A stretch of DNA of 64,000 nucleotides from contig JAFUAT010000013.1 in the NCBI GenBank assembly GCA_017460625.1, positions 1-64,000 of the forward strand. Direction: 5' to 3'. This document shows, one piece after another, positions 1 through 64,000 of this stretch (position 1 is its first letter; each line of letters starts with the position of its first letter). The DNA is from Candidatus Saccharimonadota bacterium (GTDB taxonomy: Bacteria; Patescibacteriota; Saccharimonadia; Saccharimonadales; Saccharimonadaceae). Below the pieces are notes generated by a model. The model saw only the letters and a list, made by a program, of their open reading frames with translations. It made no database searches and was not told the origin of the DNA. The position numbers and the translations under genes are program-made.

Positions 1-1
1 A

Positions 2-397
2 AAAGAAAAAGAAACAGAAAAAGAGACAGAGACAGAGCCAAATAAAGAAGGCTATAGTACGGAGAAAGAAAAAATAGAACAATATACTGGAGAAAGTCCA
101 AATAAAGCAGACGAATTAACTGGGTTGGTTACTTATGCAGGTGTAAGTGGAGAAAAATTGATTGTTAGACTGAATATTGATCAATTCCTTTCGACCGGGT
201 CTTGTAGTCTAACTATAAGTAAGGATGACAATGTTTATTTTTCACAATCTAGCGCTATAATTGAATCGGTGACGACTTCTACTTGTGATGGATTTGAAAT
301 TCCTGTGTCAAATTTTCCTAGTGGCAATTTGCGGATAGTAGTTTTGCTAGAGTCTGGTGGTAAAAGTGGTAAAATAGAGGGAGAAGTAAGATTGTGA
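2..397 (+). CDS. C-terminal end of an unknown, probably surface-exposed protein (5' truncated by window edge)
   Basis: The reading frame is open from the left edge to the TGA at 395-397, so this is the last ~131 codons of a longer gene. The first ~20 visible residues are a Glu/Lys/Thr linker (KEKETEKETETE), followed by a ~90-residue domain with alternating hydrophobic residues and two spaced cysteines (GSCSL, TSTCDG) that looks like a beta-sandwich. A TTG at 125 could be mistaken for the start, but the frame continues upstream with the same low-complexity linker. The stop overlaps the start of the next gene, so the two are translationally coupled. No family recognised; a wall-spanning stalk plus a small domain is an inference. 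Confidence 0.6.
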   Translation, partial: KEKETEKETETEPNKEGYSTEKEKIEQYTGESPNKADELTGLVTYAGVSGEKLIVRLNIDQFLSTGSCSLTISKDDNVYFSQSSAIIESVTTSTCDGFEIPVSNFPSGNLRIVVLLESGGKSGKIEGEVRL

Positions 398-2559
398 TGA
401 AAGCCGGAAAAACAAGAAGAAGGGATTATCGTAAATTGGCGTTTTTGGGGCTTGCCATTTTTGTGGCAGTATTTTTATTTGCTTTTCTGGCGCAAAAGAC
501 GGGGAAGCTAGAAAATGAGACGAGTGCAGCGAATCTGGCCGAGTTTAAGCCAGGTTATATTATATCTGATTTTCAAATAACTGATTACAATTCAATGAGT
601 GAGGCAGATATTCAGCATTGGCTTAATACGATGAACTCTTGTCCAAATACGGCATATAATCCAGGCCTTGTTGGTCATCAATGGCATTACGAATACGGAC
701 ATTACATTTGTCTTTCTCAGGAAAGATTTGGGGATCGAGATGGAGAAATCGGTTTTCAATACAAAGAAACGGCGGCGCATATTATTTGGCAGGCGGCACA
801 GGATTACAAAATAAACCCAAAGGTTTTGTTGGTTTTATTGCAAAAAGAGACAGGGCTAATTACAGATCCGATCCCGAATGATTGGGACTATCGGAGAGCG
901 ACTGGATATGGGTGTCCGGATACCGCAGCCTGTTCCGAGAAGTATTATGGGTTTAAAAATCAAGTAAGGAATGCTGCGTATTTGTTTAGGATTGTGATGG
1001 ACGGAAATTCTTCATTCTATCCGATTGGAAACAATAATGTGCGTTTTAGTCCAAATCCGGCTTGTGGTAGCTCGGTAGTATATATAGAGAATTTGGCGAC
1101 ATCAGCTTTGTATAGATATACACCTTATCAGCCTAATGCTGGAGCTTTGGCAGCCGGGTATGGTACGGCTCCATGCGGGGCTTATGGAAATCGAAATTTC
1201 TTTTTGTATTATCAGGATTGGTTTGGTGGGATTACAGATGGAGTATTAAAAATACCCGAGACGTCGTATGTAGTAGATGGGGAATATGTCTTAGTGTCGG
1301 CACTTAGGGAAAATGCTGTAATCGATGTGACTTGGGGGAGCACTGCAAATGGCGCTAACGTTCAATTGTACACTAGTAATAATACTGGGGCGCAAAGATG
1401 GAAGATTGAGAGCGATGGGGAAGGGTCTTATAGTATAATAAATGCGGCTAGTGGTAAAGCTCTAGATGTGGTTGGTGGTGGGATATGGAATGGTACAAAT
1501 GTACAAATTTATCATCATAATGATTCTTGTGCGCAAAAGTGGAAGATTGTCAGAAACACGGATACTACATATTCGATCTATTCGGTGTGTTCTGGTAGAG
1601 TTTTGGATGTAAAGAACGGTAGTAGCTATGATGGAGCCAATGTCCAAATTTACCAGCCAAATGGCACATATGCTCAGAAGTGGAAGTTGGTCCCAGCACG
1701 GGCTATAGATGATGGGGAATATGTAATAAATTCAAAAGCGTTAAGTACTAAGGCGATTGACATTGTTGGTGGGGTAAAATCTGCTAAAAATGGTACCAAT
1801 GTTCAAGTTTACGAGGCGAACGAGACAGAGGCTCAATCGTGGAAAATAACTTATGGCGATGATGGGTATTATACGATTTTAAATTTGTCGTCTGGCAAAG
1901 TGTTAGATGTAGCGGGAGCAGGAATGTCTGATGGCGCTAACGTTCAGCTTTATGAGACAAATAAAACTTGCGCACAGAAATGGATAATTGCAAAGGCTGA
2001 AAGTGGATATAAAATTATTTCAGCTTGTTCTGGTTTGGTGCTTGATATAAATAATGGAAATCTAATAATAGGTAACGATATTGCTAAGAGTACTCAAGAA
2101 TGGACATTTTCTTTTGCTAGGGTGATTAGAGATGGGGAATATGTGATTAATTCTGCGTTAGGGAACAACTTGGTATTGGACGTTACTGGTGCATCTCTAA
2201 AAGATAGTGCTAATATTCAGGTTTATACAAACAATGGTACACCGGCACAAAAATGGCAAATTATAAAAAATGAAGGCGAAGAAACCTATATGATTAAGAA
2301 TTTAAATAGTGGTAAGGTTCTGGATGTGGTGGCTGGCGGGGTATATGACACTACAAATGTCCAAACATATTCGGCTAATGGTACTTGTGCGCAAAAGTGG
2401 AATATCGAAAAAAATGACGATAAGACATATAGCCTTTATTCTGCGTGTTCTGGTAAGGCGCTTGATGTAGCTGGCGGTAAGGCTTACCCTAGTAACAATG
2501 TGCAAATATACACATCAAATGGTACTGATGCTCAAAAATGGCAGATGACAGCTAATTAG
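397..2559 (+). CDS. Membrane-anchored putative cell-wall hydrolase with three ricin-type beta-trefoil lectin domains
   Basis: 720 residues from ATG 397 (an alternative GTG lies one codon upstream). One N-terminal membrane anchor (about residues 14-33) precedes an ectodomain of ~250 residues. This contains a lysozyme/transglycosylase-like helix pair with the motif LLQKETGL (Glu ~151, candidate catalytic acid) and several cysteines. From ~305 to the end there are nine repeats ending in QxW-type motifs (AQRW, AQKW, AQSW, TQEW), as expected for three ricin-B-type trefoils of three subdomains each. Such lectin tails bind carbohydrate. Inference: a wall-remodelling enzyme on the cell surface or for host adhesion. 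The ATG overlaps the upstream stop (TGATG). Lectin part confident; catalytic activity less so. Confidence 0.75.
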   Translation: MKAGKTRRRDYRKLAFLGLAIFVAVFLFAFLAQKTGKLENETSAANLAEFKPGYIISDFQITDYNSMSEADIQHWLNTMNSCPNTAYNPGLVGHQWHYEYGHYICLSQERFGDRDGEIGFQYKETAAHIIWQAAQDYKINPKVLLVLLQKETGLITDPIPNDWDYRRATGYGCPDTAACSEKYYGFKNQVRNAAYLFRIVMDGNSSFYPIGNNNVRFSPNPACGSSVVYIENLATSALYRYTPYQPNAGALAAGYGTAPCGAYGNRNFFLYYQDWFGGITDGVLKIPETSYVVDGEYVLVSALRENAVIDVTWGSTANGANVQLYTSNNTGAQRWKIESDGEGSYSIINAASGKALDVVGGGIWNGTNVQIYHHNDSCAQKWKIVRNTDTTYSIYSVCSGRVLDVKNGSSYDGANVQIYQPNGTYAQKWKLVPARAIDDGEYVINSKALSTKAIDIVGGVKSAKNGTNVQVYEANETEAQSWKITYGDDGYYTILNLSSGKVLDVAGAGMSDGANVQLYETNKTCAQKWIIAKAESGYKIISACSGLVLDINNGNLIIGNDIAKSTQEWTFSFARVIRDGEYVINSALGNNLVLDVTGASLKDSANIQVYTNNGTPAQKWQIIKNEGEETYMIKNLNSGKVLDVVAGGVYDTTNVQTYSANGTCAQKWNIEKNDDKTYSLYSACSGKALDVAGGKAYPSNNVQIYTSNGTDAQKWQMTAN

Positions 2560-2566
2560 AAAAATA

Positions 2567-2577
2567 TGTGTTATAAT
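2567..2577 (+). promoter_or_regulatory. Extended -10 promoter TGTGTTATAAT
   Basis: The box TGTGTTATAAT lies 10 bases before the ATG at 2588, in the 28-base gap after the wall-hydrolase gene. It matches the window-wide TGTGNTATAAT pattern. No good -35 is visible at 17 bases, and the leader would be only a few bases long. Confidence 0.6.
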
Positions 2578-2587
2578 TGGTAGTAAG

Positions 2588-4546
2588 ATGAAAAAGAGGT
2601 TTTTTATGGGGTGTAGTAAATTTTTAGATTGGATAAAAAAGGGGATAAATTTTTGTATTAAGTGGCGGTATTTAGTGGCACTGCTTGTTTTTATCTTTTG
2701 TGTAGTTTTTAAAATACACGGGTCGTCCATAAACGAATACAATAAAATGTTGGGCAATTATGATAAATATGCTTCGGAAACGCTGATCTTGGGTGATAGC
2801 AGAATGATTCGAAGTGACGAATGGGTGGTCCATACGCCTTATTATGTCTCACAGTCGTATAATGACTATGACAAAACTAGTCACATGATGAGTTTAGAAG
2901 GTCAAGATATGATTGTGGGATATAATGCCCCAGTGATGGATGTTACTTTAATAGCTAAACCGTTTACCTGGGGGTATGTGTTGTTAGGTAATGAATATGG
3001 GCTTTCGTGGTATTGGTGTTCGAAGTTAATTCTTTTAGTCTTAGTTAGCTTTGAGCTTTGTATGATTGTCACAAAGAAGAATAAAAAAGTTTCACTACTT
3101 GGGGCAATTATGATAGCATTTGCACCGGCAGTTCAATGGTGGTTCGTTCCACATATGGTAGATGTGTTTTTCTGGGGGATGGCGGTATTCGTTTTAGCTT
3201 ACCGCTTCTTTACTTCGGTCAAATGGTTTAGGGTATTATATATGTTCTTGTTGCCTTTGGCGGTGACTACTTTCGTCTTGGCCTTGTTCCCATCGTTACA
3301 GATATCGGTGGGGCTTACTATGCTAGCATTATTTATCGCGTGTATGATTCGTGATAAAAAAGAAATTACTTTCAAGAAGAAAGATATTTGGAGAATCGTA
3401 TTGATGGCAGCGATAGCATTTGGTATGATTGGGTATACGGTATTGACGAGTAAAGAGGCTATCAAAGCGCTTTACAATACGGTTTACCCTGGGAAAAGGG
3501 TCAGCTTAGGTGGTGGGGATGGTTTGAAAGTTTTGTTTACGGATTTGACGACCTTTATGTTGCCATTTAGGGATATTACGTATTCTAATAATTGCGAAGT
3601 GAGTAATTTCATACATTTTGCTCCGATTTTCTTGATGCTTTATCCAGTAATTTGGAAGAAAATGAAGCGTAATAAAAATATGATAGTTGGGAATACACTT
3701 TTGGTTTGTATAATTGTGATGGCTGTTTTTATGATGATAGGCTTTCCAGAATTATTAGCCAAGTTGACTTTCTTTTCATATATTAATAGAATGTGGATTG
3801 CCTACGGATTGGTTGCTACGATATTTACAGTGTGGGGAATTAGTATGATCTGGGAAAAACAGATTTTTTCGAAAAAACAAATTTTTGGAGTACTCTTAAT
3901 CTACGCTTTTCTGTATATTTGCTTTGTGGGAAGCAACGAATTAAGCTATGCTGGTTGGAAATACTATCTAGTTGCTATTTCTGGGTTAGTACTACTTTCA
4001 TACTTAATGCTTAGTGGTCATCAAAAGACATTTATAATTGGCACTTCGATCTTGGTCTTAGCGGCTGGGGCTACCGTAAATCCATTATCTAGGGGAATGG
4101 GAGCGTTGTTCGATCATCCATTAGGCCAAAAAATTAATGAGCTTTCTAAAGATGACAATGAAGCTTATTGGCTGTCAACCGGTAGCGATATTAGGGTACT
4201 CTCTTCGTTTGGGATAGCTAATGGTGGGAAATTCTTGAATGCGGTAAACTTTTATCCGGATTATGGCAAATGGAAATTGATTGATCCCGAAGGCGAGAAC
4301 GATGCTGTGTATAATAGGTATGCACATATGAATATCGAGATAGTCGAAGATAAAACACGGTTTGAGCCATCAACTACATTGGCAGATCTATTTACACTTT
4401 ATATTAGTTGTGATGATCTAGCTAAATGGCCAGTAAAATATCTATTGTCCGACAAGAAGATGACGGTTTGCAAAAAAGATTTCAAGGAAATTTATAAAGA
4501 TTCAGAGAGCAACTATTATATTTATGAGAGAATAAAAACGCAGTGA
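2588..4546 (+). CDS. Polytopic membrane protein, GT-C-like (DUF7657-like), glycan assembly
   Basis: 652 residues with roughly 10-12 hydrophobic helices; the first is at about 28-44. A short extracytoplasmic loop after helix 1 carries LILGDSRMIRSDEW. The C-terminal ~130 residues are soluble, with tyrosine- and tryptophan-rich stretches. The layout resembles large bacterial membrane proteins of the GT-C fold (DUF7657/YfhO-like) that transfer sugars from polyprenyl-phosphate donors, though no DxD-type motif is decisive. It heads a run of glycosyltransferase genes, and its TGA overlaps the GTG start of the next gene. A role in glycosylating a surface polymer or in lipid-linked sugar transfer is inferred from fold and context. 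Confidence 0.6.
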   Translation: MKKRFFMGCSKFLDWIKKGINFCIKWRYLVALLVFIFCVVFKIHGSSINEYNKMLGNYDKYASETLILGDSRMIRSDEWVVHTPYYVSQSYNDYDKTSHMMSLEGQDMIVGYNAPVMDVTLIAKPFTWGYVLLGNEYGLSWYWCSKLILLVLVSFELCMIVTKKNKKVSLLGAIMIAFAPAVQWWFVPHMVDVFFWGMAVFVLAYRFFTSVKWFRVLYMFLLPLAVTTFVLALFPSLQISVGLTMLALFIACMIRDKKEITFKKKDIWRIVLMAAIAFGMIGYTVLTSKEAIKALYNTVYPGKRVSLGGGDGLKVLFTDLTTFMLPFRDITYSNNCEVSNFIHFAPIFLMLYPVIWKKMKRNKNMIVGNTLLVCIIVMAVFMMIGFPELLAKLTFFSYINRMWIAYGLVATIFTVWGISMIWEKQIFSKKQIFGVLLIYAFLYICFVGSNELSYAGWKYYLVAISGLVLLSYLMLSGHQKTFIIGTSILVLAAGATVNPLSRGMGALFDHPLGQKINELSKDDNEAYWLSTGSDIRVLSSFGIANGGKFLNAVNFYPDYGKWKLIDPEGENDAVYNRYAHMNIEIVEDKTRFEPSTTLADLFTLYISCDDLAKWPVKYLLSDKKMTVCKKDFKEIYKDSESNYYIYERIKTQ

Positions 4547-6369
4547 TAAACTTAAAAGATTTTGGTGTAAATGTTTATAGGGGGTGTAGAAAAATGTGGA
4601 AAGAATATCATTTTTTGGTGCCCCCAAGAGTCTTTAAAAAAAATATGAGATATGCATGGAACATGATTAGGGGGGTAAACGCTTTATGCGCTAGTCCGTT
4701 TGACAAGGTGCAGTATAATAAATGGTTAGAGAGAAACGTTGAGAAAGTTGAATTATTACCTTTAGAATATACACCGTTGATATCAGTTTTGATACCAGTT
4801 TACAATGTAGATGGGAAGTATTTAAAGGAATGCGTCGATTCGGTGCTTGAGCAGTCGTATGAAAAAATCGAGATTTGTATTGTGGATGATGCATCTTCCA
4901 AAAAAGAAACGTTGTCCACATTAAAAGAATATGAGAATAATGAAAGAATAAAAATAAAATATCGTAATAGAAACGGCCATATTTCTAAAGCTACAAATGA
5001 TGCACTTAAGATGGCAAGTGGGGAGTATGTGGCGTTGATGGATAACGATGACGTTTTAGATAAAAATGCGTTATATGAAGTAGCAAAAGCTTTGAATGAA
5101 AATAAAAAGATTGATTTTGTATATACAGATGAAGATAAATTGGATATTGACGGGAAATACTGTGATCCTAATTTTAAGTCGGATTTCGCTCCAGACTCTT
5201 TTTATAGCAGTAATTATATTTCGCATCTTGGAGTATTAAGAAAATCTATAGTGTTGGAAATTGGTGGATTTAGAGAGGGCTTTGAAGGTGCGCAGGATTA
5301 TGATTTGTATTTAAGATTTGTGGAAAAAACTAGTCCTAGTCGGATTTATCATGTTCCGAAAGTTTTATATCATTGGAGAATGATACCTGGGTCTACTGCT
5401 GCAGAGATTTCCAATAAAGGTTACGCTCTAGAGAGAGGGAAAAAGGCGATTGAAGAGTCTTTGGAGCGGCGAGCAATAAAAGGTGAAGTTAAAATAGCAA
5501 AGGACTGTCCATATTATTATATTGAGTATGCGTTGGTGAAGAAACCGAAAGTAAGTATAATAATTCCAACTAGGGATTTGGCAGAAATAACGGAGAAATG
5601 TTTAAAATCGATTTATGATAAGACCACATACAAAAATTACGAAATCATCATTATAAATAATAAAAGTGAAGAAAAAGAGACGTTTGAGCTGTTTGATAGA
5701 TATAAAACTGAACATGATAATTTTAAGGTGATTGATGCAAATTTTGAATTTAACTATGCAAAATTGAACAATCTGGCAGTGAAGGAATGTAGTGGCGAAT
5801 ACATAATACTTTTGAATAATGACACGGAAGTGATTACCCCTAATTGGATAGAGTTGATGCTCGGCTATGCGTCGCTTGGACATGTGGGCGTGGTGGGGGC
5901 CAAGCTATTGTATCCGGATAATACGGTTCAGCATGGCGGGGTGTTACTGGGGATAGGGGTGGCTTCACATGCTTTTGTGGGGGAGTTTAGGGACGCTGTA
6001 GTGTGGGGTGGTAGATTATCTGTACCATATGATTACAGTGCGATGACCGGGGCTTGCATGATGGTGTCTCGTAAAAAATGGCAAGAAGTATGTGGGTTAG
6101 ATGAAAAATTGAAAGTGGCATATAACGATATAGATTTTTGTTTGAAATTGCTTGAGAAAGGGTATTATAATGTGTTTGTTCCGATGGCGGAGTTATATCA
6201 CTACGAATCTAAATCACGTGGGGCGGATACTACACCAGAAAAGAAGGCTCGTTTTGATTGGGAGCAAGATTTTATGTATAAAAAGTGGAATAAGAGGATA
6301 AAAAACGATGAATTTTATAATCCGAATTATTCTAGAAAAATGTGGTATAAATTAGATAAAGGTAAGTAA
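4543..6369 (+). CDS. Tandem-domain family 2 glycosyltransferase
   Basis: 608 residues starting at GTG 4543, which overlaps the previous stop. Two complete GT-A domains are visible. The first (about 77-300) has SVLIPVYNVDGKY, IVDDASS and the metal-binding stretch ALMDNDDVLD. The second (about 330-580) has VSIIIPTRD, LLNNDTEV and a C-terminal SYHYES-like region with a DIDF acceptor-side motif. Dual GT2 proteins of this shape often add consecutive sugars such as rhamnose to O-antigen-like or rhamnan chains. The rmlACBD genes 2 kb downstream make rhamnosyl transfer plausible, but the sugar cannot be read from sequence. Confidence 0.85.
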   Translation: MINLKDFGVNVYRGCRKMWKEYHFLVPPRVFKKNMRYAWNMIRGVNALCASPFDKVQYNKWLERNVEKVELLPLEYTPLISVLIPVYNVDGKYLKECVDSVLEQSYEKIEICIVDDASSKKETLSTLKEYENNERIKIKYRNRNGHISKATNDALKMASGEYVALMDNDDVLDKNALYEVAKALNENKKIDFVYTDEDKLDIDGKYCDPNFKSDFAPDSFYSSNYISHLGVLRKSIVLEIGGFREGFEGAQDYDLYLRFVEKTSPSRIYHVPKVLYHWRMIPGSTAAEISNKGYALERGKKAIEESLERRAIKGEVKIAKDCPYYYIEYALVKKPKVSIIIPTRDLAEITEKCLKSIYDKTTYKNYEIIIINNKSEEKETFELFDRYKTEHDNFKVIDANFEFNYAKLNNLAVKECSGEYIILLNNDTEVITPNWIELMLGYASLGHVGVVGAKLLYPDNTVQHGGVLLGIGVASHAFVGEFRDAVVWGGRLSVPYDYSAMTGACMMVSRKKWQEVCGLDEKLKVAYNDIDFCLKLLEKGYYNVFVPMAELYHYESKSRGADTTPEKKARFDWEQDFMYKKWNKRIKNDEFYNPNYSRKMWYKLDKGK

Positions 6370-6370
6370 A

Positions 6371-7441
6371 GTGGCTAAACCAGAAATAATTCTGTATATA
6401 GTGGAAGATACCGAGTCTGCACAGTTTCGGTATCGAGTGAAAAATGTAGTGGATGCGCTTGAGGCTTCGTCTAAGTGGAAGGCTAAGTGGGTTTTGACGA
6501 GTGATTTTAAGGATACAGACTTAGACGGGATAGATATAGTGGTGGTGCTTCGCCAGAGCGGGAAAGATGGTCAGATTCTGAAAATTATTGAGAACGCTAG
6601 GGCAAAAGGTCTAAAAGTATTATTTGATCTTGATGATTTGATTTTTGACTACAGGGATTTGCCTATTTTAATGCGGGGGACTAATAGCAAAAATATATTT
6701 TATTGGACTGGATACATGTGGGGGATTAGGAGGATTGCAAGGAAAGTAGATGGTTTTATCGCGACAAATGGTTTTTTGGCAAATAAATTAAAACGGAGTT
6801 TTGCTAAACCGTGTGCGATAATTCCAAATTCTTTGAACAAAGAGCAGGTAAAAATTTCAGATGGGCTTGTCAAAGATAAAATCAAGAATAAAAAGACAGG
6901 TTTTTCTATAGGATATTTTAGTGGTTCACCTACGCATAAGAGAGATTTTGAACTAGTAGAGTCTGAAATAGTAAAATTTTTAGATACGCACGATGATGCG
7001 GTTCTAGAAGTGGTTGGGTATATGGAATTTTCTGATAAGATAAAGAAGCTAATAGATAGTGGTAAGTTGCGAGTGGCCGAGCTGATGGATTATTTGGAAT
7101 TACAAAAGACGGTGTCGGAAGTAGACGTAAATATTGCGCCGCTCGTGATAAATGATTTTACTAATTGTAAGTCGGAACTAAAATTCTTTGAAGCGGCTGC
7201 AGTGGAGACGGTGACTATTGCGTCGCCTAGCTATACTTTTAAAAAAGCGATTTCTGATGGTAAAAATGGGTTGTTGGCAAAAACTGGGGAATGGTATAAT
7301 AAGTTAGAGCTTTTGTATGATGATCTAGAAAAGAGGGCAGAAATGGCAAAAGAAGCAAGAAAATACGCTTTGGAAAATTATTATGGTGAAAAATTTTTAA
7401 AGGAAGTAGAGAAGGCTTATGACTCAATCGAAAAAAGCTAA
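6371..7441 (+). CDS. Glycosyltransferase, GT4-like (GT-B fold)
   Basis: 356 residues from GTG 6371, one base after the previous stop. The C-terminal half carries the GT-B donor-site layout: IGYFSGSPTHKRD, a VVGYM strand, and the ELKFFEAAAV...GLLAK region matching the E-x7-E segment of GT4 enzymes. The N-terminal half contains VLFDLDDLIFD, often seen in wall-polysaccharide GT4 proteins. It sits between two GT2 genes and overlaps the next by 23 bases. Substrate unknown. Confidence 0.8.
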   Translation: MAKPEIILYIVEDTESAQFRYRVKNVVDALEASSKWKAKWVLTSDFKDTDLDGIDIVVVLRQSGKDGQILKIIENARAKGLKVLFDLDDLIFDYRDLPILMRGTNSKNIFYWTGYMWGIRRIARKVDGFIATNGFLANKLKRSFAKPCAIIPNSLNKEQVKISDGLVKDKIKNKKTGFSIGYFSGSPTHKRDFELVESEIVKFLDTHDDAVLEVVGYMEFSDKIKKLIDSGKLRVAELMDYLELQKTVSEVDVNIAPLVINDFTNCKSELKFFEAAAVETVTIASPSYTFKKAISDGKNGLLAKTGEWYNKLELLYDDLEKRAEMAKEARKYALENYYGEKFLKEVEKAYDSIEKS

Positions 7442-8279
7442 AAAAATCTCGGTGATTGTGCCGAATTATAATTATGCAAAATATCTAAGACGACGAATTT
7501 TGTCGATTGCCGAGCAGACTTATCCGATTTATGAATTAATCGTACTAGATGATGCCTCTTCTGATAATAGTAAGACGGTGATTAAAAAAATGGTAGCAGA
7601 AGCGGGGCAGATTAAGCCTGAGATGAAAATAAAGATGATTTGGAATAAAAAGAATTCTGGAAAAGCAATTTCTCAGTGGATAAAAGGGGTGAAAGAGGCT
7701 AGTGGAGATTATATTTGGATAGCCGAAGCTGATGATATTGCTAGAAAAGATTTCTTGAAGGAAGTAATGAAAGGTTTTGAAAAACCAGATGTAGTGCTTT
7801 CTTATGCGGAGTCGGCAATTATCAATAAATACGGCGTTTTGATAATGCCAAATTTTCGGAGATCTAGAGATAGGGAAAGAACTGGGCATTTTGCCAAGAG
7901 CTACATACGATCAGGGCGGGATGAGATTGAGAAAATTATGGCAATTAGATGTACGATTCCAAATGTCTCAGCGGCAGTATTTAAAAATACGCCAGATCTA
8001 CTAAAAAGTTTGAAGCAAGCGGAAAAATTTGAACAAGTAGGAGATTGGTATCTCTACACTAAACTATTGGAAAAGGGTAAGATTTTTTATAATCATAAAT
8101 CCTTGAATTTTTTCCGAGTGCACAAGGAGAGTGCTACCAAGAGAGGGGCAGAGCACGTAAAAGAAGTAGCACTGATGCATGAGTATTTTAGGAAAAATTA
8201 CGACCTAGATGATACTATACTGGGGTGGATGGACGCGGAGATGCGGCGAATTCAAGCAAAATATGGTATAATAAAATAA
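7419..8279 (+). CDS. Family 2 glycosyltransferase
   Basis: 286 residues; ATG 7419 lies inside the end of the previous gene, suggesting translational coupling. Family motifs: ISVIVPNYNYAKYL at the N terminus, LDDASSD for nucleotide binding, and IWIAEADDI, where the usual DxD is represented by EADD. The C-terminal helix ends with a basic segment (EMRRIQAKYG). No membrane helix, so cytoplasmic or peripheral. It probably adds one sugar of the glycan built by the surrounding cluster. Confidence 0.82.
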   Translation: MTQSKKAKKISVIVPNYNYAKYLRRRILSIAEQTYPIYELIVLDDASSDNSKTVIKKMVAEAGQIKPEMKIKMIWNKKNSGKAISQWIKGVKEASGDYIWIAEADDIARKDFLKEVMKGFEKPDVVLSYAESAIINKYGVLIMPNFRRSRDRERTGHFAKSYIRSGRDEIEKIMAIRCTIPNVSAAVFKNTPDLLKSLKQAEKFEQVGDWYLYTKLLEKGKIFYNHKSLNFFRVHKESATKRGAEHVKEVALMHEYFRKNYDLDDTILGWMDAEMRRIQAKYGIIK

Positions 8280-8294
8280 ATAATTGGAGTGATT

Positions 8295-9179
8295 ATGAAA
8301 GGAATTATTCTCGCTGGGGGATCGGGTACGCGGCTTTATCCGTTGACTCTAGGAACTTCTAAACAGATGCTTCCGGTGTACGACAAACCGATGATTTATT
8401 ACCCGCTAACTACTTTGATGTTGGCTGGGATTAGAGATATTTTGATTATTTCTACACCTAATGATTTGCCGAATTTTGAGAGGCTTCTTGGGGATGGCTC
8501 TAGTATGGGGGTAAATCTTTCTTATAAAGTACAGCCTTCTCCGGATGGATTGGCCCAGGCATTTATACTTGGTGAAGAATTTATCGCTGGGGAGCCATGT
8601 GCGATGATACTTGGAGATAACATTTTCTATGGTTCTGGTTTTACTGAAACCTTAAAGGCGGCAGTTTCTAATGCTGAAGCGGGGCGAGCTACAGTGTTTG
8701 GTTATTATGTAACTGATCCAGAGAGATTTGGCGTGGTAGAATTTGATGAAAATTGGCATGCAGTGTCAATTGAAGAGAAGCCAGCAGTACCAAAAAGTAA
8801 TTATGCGGTAACCGGACTCTATTTCTATCCGGGCGATGTAGCAGCCAGAGCTTCTCGGGTAGTGCCGTCTGATAGAGGGGAACTTGAAATCACTTCTCTA
8901 AATGAAATGTATTTGAATGATGGGCTTCTAGATGTACAACTATTATCGCGTGGGTTCGCATGGCTTGATACGGGTACGGTGGATTCATTGGCTGATGCAT
9001 CAGATTTTGTGCGGGTAGTACAGAAGAGACAGGGTGTACAAATTGCCGCTCCAGAAGAAATTGCCTTTAAGCATGGTTGGATTTCAGAAGAAAAATTGCT
9101 AGAGGCGGCAAATAAGTATAAGAAAACTGCCTATGGACAGCATCTTTTCAAGGTGTCAGAGAGGAAAATGTACGATTAA
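8295..9179 (+). CDS. rmlA: Glucose-1-phosphate thymidylyltransferase
   Basis: First enzyme of dTDP-L-rhamnose synthesis: dTTP + glucose-1-phosphate to dTDP-glucose. The protein is ~294 residues, the usual size. It begins [17 protein letters not shown] (nucleotidyltransferase signature) and has [11 protein letters not shown] and [13 protein letters not shown] 8295 is preferred over an in-frame GTG two codons earlier because GGAG lies 6 bases before it. A TATAAT at 8267-8272 may give a promoter for the rml block. The stop overlaps rmlC as TAATG. Confidence 0.95.
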
Positions 9180-9733
9180 TGGGACAGTTTAAATTCAATG
9201 CAGCAGATATTAAGGGGGTGTATGTGGTGGAGCCGACTGTATTTGGCGATGAACGGGGATATTTTATGGAGACTTACTCGGCGGAAGAATTTAAAGAAGC
9301 TGGGCTTGATTATAATTTCGTACAAGATAATCAATCATCTTCGAGAAAAGGAGTGCTGAGGGGTCTACATTTCCAAAAAGAGCATCCACAGGCTAAATTG
9401 GTGCGTGTAATATCAGGTGAAGTATTTGACGTGGCGGTGGATCTTAGAGCAAACTCTGATACTTATGGTAAATGGGTAGGAGTATTGCTTTCGGCTGAGA
9501 ATAAGAAACAGCTGATGATTCCAAGAGGTTTTGCTCATGGATTCTTGGTAGTATCGGACACGGCAGAGTTTGTTTATAAATGTGATGACGTTTATCATCC
9601 TGAGGATGAAGGTGGTATAATGTACGATTCGGCTGGGATTGAATGGCCAGAGATTGATACAGAACTAGTGCTATCAGAAAAGGATTTGAAGCATCCAAAG
9701 CTTAGTGAACTGGATTTTAAATTTAATTTATAA
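9179..9733 (+). CDS. rmlC: dTDP-4-dehydrorhamnose 3,5-epimerase
   Basis: 184-residue cupin enzyme that epimerises C3 and C5 of dTDP-4-keto-6-deoxyglucose. Characteristic stretches are VFGDERGYFMETY, the catalytic-His motif VLRGLHFQ, FDVAVDLR, and the IPRGFAHGF loop. It overlaps the end of rmlA by one base. The gene order A-C-B-D is a normal variant for this pathway. Confidence 0.95.
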   Translation: MGQFKFNAADIKGVYVVEPTVFGDERGYFMETYSAEEFKEAGLDYNFVQDNQSSSRKGVLRGLHFQKEHPQAKLVRVISGEVFDVAVDLRANSDTYGKWVGVLLSAENKKQLMIPRGFAHGFLVVSDTAEFVYKCDDVYHPEDEGGIMYDSAGIEWPEIDTELVLSEKDLKHPKLSELDFKFNL

Positions 9734-9746
9734 TAAAGGAGGTTTG

Positions 9747-10778
9747 ATGGACAAAAAGACAATTATCGTAACAGGTGGAGCCGGGTTTATCGGTTCTAAT
9801 TTTGTATATTATATGCTAAAGAAATATCCATCTTATAGAATTGTCTGTTTGGATGCTTTGACTTATGCAGGGAATTTGTCTACCTTGAAGCGAGCGATGG
9901 AGCATGATAACTTCCGGTTCGTAAAAGGGGACATCAGAGACGCAGAATTAGTGGAGAATCTATTTGTAGAAGAAAAGCCGGATATTGTAGTAAATTTTGC
10001 AGCGGAATCGCATGTGGATAGATCAATTTTGGACCCACAAGCTTTTCTTGAGACGAATATCCTTGGTCCGCAAGTTTTGATGGATGCTTGTAAAAAACAT
10101 GGAGTTGAAAGATATCACCAGGTTTCTACTGACGAAGTTTATGGTGATTTACCACTAGATAGGCCAGATCTATTCTTCACCGAAACTACGAATCTGCATG
10201 CCTCTTCGCCATATTCAGCTTCTAAAGCTTCGGCGGATTTGGTGGTGATGGCGTATCATAGAACTTATGGATTACCAGTATCGATTTCTAGATGCTCGAA
10301 TAATTATGGTCCATATCATTTTCCAGAAAAATTGATTCCATTGATGATTATCAATGCACTTCATGATAAACCTTTGCCGGTGTATGGTGACGGTTTGAAC
10401 GTGAGAGACTGGTTATACGTAGAAGATCACTGTAAGGCGATTGATATGATAATTCATGGTGACTGCGTGGGGGAAGTATATAATGTGGGTGGCCATAATG
10501 AAAAGTCTAATATAGAGATTGTAAAGTTGATTTTGAAAGAGCTTGGTAAGCCAGAATCATTGATTACCTTTGTAGAAGATAGAAAAGGACATGATAGGCG
10601 CTATGCGATTGATCCTGCGAAGATTTCTAGGGAGCTTGGCTGGGAACCAGAGACAAAGTTTGAGAATGGGATTGTAAAGACAATTCAATGGTATCTTGAT
10701 CATAAGGATTGGTGGGAAGAGATTATTTCTGGTGAATATCAGAATTATTACGATAAAATGTATGGAGAAAAGAAATGA
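9747..10778 (+). CDS. rmlB: dTDP-glucose 4,6-dehydratase
   Basis: 343 residues from ATG 9747, preceded by an excellent ribosome site (AAAGGAGG at 9736-9743). The frame extends upstream into rmlC without a plausible start. Extended short-chain dehydrogenase with VTGGAGFIGSNFV (NAD binding), STDEVYGD (catalytic Thr-Asp-Glu) and YSASKASAD (catalytic Tyr-x3-Lys). It converts dTDP-glucose to the 4-keto-6-deoxy sugar used by RmlC. Confidence 0.96.
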   Translation: MDKKTIIVTGGAGFIGSNFVYYMLKKYPSYRIVCLDALTYAGNLSTLKRAMEHDNFRFVKGDIRDAELVENLFVEEKPDIVVNFAAESHVDRSILDPQAFLETNILGPQVLMDACKKHGVERYHQVSTDEVYGDLPLDRPDLFFTETTNLHASSPYSASKASADLVVMAYHRTYGLPVSISRCSNNYGPYHFPEKLIPLMIINALHDKPLPVYGDGLNVRDWLYVEDHCKAIDMIIHGDCVGEVYNVGGHNEKSNIEIVKLILKELGKPESLITFVEDRKGHDRRYAIDPAKISRELGWEPETKFENGIVKTIQWYLDHKDWWEEIISGEYQNYYDKMYGEKK

Positions 10779-11680
10779 AAGTATTAGTAACTGGTACGAG
10801 TGGTCAACTTGGCTACGATGTAATGATGGAGCTCGAAAAGCGTGGGCATGTGGGTATTGGCGCTGACAGATCGGATTCCGAAGCGGATTTTGAACATGTG
10901 ATTTTGGATATTACAGATGCTGAAAGGGTATCTGAAGTGATAAACGATATCAAGCCAGATGCAATTGTACATTGTGCAGCATGGACAAATGTGGATGGAG
11001 CAGAGGCGTCTGAAAATTACGACAAAGTGATGGCAGTGAACGTAGAAGGAACAGCTAATCTTGCAAAAGCTGCTAAGGAAATAGACGCTAAGTTTATGTA
11101 TATCTCTACTGACTATGTGTTTAACGGTCAGGGGGAGAGGCCTTGGGAGCCGGATGATAAGGATTATGCACCACTTAACGTATACGGAGAGTCCAAACTA
11201 AAAGGTGAGCTAGAAGTCTCTAAAATTTTGGAAAAATACTTTATTGTGAGAATTGCGTGGGTATTTGGTAAAAACGGAAACAATTTTATTAAGACAATGA
11301 TAAAGGTGGGCGAGACCCATGAACAGGTAGAGGTGGTGGCAGACCAAATTGGTACGCCTACTTATACTTTTGATTTAGCAAGACTTTTGGTTGATATGAT
11401 TGAAACTGATAAATATGGTTATTATCATGCGACTAATGATGGTGGATATATTTCTTGGGCAGAATTTGCTGAGGAGATTTATAAACAAGCCGGCATGGAT
11501 GTAAAGGTAAAAGCTGTTACTACAGAAGAGTATGAGTCAAAAGCAGGTAAAACCGTAGCTAAACGGCCGTTCAACTCTAGACTTGATAAGGCTAAGTTAA
11601 AAGAAGCTGGATTTGAGCCGTTACCAAATTGGCGCGATGCAGTAAAGAGATATATTCTAGATAGGCAATACATGGCATGA
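10775..11680 (+). CDS. rmlD: dTDP-4-dehydrorhamnose reductase
   Basis: 301 residues; the ATG overlaps the rmlB stop (ATGA). It performs the last step, giving dTDP-L-rhamnose. Motifs: VTGTSGQLGYDV, the active-site strand YISTDYVFNG, and YGESKLKGE (Tyr-x3-Lys). The C-terminal RPFNSRLDKAKL segment is typical of RmlD. The block therefore encodes a complete rhamnose pathway. Confidence 0.95.
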   Translation: MKVLVTGTSGQLGYDVMMELEKRGHVGIGADRSDSEADFEHVILDITDAERVSEVINDIKPDAIVHCAAWTNVDGAEASENYDKVMAVNVEGTANLAKAAKEIDAKFMYISTDYVFNGQGERPWEPDDKDYAPLNVYGESKLKGELEVSKILEKYFIVRIAWVFGKNGNNFIKTMIKVGETHEQVEVVADQIGTPTYTFDLARLLVDMIETDKYGYYHATNDGGYISWAEFAEEIYKQAGMDVKVKAVTTEEYESKAGKTVAKRPFNSRLDKAKLKEAGFEPLPNWRDAVKRYILDRQYMA

Positions 11681-12600
11681 AAAAAATCGCAGTAATAATT
11701 CCATGTTATAACGAAGTAAAGACTGTAGCTAAGGTAGTGAAAGATTACAAAAAAGAGCTACCTGCAGCTGATATTTATGTTTATGATAATAATTCTACGG
11801 ATGGTACAGGTGAGGCTGCAAAGAAGGCGGGAGCAATAGTAAGGATTGAGCATCGACAAGGAAAAGGTAATGTAGTAAGAAGTATGTTTAGAGATATTAA
11901 TGCAGATTGTTATCTGATGGTGGATGGTGATGGAACTTACCCTGCCGATTCGGCAAAGGAGATGTGCAGATTAGTATTAGACGACGGCGTAGATATGGTA
12001 ATAGGAGATAGGTTATCCTCGACATATTTTAAAGAAAATAAACGTAGATTCCATGGATTCGGTAATAAGTTAGTGAGGTTTTTGATAAACTTGATTTTTA
12101 GAAGTCATATAAAAGACATTATGACTGGGTATAGAGCTCTTTCTAGAGATCTCGTAAAAGCGTGTCCGGTGCTTTCTAAGGGTTTTGAGATTGAAACAGA
12201 AATGACAATTTATGCATTAGATAAAAATTTTTATATTAAAGAGATTCCAGTAAATTATAAAGATCGAGAAGAGGGTAGTGAATCAAAATTAAATACCATA
12301 AGTGATGGCATGAAGGTAATTATAACAATTGCGAGATTGTTTGAAGAATATAAGCCAATGTTGTTTTTTGGAATAATCAGCTTAGTATTATTACTAGTGG
12401 CATTAATATTGGGTGTGCCGGTTTTGGCTGAGTATTTTAGTACTGGTATGGTGCCAAGATTTCCTACTCTTATAGTAGCAGGATTTTTAGCAGTGGTGTC
12501 AACATTAATGTTGGTATGCGGAATTATTTTGCAAGTGGTAGTGAAAAAACAGCGTGAAACATTTGAAATATTACTTACTCAATCTAGAAAAGATGGGTAA
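11677..12600 (+). CDS. Polyprenyl-phosphate glycosyltransferase (GtrB/DPM1-like)
   Basis: 307 residues. A GT2 domain (IAVIIPCYNE; YVYDNNSTDGT; LMVDGDGTYP as DxD) is followed by MTGYRALSR and GFEIETEM, which are typical of DPM1/GtrB enzymes. Two membrane helices occupy about 225-290. This family moves a sugar from UDP- or GDP-sugar to polyprenyl phosphate at the inner membrane face. A GtrA-like protein (15188-15703) is encoded nearby, so the two could form a GtrA/GtrB pair feeding the GT-C-like membrane proteins. The ATG overlaps the rmlD stop. Confidence 0.85.
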   Translation: MKKIAVIIPCYNEVKTVAKVVKDYKKELPAADIYVYDNNSTDGTGEAAKKAGAIVRIEHRQGKGNVVRSMFRDINADCYLMVDGDGTYPADSAKEMCRLVLDDGVDMVIGDRLSSTYFKENKRRFHGFGNKLVRFLINLIFRSHIKDIMTGYRALSRDLVKACPVLSKGFEIETEMTIYALDKNFYIKEIPVNYKDREEGSESKLNTISDGMKVIITIARLFEEYKPMLFFGIISLVLLLVALILGVPVLAEYFSTGMVPRFPTLIVAGFLAVVSTLMLVCGIILQVVVKKQRETFEILLTQSRKDG

Positions 12601-12603
12601 TTG

Positions 12604-13347
12604 CTAGTTCCAAAGTTTTTCATAGGCATCAGCTACTTTGTTTGGAGTAGAGTCTAATTTGACTTTGCCTTCTTCTATAAGGATAGCGCGAGTGCAGAAG
12701 TTGCGAACATTGCCCATGTCGTGAGTAACAAGGATAACGGTTTGGTTGCCTTTGATGGCAGCAAAATAGTCAGTACATTTTTTCTGGAATTCGGCGTCAC
12801 CAACGGCGAGGACTTCATCTAGTAGGAGAATATCGCCTTTAGCACGGATGGCAATAGAAAAAGCTAGGCGAACTTGCATCCCAGACGAGAAATTTTTGAG
12901 TTTCTGATCCATAAATGGACGAAGCTCGGCAAAATCAACGATTTCATCGTACATAGCATCCATTTCTTTGTTTGAAAAACCAAGAAGAGCACCGTTTAAA
13001 TAGACGTTTTCACGACCAGAAAGATCAGGATTAAAACCGACGCCAAGCTCAATAAATGGAATAAGTGTGCCATCAATTTCAACAGAGCCTTTTTCTGGGA
13101 AATAAATTTTGGCTAAAGTTTTGAGTAGGGTAGATTTGCCAGAGCCATTGCGACCAACGATGCCGACGAATTCATTTTTCTTAATATCGAAATTAATACC
13201 ATTTAGAACTTTTTGTTCTTTGTAACCTTTGATGCCTTTTAGGCGGTTAAAGATGGCCTGCTTGAGACCGCCTGCACGTTCCGTAGGTAATTTGAAGCTT
13301 TTATGGAGATTCTTGACGGAAATTACAGTTGGCATATCTTCTTTCAT
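12604..13347 (-). CDS. Polysaccharide ABC transporter ATPase (Wzt/TagH-like)
   Basis: 247 residues: Walker A GRNGSGKST, signature NFSSGMQVRLAFSIA, Walker B DILLLDEVLAVGD, and the H-loop in LVTHDMG. The ELGVGFNPDLSGRENVYLNG stretch is specific to the Wzt/TagH/RfbB group. It lacks the C-terminal carbohydrate-binding domain of large Wzt proteins. Its start overlaps the permease stop (TAATG), and a ribosome site GGAGGAA lies just upstream. Only 3 bases separate its end from the convergent gene at 12600. Confidence 0.93.
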   Translation of the reverse strand: MKEDMPTVISVKNLHKSFKLPTERAGGLKQAIFNRLKGIKGYKEQKVLNGINFDIKKNEFVGIVGRNGSGKSTLLKTLAKIYFPEKGSVEIDGTLIPFIELGVGFNPDLSGRENVYLNGALLGFSNKEMDAMYDEIVDFAELRPFMDQKLKNFSSGMQVRLAFSIAIRAKGDILLLDEVLAVGDAEFQKKCTDYFAAIKGNQTVILVTHDMGNVRNFCTRAILIEEGKVKLDSTPNKVADAYEKLWN

Positions 13348-14165
13348 TAGATTTCCTCCGCGAATTTTTTAGATTTTTTACGGAAATACCAGGAACCCCA
13401 AATTAGAATTATTATGACAATAGCTATAGGGATGAACTTCCAAAAGAAACGTTCTTCGCCGACGTAACTCCAAGTAGTGATAGTTTGGTCGGTAATGAGA
13501 CAATAACGAATATCTTGGACAATTTGAGAGATAGGGTTTAATAAAATAACTTTAGCGGCGGTAGGGGAAGATTCCGCAATCATAGTAATAGGATAAATAA
13601 TTGGTACAGCATAAAATAGAGCCTGGACTAATACATCCCAAATGGAGGTAATGTCGCGATATTTGACATTGACGGCACCGAGTAAAAAAGAAATACCAAG
13701 AGCTAGCATGTAGAGTTCTAATATCAGGGCTGGGACAATGAGCCACATTGGAGACGGAGTGACGCCATTGATAAGTGCAAAAATTATGACCACTACTAAA
13801 TTAATAAGAAGATTAATGACGGCAGTCAATGTAGCTGATACTACAACGATGTATTTGGGAAAACAGATTTTGCGGATGAGTTCGCCACGTTGAATAATAG
13901 CCTGAATGCCTTGATTGGTGCACTCGGTAAAGAAACTCCAGAGAGTGGTACCAACAAGAAGATAAACTGGATAGTGCGGAATGTCACTCCCAAATCTGAG
14001 AAGCTTAGCAAATACTATGTATAGTATAGCAAACATCATGAGTGGACGAAGAAGTGCCCAAAAATAACCAAGAACTGAACCTTGGTAGCGGAGCTTAAAG
14101 TCCGTCTTGGTAAGTTCTTTTAAGAGAACGCGATTGTTTTTACATAGAAAATTCGGGATCGCCAT
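13347..14165 (-). CDS. Polysaccharide ABC transporter permease (Wzm/TagG-like)
   Basis: 272 residues, ABC-2 type permease with six membrane helices. The N-terminal segment LTKTDFKLRYQGSVLGYFWALLRP is the amphipathic start typical of Wzm/TagG. With the ATPase it would flip a completed lipid-linked polysaccharide (probably rhamnose-containing) across the membrane. A TATAAT on the minus strand (14174-14179) sits 8 bases before the ATG, so it may have its own near-leaderless promoter inside the galE-wzm gap. Confidence 0.92.
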   Translation of the reverse strand: MAIPNFLCKNNRVLLKELTKTDFKLRYQGSVLGYFWALLRPLMMFAILYIVFAKLLRFGSDIPHYPVYLLVGTTLWSFFTECTNQGIQAIIQRGELIRKICFPKYIVVVSATLTAVINLLINLVVVIIFALINGVTPSPMWLIVPALILELYMLALGISFLLGAVNVKYRDITSIWDVLVQALFYAVPIIYPITMIAESSPTAAKVILLNPISQIVQDIRYCLITDQTITTWSYVGEERFFWKFIPIAIVIIILIWGSWYFRKKSKKFAEEI

Positions 14166-14184
14166 ACTATATAATTATATCATA

Positions 14185-15186
14185 TTACTGGTGGTTTGAT
14201 AGGAATGTAAGCGTATCTTTCAATGCGTCTTCGATAGTTAATTCGCTCTGCCAACCTAATTCTTTTTTGGCTAGTGATGGGTTGGCCCAGATTTCGGCGA
14301 GGTCGCCAGGGCGACGAGCGACAAATCTATGCGGAAGTGGCTTGCCGCTGATTTTTTCGAAGGCAGCGACCATTTCTAGAACAGAAGTAGGGGTGCCGGT
14401 ACCAAGGTTATAAGCCTTAAAACCTGGAGTTTCAAGAGCTTTTAAGGCGGCTAGATGACCTTTTGCCAAATCGGATACATGGACAAAATCACGGCGACAG
14501 GTGCCATCAGGAGTGTCATAATCGTTGCCGTAGATGCTAAGTTCTTGTAGCTCACCACTTGCGACTTTCATGATGTAAGGCATAAGATTGTTTGGAATAC
14601 CGTTTGGTTCCTCTCCAATTAGCCCGGAGGAATGATTACCAACAGGGTTGAAATAGCGAAGAGCGACAGCGGAAAAGTTAGGGTCTGAGATACAAACATC
14701 CTTTAGGATTTCTTCAATCATATATTTAGTGCGACCGTAAGGGTTAGCAATGTTTTGGCCGGTAGGCATGGTTTCTAAACGCTCTTTAATATCGGAGTCG
14801 CCATAAACAGTAGCAGAAGAAGAAAAGATGATTTTTTCTACTCCTTTGTCCTGCATGCATTTTAATAAATTAATAGTGCCGGTGATATTCTCGCAATAAT
14901 AGAGAAGTGGTCTTTCGACAGACTCGGAGACTGACTTGAGACCGGCAAAGTGGATTACTGAATCGAATTGATGTTCATCAAAGATTTTTTGAAGAGCCTC
15001 AAAATTGGTGAGATTTTCATAATAAAAAATAGGGGTTTTCCCAGTAATTTCGGTAATTTTATCAAGAACGGTAACTTTGCTATTGATAAGGTTATCTACT
15101 ATGACAACTTCGTGACCTTCATTTAACAAATCTACAACTACGTGAGAACCGATATAGCCGGTGCCGCCGGTAACTAAAATTTTCAT
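14185..15186 (-). CDS. galE: UDP-glucose 4-epimerase
   Basis: 333 residues from the ATG at 15186, chosen because AGGAGG lies 9 bases upstream; longer in-frame starts add an unrelated leader. Motifs: VTGGTGYIGSHVVVDL (NAD binding), FSSSATVYGD, YGRTKYMIE (Tyr-x3-Lys), and the C-terminal RPGDLAEIWANP typical of GalE. It interconverts UDP-glucose and UDP-galactose, supplying sugars for the neighbouring polysaccharide enzymes. Confidence 0.94.
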   Translation of the reverse strand: MKILVTGGTGYIGSHVVVDLLNEGHEVVIVDNLINSKVTVLDKITEITGKTPIFYYENLTNFEALQKIFDEHQFDSVIHFAGLKSVSESVERPLLYYCENITGTINLLKCMQDKGVEKIIFSSSATVYGDSDIKERLETMPTGQNIANPYGRTKYMIEEILKDVCISDPNFSAVALRYFNPVGNHSSGLIGEEPNGIPNNLMPYIMKVASGELQELSIYGNDYDTPDGTCRRDFVHVSDLAKGHLAALKALETPGFKAYNLGTGTPTSVLEMVAAFEKISGKPLPHRFVARRPGDLAEIWANPSLAKKELGWQSELTIEDALKDTLTFLSNHQ

Positions 15187-15187
15187 A

Positions 15188-15703
15188 TTATTTTTCCTCC
15201 TTGCTAGATTTTTTACCGAAAACAAATTTATCGTAGAATAGAAAATTTATGACCATGATTACAGCAGAAGTAAGCACGAATGCTCCTGTGGACTGAACAA
15301 ATTCATAGGTAAAATCGATGTGAAGATTTTGACAAATATTGTAGGCTAAATCATAAAGTGGGGTAATGGATGCAAAAAGTTGGGTAAGCCCTGGGCCAAT
15401 GGGAAAAGTGAGCAAACCGTTCCAGATGAAAAATTTGTAAATAGCGGCTTTGGTGATGTCACGCTCTTTCCAGGTGATTTTGGAATGAAGAATATAGGCT
15501 AAGATGGTAGTGATAGCTGTAGAAATGAGGGTGGCTAGCCAATAAAAATCAGAATTATTAATTATTAGGTTAGCGAGAATAGTATATAAGGTATAATTAA
15601 AAATAGTTAGGCTGACCCCGACGATGAAATAACGAATAGCATGCTCGGAAGTTTTGACATCAACGGATTTTGGTGTTTTTTTGACTTCTTCAGATTTTTC
15701 CAT
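15188..15703 (-). CDS. GtrA-like membrane protein
   Basis: 171 residues with four predicted helices arranged as in the GtrA family. The first contains YFIVGVSLTIFNYTLY and the second IISTAITTILAYILHSKITW, the family's conserved helix-2 end. GtrA-type proteins are thought to flip polyprenyl-phosphate sugars. ATG 15703 is chosen because TATAAT at 15711-15716 (minus strand) lies 7 bases before it, the leaderless arrangement seen for many genes here; a TTG further upstream is less likely. It is followed after 1 base by galE. Confidence 0.82.
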   Translation of the reverse strand: MEKSEEVKKTPKSVDVKTSEHAIRYFIVGVSLTIFNYTLYTILANLIINNSDFYWLATLISTAITTILAYILHSKITWKERDITKAAIYKFFIWNGLLTFPIGPGLTQLFASITPLYDLAYNICQNLHIDFTYEFVQSTGAFVLTSAVIMVINFLFYDKFVFGKKSSKEEK

Positions 15704-15723
15704 AGTATATATTATACTATACC

Positions 15724-15752
15724 TGGACAAAAGAGTAAAAAAGGTGTATAAT
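15724..15752 (+). promoter_or_regulatory. Promoter of uvrA
   Basis: TGGACA (15724-15729), a 17-base spacer and TATAAT (15747-15752), with the uvrA ATG 10 bases after the -10. The divergent GtrA promoter partly overlaps this short intergenic region. Confidence 0.65.
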
Positions 15753-15762
15753 AAGTAGGTTT

Positions 15763-18690
15763 ATGGAAGAGAGTAAAAAAGACTTTGATAGAGCAGATGG
15801 GGAAATTTTTGGTGGTGAGAATGTAATTCGGGTAAGAGGGGCAAGGCAAAATAACCTGAAGGATATCGATGTAGATATCCCTAGAGACAAACTAGTGATT
15901 ATGACTGGGCTTTCTGGGTCGGGGAAATCTTCGCTTGCTTTTGATACGGTTTACGCGGAAGGGCAAAGAAGATATGTAGAATCCTTGTCTTCTTATGCAA
16001 GAATGTTTCTTGGCGTGATGGACAAGCCAGATATGGATTCTATTACGGGGCTTAGTCCGGCGATTTCGATTGACCAGAAGTCGACTTCGAGAAACCCGCG
16101 TTCGACAGTGGCGACGGTGACAGAAGTATATGATTACTTGCGGTTGCTGTTTGCGAGAGTAGGAATACCACATTGTCCGGTTTGTCATAAAGTAGTTTCG
16201 AGAAGAACGGCGGAAGATATCATAAACGAAGTAATGAAGCTTCCGTTAGGAGCTAAATTGATGTTGCTTGCTCCAATCGTGGCGGCTAAAAAAGGTGAAT
16301 TTTCACATATTCCAGAGCAATATACGGCTAAAGGGTTTTCAAGAGTGCGGGTAGATGGGATTGTTTACGCTCTTGATGAATTTCCAGAATTAAATAAAAA
16401 TGAACGGCATGATATTGAGATTGTGGTAGATAGGTTTGTCTTGTCACCAGAATTGACTTCGAGAATTTCTGGCTCGATTGAACAAGCTTTGGAACTTGGA
16501 AACGGATTAATTAAAGTTCTTAAAATCAACGATAGAACAACGGCAGTAGGAGAAGCACGCGTAACCAGTGAAAATACAGAAGTTTTGACTTATTCACAGA
16601 GATATGCCTGCCCAGATCATCCAGATGAATTAATTCCGGAGCTGACACCGCGTTTGTTTTCCTTTAATGCTCCAGAAGGGGCTTGTCCGGACTGTACGGG
16701 GCTTGGTTCAAAGATGGAAGTGGACCCGGCGCTGGTATTTAATAAAAATTTGACAATTGCAGAAGGCGGGATTCGCCCATTCAATAGAGTACAGCAAGAG
16801 TCTTGGTGGTTAAAGCGCTTGATTACAGTGGGAAAGAAACATGGTTTTGACGTACAAACGCCGATTGGGGAATTGCCGGAAGATATTTTGCATATGATTC
16901 TTTATGGTACGGGTGATGAAAAGTATGAAATGAGAATTAGTGGCTCGGGTAAATTTGCAGCGGGAACAATTTATGAAACTACCTATGAAGGTGTGATACC
17001 GATGCTGGAGCGTCGTTATAATGATCCGAAAATCTCGGAATTTACTAAACGTGATATTGAGAGATTTATGCGGGTACGAGAATGTCAGACTTGTCATGGG
17101 GCAAGGTTAAAACCGGCAGTTCTTGCCGTGACAATACACGATCTTAATATTGTGGATATGTGTAACCTTGATGTAGATGCGACTTTGGAAGTTCTAGAAA
17201 AAGATTTGAAGTTTTCTGATGAAGAGGAGATGATTGCTCACCCGATTTTGAAAGAAATTTATGAGCGGGTGAAATTCATGAAAGACGTGGGGCTAGGCTA
17301 TCTAGAATTAGGACGAGCGGCAAATACTTTGTCTGGTGGTGAGGCGCAGAGAATTCGGCTAGCTACACAGATAGGTTCGGGTTTGACCGGAGTGCTTTAT
17401 GTTTTGGATGAGCCTTCGATTGGCTTGCATCAGAGAGACAACGATAAACTAATAAATACTCTAAAGCATTTGCGCGATTTAAAAAATACTGTACTTGTGG
17501 TGGAACATGACGAGGATACAATGTGGGCATCGGATTATATTATTGATATTGGCCCTGGGGCTGGTGTGAATGGTGGTGAATTAGTAGCATGTGGAACTCC
17601 AAAAGAAGTGGCGGCTAATCCTAATTCTATTACGGGTAAATACTTATCAGGAAAAATGTCTATTCCGGTACCGAAAAAACGACGAAAGATTAAAAAAGGT
17701 TACGAATTGGTAATAAAAGGGGCTAGAGAAAATAATTTGAAAAATATTGATGTGGCCTTTCCGTTAGGAGTGATGACGGTAGTATCTGGTGTTTCTGGAT
17801 CAGGTAAGTCTACTTTGGTTAATAATATTTTGTCAAATGAACTTTTGGCACGGCTTCATCATGCTCAGACGGTATCAGGAATTCATGATTCAATTGAAGG
17901 GATTGAAAACATTAATAAGATTATCGTGATTGACCAGAGCCCGATTGGACGAACGCCGCGTTCTAACCCGGCAACTTATACGGGAGTGTTTAATGCGATT
18001 AGGGATCTTTATGCGGCACAGCCAGAAGCGGAAGTGCGTGGGTATAAGGCTGGAAGATTTTCATTTAATGTAAAAGGCGGAAGATGTGAACATTGTCAGG
18101 GCGATGGTGTGAACAAAATCGAAATGCATTTTTTGCCGGATGTTTATGTGACTTGTCCAGCATGTCATGGTAGGAGATATAATTCAGAAGCTTTGGAAGT
18201 AAAATATAAGGGTAAAGACATTTCACAAGTGCTTGAAATGACGATCGATGAAGCAGTAGAGTTTTTTGCGAATGTGCCATCGATTGTTGGTAAACTTAAG
18301 ACTATCCAGGAAGTGGGGCTTGGGTATATTAGATTAGGTCAGCCGGCGACGACATTTTCTGGTGGGGAAGCACAGAGAATTAAACTAGCCACAGAACTTG
18401 CACGACGTTCGACGGGGCGTACTTTATATGTATTAGACGAACCAACAACGGGACTTCATACGGATGATGTAAAAAGGTTGCTCGACATTTTGAATAAACT
18501 AGTGGATGGTGGGAATTCGATGATAATAATTGAACATAATTTGCATGTAATTAAGTCTGCTGACTGGGTGATTGAAATGGGTCCAGAGGGCGGAATTAAA
18601 GGCGGGAAAGTCTGTGACGAGGGTACGCCAGAAGATTTGGCTAAAAGAGCAAAGACTCCAACTGGCGAATATTTAAAGAAATATTTATAG
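15763..18690 (+). CDS. uvrA: Excinuclease ABC subunit A
   Basis: 975 residues, normal length. It has two ABC modules: Walker [15 protein letters not shown] near 50 and [13 protein letters not shown] near 680, and signatures [12 protein letters not shown] and [12 protein letters not shown]. Zinc-binding CxxC pairs are present ([39 protein letters not shown]). UvrA dimers find bulky DNA lesions and load UvrB. No ribosome site is obvious; the -10 is 10 bases upstream, so the leader is minimal. uvrB and uvrC are not in the window. Confidence 0.98.
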
Positions 18691-18691
18691 A

Positions 18692-19276
18692 ATGGTTTGG
18701 AAAAACGATCAGGTAAGCGAGGGTGAAACTGTAAGAATTTTAGAAACGGCGCGAAAATGCTTGGGAGTGCCTGGGGATTTTGTGGAACTAGGTTGTTATA
18801 AGGGTGATACTTCTCTAATGCTTGCCGATGTTTTAGAAAATTCAAATAAGAAGCTATGGATTTATGATTCGTTTGAAGGATTGCCAGAGAAAAAGAGTCA
18901 GGATGAATCGTTGCTTGGTGAACCGTTTAAAAAAGGCGAGTTATCTGTAAGTAAAAGGGAAGTGAAGGAGAGATTTCTTCGTGCAGGATTGAAAGTGCCT
19001 GTAATTAAGAAAGGTTGGTTTTCTGATTTGACTACGGAAGATTTGCCTGAAAAAATTGCTTTTTGTTTTTTAGATGGGGATTTTTATGATTCTATAAGAG
19101 ATGGACTTAAGGTTATTAATGAAAAGATGGCTCGTAACGGGGTAATCATGGTACATGACTATTTAAATCCAGCACTTCCTGGGGTAAAAACAGCGGTTTC
19201 TGAATGGTTGAAAGATAAACCTAGTTTAAAAATAGAGACATTCGAGAGCTTGATTAAAATTAGCATAAATAATTAG
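18692..19276 (+). CDS. TylF/macrocin O-methyltransferase-like SAM methyltransferase
   Basis: 194 residues beginning one base after uvrA. SAM-binding motif FVELGCYKGDTSLML (about 30-44), IYDSFEGLP (about 58-65) and the acidic FCFLDGDFYDSI (about 124-134) match the TylF-type O-methyltransferases, which are Mg-dependent and often act on sugars of natural products or polysaccharides. The substrate here is unknown; a link to surface glycan is possible but the direct neighbours do not show it. The stop codon lies inside the CIRCE element of groES. Confidence 0.75.
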   Translation: MVWKNDQVSEGETVRILETARKCLGVPGDFVELGCYKGDTSLMLADVLENSNKKLWIYDSFEGLPEKKSQDESLLGEPFKKGELSVSKREVKERFLRAGLKVPVIKKGWFSDLTTEDLPEKIAFCFLDGDFYDSIRDGLKVINEKMARNGVIMVHDYLNPALPGVKTAVSEWLKDKPSLKIETFESLIKISINN

Positions 19277-19314
19277 CACTCTAGGCTTGCAAGTGCTAGA
19301 TTTTGTGCTATAAT
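19273..19314 (+). promoter_or_regulatory. CIRCE operator and promoter of groES-groEL
   Basis: TTAGCACTC (19273-19281), a 9-base spacer, then AAGTGCTAG (19291-19299). This is the HrcA-binding CIRCE inverted repeat with two mismatches in the right arm. It overlaps a -35-like TTGCAA (19287-19292). The -10 TGTGCTATAAT ends at 19314. HrcA bound here would block RNA polymerase. Confidence 0.88.
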
Positions 19315-19353
19315 AGGGGTAGATAACCTTAATTAGGTAAAAAGGAGTAAAAA

Positions 19354-19608
19354 ATGGCACTAAAACCACTAAATGATAGAATCGTCGCGCTAGTGGAAAA
19401 ACCACTAGAAAAGACTAAATCTGGGATTTTATTAGGTGAAGCGAAGGAAAAACCGGCTTATGCTGTGGTTGAATCTGTAGGACCAGATGTAAAATCTGTG
19501 AAGAAGGGTGACAAGATCGTCTATAAAGAATATTCGACTACCGAGATAAAGCTTGATGAAAAAAACTACATTATTCTTAAAGAAGAAGATGTTTTAGCTA
19601 CGCTTTAA
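19354..19608 (+). CDS. groES: Co-chaperonin GroES
   Basis: 84 residues, slightly short of the usual ~95. Typical start ALKPLNDRIVALVEKP and the mobile loop KTKSGILLGEAKEKP that binds GroEL, then VKKGDKIVYKEYS. AAAGGAG lies 8 bases before ATG 19354. It is the first gene of a CIRCE-controlled operon and caps the GroEL folding chamber. Confidence 0.96.
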   Translation: MALKPLNDRIVALVEKPLEKTKSGILLGEAKEKPAYAVVESVGPDVKSVKKGDKIVYKEYSTTEIKLDEKNYIILKEEDVLATL

Positions 19609-19610
19609 TC

Positions 19611-19630
19611 TGTGGAAAACTTGTGGATAA
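19611..19630 (+). other. Two DnaA-box-like 9-mers between groES and groEL
   Basis: TGTGGAAAA (19611-19619) and TGTGGATAA (19622-19630); the second is the exact reverse complement of the consensus TTATCCACA. They lie 11 bases apart in the 42-base groES-groEL gap. The function is uncertain: too few boxes, and no dnaA or dnaN nearby, to call an origin. Confidence 0.35.
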
Positions 19631-19650
19631 CTTAATATAAAGGAGAAAAA

Positions 19651-21261
19651 ATGGCTAAAAAAATATATTATGAAACAGAAGCTAGAGAAAAAGTGCTTTC
19701 TGGTGCAAAACAATTATATGATGCAGTAAAAGTTACCTTTGGCCCTAAGGGACAGAATGTGATTATTGAAAAAGATTACGGTGCTCCTGTGATTACACAT
19801 GATGGCGTAACTGTGGCAGAAGCGGTGGATCTTCCGTCAGACAAGGACAGTATGGGCGAAGCAGTTGGTGCAAAATTGATTAAGACTGCGGCGCAAAAAC
19901 TAAATAAGGTTGCTGGTGATGGTACTACTACTGTGACGGTACTTACATATAATATATTATCTGAAGCAAACAAATTGATCGCTGCTGGAATGAACCCAAT
20001 GGAGCTTCGTCGGGGAATCGAGAAGGCTGGTGCCGACATTGTGAAAGAAATTGAGAATAATGCCGAAAAGATAGAAGGTAATTCAAAGAAAGTAGCGGAA
20101 GTAGCAACTGTCTCTGCTGGTGATGCGCAGATTGGTGAATTAATTGCCGAAGTGATTTCTAAAATTGGTAAGGACGGCGTAGTTACTGTGGAAGCTGGGC
20201 AAGGCTTAGAGATGGAACAGGAAATTGTGGAAGGCTTTTCGTATGATAAGGGCTATGCGTCTGCATTCTTTGTAACAGATGTAAACAGACAGGAAGCAGT
20301 ATTTGATAAGCCTTTGATATTAGTAACGGAAAATAAAATTTCTGCTGCAAATGATATTTTGCCTTTGCTAGAAAAATGTGCGCAGGCTGGCAAAAAAGAT
20401 TTAGTAATCATAGCTGAAGAAGTTGAAGGTGAAGCTTTGTCGCTTTTAGTTTTGAACAAACTAAAAGGCGTATTTAATTCATTAGTTTTGAAGGCTCCTT
20501 CTTTTGGTGATCGTAGAAAAGAAATTATGGAAGATATTGCTATTTTGACTGATGCAACAGTGGTTTCTAACAGTAAAGGTTTGAAGCTTGAGGAAGTAGG
20601 TTTGGAAGTGCTTGGGTCAGCAAATAAGGTTATTGCAACGAAAGATGAAACTACGATTATTAAGGGTGCTGGTGCACGTGTCGACGTTGAATCTAGGATT
20701 GAGCTAATTTCTAATTTGGCGGAAAAGGCGACTTCTGATTACGAGAGAGAAGAATACGAGAAACGGGCGGCCGCGCTATCTGGAAAAGTGGCAGTGATAA
20801 AAGTAGGAGGTGCTACGGAGACTGAAATTGACGAAAAGAAGTTCCGTGTGGACGATGCAGTAGCAGCAACAAAAGCAGCTCTTCAGGAGGGTATTGTAGC
20901 AGGTGGCGGCGTGACTTTGGTAAATGCTGCAACTCGGTTAGATGGCAGTGATAATGGTGTAAGAATTGTGAAAGAAGCATTAAAGGCTCCATTTATACAT
21001 ATTATGGAGAACGCTGGTCTTAATTCTCAAGCTTTGCTTTCCGATGTGGAGAAGGCAAAACCTGGATTTGGCATTAATGTGATGAGTCCAGAAAAAGGTT
21101 TAATTGATTTAAAGAAGGCTGGCGTAATTGACCCTGCTAAGGTGACTAAAGAAGCTGTAAAAAATGCAACTTCGATAGCGGCAACTGCTATTACAATGGG
21201 AGCTTTGATTTGTGAGATTCCGGAGGAAAAGCAGACTCCAGCAGCACCGGATATGTATTAA
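19651..21261 (+). CDS. groL: Chaperonin GroEL (Hsp60)
   Basis: 536 residues, near-normal length. ATP-site motifs are VTFGPKGQNV, the DGVTVAEAV stretch and GDGTTTVTVL. The apical domain carries the usual substrate- and GroES-binding helices, and GGGVTLVNA lies in the C-terminal equatorial part. The tail ends PAAPDMY instead of the GGM-rich tail of proteobacterial GroEL. AAAGGAG lies 8 bases upstream. It folds proteins in the cytosol together with GroES. Confidence 0.97.
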   Translation: MAKKIYYETEAREKVLSGAKQLYDAVKVTFGPKGQNVIIEKDYGAPVITHDGVTVAEAVDLPSDKDSMGEAVGAKLIKTAAQKLNKVAGDGTTTVTVLTYNILSEANKLIAAGMNPMELRRGIEKAGADIVKEIENNAEKIEGNSKKVAEVATVSAGDAQIGELIAEVISKIGKDGVVTVEAGQGLEMEQEIVEGFSYDKGYASAFFVTDVNRQEAVFDKPLILVTENKISAANDILPLLEKCAQAGKKDLVIIAEEVEGEALSLLVLNKLKGVFNSLVLKAPSFGDRRKEIMEDIAILTDATVVSNSKGLKLEEVGLEVLGSANKVIATKDETTIIKGAGARVDVESRIELISNLAEKATSDYEREEYEKRAAALSGKVAVIKVGGATETEIDEKKFRVDDAVAATKAALQEGIVAGGGVTLVNAATRLDGSDNGVRIVKEALKAPFIHIMENAGLNSQALLSDVEKAKPGFGINVMSPEKGLIDLKKAGVIDPAKVTKEAVKNATSIAATAITMGALICEIPEEKQTPAAPDMY

Positions 21262-21283
21262 TCTAAAAATATAAAGAAATTTG

Positions 21284-21329
21284 CTCTCTTTGCGCTTATG
21301 TTATAATGAATGTATGAGTGCAAAGAGAG
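21284..21329. promoter_or_regulatory. Perfect 10-bp inverted repeat around the promoter and start of the TetR-like gene
   Basis: CTCTCTTTGC (21284-21293) and GCAAAGAGAG (21320-21329) are exact inverted copies separated by 26 bases. Between them lie TATAAT (21302-21307) and, 6 bases further, ATG 21314, so the right arm is inside the first codons. This fits an autoregulatory operator of the encoded regulator. Confidence 0.6.
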
Positions 21330-21889
21330 TTTTTCTTGAAAAGAAATTTAGAGACTGTCGCTTTAGAAGATATGAAGATAGAATTATTGATGCGTATTTA
21401 GCGAACTATAATAAAGATTTAACTGCTATGAGCCTTGCTAAAAAAGCAAAAACGAGTCGGGCGACAGTTTATGTCCATCATCACGCAATTAGAGAGATTA
21501 TTCCAGACTATAGTAGATATATGTTGTATTGTTATGATCTTGAGATGAGAAAAAGAATTAGAAATAAAGATGTTTCTATGAAAAATGTGGTTTTTGATTT
21601 GTTGATTTTTATAATTAGAAACAAGAAGGTGTTCGGTATGTTTGTGAAATTTGAAAGTAGGGAACCGTTTGAACGATTTCTTGGTAGATTGAAGCCCAGG
21701 ATTATGGATTTTTGTAGGTTACCAGGCAAATCGGAAAAGTCATTTCGGATTTTATCTACGGAAATTGTTGAGATAATAACTGAGTGGGGTGAAAAGGGAT
21801 TCTCGGACAAGGAATTAGAACGAGTGCTTAGCGACATAATGTATTTGTTGAAGACGGCGCACGATAGGTTATTGCCGATAGATTATTAG
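21314..21889 (+). CDS. TetR-like transcriptional regulator
   Basis: 191 residues. The N-terminal ~60 residues form a helix-turn-helix of TetR type (LTAMSLAKKAKTSRATVYVHHHAI). The rest is helical without a recognisable ligand-binding signature. ATG 21314 is preferred over an upstream in-frame start because TATAAT lies exactly 6 bases before it, as in other genes of this window. The inverted repeat spanning its promoter suggests it represses itself. Its targets and effector are unknown; control of the adjacent groESL operon is less likely given the CIRCE element. Confidence 0.65.
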   Translation: MSAKRVFLEKKFRDCRFRRYEDRIIDAYLANYNKDLTAMSLAKKAKTSRATVYVHHHAIREIIPDYSRYMLYCYDLEMRKRIRNKDVSMKNVVFDLLIFIIRNKKVFGMFVKFESREPFERFLGRLKPRIMDFCRLPGKSEKSFRILSTEIVEIITEWGEKGFSDKELERVLSDIMYLLKTAHDRLLPIDY

Positions 21890-21916
21890 CCTTTTGGTTT
21901 TTGGTAGTATTTGCAC

Positions 21917-21950
21917 AAAAAACTGCGCAAAGGTGGAAGCGCAGTTTTTT
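21917..21950. terminator. Bidirectional intrinsic terminator
   Basis: AAAAAACTGCGC (21917-21928) and GCGCAGTTTTTT (21939-21950) form a 12-bp stem with a 10-base loop, bounded by A and T runs. It sits between the convergent TetR-like gene and the Pro/Ala-rich protein gene, so it serves both strands. Confidence 0.9.
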
Positions 21951-21963
21951 GAAAGAGGAATAC

Positions 21964-22479
21964 TTACATTTTGTCGATTGAATCAATGATGTAAAGAAGG
22001 GCTTCGCCACGTTCACGGTCATCTTTGATTTCGGAAGCAGCACGATAGGCTGGTTCGATTACGCTTGAATCGTGGTAATTACTAATAACATCCTTGTAGA
22101 TATCAAACTTTTGTTCGGCTGGAACATCTAGTTTGTCTAGGATTGGTGCTAGCTCACGGAGAGCAGCTTCTTTAACTTGGTCTATTTCTAGGTTTTTGCC
22201 TTCCATAAATGGGGCTTTTGGCTCTTCCTTTGGAAGCGAAATAGGTTTTACATCTTCCTTTGGTGCAGAAACCGGCTCTGCTGGTTCAACTGGTTTTGGC
22301 ATTGGCATTGGAGCTGGTGCTGGAGCGGCTGGAGCTGGGGCTGGAGTAGCTACAGGAAATGGTCCAACTGGCGCTGGAGCTGCTACTGGATCACTAAAAA
22401 GCGGATCGCTGTTAGTTGTTTTTGTGATGTCATCAATTGCTTTTTGTAGATCATTATCTACAGATGTATTTTGGTTCAT
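21964..22479 (-). CDS. Pro/Ala-rich small protein of unknown function
   Basis: 171 residues from the ATG at 22479, which has AGGTGG 8 bases upstream. Residues ~35-75 are a low-complexity stretch of Pro-Ala and Pro-Met pairs. The C-terminal ~75 residues are charged and probably helical (LAPILDKLDVPAEQKFDIYKDV). No signal peptide or membrane helix, so likely cytoplasmic. Its promoter carries TGTGCTATAAT (22511-22521, minus strand). Not recognised; the layout suggests a flexible linker joining a short N-terminal segment to a helical domain. Confidence 0.7.
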   Translation of the reverse strand: MNQNTSVDNDLQKAIDDITKTTNSDPLFSDPVAAPAPVGPFPVATPAPAPAAPAPAPMPMPKPVEPAEPVSAPKEDVKPISLPKEEPKAPFMEGKNLEIDQVKEAALRELAPILDKLDVPAEQKFDIYKDVISNYHDSSVIEPAYRAASEIKDDRERGEALLYIIDSIDKM

Positions 22480-22528
22480 ATTACCCACCTTTAATAAATT
22501 ACTTATGTATATTATAGCACAGATTTTT

Positions 22529-22993
22529 TTAAATGCGCAAGAAATTTACGATTTTATCCAAAAAATCTATTTTTACTTCTTTCATTGGGAGTCTAGCACC
22601 GAGTGCGTCGACTATTTCTTCGCCGCTACTTTCTGGAAAATAGACTTTTGCGCTGAGCCCAAAACGTTTTTTAGGAATCAGCACGGCGCTATAATGCGAT
22701 TCTTCACGCAAAATACCAAAAGCGCGATAGTCGGAAAAAGGATGATTGATTTTGCCTTCCTTGATTCCTTCAGAGTTTAGTAGGTATTTAATTTTACGAG
22801 GAGGACGAAGATTGAAAACTAGAACTGTGATGGCACTAACGATGATGAGCGCTAGAAATGTCCAACCTTGCAGCCAGATTGCTAAAGCACTAAGACCAAG
22901 AGTAATAATGGCTAAACCAAAATACCACCAGCCGTTATGGGATTTAATAATATACTCTTCTGCTTCCCAGGATATTTGTGATTTATTTACCAT
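22529..22993 (-). CDS. Two-helix membrane protein with a soluble C-terminal domain
   Basis: 154 residues. After a short cytoplasmic N terminus, two membrane helices (about 22-38 and 44-62) form a hairpin, followed by a ~90-residue soluble domain containing YLLNSEGIKEG and YSAVLIPKKRFG. The shape resembles PH-like YdbT/YcxB-type membrane proteins, but I do not recognise a family with confidence. TGTGTTATAAT (minus strand, -10 at 23000-23005) lies exactly 6 bases before ATG and just behind the tRNA-Ser gene, so the mRNA is probably leaderless. Confidence 0.7.
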   Translation of the reverse strand: MVNKSQISWEAEEYIIKSHNGWWYFGLAIITLGLSALAIWLQGWTFLALIIVSAITVLVFNLRPPRKIKYLLNSEGIKEGKINHPFSDYRAFGILREESHYSAVLIPKKRFGLSAKVYFPESSGEEIVDALGARLPMKEVKIDFLDKIVNFLRI

Positions 22994-23016
22994 AAGCTAA
23001 TTATAACACAAAAAAA

Positions 23017-23109
23017 TGGCGGAGGGAGGGAGATTCGAACTCCCGCTCCAGGTTGCCCCAGACTAACGATTTAGCAAACCGTCCCCTTCAGCCACTTGGG
23101 TATCCCTCC
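23017..23109 (-). tRNA. tRNA-Ser (anticodon GCU)
   Basis: Read on the minus strand, the 7-bp acceptor stem GGAGGGA pairs with TCCCTCC, followed by G and an encoded CCA. The anticodon loop TTGCTAA gives GCU, decoding AGC/AGU. A long variable arm (between ATCGTTAG and GGAGCGGG) and the TTCGAAT T-loop fit a class II serine tRNA of about 93 bases. No intron. Confidence 0.96.
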
Positions 23110-23155
23110 AGTACTATTATTGTATCATATTTTTTAAAAATGGTATAATGGAAAT

Positions 23156-24619
23156 ATGAAGCGATTTAGATGGCTGAAGATTTTGATTGCTTTCTTGATA
23201 CCGTTAGCTTTTACTATGGTTTCTACTAATTCGCTTGATAATGATGCTTGGTATGTGCTTTCAGAAGGGCGGGAAATAGTTGAAAACGGTTTGTACTTTG
23301 AAGATCAGTTGTCGATGCATGAAAGCTTGGCAGTAATAGTTCAGAACTATGGATATGCGGCGATTTTTTATTTAATTTATTCAGCTTTTGGACCGCTTGG
23401 AATTTATATTGGGATGCTTGTTCTAGAACTGGTATTGATGTTTTTAATTTATAAAGTCTGCATGCTTCTTAGTAATAAAAATGAAAATTTGTCGCTAATC
23501 CTGATGGTTTTAACTACCGTGTTTCTCGGGAATGGATATATAGTTACTAGGGCACAAGTTGTAAGTTATATATTGTTACTACTTGTAATTTATCTGATGG
23601 AATTACATATCCGAAAAGGAAAAGAAAAAGTTTTATGGTGGATCCCGCTCGTTTCGCTGGTTCAAATAAATTTACATGCGTCGCTTTGGCCAATGATTCC
23701 AGTAGTGATGGCAGTGTATGTGATCGATTCAATTAAACAGCCAAGATTACATTATAATGGGTATAAGGCTTTGCCTATTATAGTTACTGGCATTATTTCG
23801 GTATTAGTTGGTTTTATCAATCCGTATGGGCTACGAATGATAACATTTATTTTTACTAGCTATGGAGTGCCGGAAGCGAATGCTTATATAAACGAATTGA
23901 GTGCTTTTAGATTGAGTTCTCCTTATTATATTTTGCTATATACATCAGTCGTAATTGTACTTTTCTTGTATATTTTTGCGAAAAATAAAAATATACGACT
24001 GAGATATCTTTTGATGTTGTTTGGTTTTTTGGCGCTAGGGCTCAATACGGTGAAGGGAATGAGCCATTTAATCTTGGTGCTGTTTTTCCCGCTGGCTGAT
24101 GTATATAAGGATGTGAAAATTGGGAACAAAAAAAATAGAAGGATTTTTTGGATGGCGGGGAGTTGGTTGGGCATTTTGGCAGTTTTGTCGATAATTGTGG
24201 TGATTTTTGATAGATTTCCAAATATGAAGAATGGACCGAGAGACGAGATGATTACAGTAATGGATTTTTTGGATGAAGAAACAAAAGGGCAAGATAAAAA
24301 GTCGCTGAAAATCTATTCGAATTATAACGAAGGTGGATATGTGGAATTTCGCGGGTATAGGCCATATATGGATCCAAGAATGGAAGTATTTATAAAGGCG
24401 AATAATGGGAAGGAAGATATTTTTCAGGAATACTATCAATTGGAGAATGGACAGATAGAAGAAAATGAGTTTCTAGAAAAATATGATTTTGACTATATAT
24501 TAGGTTTTGAAGGGAGTGGTCTTTATGATATCCACAGCAAAGAATATGCTTTGATATACGAAGAAGATGGTGAGGGTGATTATGATGGGGTTAGGGTGTA
24601 CAAAAAAGCAAATGTGTGA
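23156..24619 (+). CDS. Polytopic membrane protein, putative GT-C glycosyltransferase
   Basis: 487 residues with about ten hydrophobic helices. An acidic first loop NSLDNDAWYVLSEGREIVENG follows helix 1, the position where GT-C enzymes carry a catalytic acidic motif. The C-terminal ~120 residues are soluble (IYSNYNEGGYVEFRGYRPYMDPR). This layout suggests transfer of a sugar or oligosaccharide from a polyprenyl donor on the outer membrane face. TATAAT at 23144-23149 lies 6 bases before ATG with no ribosome site, so it is leaderless. It stands alone between the tRNA and the pilin-like gene; the acceptor could be the pilin, but that is speculation. Confidence 0.65.
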   Translation: MKRFRWLKILIAFLIPLAFTMVSTNSLDNDAWYVLSEGREIVENGLYFEDQLSMHESLAVIVQNYGYAAIFYLIYSAFGPLGIYIGMLVLELVLMFLIYKVCMLLSNKNENLSLILMVLTTVFLGNGYIVTRAQVVSYILLLLVIYLMELHIRKGKEKVLWWIPLVSLVQINLHASLWPMIPVVMAVYVIDSIKQPRLHYNGYKALPIIVTGIISVLVGFINPYGLRMITFIFTSYGVPEANAYINELSAFRLSSPYYILLYTSVVIVLFLYIFAKNKNIRLRYLLMLFGFLALGLNTVKGMSHLILVLFFPLADVYKDVKIGNKKNRRIFWMAGSWLGILAVLSIIVVIFDRFPNMKNGPRDEMITVMDFLDEETKGQDKKSLKIYSNYNEGGYVEFRGYRPYMDPRMEVFIKANNGKEDIFQEYYQLENGQIEENEFLEKYDFDYILGFEGSGLYDIHSKEYALIYEEDGEGDYDGVRVYKKANV

Positions 24620-24631
24620 TATAATTAAAGT

Positions 24632-25015
24632 ATGAAGAAGATTTTGAAACTGGTTTTACCTCTTATAATCTTTATGACACTTGTTGGCGTTACTGTTTTT
24701 AATGGGTTTGATGCTAATGCTATGACCCTTCGTGAAGGCGCAGAAGCCGCTAGATGTGATCAATGCCCAGAGAATTTATTCGGTGATAACGGTATTTTTA
24801 AGCAGATTACGAACGTCGTGCTATACATTGTAGGTGTAATCGCGGTTATTATGCTTATTATTGGCGGTATTAAATACGTTGTTTCTGGTGGTGACGCTAA
24901 AAAGGTTACCGATGCCAAGAACACTGTTCTTTATGCAATTATTGGTCTTATTATTTCGTTCTTAGCGTTTGCAATCGTAAACTTTGTAATTACTTCTTTG
25001 CCTGCTTCTTCTTAG
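24632..25015 (+). CDS. VirB2/TrbC-like pilin-type small membrane protein
   Basis: 127 residues: signal peptide (about 1-31, ending NANA), a short Cys-containing segment (RCDQCPE), then two membrane helices flanking the polar loop GGIKYVVSGGDAKKVTDAKNT. The helix-loop-helix arrangement is that of TrbC/VirB2 pilins, and the loop motif recurs in three other genes at 26412-27985. It starts at 24632 with TATAAT exactly 6 bases upstream; the 15 bases TATAATTAAAGTATG are identical to those before the PrgI-like gene. Likely a structural subunit or membrane ring component of the secretion/uptake apparatus. Confidence 0.78.
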   Translation: MKKILKLVLPLIIFMTLVGVTVFNGFDANAMTLREGAEAARCDQCPENLFGDNGIFKQITNVVLYIVGVIAVIMLIIGGIKYVVSGGDAKKVTDAKNTVLYAIIGLIISFLAFAIVNFVITSLPASS

Positions 25016-25701
25016 TTTGATGAGTAAGCTAATAAAGCTACAATGATGTTTTTGATGCCAGTAGATTGTAATTTACTAATGGCTGATAAAACGCTAGCGC
25101 CAGTGGTCCAGACATCGTCTATTAAGATATAGGTGGCGTCTTTTTCGGGAATGATTTTTGGATTGATTTCGTAGGCATTTGCGGCTTTTGATAAACGTTC
25201 TGAGCGGTTTGAACCAACCTGAACGGTATTTTTAGCACGGAGAAGGATTGGTTTTGTTTTTATATTTCGGATTCTTGAGAGACGTTTGGCTAGTAAAAGT
25301 GTATGATCGAATCCGCGGCTTCTAATGTGGTGAGTGGCGGTGGGGATTGGAACTAGAAACGCGTTCTTAGGTAAGTCTTTTGGAAGGACTTCGGATAACA
25401 ATTCTGCTAGAGGCTGTGAAAGGGCTCGAACGGAGTTGTATTTGTAGTCGTGAATGAGTTTTCCGATTAGGCCGTTACGATCTGATACTACGTAGATCGG
25501 TGGTAAATCGTGGCAATTTGGACATTTTGACTTTGTCTTTTTGGTTTTGCAATTTGGGCAATAGTCTATGTGGGTGGATAAAATGTATTTTTTACAATGC
25601 TCGCAAAGTGGCGTTCCTAAATGCTCGCAACCCCTGCAAGAATAGGGAAAAAGTAAATCAGAGAAACTTGGAAATGATGTATTTTTTACAATAAAAGGCA
25701 T
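25012..25701 (-). CDS. comFC: ComFC-like amidophosphoribosyltransferase-fold protein
   Basis: 229 residues from the ATG at 25701, with AAGGAAA upstream. N-terminal zinc-ribbon-like Cys pairs (CRGCEHL, CEHC, CPNC, CPNCHD), then a PRT-type I fold with the PRPP loop YILIDDVWTTGASVLSA near 200. ComFC is needed for natural transformation in many bacteria, acting on incoming single-stranded DNA in the cytoplasm. Its 3' end overlaps the convergent pilin-like gene by 4 bases. Its position beside pilin/T4SS-like genes supports a DNA-uptake role here. Confidence 0.88.
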   Translation of the reverse strand: MPFIVKNTSFPSFSDLLFPYSCRGCEHLGTPLCEHCKKYILSTHIDYCPNCKTKKTKSKCPNCHDLPPIYVVSDRNGLIGKLIHDYKYNSVRALSQPLAELLSEVLPKDLPKNAFLVPIPTATHHIRSRGFDHTLLLAKRLSRIRNIKTKPILLRAKNTVQVGSNRSERLSKAANAYEINPKIIPEKDATYILIDDVWTTGASVLSAISKLQSTGIKNIIVALLAYSSN

Positions 25702-25708
25702 AATTTCC

Positions 25709-25737
25709 TTGATTTTACTATAAAAGTGGTTTATAAT
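25709..25737 (+). promoter_or_regulatory. Promoter of the hsp20 gene
   Basis: TTGATT (25709-25714), 17 bases, TATAAT (25732-25737), then a ~20-base leader with GGAGG before ATG 25766. No CIRCE repeat is present, so control differs from groESL and dnaJ. Confidence 0.6.
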
Positions 25738-25765
25738 AAAGCATAACAATATAAGTGGAGGAAAT

Positions 25766-26269
25766 ATGGCTCGTACTACAAATAGTGATGATTTGTTAGA
25801 TGATGACCTAGCTGCGGCATTTTTGGGTGATGACGTAGCAGCTCCAGCTGCAGTAAAAGATGCAGCACAGGAGTTGGTTGAGCAGCCGTCTAATGAACCA
25901 GCGACCGAAGACGAGTGGGCAAGTGATACCGACGATTTTCCTGGGCAGCTAGCAGTAGATGTCTACGAAACCGCCGATAAATTAGTTGTAAAAGCAAGGA
26001 CTGCAGGTATTTCGAAATCCGACCTTGACGTAAGTATTGCTGACAATATTTTGACCATTTCTGGCGTACTTTCTGGTGGTGAAGATGAGCAGACCACTAG
26101 ATGGCATATTCAGGAATGTTACTGGGGTGAGTTTTCTAGGATGATTGCACTTCCAGTGCAGGTGCGTGAAGATGAAAACAGCGTGAAGGCAGAACTTAAG
26201 GACGGTGTTCTTACTATCACCTTTGACAAGGAAAAGGTTGAAGCGCCAAAAAGGATTGCTATTCAATAG
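25766..26269 (+). CDS. Hsp20/alpha-crystallin family small heat-shock protein
   Basis: 167 residues. An acidic, disordered N-terminal ~60 residues precede the alpha-crystallin domain (about 65-150), which contains LAVDVYETADKLVVKA, ISKSDLDVSIADNILTISG and the signature AELKDGVLTITFDK. The C-terminal RIAIQ resembles the I-x-I/V oligomer-linking motif. Such proteins hold unfolding proteins for refolding by DnaK or GroEL. A GGAGG site precedes the ATG. Confidence 0.9.
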   Translation: MARTTNSDDLLDDDLAAAFLGDDVAAPAAVKDAAQELVEQPSNEPATEDEWASDTDDFPGQLAVDVYETADKLVVKARTAGISKSDLDVSIADNILTISGVLSGGEDEQTTRWHIQECYWGEFSRMIALPVQVREDENSVKAELKDGVLTITFDKEKVEAPKRIAIQ

Positions 26270-26309
26270 AGAGTGGGCGAAAGCAAAAAGCTTTGAAAGG
26301 TTGTACGAG

Positions 26310-26335
26310 AAATCGGACTGGTGGGTCCGATTTTT
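26310..26335 (+). terminator. Intrinsic terminator of the hsp20 gene
   Basis: AAATCGGAC (26310-26318) pairs with GTCCGATTT (26325-26333) around a 6-base loop, followed by T residues. Confidence 0.8.
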
Positions 26336-26371
26336 GTCGTGAATCTATTTGGAATTGAGCTGGTGCGACAA

Positions 26372-26396
26372 AAAACCGGGCTTGATGCCCGGTTTT
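26372..26396. terminator. Bidirectional terminator between hsp20 and the pilin-like operon
   Basis: AAAACCGGGC (26372-26381) and GCCCGGTTTT (26387-26396) form a 10-bp GC-centred stem with a 5-base loop. It can end the minus-strand pilin-like transcripts and any read-through from hsp20. Confidence 0.88.
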
Positions 26397-26411
26397 AAAT
26401 ATAGATTATGA

Positions 26412-26726
26412 TTAAGCTGCTTTTAGAACATTTGAAATTATAAAGTTTGTAATAGCAAATGCTAGTACACAGATTACCATACCTACTACTCCATAAAGAA
26501 TAGTGTCTTTGGCTTTTTTGACTTTACCGGCATCGCCAGCGGACGACATGTAATTTACGCCACCAATAATAATGATGATAACACATACTACTGCAAGTAT
26601 ACCGATTACAGCGTTAATGATGTTGACGACAGCTCCTTGCAAATCTGTAGCCCCACCAACATTATTGATATTTGTGACGCCATTCATGCCGGAGTTAGCC
26701 CCTAGAAGCTTGAGTACATTTTCCAT
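26412..26726 (-). CDS. VirB2/TrbC-like small membrane protein
   Basis: 104 residues without an obvious signal peptide. Two long membrane helices flank the loop GGVNYMSSAGDAGKVKKAKDT, nearly the same loop as in the other pilin-like proteins of this window. The first ~30 residues are polar and Gly/Asn-rich. A weak ribosome site (GGAT) precedes ATG 26726. It is last of three such genes in a row; a role as pilus or channel subunit of the T4SS-like machine is inferred. Confidence 0.75.
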   Translation of the reverse strand: MENVLKLLGANSGMNGVTNINNVGGATDLQGAVVNIINAVIGILAVVCVIIIIIGGVNYMSSAGDAGKVKKAKDTILYGVVGMVICVLAFAITNFIISNVLKAA

Positions 26727-26802
26727 TATTAAATAATCCTTTTATTTAGTTAATATCATTTTATAACATTTTTTTTAAGTTTTCAAGAGTTTTATTTGGG
26801 TG

Positions 26803-27201
26803 TTATGCACTTTTTAGTATTCCGATGACAAAATTGGTGATTGCAAAGGCTAGAACGCAGACTATAGCGCCAATTACTGCGTAGAGGATGGTCTTTTTGG
26901 CTTTTTCTGCTTTGGTTGCATCTCCTGCTGATGTTATATAATTTACTCCGCCAACTATCATCATTATTGCGATTACTGCACCCAGGATTCCAATTGCCCC
27001 GTTGATGGCGTTTACGACGACATTCGCTGCTTCTTCGGTGGTGCTGCCGTCACAGCCATTGGCGTCTTTGATTTCTTGGGCTACGTTTTGTTTGCAGATA
27101 TCAGCGACAGCTGCGAAACTATTCGATGCTGGAATAAAAGATGCGCCAATGGCGGTTGCTACTAAGGCGACTGTAAGTATTAGGGATTTAATTGATTTCA
27201 T
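26803..27201 (-). CDS. VirB2/TrbC-like small membrane protein with signal peptide
   Basis: 132 residues: a signal peptide (about 1-30, ending SFAA), a Cys-containing extracytoplasmic segment (ICKQNVAQEIKDANGCDG), then two membrane helices around GGVNYITSAGDATKAEKAKKT. AGGAGA sits upstream of ATG 27201, which lies 14 bases inside the previous gene. Same paralogous family as 24632-25015; likely a processed pilin-like subunit. Confidence 0.78.
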   Translation of the reverse strand: MKSIKSLILTVALVATAIGASFIPASNSFAAVADICKQNVAQEIKDANGCDGSTTEEAANVVVNAINGAIGILGAVIAIMMIVGGVNYITSAGDATKAEKAKKTILYAVIGAIVCVLAFAITNFVIGILKSA

Positions 27202-27985
27202 AGTTCTCCTTATTTATATTAATTCCGATTGTAGTACTATCTAGCTTTGAGGTATTTGCTTCTCTGATAAGATTTGAAACAAACGCGGTGATGATTTCTA
27301 CGGCGGCAACAATTACTAGACCAATAAGGGCATAAAGGATGGAGTTTTTGGCTTTTTGGAGTTTGTTTGGGTCTCCAGCTGAAGTAATGTAAGTCCAGGC
27401 GCCAACTACAATGAAGGCGGCGGCGACTGCTCCGGCAACGCCGGCGATCCACTGGATAATATTAGTAATAATTGAATTTGCATCGCTGCTGACGCAGCCA
27501 CCTGCGAGTGGATCGCACTCTCCTAGATTTTGGCTACCAATTAGGGCGACGCGGATAGCGCCAAAAATGGTATATGCAGACATAGTGATAGCTAGACCGA
27601 TGAAAGCGCGGGTGAGAGTTTGTTTGCCTTGAGCAGCTTTAGTTGCATCGCCAGACGAGAACATATATAGAAAACCGCCGTAAATAATGAAGCCTACGAC
27701 CAGGTAAGAGGCGATGACGGTGGCGTCGGTTAGAACATTGGCGGCGATGGTAGCGGCGTTTGCTGCAAGTTTTGATTCGTCCATGGTATCAAAGTCGGTA
27801 TTGCAGTCCCAGGAAGTCAAACCAAGAAATTCTCTACAGCTACTGGAATTACTGTTATTGTTAAAAGCGTCTGGATCGTGACCACCAGCAGCAAAAATAG
27901 ATGTGGTTCCGAAAATACCAAATGTGCTTGAAGCTGCAGTAATAATGCCAAGATATACAATAAGTTTTTTGAAAAAATCTTTCAT
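27188..27985 (-). CDS. Double pilin-like membrane protein (two fused VirB2/TrbC-like units)
   Basis: 265 residues. After a signal-like helix (about 9-32) there are two helix-loop-helix units. The first loop reads YGGFLYMFSSGDATKAAQGKQT (near 105-125) and the second GAWTYITSAGDPNKLQKAKNS (near 200-220). The conserved S-x-GD-x2-K core occurs in both, so this is an internal duplication of the domain that the other paralogs carry once. A TTGGCA-N18-TATCAT promoter (27994-28023, minus strand) ends 8 bases before ATG 27985. It may set the stoichiometry of, or anchor, the pilin-like assembly. Confidence 0.75.
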   Translation of the reverse strand: MKDFFKKLIVYLGIITAASSTFGIFGTTSIFAAGGHDPDAFNNNSNSSSCREFLGLTSWDCNTDFDTMDESKLAANAATIAANVLTDATVIASYLVVGFIIYGGFLYMFSSGDATKAAQGKQTLTRAFIGLAITMSAYTIFGAIRVALIGSQNLGECDPLAGGCVSSDANSIITNIIQWIAGVAGAVAAAFIVVGAWTYITSAGDPNKLQKAKNSILYALIGLVIVAAVEIITAFVSNLIREANTSKLDSTTIGININKENYEIN

Positions 27986-28034
27986 ATATTTCTATGATAG
28001 CATAAAGATGCTAAAAATGCCAATAAAATAGGTT

Positions 28035-28070
28035 ATAAGCATTGACAAAAATGCTTATGTGTGATATAAT
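28035..28070 (+). promoter_or_regulatory. Consensus promoter with an inverted-repeat operator for the T4SS-like operon
   Basis: TTGACA (28042-28047), exactly 17 bases, TATAAT (28065-28070), preceded by TGTGA as an extended -10. The inverted repeat ATAAGCAT (28035-28042) / ATGCTTAT (28051-28058) surrounds the -35, so a bound repressor would shut this promoter. It also lies 11 bases upstream of the divergent pilin-like promoter. Confidence 0.8.
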
Positions 28071-28103
28071 AAACTTAAGCCTAGCTAAGAGGCAGTTTTT
28101 ATT

Positions 28104-31100
28104 ATGAGTGTGAAAAAATACCTAGAAAAACGAACTGGAAAGAGGTTTTTGGGGTGTGTTTTTGCATTTTTGATGTTTTTTATGAGTTTATTCACTGGGA
28201 TTCCAGGTATAACAGGGGTAGAGAATGCATACGCAGAACCTGAAGAAGCAGTTCTTACAACAAGCTCTTCATGCGAGAATAATTTAGGATCTCTGGGGTG
28301 GTTAGTTTGTCCTGCGACAGGGAAAATCTCTGAAGCGGTAGACTTTTTGTATGATAAAATCCAGGATGTTTTAATAATAAATCCTACTCAGCTTGAAAAT
28401 GGATCGCCAGTGTATGAAATCTGGAAATACTTTCAAGGTGTGACAAACATTGTATTTGTGATTTTCTTATTGGTAATTGTTTTGTCCCAGATTACAGGGA
28501 TTGGCATAAGTAATTATGGGGTAAAAAAGGCGTTACCGAAGTTGATTATAGCAGCAATACTCGTTAATCTCTCATTTTACATTTGTTCTTTGGCTGTCGA
28601 TGTGTCGAATATTTTTGGTGCAGGGATAAGGGGTTTGCTTGAGTCAATTGCAGAATCTACTTCTGGTGGAATGGCTCCTACAGCAACTACGGGTGTGCAA
28701 CTGTCTCAGATGTATTCAGCGCTTGCAAGTGGTGCGGCTGCTACGGTTGGTGGAGTGGTGATAGCGTTTGAAACGGGTGCAATTTGGATGTTAATACCGC
28801 TTGCCATTGGTGCTTTGGTATCTGTAGTAATTGGCCTTATTACGATTGCGATGCGTCAGGCGGTGGTGACGCTTCTTATTATGATTGCACCCCTTGCGAT
28901 GATAGCTTATATTTTGCCAAATACTGAGCCTTGGTTTAAAAAATGGCGGCAGACGCTGTTTCAGATGCTAATATTCTATCCTGCATTTTCGTTATTATTT
29001 GGGGCTTCTAGTGTGGCAGGTTGGGCAATTATTGTGTCGTCAAATAGTGGTTTTGGGACATTAATTGGTATTGCTGTACAGATTTTCCCATTATTTTTCT
29101 CTTGGAGTTTGATGAAAATGTCTGGTACAGTGCTTGGAACGATCAATTCGAAACTTACTGGACTTACAAGTGGTATGGTTGGTGGGGTACGTGGTTGGGC
29201 AACCTCTCACCAAGCACTTTCAAAACAGAAACATTTGTCATCGCCAAATGCTTATACTCCGTCTATGAGACTACAACAATTCTTGTCTGATAGAAGAATT
29301 GCGCGTGAAGACGAAACAAAGGAGCATGCAACAACTGTAATGAACAGAGGGCTAGCCTATGGAGCGAGAAGAAACTATAGACGTGGCAGTATCGAGATTC
29401 CATCTAGAGAAGGTGAGGAGGCGTACGAGGAACAGGCAAGAAATGCTGAATATCAAAAGCAGATTCTACGTCATAAGAACAATATGAATAAGGGTCTTGG
29501 TCAGCTCGAAGCAGTGAAAAAGAACGGCACTATGAGACAAAAAGCAAGGCTCGACGCACTGGATGGTCAGAATGTTCAGGCGTTTGATACTCTTAAGATG
29601 GAGCAGGCTAGAGGTGAAATGATTGATTATAAGAATGCGGTTGGTTTCCACAATAGGATGGAAGCTGCAATGAATGCTCATATGGACAGAATGCATGGAA
29701 CTGCCACTGATGATAGCGGCAAAAAGATTGCGAATACTGCTTATAAACCGCACTTTGAGATTGGCAGCACAGAACTCAAGCAGGCTACTAATAGATATGC
29801 TGATCTTTCTAGAATTATGGAGGGTGATGTAATTAGTACTCAGTACGCAGTGGCTACAGCTGCACATGGCTATGACACCCAAAATAAGATAATGGCTACA
29901 AAAATGCAAAAATATATGGATTTGACAGCGCCTACTCAGGATCTTGTGAATCGTTTGACTGAGCTTACTACAGAAAAAGGCTCTGCTGAAACAAATATCG
30001 ACGCGATTATTACTGGGCTTAGAGCACTTAATATGCGCGGCGATACAGATCTTGTAAAAGCTCAAATTGACAACATCCTTGACAAGGAAATTGGCGGTGG
30101 TATAAAGCTCGGTACTCATGCTTCACAGGCTTTAGCTGGATTCTTGATGTTTGACGTAAAAGACTCTGACCCGTGGCTTAGAAGATTTGGTAAATACATC
30201 AACCTTGAGACTGCTCGCGTATACAATAAAAACGAAAGAAAGAATTTGGATTTAAGCTACGAAGAATATATTAATGGCTATCATATGGAGCTAAATGAAG
30301 TGACTGGTGAGCTTGAGAAAATGTTTGCGAAGAAGGGTATGAAGGAACTTATGGAAGGTACGTCGCTTGACAGTATTGAGCGAACGGCGCTTTCTAACTT
30401 TGATGATAGCTTAAAGAAGGCGTACACGTATTATGATAATGAAGGAAAGGCACGTCTTAATGTGGCTAAATATTTGGATAAGCGCGAAGAAGTTCAAACG
30501 GCGATTGGCCCGCAATTTATCTCAGCAAGCCTTAAATATTTGTCTGGTAGCGAACAGCTAGTCAGCGCTGTGAAGTTTTTGACAGGTTATAGTAAAAAAC
30601 AGAGAACAGAAGAATATGTTGATGAAAACGGTGTAAATCAAACACGTGCGGTATATGATTGGGTAGCGGCTTGGGAAAACGGAAAAGAATTTGCGGATGA
30701 TCCTAAGAGAGCGAAGAAGTTCTTTGAGAAGAAGACGCTACAATACTTAGGAGATCAGACGCCTTCACAAATTTTGGGACTTAGGTCGGATTATTATCAA
30801 CCGCTTCAGAATCATTTGGTGGATTCATATGAAGCTGAGAAAATGGAAGGTTGGAGCGAAGAAGCAATTCGCGAACACGAAGAATATATCAAAGAAAAAG
30901 CTGAAATTCAAACTAGATATGGTGATCTTCCACCTGAAGAAGCAAAGAAGAAACGTGAGAACGATATGAAAGTTCTTCGAGATAAGATGGCCGGTGCTCA
31001 GTTTAGACAGCTACTTGACCAGAAGGGTAAACTTAACCAGATTTACAGAACTAGACGTTCTGGTGCAGCAAACAACGCGAAAGACTGGCTTAGAAAATGG

Positions 31101-31487
31101 CTTGATCTTGATAATGAAACGCTCATTAATTTAAGACTTGATGATGATAGGCGCAGAGAAAAACAAGACCTTGAAAAGGCTAAAAAGGCGAGGGCGGAAG
31201 CGCGTGGTGATTCTCCGGAAGAGAATAATGCTGCTGGCGGCAAAATCTATACAGAGCTAGATATGGCAGGCTTTGTTTCGGACATTGAAGATATGTGGCA
31301 GAATCTACGCGACATGGATGATGATATCTTTTATGAAGAATCACTTGAGTATATTGAAAAGACTTTGAGTAAAGAAAGCTTTATAGCGGCCAAGTACAAA
31401 CAATTTAGAAAAAATGATCCGTATGCAGATAGCCATCTATTAAAAGATTATTTGACGGATCTTCTAAACGACCCAGAAAACTATTAA
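28104..31487 (+). CDS. VirB6/TrbL-like membrane protein with a very long cytoplasmic tail
   Basis: 1127 residues. Signal-like N-terminal helix (about 17-45), then roughly six to eight membrane helices up to ~370, including the Ala/Gly-rich MYSALASGAAATVGG region and WFKKWRQTLFQMLIFYPAF, typical of VirB6/TrbL channel proteins. From ~380 to the end the protein is soluble, highly charged and mainly helical. VirB6 homologs form the inner-membrane channel; the ~750-residue tail has no recognised domain and may act as scaffold or effector. First gene of the operon with PrgI and VirB4-like genes, expressed from the consensus promoter upstream. Confidence 0.8.
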   Translation: MSVKKYLEKRTGKRFLGCVFAFLMFFMSLFTGIPGITGVENAYAEPEEAVLTTSSSCENNLGSLGWLVCPATGKISEAVDFLYDKIQDVLIINPTQLENGSPVYEIWKYFQGVTNIVFVIFLLVIVLSQITGIGISNYGVKKALPKLIIAAILVNLSFYICSLAVDVSNIFGAGIRGLLESIAESTSGGMAPTATTGVQLSQMYSALASGAAATVGGVVIAFETGAIWMLIPLAIGALVSVVIGLITIAMRQAVVTLLIMIAPLAMIAYILPNTEPWFKKWRQTLFQMLIFYPAFSLLFGASSVAGWAIIVSSNSGFGTLIGIAVQIFPLFFSWSLMKMSGTVLGTINSKLTGLTSGMVGGVRGWATSHQALSKQKHLSSPNAYTPSMRLQQFLSDRRIAREDETKEHATTVMNRGLAYGARRNYRRGSIEIPSREGEEAYEEQARNAEYQKQILRHKNNMNKGLGQLEAVKKNGTMRQKARLDALDGQNVQAFDTLKMEQARGEMIDYKNAVGFHNRMEAAMNAHMDRMHGTATDDSGKKIANTAYKPHFEIGSTELKQATNRYADLSRIMEGDVISTQYAVATAAHGYDTQNKIMATKMQKYMDLTAPTQDLVNRLTELTTEKGSAETNIDAIITGLRALNMRGDTDLVKAQIDNILDKEIGGGIKLGTHASQALAGFLMFDVKDSDPWLRRFGKYINLETARVYNKNERKNLDLSYEEYINGYHMELNEVTGELEKMFAKKGMKELMEGTSLDSIERTALSNFDDSLKKAYTYYDNEGKARLNVAKYLDKREEVQTAIGPQFISASLKYLSGSEQLVSAVKFLTGYSKKQRTEEYVDENGVNQTRAVYDWVAAWENGKEFADDPKRAKKFFEKKTLQYLGDQTPSQILGLRSDYYQPLQNHLVDSYEAEKMEGWSEEAIREHEEYIKEKAEIQTRYGDLPPEEAKKKRENDMKVLRDKMAGAQFRQLLDQKGKLNQIYRTRRSGAANNAKDWLRKWLDLDNETLINLRLDDDRRREKQDLEKAKKARAEARGDSPEENNAAGGKIYTELDMAGFVSDIEDMWQNLRDMDDDIFYEESLEYIEKTLSKESFIAAKYKQFRKNDPYADSHLLKDYLTDLLNDPENY

Positions 31488-31507
31488 ACTTGTGCTATAA
31501 TTAAAGT

Positions 31508-32458
31508 ATGGCGCAATACAAAGTGCCTCAGGATGTTGAGGCGGACGATAAATTACTCGGACCGTTTAGCTTTCGGCAGTTCGTTTATCTTTTGATAGCG
31601 GCAGGGCTTGCTGCGATGGCGGTGGGGCTTTTTCAACTGTTTCCATTGCTTGCGATTATTCCAGTGCCTTTTGTGTTTTTCTTTTTGGCGCTTGCTTTAC
31701 CACTTAAAAAAGATCAGCCGATGGAAACGTATTTAGCGGCAATTGTTTCTTATCATTTAAAACCACGCGCTAGATGGTGGATGCCGGGACAAAGGGAAAA
31801 TACAATTTTAATTACCGCTCCTAAAAAAGTTGATGAGAACCGAACTCGTGATATTTCTGGTGAAGAAGCAACGCATAGACTTTCGTTTTTGGCGGATATT
31901 GTGGATACTGGTGGTTATGCAATTAAAGGAGTTGGGTCTAGTCCAATGCGGGAAGATTTGGTGGCAGAAGCCAATGCTACCCCAGACATGTTTGAAACAT
32001 ATCAATCTCAGGTACTGAACCGGGTAATTGATCAGGATAAAATGAGTCGTCATGAGACTGCGGTAAAGGAAATGAGAGAGGCGATTAAGCGAAACTCCGA
32101 GGCAGAGAAGATTCCGGATGAGCCAGAGCCAGAACCAGAACTGGAGATAAAAGTTGTTCCAGAGACGGACAACGATGAAGAGCTAAATGAAGATAAAATG
32201 CTTTATGAACCGATTTTGGTGCCATCTTCGGACAAAAAAGATTCAGATACTGATTTTACAAGTGTGAGCTTGCGTGATTCGGCAATACTAAAACCGGACA
32301 AGGATATTACAAATACGGAGGTTTTGGTAAGGCCACAAAATGATAGTATAATGGAATTAGCAAACAACACTGATTTTTCGGTTGCGACCATCGCAAAAGA
32401 AGCTAATAGAATAAACAGAAAGGAAAAGAGCGGAGAAGTATTTATTTCGCTACATTAG
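31508..32458 (+). CDS. PrgI-family T4SS protein
   Basis: 316 residues. The N-terminal ~90 residues match the PrgI family: a polar start KLLGPFSFRQF, two adjacent membrane helices (about 22-62), then the basic segment HLKPRARWWMPG. The remaining ~220 residues are acidic and likely disordered (EPEPELEIKVVPETDNDEE), unlike compact PrgI proteins. PrgI family genes usually precede VirB4 in Gram-positive conjugation loci, as here. TGTGCTATAAT ends 6 bases before the ATG, so it has its own leaderless start besides operon transcription. Confidence 0.82.
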   Translation: MAQYKVPQDVEADDKLLGPFSFRQFVYLLIAAGLAAMAVGLFQLFPLLAIIPVPFVFFFLALALPLKKDQPMETYLAAIVSYHLKPRARWWMPGQRENTILITAPKKVDENRTRDISGEEATHRLSFLADIVDTGGYAIKGVGSSPMREDLVAEANATPDMFETYQSQVLNRVIDQDKMSRHETAVKEMREAIKRNSEAEKIPDEPEPEPELEIKVVPETDNDEELNEDKMLYEPILVPSSDKKDSDTDFTSVSLRDSAILKPDKDITNTEVLVRPQNDSIMELANNTDFSVATIAKEANRINRKEKSGEVFISLH

Positions 32459-32461
32459 ATT

Positions 32462-33427
32462 ATGAATCCACAGCAACCACAACAAATTTTACCAAATCAG
32501 AATGCTGCGGCTGGTTCGCCGCAACAGATTTTGCCAAATCAGCAAAATGTGATGCAGCCAAATATGATGGCGCAAGGAAACCCGATGCAGCCAAATATGA
32601 TGGCTCAGAATCAAATGATGGGGCAGCCAATGATGGGGCAACCAATGATGAATCCACAAATGGCAAATCCGCAAATGATAAACCAGCAGATGATGATGAA
32701 CCAAATGGCGCAACCCCAACCTGTTCCTAATAAAAAAGATAATCCGATGTCTACACAAGCTACATTAATGATTTCTGAGCTTAGAGACAATGTGGTGATT
32801 ATGAAAGACGGCTCTTTTAGGGCGGTGGTAGCTTGTAAATCAATTAACTTTGATTTGATGAGCGAAGTGGAACGAGAGAGTGTAGAATATTCGTATCAGA
32901 ACTTTTTGAATTCGCTTACATTTACTACACAAATTATGGTAAGAAGTCAGAGAGTTGATATTGGTCCGTATCTTTCTAGATTGACTGAAATCAGAAGGAA
33001 TAATGATAACCTGCTTCTTGGTGTTTTGATGGATGATTACATAAACTTTATTGAGCTTCTGTCACAGGAAGCAAATATTATGGATAAATCGTTCTTTATC
33101 GTGATCCCGTATTATACTTCGCCAGATGCAGAAAAATCATTGCAGGAGACTAAAAATTTCTTTAAGACTTTCTCAAGAAGCAAAGGTCCAGAAGTGACTA
33201 AGATTGATAGGAATACTTACGATAAAGCAATGGAAGAAATAACTAATAGAGTAGACACGGTGACATCGGGGCTTTATCAGATTGGTATTCACTCAGTACG
33301 GCTAAACACGAAGGAGCTCGCAGAGCTATATTATAACTTTAATAACCCAGATACAGCGGTCAGAGAGCCATTGGTGGATTTCTCTAAACTTGCTACACTT
33401 TACGTTAAGAAAGGAGAGAAGGAATAA
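32462..33427 (+). CDS. VirB4-N-like protein with Gln/Met/Asn-rich N-terminal repeats
   Basis: 321 residues. The first ~95 residues are repeats of Q, M, N and P (NMMAQ, MMGQP, NPQM), a low-complexity leader. From ~97 onward the fold looks like the N-terminal domain of VirB4/TraC proteins (ELRDNVVIMKDGSFRAVVACKSINFDLMSE, then QRVDIGPYLSRL). No Walker motifs, so not an ATPase. It is followed by the full VirB4 gene with a TAATG overlap, suggesting that the two products assemble together. Membrane association unclear. Confidence 0.72.
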   Translation: MNPQQPQQILPNQNAAAGSPQQILPNQQNVMQPNMMAQGNPMQPNMMAQNQMMGQPMMGQPMMNPQMANPQMINQQMMMNQMAQPQPVPNKKDNPMSTQATLMISELRDNVVIMKDGSFRAVVACKSINFDLMSEVERESVEYSYQNFLNSLTFTTQIMVRSQRVDIGPYLSRLTEIRRNNDNLLLGVLMDDYINFIELLSQEANIMDKSFFIVIPYYTSPDAEKSLQETKNFFKTFSRSKGPEVTKIDRNTYDKAMEEITNRVDTVTSGLYQIGIHSVRLNTKELAELYYNFNNPDTAVREPLVDFSKLATLYVKKGEKE

Positions 33428-35241
33428 TGGCTAGAAAAAAGAAAAAACTGACCGCGGTACAAATTGCGGCGCAGGCTGAAGCCACTGAGATGGCGGAAAT
33501 CCAAAGGGCGTTTGAACAGGGTACAAATACTTTACGTGATTTGATTTCGCCGTCAGCGATTGAGATTCACTCGGATTATTTTCGTTTAGGAACTAAATAC
33601 GGACGAACGATTTATGTTTATGGTTACCCAAGGACGTTATTTACAGGATGGATTTCGCCAATTATCAATATTGATGAAGTAATTGATGTTTCTATGTATA
33701 TTTATCCGGTGGAATCGGCGATTGTGATGAAGAACTTGAAGACGAAAGCGACGCAGCTTGAGGCTTCGATGAATTTGAATGCTGAAAAGGGCAAAATTCG
33801 TGATCCAGAGCTCGAAGCGGCATTGATGGATACAGAAGAACTTCGTGATCAATTGCAGGTGGGAGCAGAAAGATTTTTCCGTTTTGGACTTTATGTGACA
33901 ATTTGGGCGGATTCTTTGGATGAACTTAAATTTGTTCAGCAAAAAATTGAAACAATCTTTGGTCAGCAAATGATTTTTTCGAAGGTGGCTAATTCACAGC
34001 AGGAACAGGGGCTTAATTCGATTATGCCGCAATGTACTGATCAACTGCAGATTCGCCGAAATATGAATACTGGTGCGATTTCTACTTCTTTCCCATTTAC
34101 TTCTGCAGATTTAACTCAGGACAAAGGCATTTTGTATGGTGTAAATATGCATAATAATGGGTTAGTGATTTTTGATAGATTTTCGCTTGAAAATGCAAAC
34201 ATGGTGGTATTTGCGAAGTCTGGTGCTGGTAAATCATTTACAGTGAAGCTGGAGGCGCTACGTTCGATGATGACGGGTGCGGAAATTTTGATTATTGATC
34301 CAGAAAACGAATATCAGAAGCTGTGTGATGCGGTGGGTGGTTCCTATATTCGTTTGTCTTTAAACTCAGATGTGAGAATTAATCCTTTTGACTTGCCAAA
34401 GGTGGTAGATGCAGAGGATGCGAACGATGCTCTAAGGGCAAATTTGGTGACGCTACACGGTCTCTTTAGATTGATGCTTGGTGGAACGACGGCAGATGGT
34501 AGAAAAATTGGTTTAACGCCAAACGAAGAAGCAGATCTAGATCAAGCTTTAATTGATACTTATGCAAGGGCGGGTATTACGTCTGATCCTTTGACTCATC
34601 AATCTACGCCACCGACGATTTCGAATTTGTATGATACGCTTTTACACATGGGTGGATCGGGTCCGCAAATGGCGCAGAGACTTCGTAAATATACGACTGG
34701 TACGTTTGCAGGGATTTTCTCACAACAGTCAAATATAGATATTAATAACCAAATGGTGGTATTTAATATTCGTGATCTAGAAGACGAGCTTCGGCCGGTG
34801 GCGATGTATATTGTACTGTCGCATATTTGGAATATCGTACGGGCGAATCAAAAGAAACGGCTTCTAATTGTAGATGAGGCTTGGCAGCTAATGCAACACG
34901 AAGATTCGGCAAACTTTTTGTTTTCTTTGGCGAAACGTGCACGTAAGTATTATCTTGGGCTAACTACGATTACTCAGGACGTGGAAGATTTCATGGGTAT
35001 GAAAATGGGACGAGCAATTGTGGCAAATTCGTCTATGCAGCTCCTATTGAAACAGTCGGCTTCGGCCGTGGATGTGCTAGTGGATGTGTTTAAGTTGACT
35101 GAGGAGGAAAAACGAAGACTCGCGAATTTCCCAGTGGGACAAGGGTTGTTCTTTGCTGGACAAAACCACGTTCATATCCAAATCATTGCATCGGAGACAG
35201 AAGAAAAATTGATTACTACTAATCCAAGTCAACAACAATAG
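33427..35241 (+). CDS. VirB4-like secretion ATPase
   Basis: 604 residues. A CagE/TrbE/VirB-type N-terminal domain (about 45-240) is followed by the ATPase domain with Walker A FAKSGAGKSFTVK (about 261-273), EILIIDPENEYQ, and Walker B RLLIVDEAWQLMQ. The C-terminal LTTITQDVEDF and IVANSSMQLLLKQ are conserved VirB4 features. VirB4 powers assembly or substrate transfer in type IV secretion and related DNA-uptake machines. The gene is translationally coupled to the preceding one. No relaxase or VirD4 coupling protein is seen in the window. Confidence 0.93.
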   Translation: MARKKKKLTAVQIAAQAEATEMAEIQRAFEQGTNTLRDLISPSAIEIHSDYFRLGTKYGRTIYVYGYPRTLFTGWISPIINIDEVIDVSMYIYPVESAIVMKNLKTKATQLEASMNLNAEKGKIRDPELEAALMDTEELRDQLQVGAERFFRFGLYVTIWADSLDELKFVQQKIETIFGQQMIFSKVANSQQEQGLNSIMPQCTDQLQIRRNMNTGAISTSFPFTSADLTQDKGILYGVNMHNNGLVIFDRFSLENANMVVFAKSGAGKSFTVKLEALRSMMTGAEILIIDPENEYQKLCDAVGGSYIRLSLNSDVRINPFDLPKVVDAEDANDALRANLVTLHGLFRLMLGGTTADGRKIGLTPNEEADLDQALIDTYARAGITSDPLTHQSTPPTISNLYDTLLHMGGSGPQMAQRLRKYTTGTFAGIFSQQSNIDINNQMVVFNIRDLEDELRPVAMYIVLSHIWNIVRANQKKRLLIVDEAWQLMQHEDSANFLFSLAKRARKYYLGLTTITQDVEDFMGMKMGRAIVANSSMQLLLKQSASAVDVLVDVFKLTEEEKRRLANFPVGQGLFFAGQNHVHIQIIASETEEKLITTNPSQQQ

Positions 35242-35268
35242 ATTTTTGCTATTTTGCTCAAGAGGTAT

Positions 35269-35295
35269 AACAGCAGTGATTGGCCGTGCTGTTTT
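35269..35295 (+). terminator. Possible weak terminator after virB4-like gene
   Basis: AACAGCA (35269-35275) can pair with TGCTGTT (35287-35293), with a short T run after it. A second copy of GTGCTGTTTTA follows at about 35320-35331, so alternative pairing is possible. The stem is short, so this is tentative. Confidence 0.4.
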
Positions 35296-35354
35296 GGAGA
35301 TTTATAGAAGCGGCTGGTCGTGCTGTTTTACTATAAATATGTTATAATATGTTT

Positions 35355-36626
35355 ATGAAGCTGAAGGGTTTTGTGATTGGTTTTGTTGCGATGGTTTTGG
35401 CGACTTTGCCTGGTAACGCTTTGGCTATAAAATTGATTGACGAAGAGCTTTTATACTACTATGGGCAGAATGGCATTTATCATTATAATGGTTCTGCGGA
35501 AAGATGTGGGCCGAGTGATGGTGGTAATCAAAATTATGCTGGCGTGCCTGTGTGGAGCGATGCAGAATTGGAAGCAATTTCGGATAACCAGGCAATTTAT
35601 GAAGAAGCAGCAAGTGCTTATGATATTCCTTGGCAGATTCTTGCGGTGATTCATAGTATGGAAACGAATCTACAACGGTATAATCCCGCAAATGGGCAGG
35701 GTGTTTATCAATTATATAGTTATACTGGTGGTGGAAATAATGCAAACAGCTTTGCGCCGGCGGCGGAAATTTCTGAGGAAGAATTTCGAGAACAAACGAT
35801 GATGGCTGCGGAGATAATTAGCAACTCTGCGGGCGATTTGACTGATGCTGATGCGGTGAAACGTTTGTTTTTTAGCTACAATGGAATGGCTTCGGAATAC
35901 ATAGAAAAGGCGCTTCTTATGGGTTACTCACTAGAGGAAGCTGAAAACGGGGAAGGTTCTCCATATGTGATGAATCGATATGATAGTGATAGAGATTCGA
36001 CTGCCGCAGAAATGAACGAAAACTGGGCAGGGAGATTTGTAGCGGATGGAGAGTATGATTCGAGCTCGGTATCTAGTGAATTTGGTGCGTTTGTAAAATA
36101 TCAGGCACTAGCTGGAAATATTTATTGTTCTGATAATGGTGGTGGAATTGTTGAGACGGCGTTACTGCTTTCTTGGGAAGGAACGGGACACAGTAAGGAC
36201 GATCCGAAGCCAGAATATGTGGATGCGATGAGAGAAGTTGGAACATATTTTGAGCCATGTCAAAGCGGTGGAAATTGTGCACCGATTGGGGCATCTTGTG
36301 ATATATTTGTTTCTACTGTAATGAGATATTCTGGGTCGGATCCAGATTTTCCGGCGACAGGACCGGCAGTACAAGAAGAATATATGGCTTCTCGCTCAGA
36401 TATGTATATGCAGGTTCTTGCGACTGATGTGAGTGATTTGGAGCCTGGGGATATACTTGTTACAACTGAAAATGGCAGGCATATATATTTGTATCTTGGT
36501 GATGGGATGCAGGCATCAGCTTCTTATGATGATAGAACTGGAGAACATTTTGAGGGGGTGTATTTAGAAGATAATGGTACTGGGGCTGGGTCTAGGCATT
36601 ATAGTGTTTATAGAAGGATACAGTAG
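35355..36626 (+). CDS. Secreted bifunctional wall hydrolase (lysozyme-like plus NlpC/P60-like), VirB1-type
   Basis: About 423 residues. Signal peptide (about 1-24, ending NALA). A lysozyme-like region near 85-170 has IPWQILAVIHSMETNLQRY with a candidate catalytic Glu and a short SYNG motif. The C-terminal ~160 residues look like a cysteine amidase/endopeptidase: ASCDIFVSTVMRYSG (Cys near 310), LEPGDILV, and NGRHIYLYLG with a candidate His. ATG 35355 is preferred over 35349 because TATAAT (35343-35348) then sits exactly 6 bases before it. Its place after virB4 suggests it opens the wall for the secretion apparatus, as VirB1 or CwlT do. Confidence 0.8.
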   Translation: MKLKGFVIGFVAMVLATLPGNALAIKLIDEELLYYYGQNGIYHYNGSAERCGPSDGGNQNYAGVPVWSDAELEAISDNQAIYEEAASAYDIPWQILAVIHSMETNLQRYNPANGQGVYQLYSYTGGGNNANSFAPAAEISEEEFREQTMMAAEIISNSAGDLTDADAVKRLFFSYNGMASEYIEKALLMGYSLEEAENGEGSPYVMNRYDSDRDSTAAEMNENWAGRFVADGEYDSSSVSSEFGAFVKYQALAGNIYCSDNGGGIVETALLLSWEGTGHSKDDPKPEYVDAMREVGTYFEPCQSGGNCAPIGASCDIFVSTVMRYSGSDPDFPATGPAVQEEYMASRSDMYMQVLATDVSDLEPGDILVTTENGRHIYLYLGDGMQASASYDDRTGEHFEGVYLEDNGTGAGSRHYSVYRRIQ

Positions 36627-36633
36627 TTAGCTA

Positions 36634-36671
36634 CTGGCACTCTTGCTTTTTGAGTGCTAATAATATATAAT
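36634..36671 (+). promoter_or_regulatory. CIRCE operator and promoter of dnaJ
   Basis: CTGGCACTC (36634-36642), a 9-base spacer and GAGTGCTAA (36652-36660): CIRCE with a perfect right arm and two changes on the left. The spacer contains the -35 TTGCTT (36643-36648), 17 bases before TATAAT (36666-36671), so HrcA would cover the promoter. The -10 is 6 bases before the ATG. Confidence 0.88.
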
Positions 36672-36677
36672 ATATAT

Positions 36678-37586
36678 ATGGCAGAAAAACGTGATTATTA
36701 CGAAGTACTGGGCGTTTCTAAAAGCGCGTCTGATGATGAGATTAAGAAGGCTTATCGAAAGCTTGCAATTAAATATCATCCAGACCGAAATCCTGGCGAC
36801 AAGGAAGCGGAAGCAAAGTTTAAGGAAATTAACGAAGCGCATGAAGTTTTGTCTGATAAGCAAAAACGAGCTAGATATGATCAATTCGGTCATGCCGGAG
36901 TTGGTGGCGCTGGTGGATTTGGCGGCGGTGCATCCAATCCATTCGGAGGTGGTTTTAATTACAATGGTCAGACGTTTAACTTTGATTTTGGCAATGGGGG
37001 GATGTTTGATGATATTTTGGGAAGTTTATTTGGCTTTGGTGGGGCGCGTCGGCCAAGAAGAGGTGCGGATTATCAGGCGTCAGTGACGGTCACATTTGAA
37101 GAGGCAGTTTTTGGAACTACAAAGACAGTTGATAATAATGGCAAGAGCATGAAGATAAAAATCCCGGCTGGGATTGATGATGGGATGTCTATTCGTTTGA
37201 AAGGTAAAGGTGGTCCAGCTCCAGAAGGTGGAACGGAGCCAGGTGATTTGTATATTCGTGTGCGAGTGAAACCGCATAAATCTTTGATGCGGGAAGGTGC
37301 GATTATTTTGTCTGAACAGAGAATTGATATGGTAGATGCGGCGCTCGGTTGCGAAGTGGAAGTTGAGACGGTAGATGGACCAGTAGTGATGAAGGTGCCG
37401 GCTGGCACACAAAGTGGTACACCGTTTAAATTGTCTGGGCATGGTGTTCCGTTTAGAGAAGATGGAGATAGAGGCCCACACATTGTGACGATTTTGGTTG
37501 AAACACCAAAGAATTTGTCTAAGAAACAAAAAGAGTTACTCGAAGAATTTCGGAAGGCGAAAAAACACGGACTATTTTCTAGATAG
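36678..37586 (+). CDS. DnaJ-family co-chaperone without zinc fingers (DnaJ type II/CbpA-like)
   Basis: 302 residues from ATG 36678. The N-terminal J domain has the HPD triad at 34-36. It is followed by a Gly/Phe-rich linker (about 75-120) and two beta-barrel substrate-binding domains plus a dimerisation helix. The four CxxCxGxG zinc repeats of classical DnaJ are absent, so the class is II (CbpA-like), although it is under CIRCE control like a main dnaJ. It stimulates DnaK ATP hydrolysis and delivers clients. DnaK and GrpE are not in the window. Confidence 0.93.
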
Positions 37587-37661
37587 AACTTAATTGTATA
37601 TGCTTGCTTTTTGTTTTTTTGGGGGTTAAAATAAAAACAATAAAACAAAGTGGAGGTTTAA

Positions 37662-37880
37662 ATGGGGAAATTGGAGGAGATGTTGGTCAGGAATGGGGTG
37701 GTTTATCGCAATCCTGACGGTTCGTCGGCATATATTGAGGGGAGCTTGGTTTCGAATTCGTTGGTGGTAAGAAACTCAGCTGGATGGGTGACACATAAAA
37801 TTGAAAGAGCTTGTAATGGAGCAGATCTTGTGGTGAGAAATGTTTCGACTGGGTGCGTGGAAATGAGAATTTCTGCCTAG
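37662..37880 (+). CDS. Small hypothetical protein (72 aa)
   Basis: 72 residues with GGAGG 8 bases before ATG 37662. The sequence alternates hydrophobic and polar residues and repeats a short unit (SLVVRNSAG, DLVVRNVSTG), suggesting two to three beta hairpins. Single cysteines are in ERACNG and TGCVEM. No signal peptide or membrane helix. No family recognised. The ribosome site and composition support a real gene standing alone between dnaJ and rny. Confidence 0.6.
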   Translation: MGKLEEMLVRNGVVYRNPDGSSAYIEGSLVSNSLVVRNSAGWVTHKIERACNGADLVVRNVSTGCVEMRISA

Positions 37881-37942
37881 GATTGTTTAGTTTGGCGTTG
37901 GGAAAATTTGCATGAGCCTTTTTCTTTTTGGAAAAAATATAG

Positions 37943-38012
37943 TATAATTAGGGTGGAAACTAATTAATTTGATGTTATTTGTTAACCCGTTGATATAGAG
38001 AAAAATATCAAC
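37943..38012 (+). promoter_or_regulatory. Promoter and hairpin leader of rny
   Basis: TATAAT at 37943-37948 gives an ~80-base leader, long for this window. It contains a hairpin GTTGATAT (37989-37996) / ATATCAAC (38005-38012) and then AAAGGGAA before ATG 38036. The hairpin could modulate translation or mRNA stability; RNase Y cleaving its own leader is speculative. Confidence 0.5.
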
Positions 38013-38035
38013 AAAAACAATTAGAAAGGGAATTT

Positions 38036-39553
38036 ATGGAGATTTTAATCCCAGTTATTGCCGCAGTGGTAGGTCTTGCGGCTGGGGCGGGGGGTATTTT
38101 TGCCTACAATAAACATAATGAAAACGGGGGAAAAGATAAGGCTGATGATTTAGTTCGTAAGGCTAAGCGTGAAGCTTCGGAAATTGTGCTTTCGGCTAGA
38201 AAGGAAGCCTCTTCTATTACTGAGAAAAATCAAGCAGAAGAAAATGAACGTCGTAAAGAATGGAAGAAGACAGAAAATCGTCTTTCGGAGCGCGAGACTG
38301 CGCTTGATTCAAAGCTTGATCAGCTTGAGAAAAAGACTGAGAAGTTGGCTAGCGAGGAAAAAGAGCTTGAAGATTTAAAGAATGAAGTTCGTGAGATTCG
38401 CAATAAACAGCACGAAAAATTGGAAAAAATCGCGGGGCTTTCTAAGACTGAAGCACGAGATAAATTGATGAAAATGACTGAGAATGATATTAAACAAGAT
38501 CTCGTGAATTTGGTAGCAAAAGAGCAAAAAGAAATTAAGCATGACGTAGATGAAACAGCTCAAGCGATTCTTCTTACTGCGATGGAGAGAATGTCTTCCG
38601 AAGTGACGGCGGATAGAACCGTGACGGCTTTAAAACTGCCTGATGATGATATGAAAGGCCGAATTATTGGTAAGGAAGGGCGCAATATTCAGGCTTTGCA
38701 AAGAGCAACTGGTGTAGATATTTTGGTTGATGATACTCCTGGGATGGTGGTTTTGTCTTCGTTTGACCCAATTAGGCGTCAGGTGGCTAGATATGCTTTG
38801 GAACGTTTGATGAAAGATGGACGAGTCAATCCTGCATCCATCGAAGAAGCTGTGGCTAAGGGTGAAAAGGAAATTGAAAAGGAAGTTGTAAGAGCTGGTG
38901 AAGATGCAGTGCGTGAAGTTGGATTGGTTGGTATTCCACGCGAGTTGGTGCATCTTTTGGGCGAATTAAAATTCCGTACATCTTATGGTCAGAATGTTCT
39001 TTTACATTCGATTGAGATGGCACATGTGGCGGGGATGATTGCTGAGGAAATCGGTGCAGATAAAAGAGTGGCGAAGACTGCGGCTCTCATGCATGATATG
39101 GGTAAAGCTGTGACGCATAAGATTGAAGGCAAACACGCGGAAATTGGTGCGGAGCTTGCTAAGAAATATGGCATGCCAGAGCCGGTGGTACATGCGATTG
39201 CTGCGCATCATGATGACATTGAACCAACTACACCTGAAGCGGTGATTATTAAGATTTGTGACGCAATGAGTGCGGCGCGTCCAGGGGCTCGAAATATTTC
39301 GGCGGAGAACTTTGCGGAACGGATGCGTGATCTTGAGAATATTGCAACATCGTTCCCAGGAATTGATAAAGCCTATGCGATTTCTGCAGGTAGGGAAGTG
39401 CGTGTGATTGTGGAACCAAAACAAATTGATGATTTATCGGCTCTTAAATTGGCACGAGATATTGCAAACAAGATTGAAGCGACGATGAGCTATCCTGGCG
39501 TGATTAAAGTGAATGTGATACGCGAGACGCGGGCAATTGAGTATGCGAAGTAG
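38036..39553 (+). CDS. rny: Ribonuclease Y
   Basis: 505 residues with the full RNase Y layout. An N-terminal membrane helix (about 3-24) is followed by a long charged coiled coil (about 35-190). A KH domain (GRIIGKEGRNIQALQRATG near 205-223) precedes an HD domain (HSIEMAHVAG and LMHDMGKA with the metal-binding His-Asp pair near 349-353). RNase Y is a membrane-bound endonuclease that starts mRNA decay. A normal-looking protein of the usual ~510-520 residue size. Confidence 0.97.
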   Translation: MEILIPVIAAVVGLAAGAGGIFAYNKHNENGGKDKADDLVRKAKREASEIVLSARKEASSITEKNQAEENERRKEWKKTENRLSERETALDSKLDQLEKKTEKLASEEKELEDLKNEVREIRNKQHEKLEKIAGLSKTEARDKLMKMTENDIKQDLVNLVAKEQKEIKHDVDETAQAILLTAMERMSSEVTADRTVTALKLPDDDMKGRIIGKEGRNIQALQRATGVDILVDDTPGMVVLSSFDPIRRQVARYALERLMKDGRVNPASIEEAVAKGEKEIEKEVVRAGEDAVREVGLVGIPRELVHLLGELKFRTSYGQNVLLHSIEMAHVAGMIAEEIGADKRVAKTAALMHDMGKAVTHKIEGKHAEIGAELAKKYGMPEPVVHAIAAHHDDIEPTTPEAVIIKICDAMSAARPGARNISAENFAERMRDLENIATSFPGIDKAYAISAGREVRVIVEPKQIDDLSALKLARDIANKIEATMSYPGVIKVNVIRETRAIEYAK

Positions 39554-39563
39554 GTGATTGAGC

Positions 39564-39592
39564 TTGACTAATTTTCATAAATGATGTATAAT
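39564..39592 (+). promoter_or_regulatory. Promoter of the second polysaccharide locus
   Basis: TTGACT (39564-39569), 17 bases, TATAAT (39587-39592). A mini-frame MGFCV starting at 39605 ends in TAATG over the start of the capD-like gene. Confidence 0.75.
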
Positions 39593-39621
39593 ATTATGCA
39601 GTTGATGGGTTTTTGTGTGTA

Positions 39622-41481
39622 ATGAGACGAAACGTTAGAAAAATATTATATAAGAAATTGCCACAGATTATTTTGCTATGTATTGCAGATTTAGCGGTGT
39701 TTTTGTTGGCTAGCTATTTGTCTTTGGCACTTAGATTTGATTTTGGTGAAATTCCAACGAATTTTTTAAATAATTTAGCCCACTCATTACCACTCAATGC
39801 AATAATTGTTTTGATCGTATTCTACCTGACAGGTCTTTACACTTCGGTCTGGCGTTATGCTTCGGTTGTTGAATTATTAAATGTAGTAGCAGCCTGTGCT
39901 TTTGTAGAATTATTTACCCTTGCTTTGAATTCGATGTTTTCGCTGGCCTTGCCAGCAAGTTTTTACTTTTTGCATTTTGTGTTGATGTTTATTCTTATTT
40001 CTGGCGTAAGATTTTCATACAGAATTTTAAGGATTATTATAAATAGTATAAGACGATACTCTAGTGATAAAACTAGGACGCTTTTGTTTGGGGCAGGCGA
40101 AGCTGGACGAATGGTGCTTGATGAAATGATGCGAAATGTAAATGCCAATTCGCAGATAATGTGTATTGTAGATGATGACAAAAAGAGATGGGGGACACGT
40201 CTTAGGAGAATTCCAATTGTGGGTGGCAGACATAAAATAGAAGATGCCGTAAAGAAATATAAAATTGAAGAAATCATTATCGCTATCCCGTCTGCTCCAA
40301 AGGATGAAATATCAAAAATCGTTACAGAATGTCAGAGAACTGATTGTGAAATAAAAATTTTGCCTTCAATTTTTAGAGAAATGAATAAAGATTCTGATAC
40401 AGCAGTGCAGGATAGTATTCGTCCAATTTCTTATGAAGACTTTCTTGGCAGGGACCAAATTGTAGTAAATAATGCAGAAATATTTGATAGTTTGATTGGA
40501 AAAACTATTTTAGTGACTGGCGGTGGAGGTTCGATTGGCTCGGAGCTTTGCCGACAAATTGCTAAGTGCAAACCAGAAAGATTGATTGTTTTTGATATAT
40601 ACGAGAATAATGCCTATGATATTCAACAAGAGCTGGTTAGAAAATATCCAGAGATGAAGCTTGAGACTATTATAGGATCTGTGCGGGATTATCAACGTCT
40701 TGAAAAAGTATTTACACAATATCATCCTGATTTAGTGTTTCATGCTGCTGCACATAAACATGTCCCTCTGATGGAAGTGAGTCCAAATGAAGCGGTAAAG
40801 AATAATTGCCTTGGTACATTGAATACTGTAAAGTTAGCAGATAAATATAAGGTGAAGAAGTTTGTGCTGATTTCGACTGATAAAGCAGTGCGTCCAACTA
40901 ATGTGATGGGTGCGACTAAAAGAATATGCGAGATGATCGTGCAAACTTATGATAAGATTAGTGAAACTGATTTTGTGGCGGTAAGGTTTGGAAATGTGCT
41001 TGGGTCAAATGGTTCTGTAATTCCGCTATTTTTGAAGCAGATTGAAAATGGTGGACCAGTAACTGTGACCGACAAAGAAGTGACACGATATTTTATGACA
41101 ATTCCAGAAGCGGTTAGTTTAGTGATACAAGCGAGCGTATATGCAAAAGGTGGTGAGATATTTGTTTTGGATATGGGTAAACCAGTTAAAATATATGATC
41201 TTGCTAAGCAGATTATTCGTTATAAAGGCTATAAACCTGACAAAGATATAAAAATTGAGATTACCGGGCTTCGTCCTGGCGAAAAAATGTATGAAGAAAT
41301 GTTGATGGACGAAGAGGGAATGAAATCTACGCCAAACAAATTGATTTTTATCGGGCATCCAATTGCAATTAAATCAACATTTTTGGTTCAGCTCGAGGAT
41401 TTAATAAGAGAATCAAAAAACAATTCTGAAGCGATTAAACAGTCGGTGGCAAAGATTGTAGATACATATAAGGTTGAATAA
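39622..41481 (+). CDS. CapD/WbpM-like nucleoside-diphosphate-sugar 4,6-dehydratase
   Basis: 619 residues from ATG 39622. Four N-terminal membrane helices (to ~130) are followed by a first Rossmann domain (LLFGAGEAGRMVLDEM) and then the catalytic SDR domain with ILVTGGGGSIGSELCRQ. The active site has STDKAVRPTNVMGATKR, in which the usual Tyr of Y-x3-K is Met, as in CapD/WbpM/FlaA1 enzymes. They make UDP-4-keto-6-deoxy-GlcNAc for unusual amino sugars such as FucNAc, QuiNAc or bacillosamine. It starts the second polysaccharide locus, just before the priming transferase. Confidence 0.9.
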   Translation: MRRNVRKILYKKLPQIILLCIADLAVFLLASYLSLALRFDFGEIPTNFLNNLAHSLPLNAIIVLIVFYLTGLYTSVWRYASVVELLNVVAACAFVELFTLALNSMFSLALPASFYFLHFVLMFILISGVRFSYRILRIIINSIRRYSSDKTRTLLFGAGEAGRMVLDEMMRNVNANSQIMCIVDDDKKRWGTRLRRIPIVGGRHKIEDAVKKYKIEEIIIAIPSAPKDEISKIVTECQRTDCEIKILPSIFREMNKDSDTAVQDSIRPISYEDFLGRDQIVVNNAEIFDSLIGKTILVTGGGGSIGSELCRQIAKCKPERLIVFDIYENNAYDIQQELVRKYPEMKLETIIGSVRDYQRLEKVFTQYHPDLVFHAAAHKHVPLMEVSPNEAVKNNCLGTLNTVKLADKYKVKKFVLISTDKAVRPTNVMGATKRICEMIVQTYDKISETDFVAVRFGNVLGSNGSVIPLFLKQIENGGPVTVTDKEVTRYFMTIPEAVSLVIQASVYAKGGEIFVLDMGKPVKIYDLAKQIIRYKGYKPDKDIKIEITGLRPGEKMYEEMLMDEEGMKSTPNKLIFIGHPIAIKSTFLVQLEDLIRESKNNSEAIKQSVAKIVDTYKVE

Positions 41482-41482
41482 A

Positions 41483-42058
41483 ATGTATAAGGTATTTATT
41501 AAAAGGATTTTGGATTTTATTATTTCTATATGTGCGATACTTATTTTGTTTATTCCGATGATTGTGATAGCCATCTCTGTTTTTATTTCTGATCCTGGAC
41601 CTATATTCTATACGCAAAAAAGATTTGGGAAAAATAAGAAGTATTTTTATATTATCAAATATAGAACAATGAAGGTTAACACCCCTGATTTGCCTACGGA
41701 TAAATTGAAGAATCCTGAACAGTATGTGACTGGGTGCGGGAAAATTTTGAGAAGATTTAGTTTAGATGAATTGCCGCAACTGTTTAATATATTAGTGGGG
41801 CAAATGAGTTTTGTGGGGCCGAGACCGGCGCTTTGGAATCAGACGGAACTGATGAAGATGCGGGATAAAAATGGGTCTTCTTTGCTTCGGCCAGGTTTGA
41901 CGGGCTGGGCACAAATCAATGGGCGAGATGATATTCCTGAAAAATTGAAGGCTAAGTTTGATGGTGAATACGCACAAAGGATTAGTTTTTTGTTTGATTG
42001 TAAGTGTTTTTTTGGGACATTCAAAAAGGCACTTAAACATGATGGTGTAGCTGAATAA
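41483..42058 (+). CDS. Priming phosphoglycosyltransferase (PglC/WcaJ-type sugar transferase)
   Basis: 191 residues from ATG 41483, one base after the previous stop. A single re-entrant membrane helix (about 8-32) precedes DPGPIFYTQKRFG, YRTM, the catalytic-region LDELPQLFNIL, GQMSFVGPRP, and PGLTGWAQINGRD. These are hallmarks of monotopic phosphoglycosyltransferases, which transfer a sugar-1-phosphate from a UDP-sugar to undecaprenyl phosphate, the first step of repeat-unit synthesis. The short form resembles PglC more than the long WbaP/WcaJ. Confidence 0.92.
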   Translation: MYKVFIKRILDFIISICAILILFIPMIVIAISVFISDPGPIFYTQKRFGKNKKYFYIIKYRTMKVNTPDLPTDKLKNPEQYVTGCGKILRRFSLDELPQLFNILVGQMSFVGPRPALWNQTELMKMRDKNGSSLLRPGLTGWAQINGRDDIPEKLKAKFDGEYAQRISFLFDCKCFFGTFKKALKHDGVAE

Positions 42059-42108
42059 ACATATTTATTATGATGGCAGGCTAGGAATGTGTTTATGGGG
42101 TGGAATAG

Positions 42109-42137
42109 TTGACGAATTTCGGTAAGTGTGATATAAT
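42109..42137 (+). promoter_or_regulatory. Promoter before glycosyltransferase operon
   Basis: TTGACG (42109-42114), exactly 17 bases, then TATAAT (42132-42137) with the TGTGA extension. The leader to TTG 42182 is about 40 bases and contains AAGGA. Confidence 0.78.
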
Positions 42138-42181
42138 TGGGTTATAAAAAGTTTGTGTTTTTGCTGTAAAAAGGATGTAAA

Positions 42182-42844
42182 TTGGCAACCAAAAATCAAT
42201 TAAAAAGAATGAATAAAAGCGAGCCACTTGTAAGTATAGTGATGCCAGTTTTTAATGGTGCTAATTGTATTGATGAAACAATCCATTCTGTTTTGGGACA
42301 AACCTATGATAATTTTGAATTAATCATCGTTGACGATGCATCGACGGACAATACTTTAGATGTTGTTGATCAATTCAAAAATGATAAGATAAAGGTGATT
42401 CGGTCTAAAAGAAATTGTGGCGCAGTGAGAGCTACAAATCGTGGGATAAGGGCGGCGCGTGGTGAGTATTTAGCTTTTATTGACGCTAATGATAGATGGC
42501 AACCGGGCAAGTTGAAACAACAAATTGAGTTTATGTCTGAAAATAAGGCGGCTTTTTCGTTTGCAAGTTATGTTTTTGCTGATAAGAATGGAAGACCAAA
42601 TGGAAGAGTAGTGAGAGCGCCGGCTTCGATTGATTTTGCGAAGAATAAGGTTATTATGACTTCTACTGTAATGCTAAATATGAATGGGCTAAACAGAAGC
42701 GGTGTAAAGATGGAGCAGGGTGACAAGAAGTGGCAGAGAATGTTTGATGAAACGGAACGAGCGTACGGTATGCATGAAGTGATGGCGATACGTGGGTATG
42801 ATTTAAAAGTGCCAATTTGGAAGAAGGTTTGGAGGAGGGTGTGA
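42182..42844 (+). CDS. Family 2 glycosyltransferase (short)
   Basis: 220 residues, probably from TTG 42182, since AAGGA lies 7 bases upstream; ATG 42209 is an alternative. GT2 motifs: VSIVMPVFNGA, LIIVDDASTDNT, and AFIDANDRWQPG, where the DxD is DAND. The C-terminal half is shorter than in usual GT2 enzymes, but YGMHEVMAIRGYDLKVPIWKK fits small GT2 homologs. It overlaps the next gene as TGATG. First in a run of sugar-transfer genes after the priming enzyme. Confidence 0.8.
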   Translation: MATKNQLKRMNKSEPLVSIVMPVFNGANCIDETIHSVLGQTYDNFELIIVDDASTDNTLDVVDQFKNDKIKVIRSKRNCGAVRATNRGIRAARGEYLAFIDANDRWQPGKLKQQIEFMSENKAAFSFASYVFADKNGRPNGRVVRAPASIDFAKNKVIMTSTVMLNMNGLNRSGVKMEQGDKKWQRMFDETERAYGMHEVMAIRGYDLKVPIWKKVWRRV

Positions 42845-43956
42845 TGGGACGGAAATTCATGATAATCGCACCACTTTGTAAGTCACTAGTTAATTTTCGT
42901 GGTGATTTAATGAAAGATATCCGGGATAAAGGATATGACATTGTGGCTGTAATTCCTGATAATACGGAAAAAGATTTTTTTAAGAACAATAATATAAAAG
43001 TTCGGCTAGTCGATTTAGATAAGAATTCTGTATCCGTTTTTGGTTCTTTGGGATATTTTAATAATTTGAAGAAGATAATTAAAGAAGAAAAACCAGATAT
43101 TGTATTTTCGTATACGATTAAGCCAGTGATTTTTGGTTCGGTGGCGGCACATAAAGTTGGAGTGAAGGAAATCTATTCTTTGATTTGTGGACTGGGGATG
43201 TTGTTCTGTTCGGATTCTTTGAAAATTAAGGTTTTGAGATTTTTGGGCGGGAGAATGTATAAGCATGCCTTGAAATATAATGATAAAGTGATTTTTCAAA
43301 ATCAGGATGACATAAATGAATTTGTAAAAAGAGGATATGTCAAGCGAAGCCAATGTGAACTTGTAAACGGTTCTGGTGTAAATTTGAAAAAATTTTCTAG
43401 AAATGAGTTACCCAAGAAAGACGTTTCGTTTTTGATGGTATCGAGGGTTCTGAAAGAAAAAGGTGTGATGGAATATTTTGAAGCGGCAAAGCTTGTAAAA
43501 GAAAAATATCCTGATGTAAAGTTTTCTTATATCGGACAAGTCGATAAAAATAAAAATGCGTTGCCATTTGATTTACTAAAACCATATATTGATTCTGGTG
43601 TAGTGGAATATATTCCAGAAACAAAGGAGGTGGAAAAATATGTAGCTAAGTGTAGTGTGTTTGTTTTGCCGTCGTATTATTGTGAAGGTATTCCGAAGAC
43701 TCTGCTTGAAGCTACGGCGATGGGAAGGCCGATTATTACAACTAAGACACCTGGGTGCAAAGAGACTGTGATTGAAGGTGAAAATGGGTTATTCGTAAAG
43801 ACTCGTGATGCTAAAGATTTGGCCGAAAAGATGATTTGGATGATTGAACATAAAGATAAGTTGCAGAAGATGGGGGATAAATCGTTTGAGATTTGTAAAG
43901 AGAAGTTTGAGATTGGAATAATTGATGAGAAGATGATGGGGGTGATGGGAATATAG
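42844..43956 (+). CDS. Glycosyltransferase family 4
   Basis: 370 residues from ATG 42844, overlapping the previous TGA. GT-B fold: N-terminal KFMIIAPLCKSLVNFRGDLM and PDIVFSYTIKP; the C-terminal half has FLMVSRVLKEKGVMEYFEAA and VLPSYYCEGIPKTLLEATAMGRP, the donor-binding E-x7-E motif of GT4 enzymes. Related sequences often transfer amino sugars or galactose to lipid-linked intermediates; the exact sugar is not readable. Confidence 0.9.
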   Translation: MGRKFMIIAPLCKSLVNFRGDLMKDIRDKGYDIVAVIPDNTEKDFFKNNNIKVRLVDLDKNSVSVFGSLGYFNNLKKIIKEEKPDIVFSYTIKPVIFGSVAAHKVGVKEIYSLICGLGMLFCSDSLKIKVLRFLGGRMYKHALKYNDKVIFQNQDDINEFVKRGYVKRSQCELVNGSGVNLKKFSRNELPKKDVSFLMVSRVLKEKGVMEYFEAAKLVKEKYPDVKFSYIGQVDKNKNALPFDLLKPYIDSGVVEYIPETKEVEKYVAKCSVFVLPSYYCEGIPKTLLEATAMGRPIITTKTPGCKETVIEGENGLFVKTRDAKDLAEKMIWMIEHKDKLQKMGDKSFEICKEKFEIGIIDEKMMGVMGI

Positions 43957-43958
43957 GT

Positions 43959-46208
43959 ATGAGCGACAAGAAAGAGCCAATTAGGATTTTGCAGTATATC
44001 GGAAGTTTGGAAACTGGCGGTTCTCAATCGATGATTATGAACATCTATCGAAATATCGATAGAAGTAAAGTACAGTTTGATTTCGTCGTGGATAGAAAAG
44101 ACAAAAATGATTTGTTTTATAAAGACGAGATAGAGTCGCTCGGTGGGAAAGTCTATGTTTTTGATGAATATTTTAAAGGCTATAATTATTTTGCTTTTGC
44201 GAGACAATGGAGGGAGTTTTTCAAAAAACATCCTGAATATAAAATTATTCATTGCCATGTAAGGAGTGTGGCTTCTATAGTGTTGAAGGTTGCTAAGCGG
44301 AATGGTTTGGTGACGATTTGTCATAGTCATAATACGTCGAATGGAAAAGGTATAAAAGCTGTTGCGAAGAAAATGCTACAAAGTAAAATACATAAAAATT
44401 GCGATTATTATTTTGCGTGTTCTAGAGATGCTGCGGAATGGCTATATGGAGATAAAATCGCAAAATCCGATAAATGCATAATACTAAACAATGCGATAGA
44501 AGTTGATAAATATAGATTTAACCAAAACTATCGAGATGAAATAAGAAAAAAATATGGGATTTCTGATGACGTATATTTAATTGGGTATGTGGGCAGATTC
44601 GAAAAACAAAAGAACCATGAGTTTATTTTTAGGCTAATTGAAGGTGCAAAGGACGACAATGGAACCATTTTTATGCTATGCGGAGATGGTACATTAAAAG
44701 CAAATTTTCAGAAAAGAATAGAAGAAGTTGGACTTAAAGATAAAGTAATTTTTGTATCTGGTAATACAGAAATTTATAAATACTACGATGCTTTTGATTA
44801 TTTCGTTTTGCCGTCTTTATATGAGGGACTGGGTATGGTTTTAATTGAAGCACAATTTTCTGGGCTTACGTGTTTGGTCTCTCCGAATATTCCTGCTGAA
44901 GCGAAAATTTCGAAAAATTTTATAGTAAGAGATTTATTGGAACAAGAATGGGAAAAAGAGATAGTTAAGAAAAAGGTAAACCAAAAAAGAGGCGAAGTGA
45001 AATTATTGGATAACGCAAGGAGATTTGATATTTTGCCTGTTGCGAGAGAGATGCAGCGGTTTTATTTAGAAAAAGGTGACGGAATGACGAAACAGAAAAA
45101 AACGTTTGTTTTTATAACAAACACAGATTATGTGAAGGGGAATCTTACTGGTGGTCATAGGAGATTTTTAGAGCTAGTTAATGGCTTAAGTATAGAAAAT
45201 GAAGTGATTTTAATTTCAAAGAAAATTCCAGGGCTTAAAAAAGATAATATGAAATTTATTGAAATAAAGGAAAATAAGCACAGGTTTTTACCTGCTCATA
45301 TATATAAAATATTGACAATCTATAAGGTCTTACGAAGAGAGCGAAAAAACATTCAGTATGACTATGCGATTTCTTTTGGGCCTGTAGATACTATTTCCTA
45401 TAAAATTAGTGGGTATAATAATATTGTTATGCTTCTTAGGGAGGATTTTGTAGGTTACAGAAAAGTAGTTGGGATGTCCGCTGTCAAAATGGAATACTTT
45501 AAATTATTAGAAAGATATGCGGTTAAGAATTCTCAGAAGATTATTGTGCAATGTGAAGATGATAAAGAAGCGTTAATAAAAAGGCTTGGAGAGAAAGTAA
45601 GACAAAAAATTTATATACAACCTAATAATATTAATGCTTCATGGATATCGGAGAGTAAAATTGAAAGAAAAAAACGTGATGATGGGGTGGTTAGAATTGC
45701 TTTTATTGGGAATTTTTCGGACAACAGAAAAGGACATAGCTTGCTCCTCCCTGCTGTGGCTAAAATAATAGACGAAGGATACAATATAGAATTGTATGTT
45801 GTTGGCGATGGTAGGCAGTTAGAAAAATATAGAGATGAATATGGTAACTATCAAAGAATGAAGTTTCTGGGAAGAGTGAAGAATGTAGGAGAGATTTTAA
45901 GTAAGTCGGATTTCGTAGTGGTGCCATCTTTGATGGATTCTTGTCCTAATACTGTGTTGGAAGGTATAAATATTGGAGTGCCGGTTTATGGAACAGATAT
46001 AGGCGGAATCAAGGAGATATTGCAAGACAAAAATTACTTGTTCGAGCCAGATGTTGATTCAATTTATACGTTTATTAAGAAAAAAATTGATATTGGAGAT
46101 TATGCTAGCGATGGAATAAAACAGAAAGTTATAAAACGCAGACTGACATTTGACTGGAGCGACAAAATACAGAATATTATAGACGGAAAGAATGGGGCAA
46201 ATAGATGA
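43959..46208 (+). CDS. Fused pair of family 4 glycosyltransferases
   Basis: 749 residues containing two complete GT-B enzymes in one frame. The first (about 1-370) begins ILQYIGSLETGGSQSMIMNIYR and has IGYVGRFEKQKNHEF and VLPSLYEGLGMVLIEAQFSG. The second (about 376-745) has TGGHRRFLELVNG, RIAFIGNFSDNRKGH and VVPSLMDSCPNTVLEGINIG. The join is a Met at residue 376 (ATG 45084) with an AAGGTG-like site upstream, indicating that two genes were fused, perhaps recently. One chain could add two successive sugars. The next gene overlaps its stop. Confidence 0.88.
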   Translation: MSDKKEPIRILQYIGSLETGGSQSMIMNIYRNIDRSKVQFDFVVDRKDKNDLFYKDEIESLGGKVYVFDEYFKGYNYFAFARQWREFFKKHPEYKIIHCHVRSVASIVLKVAKRNGLVTICHSHNTSNGKGIKAVAKKMLQSKIHKNCDYYFACSRDAAEWLYGDKIAKSDKCIILNNAIEVDKYRFNQNYRDEIRKKYGISDDVYLIGYVGRFEKQKNHEFIFRLIEGAKDDNGTIFMLCGDGTLKANFQKRIEEVGLKDKVIFVSGNTEIYKYYDAFDYFVLPSLYEGLGMVLIEAQFSGLTCLVSPNIPAEAKISKNFIVRDLLEQEWEKEIVKKKVNQKRGEVKLLDNARRFDILPVAREMQRFYLEKGDGMTKQKKTFVFITNTDYVKGNLTGGHRRFLELVNGLSIENEVILISKKIPGLKKDNMKFIEIKENKHRFLPAHIYKILTIYKVLRRERKNIQYDYAISFGPVDTISYKISGYNNIVMLLREDFVGYRKVVGMSAVKMEYFKLLERYAVKNSQKIIVQCEDDKEALIKRLGEKVRQKIYIQPNNINASWISESKIERKKRDDGVVRIAFIGNFSDNRKGHSLLLPAVAKIIDEGYNIELYVVGDGRQLEKYRDEYGNYQRMKFLGRVKNVGEILSKSDFVVVPSLMDSCPNTVLEGINIGVPVYGTDIGGIKEILQDKNYLFEPDVDSIYTFIKKKIDIGDYASDGIKQKVIKRRLTFDWSDKIQNIIDGKNGANR

Positions 46209-47725
46209 ACTCTTTAAGGAAAAAGATACCTAACTATAAGATTTTAGCATGTTTGATTTTTGTATTCACGTACGTGCTGTCTATGATGAAAATTAATTCT
46301 ATTGGTGACTTGGACGATATTGGTTCTGGTGAAATATTTCTGTATTCATGGCTGGGGATAGTGGTTTTCTTGTTCTATATTTTCTGGTGGAAAAAACTGA
46401 CTGGTAAATTCTTGACACCATTTACCATCTTCCTGCTTTTTATTACACTATTTAATTTTGGCCAGTGTATTTTATGGGCATTTGGCATTCATTCGGATTC
46501 CGAAATTGGTAAAAGGTTGATATTTAGTTCAGTCTCTGCTGATAATGCACTGATATTGAAAGCGCAGATTTTATATGTAGTTTCTTATGTAGCAATTAAC
46601 ACTGGTGCAATATTGTTATATAAGAAGAAAAAAGTAGAAGACATGACAAATATTTTTAAGGATGATGTACTTAATGATTTTAAGTATAAGGCACTTTTTG
46701 CTACTTCTGCTATCGTTTCATTATATTCTATTCCAATAACTATATTCGTCGCAATTCAAAAATATAGATATACTCAGATTTTTAGCTATCATGATATATA
46801 TTATGGTTCGATAAATGAGTATTTCAGTAATCCCATTTTTACTATTGGATGCGGTTTATTCTTCATGTCTTTAGTTGGGCTATTGATTGGTTCTAAATAT
46901 AAAAAGAACGTTAGATATTTTGTTTATTCTGTGTTTTTCGTGTATGCTACAATAACGCTTTTGGGCGGAGATAGAGGCGAATGGATTGTTCCATTTATGT
47001 TCTTGTTTTGGATGCACATAACATTCTATAAGCCAATGAAAAGAAGAAATGCAATGATGTTTTTAGTTGTTTCATTTTTATCGCTGTATATAATGAATGC
47101 GATTGTCTCATTAAGGAATGTGGGCATATCTTATGATGGTTTTGTTGATTCTCTTACGTCTAATGATGGTGTTATTGTGCCGTTATTAACTGAGTTTGGG
47201 CAGACAATGGGGATTAGTATTATATTATTAAGCAAGGGTACGGTGCCGCTATACGGTAATACATATTTGATGTCTATTCCCACTATGTTTGGTACTGGAT
47301 TTGCGAATAGATTGTTTGGTATGAATTACGTGCAATTGCACACTTGGTTTCCATTGGAATATCTGGGCATAAATTATGGTACGGATTTTTCAGTAATAGG
47401 AGAGGCTGTGTTAAATTATGGGGTATTGTTGGCTCCGCTAGTATTGCTTGTTGGAGGAATGATTTTCGGAAAGATTTTTAATTATCCGTTTGAAAAAAAT
47501 AAGAGTCCGTTTTTGCTCTGTTTCTCGATAGGGGCCATGATTTCTATTGTGGGAATTGCTAGATCTACGTTTTGGATCTCACTTAATAAGATAGTTTGGC
47601 CATTGCTTGTTTTTGGAGTTATATATTTTGTTATGAAGAGGGTGTATAAAAGAATGGACAATCATCAGAATATTGATGTGAAAGAAACTATAGAGATAAA
47701 AGAAAGGAAAATAAATTATGAATAG
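46205..47725 (+). CDS. Wzy-like oligosaccharide repeat-unit polymerase
   Basis: 506 residues, about 11-12 membrane helices. A long central extracytoplasmic segment around SLRNVGISYDGF to NYVQLHTWFPLEYLG matches the periplasmic loop where Wzy polymerases carry catalytic arginines. Wzy joins flipped repeat units into long chains on the outer face. Sequence similarity among Wzy proteins is low, so the call rests on topology and on the neighbours: glycosyltransferases upstream and a flippase two genes downstream. The ATG overlaps the previous TGA. Confidence 0.75.
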   Translation: MNSLRKKIPNYKILACLIFVFTYVLSMMKINSIGDLDDIGSGEIFLYSWLGIVVFLFYIFWWKKLTGKFLTPFTIFLLFITLFNFGQCILWAFGIHSDSEIGKRLIFSSVSADNALILKAQILYVVSYVAINTGAILLYKKKKVEDMTNIFKDDVLNDFKYKALFATSAIVSLYSIPITIFVAIQKYRYTQIFSYHDIYYGSINEYFSNPIFTIGCGLFFMSLVGLLIGSKYKKNVRYFVYSVFFVYATITLLGGDRGEWIVPFMFLFWMHITFYKPMKRRNAMMFLVVSFLSLYIMNAIVSLRNVGISYDGFVDSLTSNDGVIVPLLTEFGQTMGISIILLSKGTVPLYGNTYLMSIPTMFGTGFANRLFGMNYVQLHTWFPLEYLGINYGTDFSVIGEAVLNYGVLLAPLVLLVGGMIFGKIFNYPFEKNKSPFLLCFSIGAMISIVGIARSTFWISLNKIVWPLLVFGVIYFVMKRVYKRMDNHQNIDVKETIEIKERKINYE

Positions 47726-48623
47726 GTTTTTGAAACTGTGTAAGAATCCTATGTATCTGTTTTTGAAAATTGATGATAAAACTTTACATTTATTGAGCGA
47801 TGAGGCTTACCTAAAAATAAAGTATAGATATCTTTTTGGAGAAAATATAGATTTGGCTTTGCCGAAGACTTTTAATCAAAAATTACAGTGGCTGAAATTG
47901 CATGACAGAAAAGATATCTATACTGTAATGGTGGATAAATATGAAGCAAAAAAATATGTGTCAGAAGTAATAGGAGAAAGATACGTTATTCCTACATTAG
48001 GCGTTTACAATAGGTTTGATGAAATTAGTTTTGATGAACTACCAGAACAATTTGTAATAAAATGCACTCATGATTCTGGCGGTCTTGTAATTGTAAGGAA
48101 TAAGTCGAAAGTAGATATAAACGAAATTCGAAAAAAAATAAACAAATCACTTCGAAGAAATTACTATTTTGTTTCCAGAGAGTGGCCATATAAGAATGTG
48201 AAACCACGGATAATAGTGGAAAAATATATGAGAGATAGTTGTCATGATGAGCTAAGAGACTATAAATTTTTTTGCTTTAATGGTGAACCGGAGGTTGTAT
48301 TGGTGTGCTCGGACAGATTTTGTGGAACTGGATTAAAAGAAACTTGGTATGACAATAAATGGAATAGGTTGCCATTCACTGAGGGGGGGCATGAAGTTGA
48401 TGATTCGTTGACAAAACCAGACAATTTTGACTTGATGTTAAAATTGGCGAGAGTCTTATCTAAGAATATACCTTTTGTTCGTGTAGATTTTTATTCTATT
48501 GATGGTGATGTATTTTTTGGAGAGATTACGTTTTATCCAGCTTCTGGTTACGAAAGATTTAATCCGGTAGAATGGGATAAAAAGCTTGGCGATATGATAA
48601 ATTTGGATTTAGCGAAGAAATGA
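47718..48623 (+). CDS. TupA-like ATP-grasp protein
   Basis: 301 residues. The TupA-like ATP-grasp family is recognisable from PKTFNQKLQWLKLHDR near 49-64, VDKYEAKKYV, FVIKCTHDSGG (nucleotide-binding strand), and the metal-binding RVDFYS...FGEITFYPASG near the C terminus. Members are found in teichuronopeptide and capsule loci and probably attach an amino acid or similar group to a polysaccharide using ATP. It overlaps both neighbours by a few bases, indicating one operon. Exact modification unknown. Confidence 0.88.
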   Translation: MNRFLKLCKNPMYLFLKIDDKTLHLLSDEAYLKIKYRYLFGENIDLALPKTFNQKLQWLKLHDRKDIYTVMVDKYEAKKYVSEVIGERYVIPTLGVYNRFDEISFDELPEQFVIKCTHDSGGLVIVRNKSKVDINEIRKKINKSLRRNYYFVSREWPYKNVKPRIIVEKYMRDSCHDELRDYKFFCFNGEPEVVLVCSDRFCGTGLKETWYDNKWNRLPFTEGGHEVDDSLTKPDNFDLMLKLARVLSKNIPFVRVDFYSIDGDVFFGEITFYPASGYERFNPVEWDKKLGDMINLDLAKK

Positions 48624-50128
48624 GATCAAAAAAAGCGATATATAATGTTCTAACTAACTTATTGCTACAAATAGTGACGGTAGCGTATGGTCTTATTGTT
48701 CCGAAGATAATCATTGACTGTTTTGGTTCGGACGTAAATGGGCTGGTGGTTTCAATAACACAGTTTTTATCATATATTTCTTTGTTAGAATCTGGATTTG
48801 GGCCCGTAATCAAGGCTACTCTGTATAAGCCTATTGCCATGAGAGATAAAAAAACTATAGCGAGTATTTTAAAGACATCTGAGAAGTTTTTCCGTAAAAT
48901 AGCCTTGATTTTTGTGATTTACATTTTAATGCTTTGTCTAATATTTCCATTGATTGCGAAGAGTGATTTTGATGCAGTATTTACTATCTCGCTAGTTATT
49001 ATAATAGGTTTTAGCACGTTCGCGGAATATTTCTTTGGGATGACATATAGATTATTTTTGCAAGCAAAACAAAAAATATATGTAATCTCTATTATCCAAA
49101 TAATTACTTATATATTGGCTATCGTATTTGTAGTAGTTCTTGCTCGATTAGGAGCAAATGTTATTGTGATTAAGCTAGCGACTACCTTTGCATTTTTGTT
49201 AAGACCTATTGTGCAGAATTTGTATGTAAAGAGAAAATATAGTATTGATTTAAAATACACCTCATTAAGTTATCACATAAAACAGAAATGGGATGGGCTA
49301 GCTCAGCACATAGCATCGGTAATCCATAACAATACCGATATCGTAGTGTTGACTATTTTTACTACTTTGTCTGAGGTTTCTGTGTATTCCGTATACTTAC
49401 TTGTACTTGCTGCCGTAAAAAAAATCATTCAATCTTTTAGTACGGGGATCGACTCTTCGTTTGGCGATATGTTGGCAAAAAATGAAACTGAGAACTTGAG
49501 GAAAAAATTCTCGGCTTACGAGTTATTGTATATGATGATAGCTACTATACTATTTGCTTGTACTTTGATTTTGATTACGCCTTTTGTGCAAATTTACACT
49601 AGCGGAGTATCTGATGCTGATTATGTAAGGCCACTATTTGGTTGTCTAATAACTTTGAGCGAATTTGTTTGGGCGGTTAGATTGCCATATAGCACTTTGA
49701 CCTTGGCTGCCGGCCATTTCAGGGAGACTAGGAAGGGGGCTTGGGTGGAAGCAGCTGTGAATATAATGCTGTCTATAATTTTGGTGATTAATTTTGGGAT
49801 TGTTGGAGTTGCTATTGGTACGCTTGTAGCAATGATTATACGCACGGTGGAATTTGTTTATCATGCAAATAAGCATATTTTGAAACGGGATATTAGACAT
49901 AGCGTAGGAAAGATTGTTGTGTCTATTTGTATAGCTTTGGTGGCGGTGGCGGTTTATTATCTTGTACCGATGAATATTTCTGGTGGATATATTGATTGGG
50001 GTGTAGGTGCGTTAACCGTGCTTTCAGGCATTTCTGCTGTGACGATTTTGTTGTATGGCGTTATATATAGAAAGCAGATGAAGGGAGTAATCGAATGGGT
50101 GGGGAAGAGAGTAAAGAAGAGAAGATAA
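48620..50128 (+). CDS. Wzx-like repeat-unit flippase (MATE/MOP superfamily)
   Basis: 502 residues with about 12-14 membrane helices. It opens with a basic stretch followed by NVLTNLLLQIVTVAYGLIVPKIII, the start typical of Wzx flippases and relatives. Long basic loops follow (KQKIYVISIIQ, KRKYSIDLKY). It would move undecaprenyl-linked repeat units to the outer face for polymerisation by the Wzy-like protein. Its ATG overlaps the previous TGA. It is the last plus-strand gene before the minus-strand defence-like cassette. Confidence 0.88.
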   Translation: MRSKKAIYNVLTNLLLQIVTVAYGLIVPKIIIDCFGSDVNGLVVSITQFLSYISLLESGFGPVIKATLYKPIAMRDKKTIASILKTSEKFFRKIALIFVIYILMLCLIFPLIAKSDFDAVFTISLVIIIGFSTFAEYFFGMTYRLFLQAKQKIYVISIIQIITYILAIVFVVVLARLGANVIVIKLATTFAFLLRPIVQNLYVKRKYSIDLKYTSLSYHIKQKWDGLAQHIASVIHNNTDIVVLTIFTTLSEVSVYSVYLLVLAAVKKIIQSFSTGIDSSFGDMLAKNETENLRKKFSAYELLYMMIATILFACTLILITPFVQIYTSGVSDADYVRPLFGCLITLSEFVWAVRLPYSTLTLAAGHFRETRKGAWVEAAVNIMLSIILVINFGIVGVAIGTLVAMIIRTVEFVYHANKHILKRDIRHSVGKIVVSICIALVAVAVYYLVPMNISGGYIDWGVGALTVLSGISAVTILLYGVIYRKQMKGVIEWVGKRVKKRR

Positions 50129-50155
50129 ATGTAGTAAGAGGGGGCAAGAAATTAT

Positions 50156-51196
50156 TTATATAATTTTTACTATAGTGGAATATGCATTTTTGTTAGTTCG
50201 AGTTATCGCTGCATAAAGACTTTTTTTGGACATACTATTTCCAATGATAACGATGTCTTGGTTGATGGTGCTGCCTTTAGCTGTTTTGATTGTATTTATG
50301 GGGCCTTTCCATTGGTCAATGATTGCCGTGATAGTTTTGCCTTGTTTGGCATGGAAAAGCAGATATCGCAGTCCATCATTATATTCTAAAACTCTAGAAG
50401 ATGGTATCTTATGGTATTGTCCAGACAAATCTCTCCGTCCATATATTTCGATGCCGAGTTCGTCCCTTATCCATTTACATATTGGTTCTGGACATCTTTT
50501 ACTGGTGGTTTCTACCCTAGTGGCTGTTTTGTTCTTGAACCATTGTCCGGAATTGTTTATAATGTTCTGGTTATCGTCTCCTAATATAACTATTGGTATA
50601 TCCGATTTTTCCAATAGCTCAATGAATATTTCTTTGTATCCGTTAAGATCTTGTGCTTCATCTATAATAATATAGTCAAAACGTAGCTTGAGCAACTGCA
50701 ATAGTTGGTCGGGAAAAGCGTTGACTATGAAAGTAGATAGCTCACTTCTCAATGAGTCTGTTAGCCGTAGTGAATTTTCATTGAATATACATTTAACAAA
50801 ATTTAAATTAGATTTTTTAGATTTGTCGTTCAATATCGTGCAATGTTCATCATACAATGAAAACGCAGTTGGGGTTTGTCTATTGTATATTTGCCCGGTC
50901 TTCGGGAGTATGTGTAACTGTGTTATTCCTATTAAAAATTTTGGAAGATTTCCTGAGTTTATATATTCTATATTTTTTATTCCTTTTGTTATGGGTATTT
51001 GTCGAATAAATTTTGGTATGATGTAACTGGAGAATAATGAGTCGATAGTTTTCGACAAAAAGCCTTTATCGCTGATTTCATTCACTACACTGTTGGTGAA
51101 AGCTAGGTACAGACCGTTTTTATGTGTAGATAAAAACTTTAATGAGTAAGTTGTTTTGCCGGCTCCCGCTACACATTTAACTATTTCCGATGGCAT
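50156..51196 (-). CDS. Compact UvrD-like superfamily 1 helicase (GajB-like)
   Basis: 346 residues. Walker A VAGAGKTT (9-16), Walker B DYIIIDEAQD (174-183), motif III VILGDDNQNI (about 203-212), and a C-terminal motif VI-like YAAITRTNKNA. It lacks the large 1B/2B insertions of UvrD/Rep, and is smaller than typical GajB helicases of Gabija anti-phage systems. Its ATG lies 20 bases inside the end of the OLD-family gene, so the products are coupled. The OLD plus UvrD pairing is the Gabija/class 2 OLD arrangement; a defence role is inferred from that context. Confidence 0.82.
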   Translation of the reverse strand: MPSEIVKCVAGAGKTTYSLKFLSTHKNGLYLAFTNSVVNEISDKGFLSKTIDSLFSSYIIPKFIRQIPITKGIKNIEYINSGNLPKFLIGITQLHILPKTGQIYNRQTPTAFSLYDEHCTILNDKSKKSNLNFVKCIFNENSLRLTDSLRSELSTFIVNAFPDQLLQLLKLRFDYIIIDEAQDLNGYKEIFIELLEKSDIPIVILGDDNQNIINNSGQWFKNKTATRVETTSKRCPEPICKWIRDELGIEIYGRRDLSGQYHKIPSSRVLEYNDGLRYLLFHAKQGKTITAIIDQWKGPINTIKTAKGSTINQDIVIIGNSMSKKSLYAAITRTNKNAYSTIVKII

Positions 51197-52621
51197 TTTT
51201 TAGGTCCTTCATCACGTGCCAATTCGATAGGTCAACTTTTTTATCGATTAGCTCCCATGCAATTAACATCTTTGCATGGCTGTTTTTTGCTATTTTGTAT
51301 TCAGTGCCTGGGAGATCTTTTAAAAATTGGCTACCCGTTTCTAGCAGGCCATTCTTTGCTAAATCAGACTCTAGAGTATTTTCTGTATTTAAGAGTGTAA
51401 TTTCGTTTTCTGCGCATAGTTTCTGCAGCTTTTCGTATCTACTGGATGGTCCGTTTGATGCTTTTCTGTCATCATCGCTTATGACTATAATTCTTTTGTC
51501 TCCTAGGGTTATCGCTAATTTAATATAAGGCTCAAACATTACGTTAGCAACATTCACGATTGTCCAATTCTGATTATCCCGTTCATTTAGAAAATTTGTT
51601 AGTAGTAGCTCCTCTGTGTATCCTTCTACTAAAATAATATTATCGGCGAAAAATATTTCACATCTACCTGGATGCAGAAAAGTTTGTAACCTATTTTTGA
51701 TGTTATCATCTAAATTCCGTAATTGCTGGTTCGGCACATCTATTAGTTCTGTGAAATCACATTCGTTTATGACAACGGAGGAATGGCTGGTGACAATAAT
51801 TTGGGCATCTTTTGTTTTTCTGAGGTCTCTTAGAAGTACTCTTAAAAGAGCTGGATGAATGTGGTTTTCGATTTCATCTATTAGTATAATGCTATATTTT
51901 TCGTTGAAATTTGCGAGTAGTATATTGGCAATGCTTTTATAACCAGAGCCGATTTTTCTACCATGCTCTTTGTCATTTTCGACTACAAATATTTTTTCGT
52001 CTAGTAGTCTTGGGTCGCCGATATTGATATCTAAGTCTTGATTGAATTTTTTGCATAATTCTTTAAACTGATTGATCCTTGGTTCTAACTGTTCTTTTAC
52101 CTGATTTTTTGATTGCTCTTTTATCTGCTTGTAGCTGTCTTCGGATTCTATGAAATTTGACACACTAGTTGTGAGACAATCGTCGTAGACGTTTTCTGTC
52201 CTAGTCAACGGTATAGCATATATCTTTGGGATTTTTTCATCGCTAGTTACAATATCATAAGAGACTTGCTCTCCATGGAGTAGTCTTAACTGTTTTTTAT
52301 ACCTGCCAGTTTGAGTTTTTGAAATATTCACTGAGAAACCACATCTGAGTTCGCCGTTTTCTTCTTGATAGCATAGGCTAGGAATTGCTTGTGATTTCAA
52401 CGAGACCCTTATGACGATGGTTTTGCTATCATCGCTATCTTTGAAGTCACTTTTTTCTATTCTGAAGTAATCCTCTGATAATAATGAAAAAGCCAGCCGT
52501 ATGCCATCAAGCAGGTTGGTCTTTCCTGAACTTTTTTACCGACTATTATTGATAATTTGTCATTTAGACAATATCGACCGTTTAAATTTCTGAAATTTTC
52601 AAACTCTACATACTCTATCAT
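51177..52621 (-). pseudogene. OLD-family ATPase/TOPRIM nuclease (GajA-like), frameshifted in its P-loop
   Basis: The gene starts at ATG 52621 (MIEYVEFENFRNLNG, typical of OLD/RecF-like ATPases) and runs 30 codons to the six-T run at 52532-52537. The frame then shifts by one. Restoring one base would read GKKSSGKT, a perfect Walker A. After the shift come 450 codons with a GSGYKSI signature, Walker B IILIDEIENHIHP, H-loop IIVTSHSSV, then a TOPRIM domain (IILVEGYTEE; IIVISDDDR). The intact protein would be ~481 residues, shorter than usual GajA. The defect may be a sequencing error, phase variation or slippage, so calling it dead is not certain. Coupled to the UvrD-like gene. Confidence 0.85.
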
Positions 52622-52649
52622 CTTATTATAATTGCCATATTTATGAAAT

Positions 52650-52943
52650 TTATTCTTCCATCCCCTCTTGGGTGTATTCTGAGACGATTTTTATTACCTG
52701 CTGGATGGTGGGGGAACAATTTTTGAATTTAACTTTTTCAAAAAATACATCATTAAATTCTCTCATCGGTGATACGATTAGAGCATGAATGAAAGATTGA
52801 GTCGCGCCGGTCATCTTTTTGAAGTCTAAAATGACTTCTTTGCCATCGACTAATGCTGGCATAATTTGTTTAATCCTGATTTTCCGAGCGATGTCTTTGT
52901 TCTCGCCAAAGTTGCCAGCTTCTTTAGACAATACTATGTTCAT
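52650..52943 (-). CDS. STAS-like (DUF4325-type) small protein
   Basis: 97 residues with alternating strands and helices; VILDFKKMTGATQSFIHALI near 38-57 is the conserved STAS-like core, where a Ser/Thr pair follows the strand. DUF4325 proteins of this kind are commonly encoded right after a GHKL ATPase, as here (4-base ATGA overlap). By analogy with the anti-sigma factor kinases and their STAS antagonists, the pair could be a phosphorylation-based switch; this is inference. It is third from the end of the minus-strand operon and precedes the OLD-family gene by 28 bases. Confidence 0.78.
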   Translation of the reverse strand: MNIVLSKEAGNFGENKDIARKIRIKQIMPALVDGKEVILDFKKMTGATQSFIHALIVSPMREFNDVFFEKVKFKNCSPTIQQVIKIVSEYTQEGMEE

Positions 52944-53905
52944 ATAAATTTAATCTCCTTATATTTAGTTTTTTTGCGCTCTCGAATAGCCTTACTGTAA
53001 GCTATTTTGATTCGTTCAAGAATTTCGCTAAAACGTTCGGTGTCTGTAAGCGTCAAATCTAGGCCGATTAATGTGCCGCCGAAACTTGGCAAATCGTCGT
53101 AGGTTGAACATTTATCTGCAAATGGGTTTTCATTTAATCTTGGTCCGTGTTTGACTCGTTTGTCGAATTTGTGCATTTTGTAAGCGGCATTGCCACTATA
53201 AACGAAGAAATAATTGCGGGTTGTTTTGACGATAGACTTTACAATGTAGAGGCCTGCTCCGGCGTTGTCGCCAGTGCCACCGTGATATGCGGTGCCAGAT
53301 ACACCAGGCATTAGTGCTAGACGTATTGCGTCGAGATCGTCGATTGGGTTGTGGTATTTTTCGAGGCTAGCGCGCAAGCCGATTCCGGTGTCGCAAATTC
53401 CGATGCTTAATTTGTCTTTTGAGGCTGTGTATTGGACGGCGACGAAAGCGCCATTTTTGGCGTTAGAGTGTTCAATTACGTTTCTAATGAGCTCTCCTAG
53501 AACGTATTTTATGGTTTCGGATTTTTCTGGTGATAAATGAAGAATTGGGTGTAAGTCGGCAATGAATTTAGATTGTTCTGCATCGGTTTTTAATTGCGTA
53601 ATTGGAATAAGGCGTCCAGATTCTTCGTGTTTGTCGTATTTTACTGGGCAGCTGTTTGAGGCGTATTTATAAAGTCCCATTCGGTCTAAATAAATGATGG
53701 CTTGCTCGTCGTCAATATTAATTGTAGTATTTTCTTTGCCAACTTCTTCGGCGATTGCTGCTGTGAAAGCTAGACAAGCTGGATGAACGTATGCCCAATT
53801 ATTTTTTGAACTAATTTCTAGTTTGCCGCTATTGGATAATTTATTTAGACTTAAAAAATAATTGATACTTTTTAGCTGATCTAGGTTTGAAAATAAGATT
53901 TTCAT
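52940..53905 (-). CDS. GHKL-type ATPase (histidine-kinase-like ATP-binding protein)
   Basis: 321 residues. The N-terminal ~120 residues are unassigned. The ATP-binding fold has an N-box GELIRNVIEHS (Glu 138, Asn 142), a G1 box DTGIGL (172-177) and a glycine-rich lid GGTGDNAGAGLYI (209-221). No His-phosphotransfer or receiver domain is present, so it is not a classical sensor kinase. TATAAT ends exactly 6 bases before ATG 53905 and TTGACA lies 17 bases further, all under a palindromic site. First gene of the operon with the STAS-like, OLD-family and UvrD-like genes. Its target is unknown. Confidence 0.85.
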   Translation of the reverse strand: MKILFSNLDQLKSINYFLSLNKLSNSGKLEISSKNNWAYVHPACLAFTAAIAEEVGKENTTINIDDEQAIIYLDRMGLYKYASNSCPVKYDKHEESGRLIPITQLKTDAEQSKFIADLHPILHLSPEKSETIKYVLGELIRNVIEHSNAKNGAFVAVQYTASKDKLSIGICDTGIGLRASLEKYHNPIDDLDAIRLALMPGVSGTAYHGGTGDNAGAGLYIVKSIVKTTRNYFFVYSGNAAYKMHKFDKRVKHGPRLNENPFADKCSTYDDLPSFGGTLIGLDLTLTDTERFSEILERIKIAYSKAIRERKKTKYKEIKFI

Positions 53906-53911
53906 AAGTAT

Positions 53912-53940
53912 ATTATAACGGTTAAACGTATTTTTGTCAA
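53912..53940 (-). promoter_or_regulatory. Consensus promoter of the minus-strand defence-like operon
   Basis: Read on the minus strand: TTGACA (53940-53935), exactly 17 bases, TATAAT (53917-53912), then 6 bases to ATG 53905. Both hexamers are perfect consensus, so activity should be strong unless repressed. The first palindromic site covers everything from the -35 to the edge of the -10. Confidence 0.88.
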
Positions 53941-54013
53941 TATACGTTTAACCGTACAATATAAGGTAGTTATTTGCGGTTAGACGTGTTTTTGGAAATA
54001 TACGGTTAACCGT
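53918..54013. repeat. Two tandem 38-bp palindromic sites (operator-like)
   Basis: Site 1 (53918-53955) has arms ACGGTTAAACGTAT and ATACGTTTAACCGT, perfect inverted copies with a 10-base spacer. Site 2 (53976-54013) has the same 14-10-14 layout, GCGGTTAGACGTGT and ATACGGTTAACCGT, with mismatches; its right arm contains the self-palindrome ACGGTTAACCGT. The sites agree at 32 of 38 positions and are 58 bp apart centre to centre. Site 1 overlaps the promoter spacer and -35 of the GHKL-ATPase gene, so repression is the simplest reading. No obvious DNA-binding gene lies next to it. Confidence 0.85.
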
Positions 54014-54056
54014 AGATAGAACTAAAAGGGAGGAAGTGGTATAATATATATAATAG

Positions 54057-54959
54057 ATGAAACGAATTTTGATTACTGGAAAAAATAGTTACGTAGGGAT
54101 GTCGGTGAAGGATTATCTTTTGAAATGGTCGGAGGAGTATTCGGTGGAAGAGATCAGCGTCCGTGGTGAGGAATGGAAGGTGCTCGATTTTTCTAAATAC
54201 GACGTAATTTTTCATGTGGCGGGGATTGCGCATGTGGATACGAAAAAAGCTGATGAGAAAACCAAGAAACTTTACTATGCCGTGAATACCGACCTGGCTG
54301 TGGAAGTGGCGGAGAAAGCCAAGAAAGACGGTGTGAAACAATTTATTTATATGAGTTCGGCGATTGTATATGGTGATAGCTCGCCGATTGGGAAGACTAA
54401 AATTATTACTAAAAATACCAAGCCTCAGCCTAAGAATTTTTATGGTGACAGTAAATTGCAGGCGGAAAAACGGCTAGGCGAGCTGGAAGATGCTAAGTTT
54501 AAAGTGGCTTTGCTCCGGCCGCCGATGATTTATGGGGCGGGGTGCAAGGGAAATTATCAAACGCTTCGGAAAATTGCTTTGAAATTGCCGATTTTTCCAA
54601 AAGTGAAGAATGAGAGGTCTATGATCTATATTGAAAACTTTGCGGAGTTTGTGAAGAGGGCTGTGGATGGTAAATATAGTGGAGTATATTGCCCTTCTAA
54701 TAAAGAAACGGTGGCGACTTATGAAATTGTGGGGGAGATAGCTAAGTGCCATGGCCGGAAAATTTTAATTGTGCCAGGATTTGGCTGGCCGCTCAAAATC
54801 ATGAGCCATTTTACACCGATTGTGAATAAAGCGTTTGGTAGTATGGTGTATAGTAAAGAACTTTCGTCAGATTTTGGCTACTGTATTTATAGTGTGGGGG
54901 AGAGCGTAAGGGAGATTGAGGAGAAAGCGATTCAAAACAATGAAGAACGAAACACGTAG
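54057..54959 (+). CDS. NAD-dependent sugar epimerase/dehydratase (extended SDR)
   Basis: 300 residues. N-terminal ILITGKNSYVGMSV is a variant of the GxxGxxG nucleotide motif; FIYMSSAIVYGD and YGDSKLQAEK supply the Ser and Tyr-x3-Lys catalytic residues; LLRPPMIYGAG follows. Related to UDP-sugar 4-epimerases and reductases of surface polysaccharide loci. TATAAT (54040-54045) lies 11 bases before the ATG. It resumes the polysaccharide locus after the minus-strand cassette. Confidence 0.87.
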   Translation: MKRILITGKNSYVGMSVKDYLLKWSEEYSVEEISVRGEEWKVLDFSKYDVIFHVAGIAHVDTKKADEKTKKLYYAVNTDLAVEVAEKAKKDGVKQFIYMSSAIVYGDSSPIGKTKIITKNTKPQPKNFYGDSKLQAEKRLGELEDAKFKVALLRPPMIYGAGCKGNYQTLRKIALKLPIFPKVKNERSMIYIENFAEFVKRAVDGKYSGVYCPSNKETVATYEIVGEIAKCHGRKILIVPGFGWPLKIMSHFTPIVNKAFGSMVYSKELSSDFGYCIYSVGESVREIEEKAIQNNEERNT

Positions 54960-55572
54960 TAATAAAATAACAAAGAGAATTGTTTGGGGTATTTTCGCAG
55001 GGCTTTGCGTTTTATTTTTGATTTTGGCGAATATTACGACAACTAAGTTTGAGGAAGTAGAAGAACCGATCAAGTATGCGACTAAAATAACTTACGATGC
55101 AAACATCCGTGATGGCGTGCGGGAGGTAAAACGGGCCGGTAAGAACGGGTCGAAGAAAGTTTTATATGAAGTGACTTATCGAAACGGTTCTGAAGTAAAT
55201 CGTAAGAAACAGAATGAAACAGTGATAGAAGAGTCTGTGGATGAGGAAGTGACTGTAGGCACAAAAAAGTACTATAAATGTAGTGATGGGGTTGAGTATG
55301 AATCTGCTAGTGAGAGAGATGAGTGCGAAGCGAAAATACGTTGGAGGGCACAAAGAGATAAGGCCTTGCAAGAGTGTAATGCTGATGCTAGCAAAACTAA
55401 TTGTTGGTACGACGAATATCCAGGGACGACTTTGCACTGGACGATTGTTGCGCCTAGTAGATCATCTGGTGGTAGAGTGGGGGCAATTTGTAGGGACGGA
55501 TGGCGGAGCTCCGCGACGGGTCGTGGAGCGTGCTCGCATCATGGCGGGGTGGCACAGTGGTTGTATAACTAA
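54940..55572 (+). CDS. Membrane-anchored or secreted protein with a G5 domain and a DUF3761-like tail
   Basis: 210 residues from ATG 54940, which lies inside the end of the previous gene. One N-terminal helix (about 12-31) serves as signal or anchor. Residues ~35-110 match a G5 domain (PIKYATKITYDANIRDGVREV, ending TVGTKKYY), a fold that binds sugars or peptidoglycan outside the cell. Residues ~180-210 read AICRDGWRSSATGRGACSHHGGVAQW, as in the DUF3761 family. Several cysteines sit between the two domains. Likely wall-associated; function unknown. Confidence 0.78.
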   Translation: MKNETRSNKITKRIVWGIFAGLCVLFLILANITTTKFEEVEEPIKYATKITYDANIRDGVREVKRAGKNGSKKVLYEVTYRNGSEVNRKKQNETVIEESVDEEVTVGTKKYYKCSDGVEYESASERDECEAKIRWRAQRDKALQECNADASKTNCWYDEYPGTTLHWTIVAPSRSSGGRVGAICRDGWRSSATGRGACSHHGGVAQWLYN

Positions 55573-55637
55573 AAATTTCTGCGGTGGTCGTTTATGCTTT
55601 TATTTTTTATAAAAATAGTATATAATATGGGAAGTAG

Positions 55638-55820
55638 ATGGTTGATTATTCAAGATTTCAGAAAGTATATGCCAATTTGCCAGAAAAAGTGAGAAATGGC
55701 ATTGTTGTGGTTGTGGACGATAAACCTTACAGTTGGAATGCAGTGTATTTAGAGCTTACTAGCGGAAGCAAACTTGGGGAAGAAATGTATGAGAAATTAA
55801 TAGAGATGGAGATAATATAA
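55638..55820 (+). CDS. Small hypothetical protein (60 aa), first gene of the CHAT-like cassette
   Basis: 60 residues starting at ATG 55638; TATAAT at 55621-55626 lies 11 bases upstream and a GGAAG is nearby. Hydrophobic core strand GIVVVVDDKPYSW followed by a helix LGEEMYEKLIEM suggests a tiny alpha/beta protein. No signal peptide. Its stop overlaps the next start (ATGA), and the third gene encodes a CHAT-like putative protease, so the product may be a partner, substrate or inhibitor of it. No family recognised. Confidence 0.6.
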   Translation: MVDYSRFQKVYANLPEKVRNGIVVVVDDKPYSWNAVYLELTSGSKLGEEMYEKLIEMEII

Positions 55821-56035
55821 TGAATGAAGATTTTCAAAAATTAGTTTGCGCAAGATTGCGAGCTTTACCAAAGGGTTATTCTATTTCTATTGGTGGTTCG
55901 CAAAATGTAACAAAAGAAGAAGCTATAGAGCATGTAAATAGTAATGATGAGATTGGGCAATTATTAGTCGCTGTTGATCGCCACTATTTCGATATGATAA
56001 AAGCCGGAAAGATTTATGAAGGTATTACTGATTAA
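55820..56035 (+). CDS. Small hypothetical protein (71 aa), second gene of the CHAT-like cassette
   Basis: 71 residues, starting within the stop of the previous gene. It is mostly helical with a Gly-rich turn (SISIGGSQNVTKEEAIEHV) and a charged C terminus (YFDMIKAGKIYEG). Its length and strand-turn-helix opening resemble the preceding protein, and the two could be distant relatives. It overlaps the CHAT-like gene by 20 bases. Not recognised. Confidence 0.6.
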   Translation: MNEDFQKLVCARLRALPKGYSISIGGSQNVTKEEAIEHVNSNDEIGQLLVAVDRHYFDMIKAGKIYEGITD

Positions 56036-56636
56036 TTCAGAAGTTGATTTGTTAACACGATATTTATTGGCATGGACTGAACGAATAGTTGAGGAATGTA
56101 AAATTAAAACAAATGAATATTGTCGCTTAAATGATAAGAGGGCTACGAGAGAGAATTTTGAAAGTATACTTTCTAAACGCCGGGTTGATTTAGTGTTATT
56201 GTGTGGGCACGGTAGTGATAAAGCAGTTTTTGGAGAAAGTGGGCCGATTCTAGATGTTGAGAACGACAATTTGCTTGATGGCAAGATGGCTCATGCTTTG
56301 TCATGTAGGAGTGCAAAGATTTTAGGTCGAGACGCTGTGAAAAAAGGGGCTAAAGCGTATGTTGGCTATAAAGAAGATTTTGTTGTGTTTTTGAACGATA
56401 ATATTTCTACTTTTGAACCCCTAAAGGATAAAACGGCAACGTTATTTTTAAATCCGGCTTTTGTGGTGCCTAAAGTTTTATTGCGTGGAGGAAGCGCTGA
56501 CGAGGCGGTTAATGCTGCCAAGAAAGAGTATAATAGAAGTATAAAAAAAGCTATGGGCAGCGATATACAATCTGATGATGACCAGTTTTTGAACTGGCTA
56601 TATTGGGATAGAGATAATTTAGTAGCATTAACATAG
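56016..56636 (+). CDS. CHAT/caspase-like putative cysteine protease
   Basis: 206 residues. A strand ends in LVLLCGHGSDKAVFG (His 65) and a second in MAHALSCRSAKILG (Cys 97), followed by VKKGAKAYVGYKE. The order strand-HG, strand-SC is the His-Cys dyad layout of caspase-fold peptidases of the CHAT/C25 type. The N-terminal ~50 residues form the alternating helices expected before the first catalytic strand. No signal peptide, so cytosolic. CHAT proteases act as effectors in bacterial immunity and cell-death systems. Catalysis is not proven, and a non-catalytic homolog is possible. Co-directional with capsule genes 8 bases downstream. Confidence 0.7.
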   Translation: MKVLLINSEVDLLTRYLLAWTERIVEECKIKTNEYCRLNDKRATRENFESILSKRRVDLVLLCGHGSDKAVFGESGPILDVENDNLLDGKMAHALSCRSAKILGRDAVKKGAKAYVGYKEDFVVFLNDNISTFEPLKDKTATLFLNPAFVVPKVLLRGGSADEAVNAAKKEYNRSIKKAMGSDIQSDDDQFLNWLYWDRDNLVALT

Positions 56637-56644
56637 GAGTATGT

Positions 56645-57694
56645 ATGAACAATTTTGATGGAAAGAAGATTTTGATTACCGGTACAGCTGGGTTTATTGG
56701 TTCGTATTTGGCAAAAAGAGTATGTCTAGAAAATTCTGGCGCAAAGGTGATTGGTTTTGACTCGATAAACGATTACTATGATGTTAAGCTTAAAGAGCAC
56801 CGTTTATCTTGGTTTGAGAATATTCCGAATTTTGAATTTGTTAAAGGGAATCTTGCTGACAAGAAAATAATTAATCAGATTTTTGAAAAATATCATCCTG
56901 ATATAGTTGTAAACCTAGCTGCTCAGGCTGGTGTGCGTTATTCCATTGAAAATCCCGATGCTTATATTGAAGCAAATTTGATTGGTTTTTATAATATTCT
57001 AGAAGCATGCCGGCACTATCCAGTTGAACATCTTGTTTATGCCTCGTCTTCTTCTGTTTATGGCGGTAATAAAAAGGTGCCGTTTTCTACGGATGATAAA
57101 GTAGATAATCCAGTAAGTCTATATGCGGCAACTAAAAAGAGCAATGAATTACTTGCGCATGCTTATTCTAAACTTTATAACATTCCGTCAACGGGTCTAA
57201 GATTCTTTACGGTTTATGGACCTGCTGGTCGTCCAGATATGGCTTATTTTGGTTTCACCAATAAATTAATAAACGGTGAAAAAATCCAAATTTATAACTT
57301 CGGGAATTGTAGACGAGATTTTACATATGTGGATGATATTGTTGAAGGAATTATTCGAGTAATGGCGAAGGCTCCGGAGAAAAAAGATGGTGAAGATGGT
57401 TTGCCACTTCCACCATACAAAGTCTATAATATTGGAAATTCTAATCCGGAGAATTTGCTTGATTTTGTCAAAATTTTACAAGAAGAACTTGTAAGAGCCG
57501 AAGTATTACCGCAGGATTATGATTTTGAGTCACATAAGGAACTTGTGCCGATGCAACCTGGTGATGTGCCGGTAACATACGCTGATACTACAGACTTATA
57601 CAATGATTTTGGTTTTAAACCAACTACTTCGCTTAGAACTGGTTTAAGAAATTTTGCAGAATGGTATAAACAATTTTATGGAGAAATAAAATGA
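56645..57694 (+). CDS. UDP-glucuronate 4-epimerase-like SDR enzyme
   Basis: 349 residues with AGGAGT just upstream of ATG 56645. Motifs: [35 protein letters not shown] (characteristic of UDP-glucuronate epimerases), [10 protein letters not shown], and YAATKKSNE for the catalytic Tyr-x3-Lys. It would convert UDP-glucuronate to UDP-galacturonate; the next gene makes UDP-glucuronate. The stop overlaps that gene. Confidence 0.9.
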
Positions 57695-58875
57695 AAATTG
57701 CAATTGCAGGAACTGGATATGTAGGATTATCACTAGCGACGCTTTTATCACAAGAGGCGGAAGTGGTGGCGCTTGACATTATTCCAGAAAAAGTACGAAT
57801 GTTGAACGAGTTTATCTCGCCGATTCAGGATGAATACATTGAAAAGTATTTTAAAGAAGCAAAGGAAGGCACTAGAAAATTAAACCTTCGTGCTACGCTG
57901 GACTATAAAGAAGCATTTGATGGTGCTGATTTTGTCATAATTTCTACACCGACCAATTATGACGAGAAACAGAATTTCTTTGACACTTCTTCTGTAGAAG
58001 ACATCATTGAAAAAGTTATTTCCATGAATGATTCAAACATTACGATGGTTATTAAATCTACGATTCCAGTGGGGTATGTAGAATCTATTCGGGCTAAATA
58101 TGGAATTTCAAATATTTTCTTTTCACCAGAATTTTTGCGCGAGGGAAGGGCGCTTTATGATAATTTATATCCGTCTCGTATAATCGTTGGTTCTGATTCT
58201 GAAAAGGCACATGTTTTTGCTAAGCTTCTTGAAAATGCCTCGCTTAAAAGGGATGTTCCGGTACTATTTGTAAATAGTACTGAGGCAGAGGCAATTAAAC
58301 TTTTTGCAAATACTTTTCTAGCTCTTCGGGTTGCTTATTTTAACGAATTAGACACCTATGCAGCCACGAAAGGTCTCGACGCAAAAAGTATTATTGATGG
58401 TGTGTCGTTAGACCCTAGAATTGGTACACACTACAATAACCCATCATTTGGTTATGGTGGTTATTGTTTGCCAAAGGATACTAAACAGCTACTTGCAAAT
58501 TACAAGGATGTGCCGCAAGATTTGATTGAAGCGATTGTAAAATCGAACGACACGCGAAAGAAATTTATTGCTCAAGACGTCCTGGGTCGTGAGCCAGAAG
58601 TGGTGGGGATTTATCGTTTAACTATGAAATCTAATTCTGATAATTTTCGGGCATCTGCAATTCAGGATGTAATCAAATATATCATGGCGGAAGGTAAAGA
58701 CGTGATTATTTACGAACCAGCACTAGATGAACCAGAATTCAACGGTGCGCCGGTGACATCAGATCTCGATTCATTTAAAGAAAGCGCGTCGGTGATTCTT
58801 TCTAATCGTATCACGCCAGAGCTTAGCGACGTTTCTGAAAAAGTCTATACGAGAGATTTGTTTGCAAGGGATTAA
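57691..58875 (+). CDS. ugd: UDP-glucose 6-dehydrogenase
   Basis: 394 residues, the short Ugd form. N-terminal Rossmann motif [33 protein letters not shown], then the catalytic region [15 protein letters not shown] with the active-site Cys. It oxidises UDP-glucose twice to UDP-glucuronate, feeding the epimerase just upstream and supplying acidic sugars to the polymer. Overlaps the previous stop by 4 bases. Confidence 0.95.
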
Positions 58876-58877
58876 TT

Positions 58878-58906
58878 TTGACATATTATATATAGTATAT
58901 TATAAT
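58878..58906 (+). promoter_or_regulatory. Consensus promoter of the LCP gene
   Basis: TTGACA (58878-58883), 17 bases, TATAAT (58901-58906). A ~20-base leader holds GGGAAG before ATG 58931. Confidence 0.85.
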
Positions 58907-58930
58907 ATAAATATTAAATAGGGAAGATGG

Positions 58931-60409
58931 ATGAAAAATAATAGTATAGCTTCAAGAATTATAGGGCTTCTTTTGGTCGTTTTGCAAGCTGCAGCATCAG
59001 TAGTTCTCATTATCTCGATTCTGAATACCAAAATATTAACTGGATGGCTTTTTGCGATTGTCGTGGCAGTGCTGGCTGTTTTTCTGGTCGCAAACTTTTT
59101 TATACTTTTTGCTATGAAAAAGTCTCCACTAGCTGTAAAGATTATTTCTGGGATTTTGTCGGTTGCAATTATCATCGGAAGTATTTTTGCTCTTCGTTAT
59201 ACTGATGCGTTTAATGGATTTTTGAATAAAGTAACTCAAAAAAATCCGGAAACAAAGCAGTATAGTGTTCTTGTAAAAAATAGTAGTGAAATTCAAGAAA
59301 TCAACGGTCTTGCAGGGAAAAGTGCTGGGTTTTTGAAGACTGATGAAAAAGCTGGAAATGCAGAGCAATATTTACAAAATGTTGTGAAATTTGAAGCGAC
59401 TTTTTATGATGATATCGACACACTTTGCAGTGTGCTTAGTGGCGACATCGTGAATGCAATTGTACTTGAGTCGGATAGAATCGACATGTTAAAGGAAGAA
59501 GCGATTGATGCGATAAAAGACACCAGGGTAATTTATACTTTTGAAATAGAGCTTAAGACCGAGAATGCGGAAATATCTGACAAGGAAGTGACAAAGGAGC
59601 CATTTATTCTTTACATTTCTGGAACCGATTCTCGAGCTGGTGTAAAGGCGACGGCGAGATCTGATGTAAACATAATCGCTGTAGTGAATCCGGTTTCTGG
59701 TAAGATTTTGCTGGTTTCTATTCCGCGAGATACTTATGTGCAACTTCATGGTACAACTGGAATTAAAGATAAATTAACTCACGCTGGTGTTTATGGAATT
59801 GACATGAGTAAAGACACAATTGAAGATTTCTTAGGAATAAACATCGATTATACTGTGAAGGTAAGTTTTGATACGGTTGTGAAGGTAGTGGATGAACTTG
59901 ATGGAATTGAGATTGAGTCTGACACTGCTATGATTTTGAATGCTGAAGGGAAGAATAAAAAATGTAGTTATGTTGTTGGTAAACAATCTGTGGATGGTGA
60001 TTGTGCGCTTAGATTTGCTCGTGAAAGGAAATCATATACTACGGGTGATAGACATCGTGGCGAAAATCAGCAACAGGTAATTACTGCGATTATCAATAAA
60101 CTTTCTGGTTCTAAGAATTATGTTTTGAAATTGCCTGAAATTTTAAATATTGCGGCTGATTCGTTTGAAACATCTCTCACGCGTGATGATATAAGTTCGT
60201 TTATAAGGATGCAACTTAATGACGGTACTAAGTGGGAAGTAGAATCGATTTCTGTAGATGGGGCTGGTTCAATGCAAGGGACTTATAGCATGGGTGCAAA
60301 TAGGCCGCTTTATGTGATGCTTGCCTATCCAGAATCTGTGGAGAATGCATCTAAAAAGATTCAGGAATATTTGACAGTTCCTGTGAAGTTTGCGACTTCT
60401 AATGAATAG
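58931..60409 (+). CDS. LytR-CpsA-Psr (LCP) family wall-polymer ligase
   Basis: 492 residues. Three N-terminal membrane helices within the first ~95 residues are followed by an accessory region (95-220), then the LCP catalytic domain from ~227. It has ISGTDSRAG, RSDVNIIAVVNP, LLVSIPRDTYV and the C-terminal RFARERKSYTTGDRHRGENQQQ, with the Asp and Arg residues that bind the pyrophosphate lipid. LCP enzymes attach capsule or teichoic-like polymers to peptidoglycan on the outer face. It follows the sugar-nucleotide genes and likely anchors the product of this locus. Confidence 0.93.
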   Translation: MKNNSIASRIIGLLLVVLQAAASVVLIISILNTKILTGWLFAIVVAVLAVFLVANFFILFAMKKSPLAVKIISGILSVAIIIGSIFALRYTDAFNGFLNKVTQKNPETKQYSVLVKNSSEIQEINGLAGKSAGFLKTDEKAGNAEQYLQNVVKFEATFYDDIDTLCSVLSGDIVNAIVLESDRIDMLKEEAIDAIKDTRVIYTFEIELKTENAEISDKEVTKEPFILYISGTDSRAGVKATARSDVNIIAVVNPVSGKILLVSIPRDTYVQLHGTTGIKDKLTHAGVYGIDMSKDTIEDFLGINIDYTVKVSFDTVVKVVDELDGIEIESDTAMILNAEGKNKKCSYVVGKQSVDGDCALRFARERKSYTTGDRHRGENQQQVITAIINKLSGSKNYVLKLPEILNIAADSFETSLTRDDISSFIRMQLNDGTKWEVESISVDGAGSMQGTYSMGANRPLYVMLAYPESVENASKKIQEYLTVPVKFATSNE

Positions 60410-60433
60410 GGGCGTTTTTAAAGACGCTTATGC

Positions 60434-60462
60434 TGTACAAAATAGGGATTTGGTGATATAAT
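60434..60462 (+). promoter_or_regulatory. Promoter of the Wzz/BY-kinase gene
   Basis: TGTACA (60434-60439), 17 bases, TATAAT (60457-60462), then a ~28-base leader to ATG 60491. Confidence 0.6.
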
Positions 60463-60490
60463 AGAATACAGAGATATTTAAGGGTTATTT

Positions 60491-61855
60491 ATGGAAGAAA
60501 TAAATATAAAAGACTTTTTTAGTTATTTAAAGCACTATATTTTGGCATTCATTATTGTCGGTGTGCTTGCAATTGGCGGGGTTGCTGTTTATGATACTGC
60601 AATCAAAAAACCAGTATATCAAGCGCAAACTACGATTGTGATTGCGAAGGCCGATAGTACAAATAGCGCAGCGGCTACATTAAATGACGTTAATGCTAGC
60701 CAGAAACTTGCTACGACTTATGGTGAAATTGCTAAAAGTGAATTGGTTTTGAACCAAGTTATCAAGAATTTGGATTTGCCAATGAGTGTAAAGGATCTTA
60801 GTAAAAATTTGACTGTAAAACCAGTAGAAGATACTTCGATTCTTAGTGTAAGTGTGAAAAGTTTGAATGCGTGGCAAGCCTCTGAAATTGCAAATGAAAT
60901 TGCAAAAGTGTTTTCGGAAGAGGTAGCGAAGATTTATAAACTCGAAAACGTGAGTCAGCTTTCGATTGCGAAAGTGCCTGAAACACCTTCAAATAATACT
61001 TTGACGAGAGATATAATTTTGGCATTCGCAGCTTCCGTTGTGCTAGTTGGTGGTTTTGCATTTCTTAGATTTTATCTCGACGATACCGTTAAACACAGTG
61101 ATGAAGTAGAGAAGATTTATGGTTTGCCGATGACTGGTAAAATTTCTAAAAATGATATGAAGTCTAAGAAAGATTCTTCTGAACTTGTGACTGAAAAATA
61201 TCCAAAGGCAATTGTAAGTGAAAATATTAAAAGTCTTCGCACAAATTTGCAGTTTACTGCAATTGATAAAAACTTGAAAACGATTTTGGTTACTTCTACA
61301 AATGCTTCTGAAGGGAAGAGCTTTGTATCTGCTAACTTGGCGATTTCGTTTGCGCAGACCGACAAGAAAGTGCTTTTGGTAGACTGTGATCTTCGTAAAG
61401 GTCGGGTGCACCGTTTGTTTGATATTCCAAATACTGATGGGCTTTCCAATCTTTTGACTGATGAACTTGATAATATTGGACATTATATTCATAATACAAA
61501 TATTAAGAATTTGGATGTGATTACTTGCGGTACATATCCACCAAACCCTTCTGAGCTTTTGGCTTCTCGTAAGAACAAGAAGTTGCTTACTTCGCTTAGA
61601 CATCGTTATGATATTATCATTTTCGATGGTGCGCCAATTGGTGGTTTGACTGACTCAGTGATTCTTTCTAATTTGATGGATGAAACAATCATCGTGGTGA
61701 AAGATGGTAGTACATCTCGAAGCGATTTGATGGCGGCTAGAAATGAGCTTTCAAAAGTGGGTGCTAAAGTAGCTGGTGTAGTATTCAACATGGTGAATCA
61801 CCGTTCTTCCAAGTATTATAATTATTATTATGGTGAAGATACCAAGAAAAAATAG
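60491..61855 (+). CDS. Wzz chain-length regulator fused to a BY-kinase
   Basis: 454 residues. A Wzz domain (about 1-200) is bounded by two membrane helices (near 15-34 and 175-195). A cytoplasmic tyrosine kinase follows: Walker A STNASEGKSFVSANLA, Walker A' VLLVDCDLRKG, Walker B IIIFDGAPI. The C-terminal Tyr cluster KYYNYYYGED is the expected autophosphorylation site. BY-kinases set polysaccharide length through cycles of phosphorylation with a cognate phosphatase, here encoded just downstream. One-protein fusions are typical of Gram-negatives; Gram-positives usually split the domains. Confidence 0.94.
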   Translation: MEEINIKDFFSYLKHYILAFIIVGVLAIGGVAVYDTAIKKPVYQAQTTIVIAKADSTNSAAATLNDVNASQKLATTYGEIAKSELVLNQVIKNLDLPMSVKDLSKNLTVKPVEDTSILSVSVKSLNAWQASEIANEIAKVFSEEVAKIYKLENVSQLSIAKVPETPSNNTLTRDIILAFAASVVLVGGFAFLRFYLDDTVKHSDEVEKIYGLPMTGKISKNDMKSKKDSSELVTEKYPKAIVSENIKSLRTNLQFTAIDKNLKTILVTSTNASEGKSFVSANLAISFAQTDKKVLLVDCDLRKGRVHRLFDIPNTDGLSNLLTDELDNIGHYIHNTNIKNLDVITCGTYPPNPSELLASRKNKKLLTSLRHRYDIIIFDGAPIGGLTDSVILSNLMDETIIVVKDGSTSRSDLMAARNELSKVGAKVAGVVFNMVNHRSSKYYNYYYGEDTKKK

Positions 61856-61907
61856 GCTAGGGCGAGAACGCTAAGTAAATCATAGTGAAGGCACTGAGAA
61901 ATAATAA

Positions 61908-62642
61908 ATGAAGAAAAAGCAAATTTCTGAATTTAAACTGATTGACTTGCATTCTCATATTTTGCCGGGTATTGATGATGGTTCGCCTGATTTTGATACA
62001 AGTTTGGCGATTGTGATGGAGATGGCTAGGGGTGGTGTAACGGATGTTTTTGCGACTTCACATTATGTAGATGAGACTATTTATACATCACCTAGAAGTG
62101 AGAATTTGAAACTTTTAAAAGAACTTTCAAAAAGGTTGTCGGATATGGGGGTGGATGTAAATGTGCATATTGGTAATGAAATATATGTGACGCCTAATAT
62201 CTTGGAACTTTTAAAAAATCATGAAGTTTCTACACTTGGGGATTCTAAATATTTGTTGATGGAACTGCCAATTAGTGGGGATTTTCCTGGTTATGCGGAT
62301 ATATTTTTGGAATTAATACGGGCTGGGTATAATGTGATTTTGGCTCATCCGGAGAGATATTTGTCCTTTCAGAAGGATTTTGATTTGGCGGTTCAGATGG
62401 TGGAGATGGGGGTTTTGCTTCAATGTAATGTGGGGAGTTTTATTGACCAATATGGGAAAACTGTGCGTAAAACGGCTGTTCGGCTTGCGAAGTCGAAAAT
62501 GATTTGGGGGCTTGGGACGGATACGCATCACTTGCATGGGGATTCCTTTATCCCGAATGCGATTTTGAAGTTGTCTAAATATTATGATGATGCTGAGCTT
62601 GAGAAAATTATGGTGGGAAACGCAAAGAATGCTATAATATAA
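61908..62642 (+). CDS. PHP-family tyrosine-protein phosphatase (CpsB/YwqE-like)
   Basis: 244 residues with the PHP metal-binding motifs DLHSHILPGIDDGSPD near the start, FATSHYVDE, HIGNEIYVTPN, LAHPERYL, and LGTDTHHLHGD. This family dephosphorylates BY-kinases in Firmicutes capsule loci. Here it follows the Wzz/BY-kinase gene by ~50 bases. The pairing strongly suggests control of polymer length or amount by tyrosine phosphorylation. Confidence 0.92.
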   Translation: MKKKQISEFKLIDLHSHILPGIDDGSPDFDTSLAIVMEMARGGVTDVFATSHYVDETIYTSPRSENLKLLKELSKRLSDMGVDVNVHIGNEIYVTPNILELLKNHEVSTLGDSKYLLMELPISGDFPGYADIFLELIRAGYNVILAHPERYLSFQKDFDLAVQMVEMGVLLQCNVGSFIDQYGKTVRKTAVRLAKSKMIWGLGTDTHHLHGDSFIPNAILKLSKYYDDAELEKIMVGNAKNAII

Positions 62643-62672
62643 AGTAATATAGGTTCAGAATTTGGAGGTAGA

Positions 62673-63770
62673 GTGTCGGGGAGCAAAATCAGATATAGGG
62701 TTTTGGATTTGTTCGCTGGTGCGGGCGGATTGTCATTAGGGCTTGATCAGGTTCCGGGAATTGAGACTGTAGAAGCGACCGATTTTATGAAGGAAGCAAC
62801 AGAAACCTTTGCTTTGAATTTTCCAAATGCAGAAGTTATTTATGGGGATATTTGCGACCCCCTAATTAAAAAAGAGATTGTTGAAAATGCAAAACGTTTA
62901 AAGGTTAATATGATTGTTGGTGGGCCGCCGTGTCAGGGTTTTAGCAATAAAGGTAAAAAGTTGGGTTTGAAAGATCCACGGAATTTTTTATTTAGACAGT
63001 ATCTTGATGTTGTAAAGCAAGTAAAGCCCGATGTTTTTGTGATAGAAAATGTCAAGGCAATGTCAACTAGCACAAATGGATGGTTTTTAAATGAGATACT
63101 TAGCGAAATTAAAAAGCTTGGATATGATGCTAAATGGGGAATTTTGACGGCGAGTGATTTTGGCGTGCCGCAACAACGCCAGCGTACTATAATAATTGCG
63201 AGTAGAATTGGAGATATTCTGCTTCCAAAACCAAGCGTTTCTGAGAAGGATAAAACGACGGTTAGAGATGCGATTTCAGATTTAGCATATTTGGAGTCTG
63301 GGGAGGGTGCAGATGAGTCCGACTATATTACGGAAGCTCAGTCTGATTATCAAAAGATGCTTAGGGGTGATTGTAAAAAATTGTATAACCATAAGGCGAC
63401 AAACCATTCCAAGGTGGCGCTTGAGAAGCTTTCTATGATTCCAGCAGAATCTGGTAAGGAAAATTTGCCGGACGAACTGATTGGGAAGCAAAAATTTAAG
63501 ACTACATGGGGTAGGTTAAAATGGGATACGCAGAGTCCAACTATTGATACACGTTTCGATACGCCGTCTAATGGAACAAATAGTCATCCGGAGCTAGATA
63601 GAGCAATTACTCCCCGAGAAGCTGCTAGAATTCAGAGTTTTCCGGATTCATTTAGGTTTCTTGGTTCAAAAACTTTTGTTTGTAAACAAATAGGCAATGC
63701 AGTTCCGCCGCTTCTTGGAAAAGCGATAGGTGAATCAATTATAAAACAGACTAGGAATAGGAATGTTTAA
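62673..63770 (+). CDS. DNA (cytosine-5-)-methyltransferase
   Basis: 365 residues from GTG 62673, preceded by GGAGG. All key motifs are present: I (VLDLFAGAGGLSLGLD), IV with the catalytic Cys (VGGPPCQGFSNKGK), VI (VIENVKAM), VIII (QQRQRTIIIASR) and X near the end (IGNAVPPLLGKAIGESI). The variable target-recognition region is between ~190 and ~300. Such enzymes protect DNA in restriction-modification. TATAAT (62633-62638) in the previous gene end may drive it. It overlaps a second methyltransferase gene by 8 bases. Confidence 0.93.
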   Translation: MSGSKIRYRVLDLFAGAGGLSLGLDQVPGIETVEATDFMKEATETFALNFPNAEVIYGDICDPLIKKEIVENAKRLKVNMIVGGPPCQGFSNKGKKLGLKDPRNFLFRQYLDVVKQVKPDVFVIENVKAMSTSTNGWFLNEILSEIKKLGYDAKWGILTASDFGVPQQRQRTIIIASRIGDILLPKPSVSEKDKTTVRDAISDLAYLESGEGADESDYITEAQSDYQKMLRGDCKKLYNHKATNHSKVALEKLSMIPAESGKENLPDELIGKQKFKTTWGRLKWDTQSPTIDTRFDTPSNGTNSHPELDRAITPREAARIQSFPDSFRFLGSKTFVCKQIGNAVPPLLGKAIGESIIKQTRNRNV

Positions 63771-64000
63771 AATATATAATGATGATGCATATAGTGTTCT
63801 TGATAAAATGATAAAGGACGGTATTTATGTTGATCATGTTATAACTGATCCGCCTTATAATATTTCAAAGAAAAATAATTTTGCTACGATGAGCTCTGCT
63901 GATAGGATTGGAGTTGACTTTGGAGAGTGGGACAAAGGATTTGATTTGATTTCGTGGATTCCTAAGGCGGCGCAGCTACTTAATCCTGGTGGTAGTTTTA
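63763..64000 (+). CDS. N6-adenine or N4-cytosine DNA methyltransferase (3' truncated by window edge)
   Basis: Begins at ATG 63763, overlapping the stop of the m5C methyltransferase, and is open to the right edge (~79 codons). The visible part has VDHVITDPPYNISKK, the catalytic motif IV (DPPY), followed by the linker FGEWDKGFDLISWIPKAAQLLNPGGSF, typical of beta-class amino-methyltransferases. The rest, including the SAM-binding FxGxG motif, lies beyond the window. Together with the m5C enzyme it suggests a type II restriction-modification system whose endonuclease gene may follow. Confidence 0.85.
   Translation, partial: MFKIYNDDAYSVLDKMIKDGIYVDHVITDPPYNISKKNNFATMSSADRIGVDFGEWDKGFDLISWIPKAAQLLNPGGSF

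What the first reader, a model, noticed from the sequence alone, without database searches (positions are those of the whole stretch)
50156..54013. Four-gene minus-strand operon: GHKL ATPase, STAS-like protein, OLD-type nuclease and mini-UvrD helicase under one operator-covered promoter
Seen: four genes spaced by overlaps or at most 28 bases, in the opposite direction to the capsule genes on both sides, with a consensus promoter. Known: OLD ATPase/TOPRIM plus UvrD-like helicase is the Gabija (class 2 OLD) anti-phage arrangement; GHKL plus DUF4325 STAS-like pairs also occur as two-gene units. Inference: here they form a single four-gene system, in which the GHKL/STAS pair could act as a sensor or switch controlling the nuclease/helicase. 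Both enzymes appear smaller than the usual Gabija proteins. I know of no description of this four-gene set.
Basis: partly seen in the sequence, partly recalled or inferred. Interest (0 to 1): 0.85.

Follow-up and report, generated by a model that had tools for sequence, protein, structure and literature searches.

The report
Kinase–STAS switch before Gabija-like pair
In a tiny Saccharibacteria genome, a self-regulated kinase/STAS gene pair of a widespread, mobile type (related to a recently described DNA-damage switch for immune genes) sits in front of a compact Gabija-like nuclease/helicase pair whose nuclease gene is out of frame at its ATP-binding loop; the combination is so far unique, while the two halves are each of known kinds.

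Summary
The four co-directional genes and the perfect, palindrome-covered promoter are real. The four are not a recurrent system. GHKL/STAS is a stand-alone two-gene unit: of 80 relatives in CPR bacteria, Elusimicrobia, DPANN archaea and others, at least 68 have STAS next door and none has OLD or UvrD within the flanks held. The only close OLD/UvrD relative (another Saccharibacterium, intact) lies inside a type I restriction operon without GHKL/STAS. It differs from CapKS in lacking both HTH domains. Unexpectedly, nearly every pair carries a palindromic operator near its promoter, and operator type follows the kinase tree (3 changes; shuffled 24–31), not the host phylum (29). No third gene is shared, so one of these two proteins probably binds DNA without a recognised DNA-binding domain. 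New variant of a known kind.

The parts
52940..53905 (-). STAS-like N-domain + GHKL (anti-sigma-type) kinase, 321 aa; N-box N142, D172/G174/G176, G-box NAGAGL, conserved W37
   Evidence: HATPase_c 8.4e-7; model pLDDT 85 matches SpoIIAB Z 12.4; 66-relative alignment
52650..52943 (-). STAS-only protein (DUF4325), 97 aa, invariant T48-Q49-S50-F51 at the expected phospho-acceptor position; no wHTH
   Evidence: DUF4325 2e-11; model pLDDT 96.6, closest solved folds SpoIIAA/RsbV/RsbS and other STAS domains; best sequence match in PDB VapS, E 0.003
52457..52621 (-). N-terminal piece of the OLD gene (frame 0), stops early; ends beyond the frame break
   Evidence: translation in three frames
51177..52535 (-). 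Body of the OLD gene (-1 frame): end of Walker A (SSGKT), dimerisation region, Walker B (IILIDEIENHIHP), TOPRIM (LVEGYTEE, SDDDR); 452 aa open
   Evidence: GajA profile 7e-22
50156..51196 (-). Compact UvrD-like SF1 helicase, 346 aa (GAGKTT, DEAQD, GDDNQ, ..AITRT motifs)
   Evidence: UvrD-helicase 2.7e-8, Viral_helicase1 1.2e-8; GajB profile 9e-14; 43% identical full-length relative
53912..53940 (-). sigma-70 promoter TTGACA-17-TATAAT, 12 of 12 matches
53918..53955 (.). operator: inverted repeat ACGGTTAAACGTAT ... ATACGTTTAACCGT around the -35 box
   Evidence: perfect half-sites found only here in the 0.71-Mb genome
53976..54013 (.). second, imperfect operator copy upstream (ACGGTTAACCGTAT ... 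ACACGTCTAACCGC)

Best explanation
GHKL/STAS is a CapKS-like regulatory unit. In resting cells the pair represses its own promoter through the palindromic operator, keeping the whole co-transcribed operon low. A stress signal, by homology single-stranded DNA from phage attack or DNA repair, activates the kinase; it phosphorylates the STAS protein at the conserved T48/S50 site, repression is lifted, and the kinase, STAS protein and the OLD/UvrD pair behind them are made. OLD/UvrD is a compact Gabija-type (class 2 OLD) nuclease/helicase that would act on invading DNA. The two modules were put together in this lineage; elsewhere each lives apart. In the assembled genome the OLD frame is broken in its ATP-binding loop, so this copy may be inactive, phase-varying or mis-sequenced. 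Shown by computation: gene anatomy, promoter/operator, families and folds, the operator travelling with the pair, lack of co-occurrence, the frame break. Inferred: repression, ssDNA sensing, phosphorylation, defence function.
For: Kinase model closest to SpoIIAB, Z 12.4, STAS model to SpoIIAA/RsbV/RsbS-type STAS domains; STAS profile's best PDB hit is VapS of VapKSC. CapK/CapS work as described in PMC13373217. Palindromes of score 8 or more in 74 of 78 GHKL upstream regions against 27 of 150 control genes, 12 or more in 43/78 against 6/150. Operator class changes 3 times on the kinase tree (100 shuffles: 24-31), host phylum 29 times. No third gene family in more than 7 of 80 loci. Operator half-sites perfect only at this promoter in the genome. 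The 28-nt gap and 20-nt overlap leave no room for a separate intergenic OLD promoter. Several relatives have the pair co-oriented with RM genes: L105 hsdM-hsdS-pair-hsdR, L128, L134 and L096.
Against: Both HTH domains that CapK and CapS carry are missing; no known DNA-binding domain is seen in either protein. Most relatives of the pair have no immune genes directly downstream, so control of a downstream operon is not its general role. The OLD frame is broken. No expression or phage data exist.
Confidence: 0.6

Rival explanations
1. Accidental neighbours: the GHKL/STAS unit and the OLD/UvrD pair landed side by side in a variable capsule locus and have no functional link beyond read-through.
For: 0 of 80 GHKL relatives have OLD/UvrD nearby; OLD/UvrD in G393 has other neighbours; the OLD gene is out of frame.
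Against: Same strand, 28-nt spacing, no intergenic room for another promoter, one strong regulated promoter; related kinase/STAS pairs are repeatedly placed before immune genes (PMC13373217) and here before hsdR in some relatives.
Confidence: 0.25
2. A dedicated four-component defence system in which kinase and STAS protein contact the nuclease/helicase directly (as VapK/VapS do with VapC).
For: Operon structure; VapS binds its effector protein directly in VapKSC (PMC13373217), and the window STAS protein, like VapS, lacks the wHTH.
Against: No second example; kinase and STAS proteins are conserved (38-75% identity) where OLD/UvrD are absent.
Confidence: 0.08
3. GHKL/STAS itself is a stand-alone stress or toxin-antitoxin-like mobile unit, and OLD/UvrD are mere passengers.
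For: Tight two-gene overlap, own operator, patchy spread over many phyla with varied neighbours.
Against: No toxin domain in either protein; folds are those of regulators.
Confidence: 0.2

Closest known systems
CapK + CapS (PMC13373217, EMBO J 2026)
   Same: STAS-GHKL anti-sigma-like kinase gene followed at once by a STAS protein gene; conserved Ser/Thr at the STAS phospho-site; palindromic operator in the promoter; immune-type genes downstream in the same operon
   Different: No N-terminal HTH on the kinase, no C-terminal wHTH on the STAS protein; different operators (CapS uses TTAA half-sites); pair usually stands alone; found in CPR, DPANN and Elusimicrobia
VapKSC (PMC13373217)
   Same: STAS-GHKL kinase without HTH plus STAS protein without wHTH; VapS is the best PDB sequence match of the STAS profile (E 0.003)
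   Different: No VapC/PIN toxin in the window operon; conserved operator instead
Gabija (GajA/GajB, class 2 OLD)
   Same: ABC-ATPase/TOPRIM OLD protein next to a UvrD-like helicase, overlapping genes; profile hits to GajA and GajB
   Different: Both proteins short (about 480 and 346 aa); P-loop frame broken in this copy; preceded by the kinase/STAS pair; nearest relative sits inside a type I RM operon
SpoIIAB/SpoIIAA, RsbW/RsbV
   Same: Kinase fold (Z 12.4) and STAS fold
   Different: No sigma factor in the operon; DNA operator present

Membership tests
CapK/CapS regulators | STAS-GHKL kinase gene immediately followed by STAS gene | tested here: met
   Window and at least 68 of 80 relatives, most with 4-nt overlap; the STAS assignment of the kinase's N-domain rests on reading and predicted secondary structure
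CapK/CapS regulators | N-terminal HTH on the kinase | tested here: not met
   321-aa protein begins directly with the STAS-like domain; no HTH family hit
CapK/CapS regulators | C-terminal wHTH on the STAS protein | tested here: not met
   97 aa, pure STAS fold; relatives 94-109 aa, one 127
CapK/CapS regulators | conserved Ser/Thr phospho-acceptor on STAS helix 2 | tested here: met
   T48 and S50 invariant in 67 sequences, at the start of helix 49-70; the exact equivalent residue is unresolved, since the VapS alignment puts a VapS Ser against Q49
CapK/CapS regulators | palindromic operator in the promoter | tested here: met
CapK/CapS regulators | aromatic residue contacting ssDNA; activation by ssDNA | tested here: inconclusive
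   W37 conserved in 90% or more, but its equivalence to CapK W68 was not shown; activation not testable
VapKSC | VapC/PIN toxin gene in the operon | tested here: not met
   No PIN domain among the window operon genes
Gabija (class 2 OLD) | OLD protein with ABC ATPase and TOPRIM | tested here: inconclusive
   TOPRIM 1.7e-9 and Walker B present; Walker A out of frame in this copy, intact in the relative L076
Gabija (class 2 OLD) | adjacent UvrD/PcrA/Rep-like helicase | tested here: met
   class definition in PMC10568477
Gabija (class 2 OLD) | GajA4:GajB4 complex and anti-phage activity | not testable with these tools
   none
Gabija (class 2 OLD) | class 2 helical insert in TOPRIM | not tested
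   OLD structure not predicted

The most novel reading that the evidence does not exclude
A widespread, horizontally moving kinase/STAS pair of ultra-small bacteria and archaea represses its own promoter with a DNA-binding mode that needs no HTH domain: a bare STAS protein (or the kinase itself) recognises a lineage-specific palindrome, and phosphorylation releases it; different lineages have hitched defence genes (RM, here a Gabija-like pair) behind it.
Probability: 0.35. Interest if true: 0.8.

Novelty: new variant of a known kind. Interest (0 to 1): 0.5.

Why it matters
It extends the CapK/CapS idea (kinase-controlled immune operons) to CPR bacteria and DPANN archaea. It gives a clear puzzle: a conserved operator that tracks a gene pair with no visible DNA-binding domain. 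It also corrects the four-gene reading, so the locus should not be catalogued as a new defence system on present evidence.

Tried and rejected
Searches for three of the proteins (kinase, OLD, helicase) singly in IMG/VR gave no relative; profile searches gave only partial OLD and helicase matches and no kinase relative, so a phage-borne four-gene cassette found no support. Plasmid and phage records hold only distant partial matches, or none for the helicase. The first genome-contig scan with the single kinase found nothing; the profile scan succeeded. Programmed frameshifting at the A-run: the run is not of canonical tandem-slippage form in the reading frame and is absent from the intact relative, so it is disfavoured, not excluded. 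Sequencing error: 140 A/T runs of 6 or more lie in 50 long open ORFs of the window, so error is possible but not favoured. Empty-site test in the genus failed: the flanking epimerase gene has no close homologue in 59 other genomes. Two plasmid kinase relatives were inspected for neighbours; neither lay in a recognisable CapKS or OLD/UvrD operon.

Full report
What is there. The window comes from a 0.71-Mb genome in 14 contigs; small size and nearest relatives place it in Saccharibacteria. Between plus-strand capsule genes lie four minus-strand genes: kinase (53905-52940), STAS protein (52943-52650), OLD (52621-51177) and UvrD-like helicase (51196-50156), with overlaps of 4 and 20 nt and one 28-nt gap. 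Pfam, PADLOC and NCBIfam assign GHKL ATPase, DUF4325, OLD/GajA and UvrD/GajB. A perfect sigma-70 promoter carries a 14-bp inverted repeat around its -35 box and a weaker copy upstream.

The OLD gene is broken in this assembly. The N-terminal frame leads up to the P-loop, and everything after it lies in the -1 frame. The single close relative, in genome G393, is intact there. The rest of the protein shows no further break and keeps Walker B and TOPRIM motifs, so the change is recent, reversible or technical (inference). The A-run at the break is missing in the relative, which speaks against a conserved programmed shift; 140 similar runs in 50 long open ORFs of the window make a sequencing error less likely but do not exclude it.

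Are the four one system? The kinase profile found 199 relatives in genome contigs, of which the best 80 were kept. Sixty-eight have the STAS gene directly behind; a few others have a minus-strand ORF called over the place, so 68 is a minimum. None has an OLD or UvrD homologue in the flanking DNA held; 51 of the 67 clean pairs have 2.5 kb or more downstream. The two closest, 74 and 72% identical, also lack them. In the other direction, searches of 199 family genomes and 345 order genomes (overlapping samples) gave one close relative of the OLD/UvrD pair besides the window, and there the pair stands inside hsdM-OLD-UvrD-hsdS-hsdR without kinase or STAS gene. The four-gene set is therefore a unique combination so far.

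What the kinase/STAS pair is. AlphaFold models built on 67 sequences match SpoIIAB (Z 12.4) and SpoIIAA/RsbV/RsbS-type STAS domains. The STAS profile's best hit among solved structures is VapS (E 0.003). The window pair shares kinase, STAS protein, invariant T48/S50 and operator, but has neither HTH domain; it is CapKS-like, not a CapKS member as defined.

The operator is the surprise. Palindromes of score 8 or more occur in 74 of 78 kinase upstream regions against 27 of 150 control genes. They fall into four sequence classes (A ACCGGGAATCCCGGT, B CCCGTAGAGTGC, C the window's ACGGTTAAACGTAT, D ATAATTA), mostly flanking TTGACA; in archaeal members they stand near a TATA-like sequence. On the kinase tree the class changes 3 times (shuffles 24-31), host phylum 29 times. 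The classes were assigned by pattern rules written after seeing the sequences, so the exact count is soft; the tree itself used protein sequence only. No third gene family occurs in more than 7 of the 80 loci. So the binder of the operator most likely is one of these two proteins, although neither shows a known DNA-binding domain (inference). In the window's genome perfect half-sites occur only at this promoter, fitting a local autoregulator.

How it most likely works. The pair holds its own promoter shut; by homology, ssDNA or DNA damage activates the kinase, the STAS protein is phosphorylated and released, and the operon including OLD/UvrD is expressed. A minority of relatives also have the pair co-oriented with restriction genes (L105, L128, L134, L096), as reported for CapKS; most do not, so the link to defence is modular rather than fixed. 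Whether OLD works here depends on the frame break.

Novelty. The halves are known kinds; the HTH-less, operator-bearing kinase/STAS lineage in CPR and DPANN, and its placing before a Gabija-like pair, are new variants as far as the held library shows (only open-licence papers are held).

Noticed in passing
62673-63770 and L239 (G000:C11:62500-67989): The m5C DNA methyltransferase at the window's edge is followed in the same contig by what look like an adenine methyltransferase, a 424-aa protein that may be its restriction enzyme, and a recombinase-like protein on the other strand (by eye): probably an RM locus about 9 kb from the operon.
   Followed up: partly
55638-56636: Three small plus-strand genes; the 206-aa third has only a weak CHAT (caspase-like) match (E 0.15) with CGHG and SC motifs.
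   Followed up: no
L048:10693-11740: A second kinase/STAS-like pair in genome G175, whose kinase starts with a MerR-like HTH, closer in layout to CapK.
   Followed up: no
L126, L139, L143, L157, L165, L166: Archaeal (DPANN) kinase/STAS pairs carry the same ACCGGGA(A/T)TCCCGGT-type operator beside a TATA-like sequence, suggesting transfer of pair plus operator between domains.
   Followed up: partly
L076:9780-10160: 126-aa protein of no Pfam family, wHTH-like by eye, between hsdM and OLD in the G393 restriction operon.
   Followed up: no
52650-53905 (PHROG 5816, matched by both kinase and STAS protein): A phage protein family (441 positions) appears to fuse kinase and STAS parts in one chain.
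   Followed up: no
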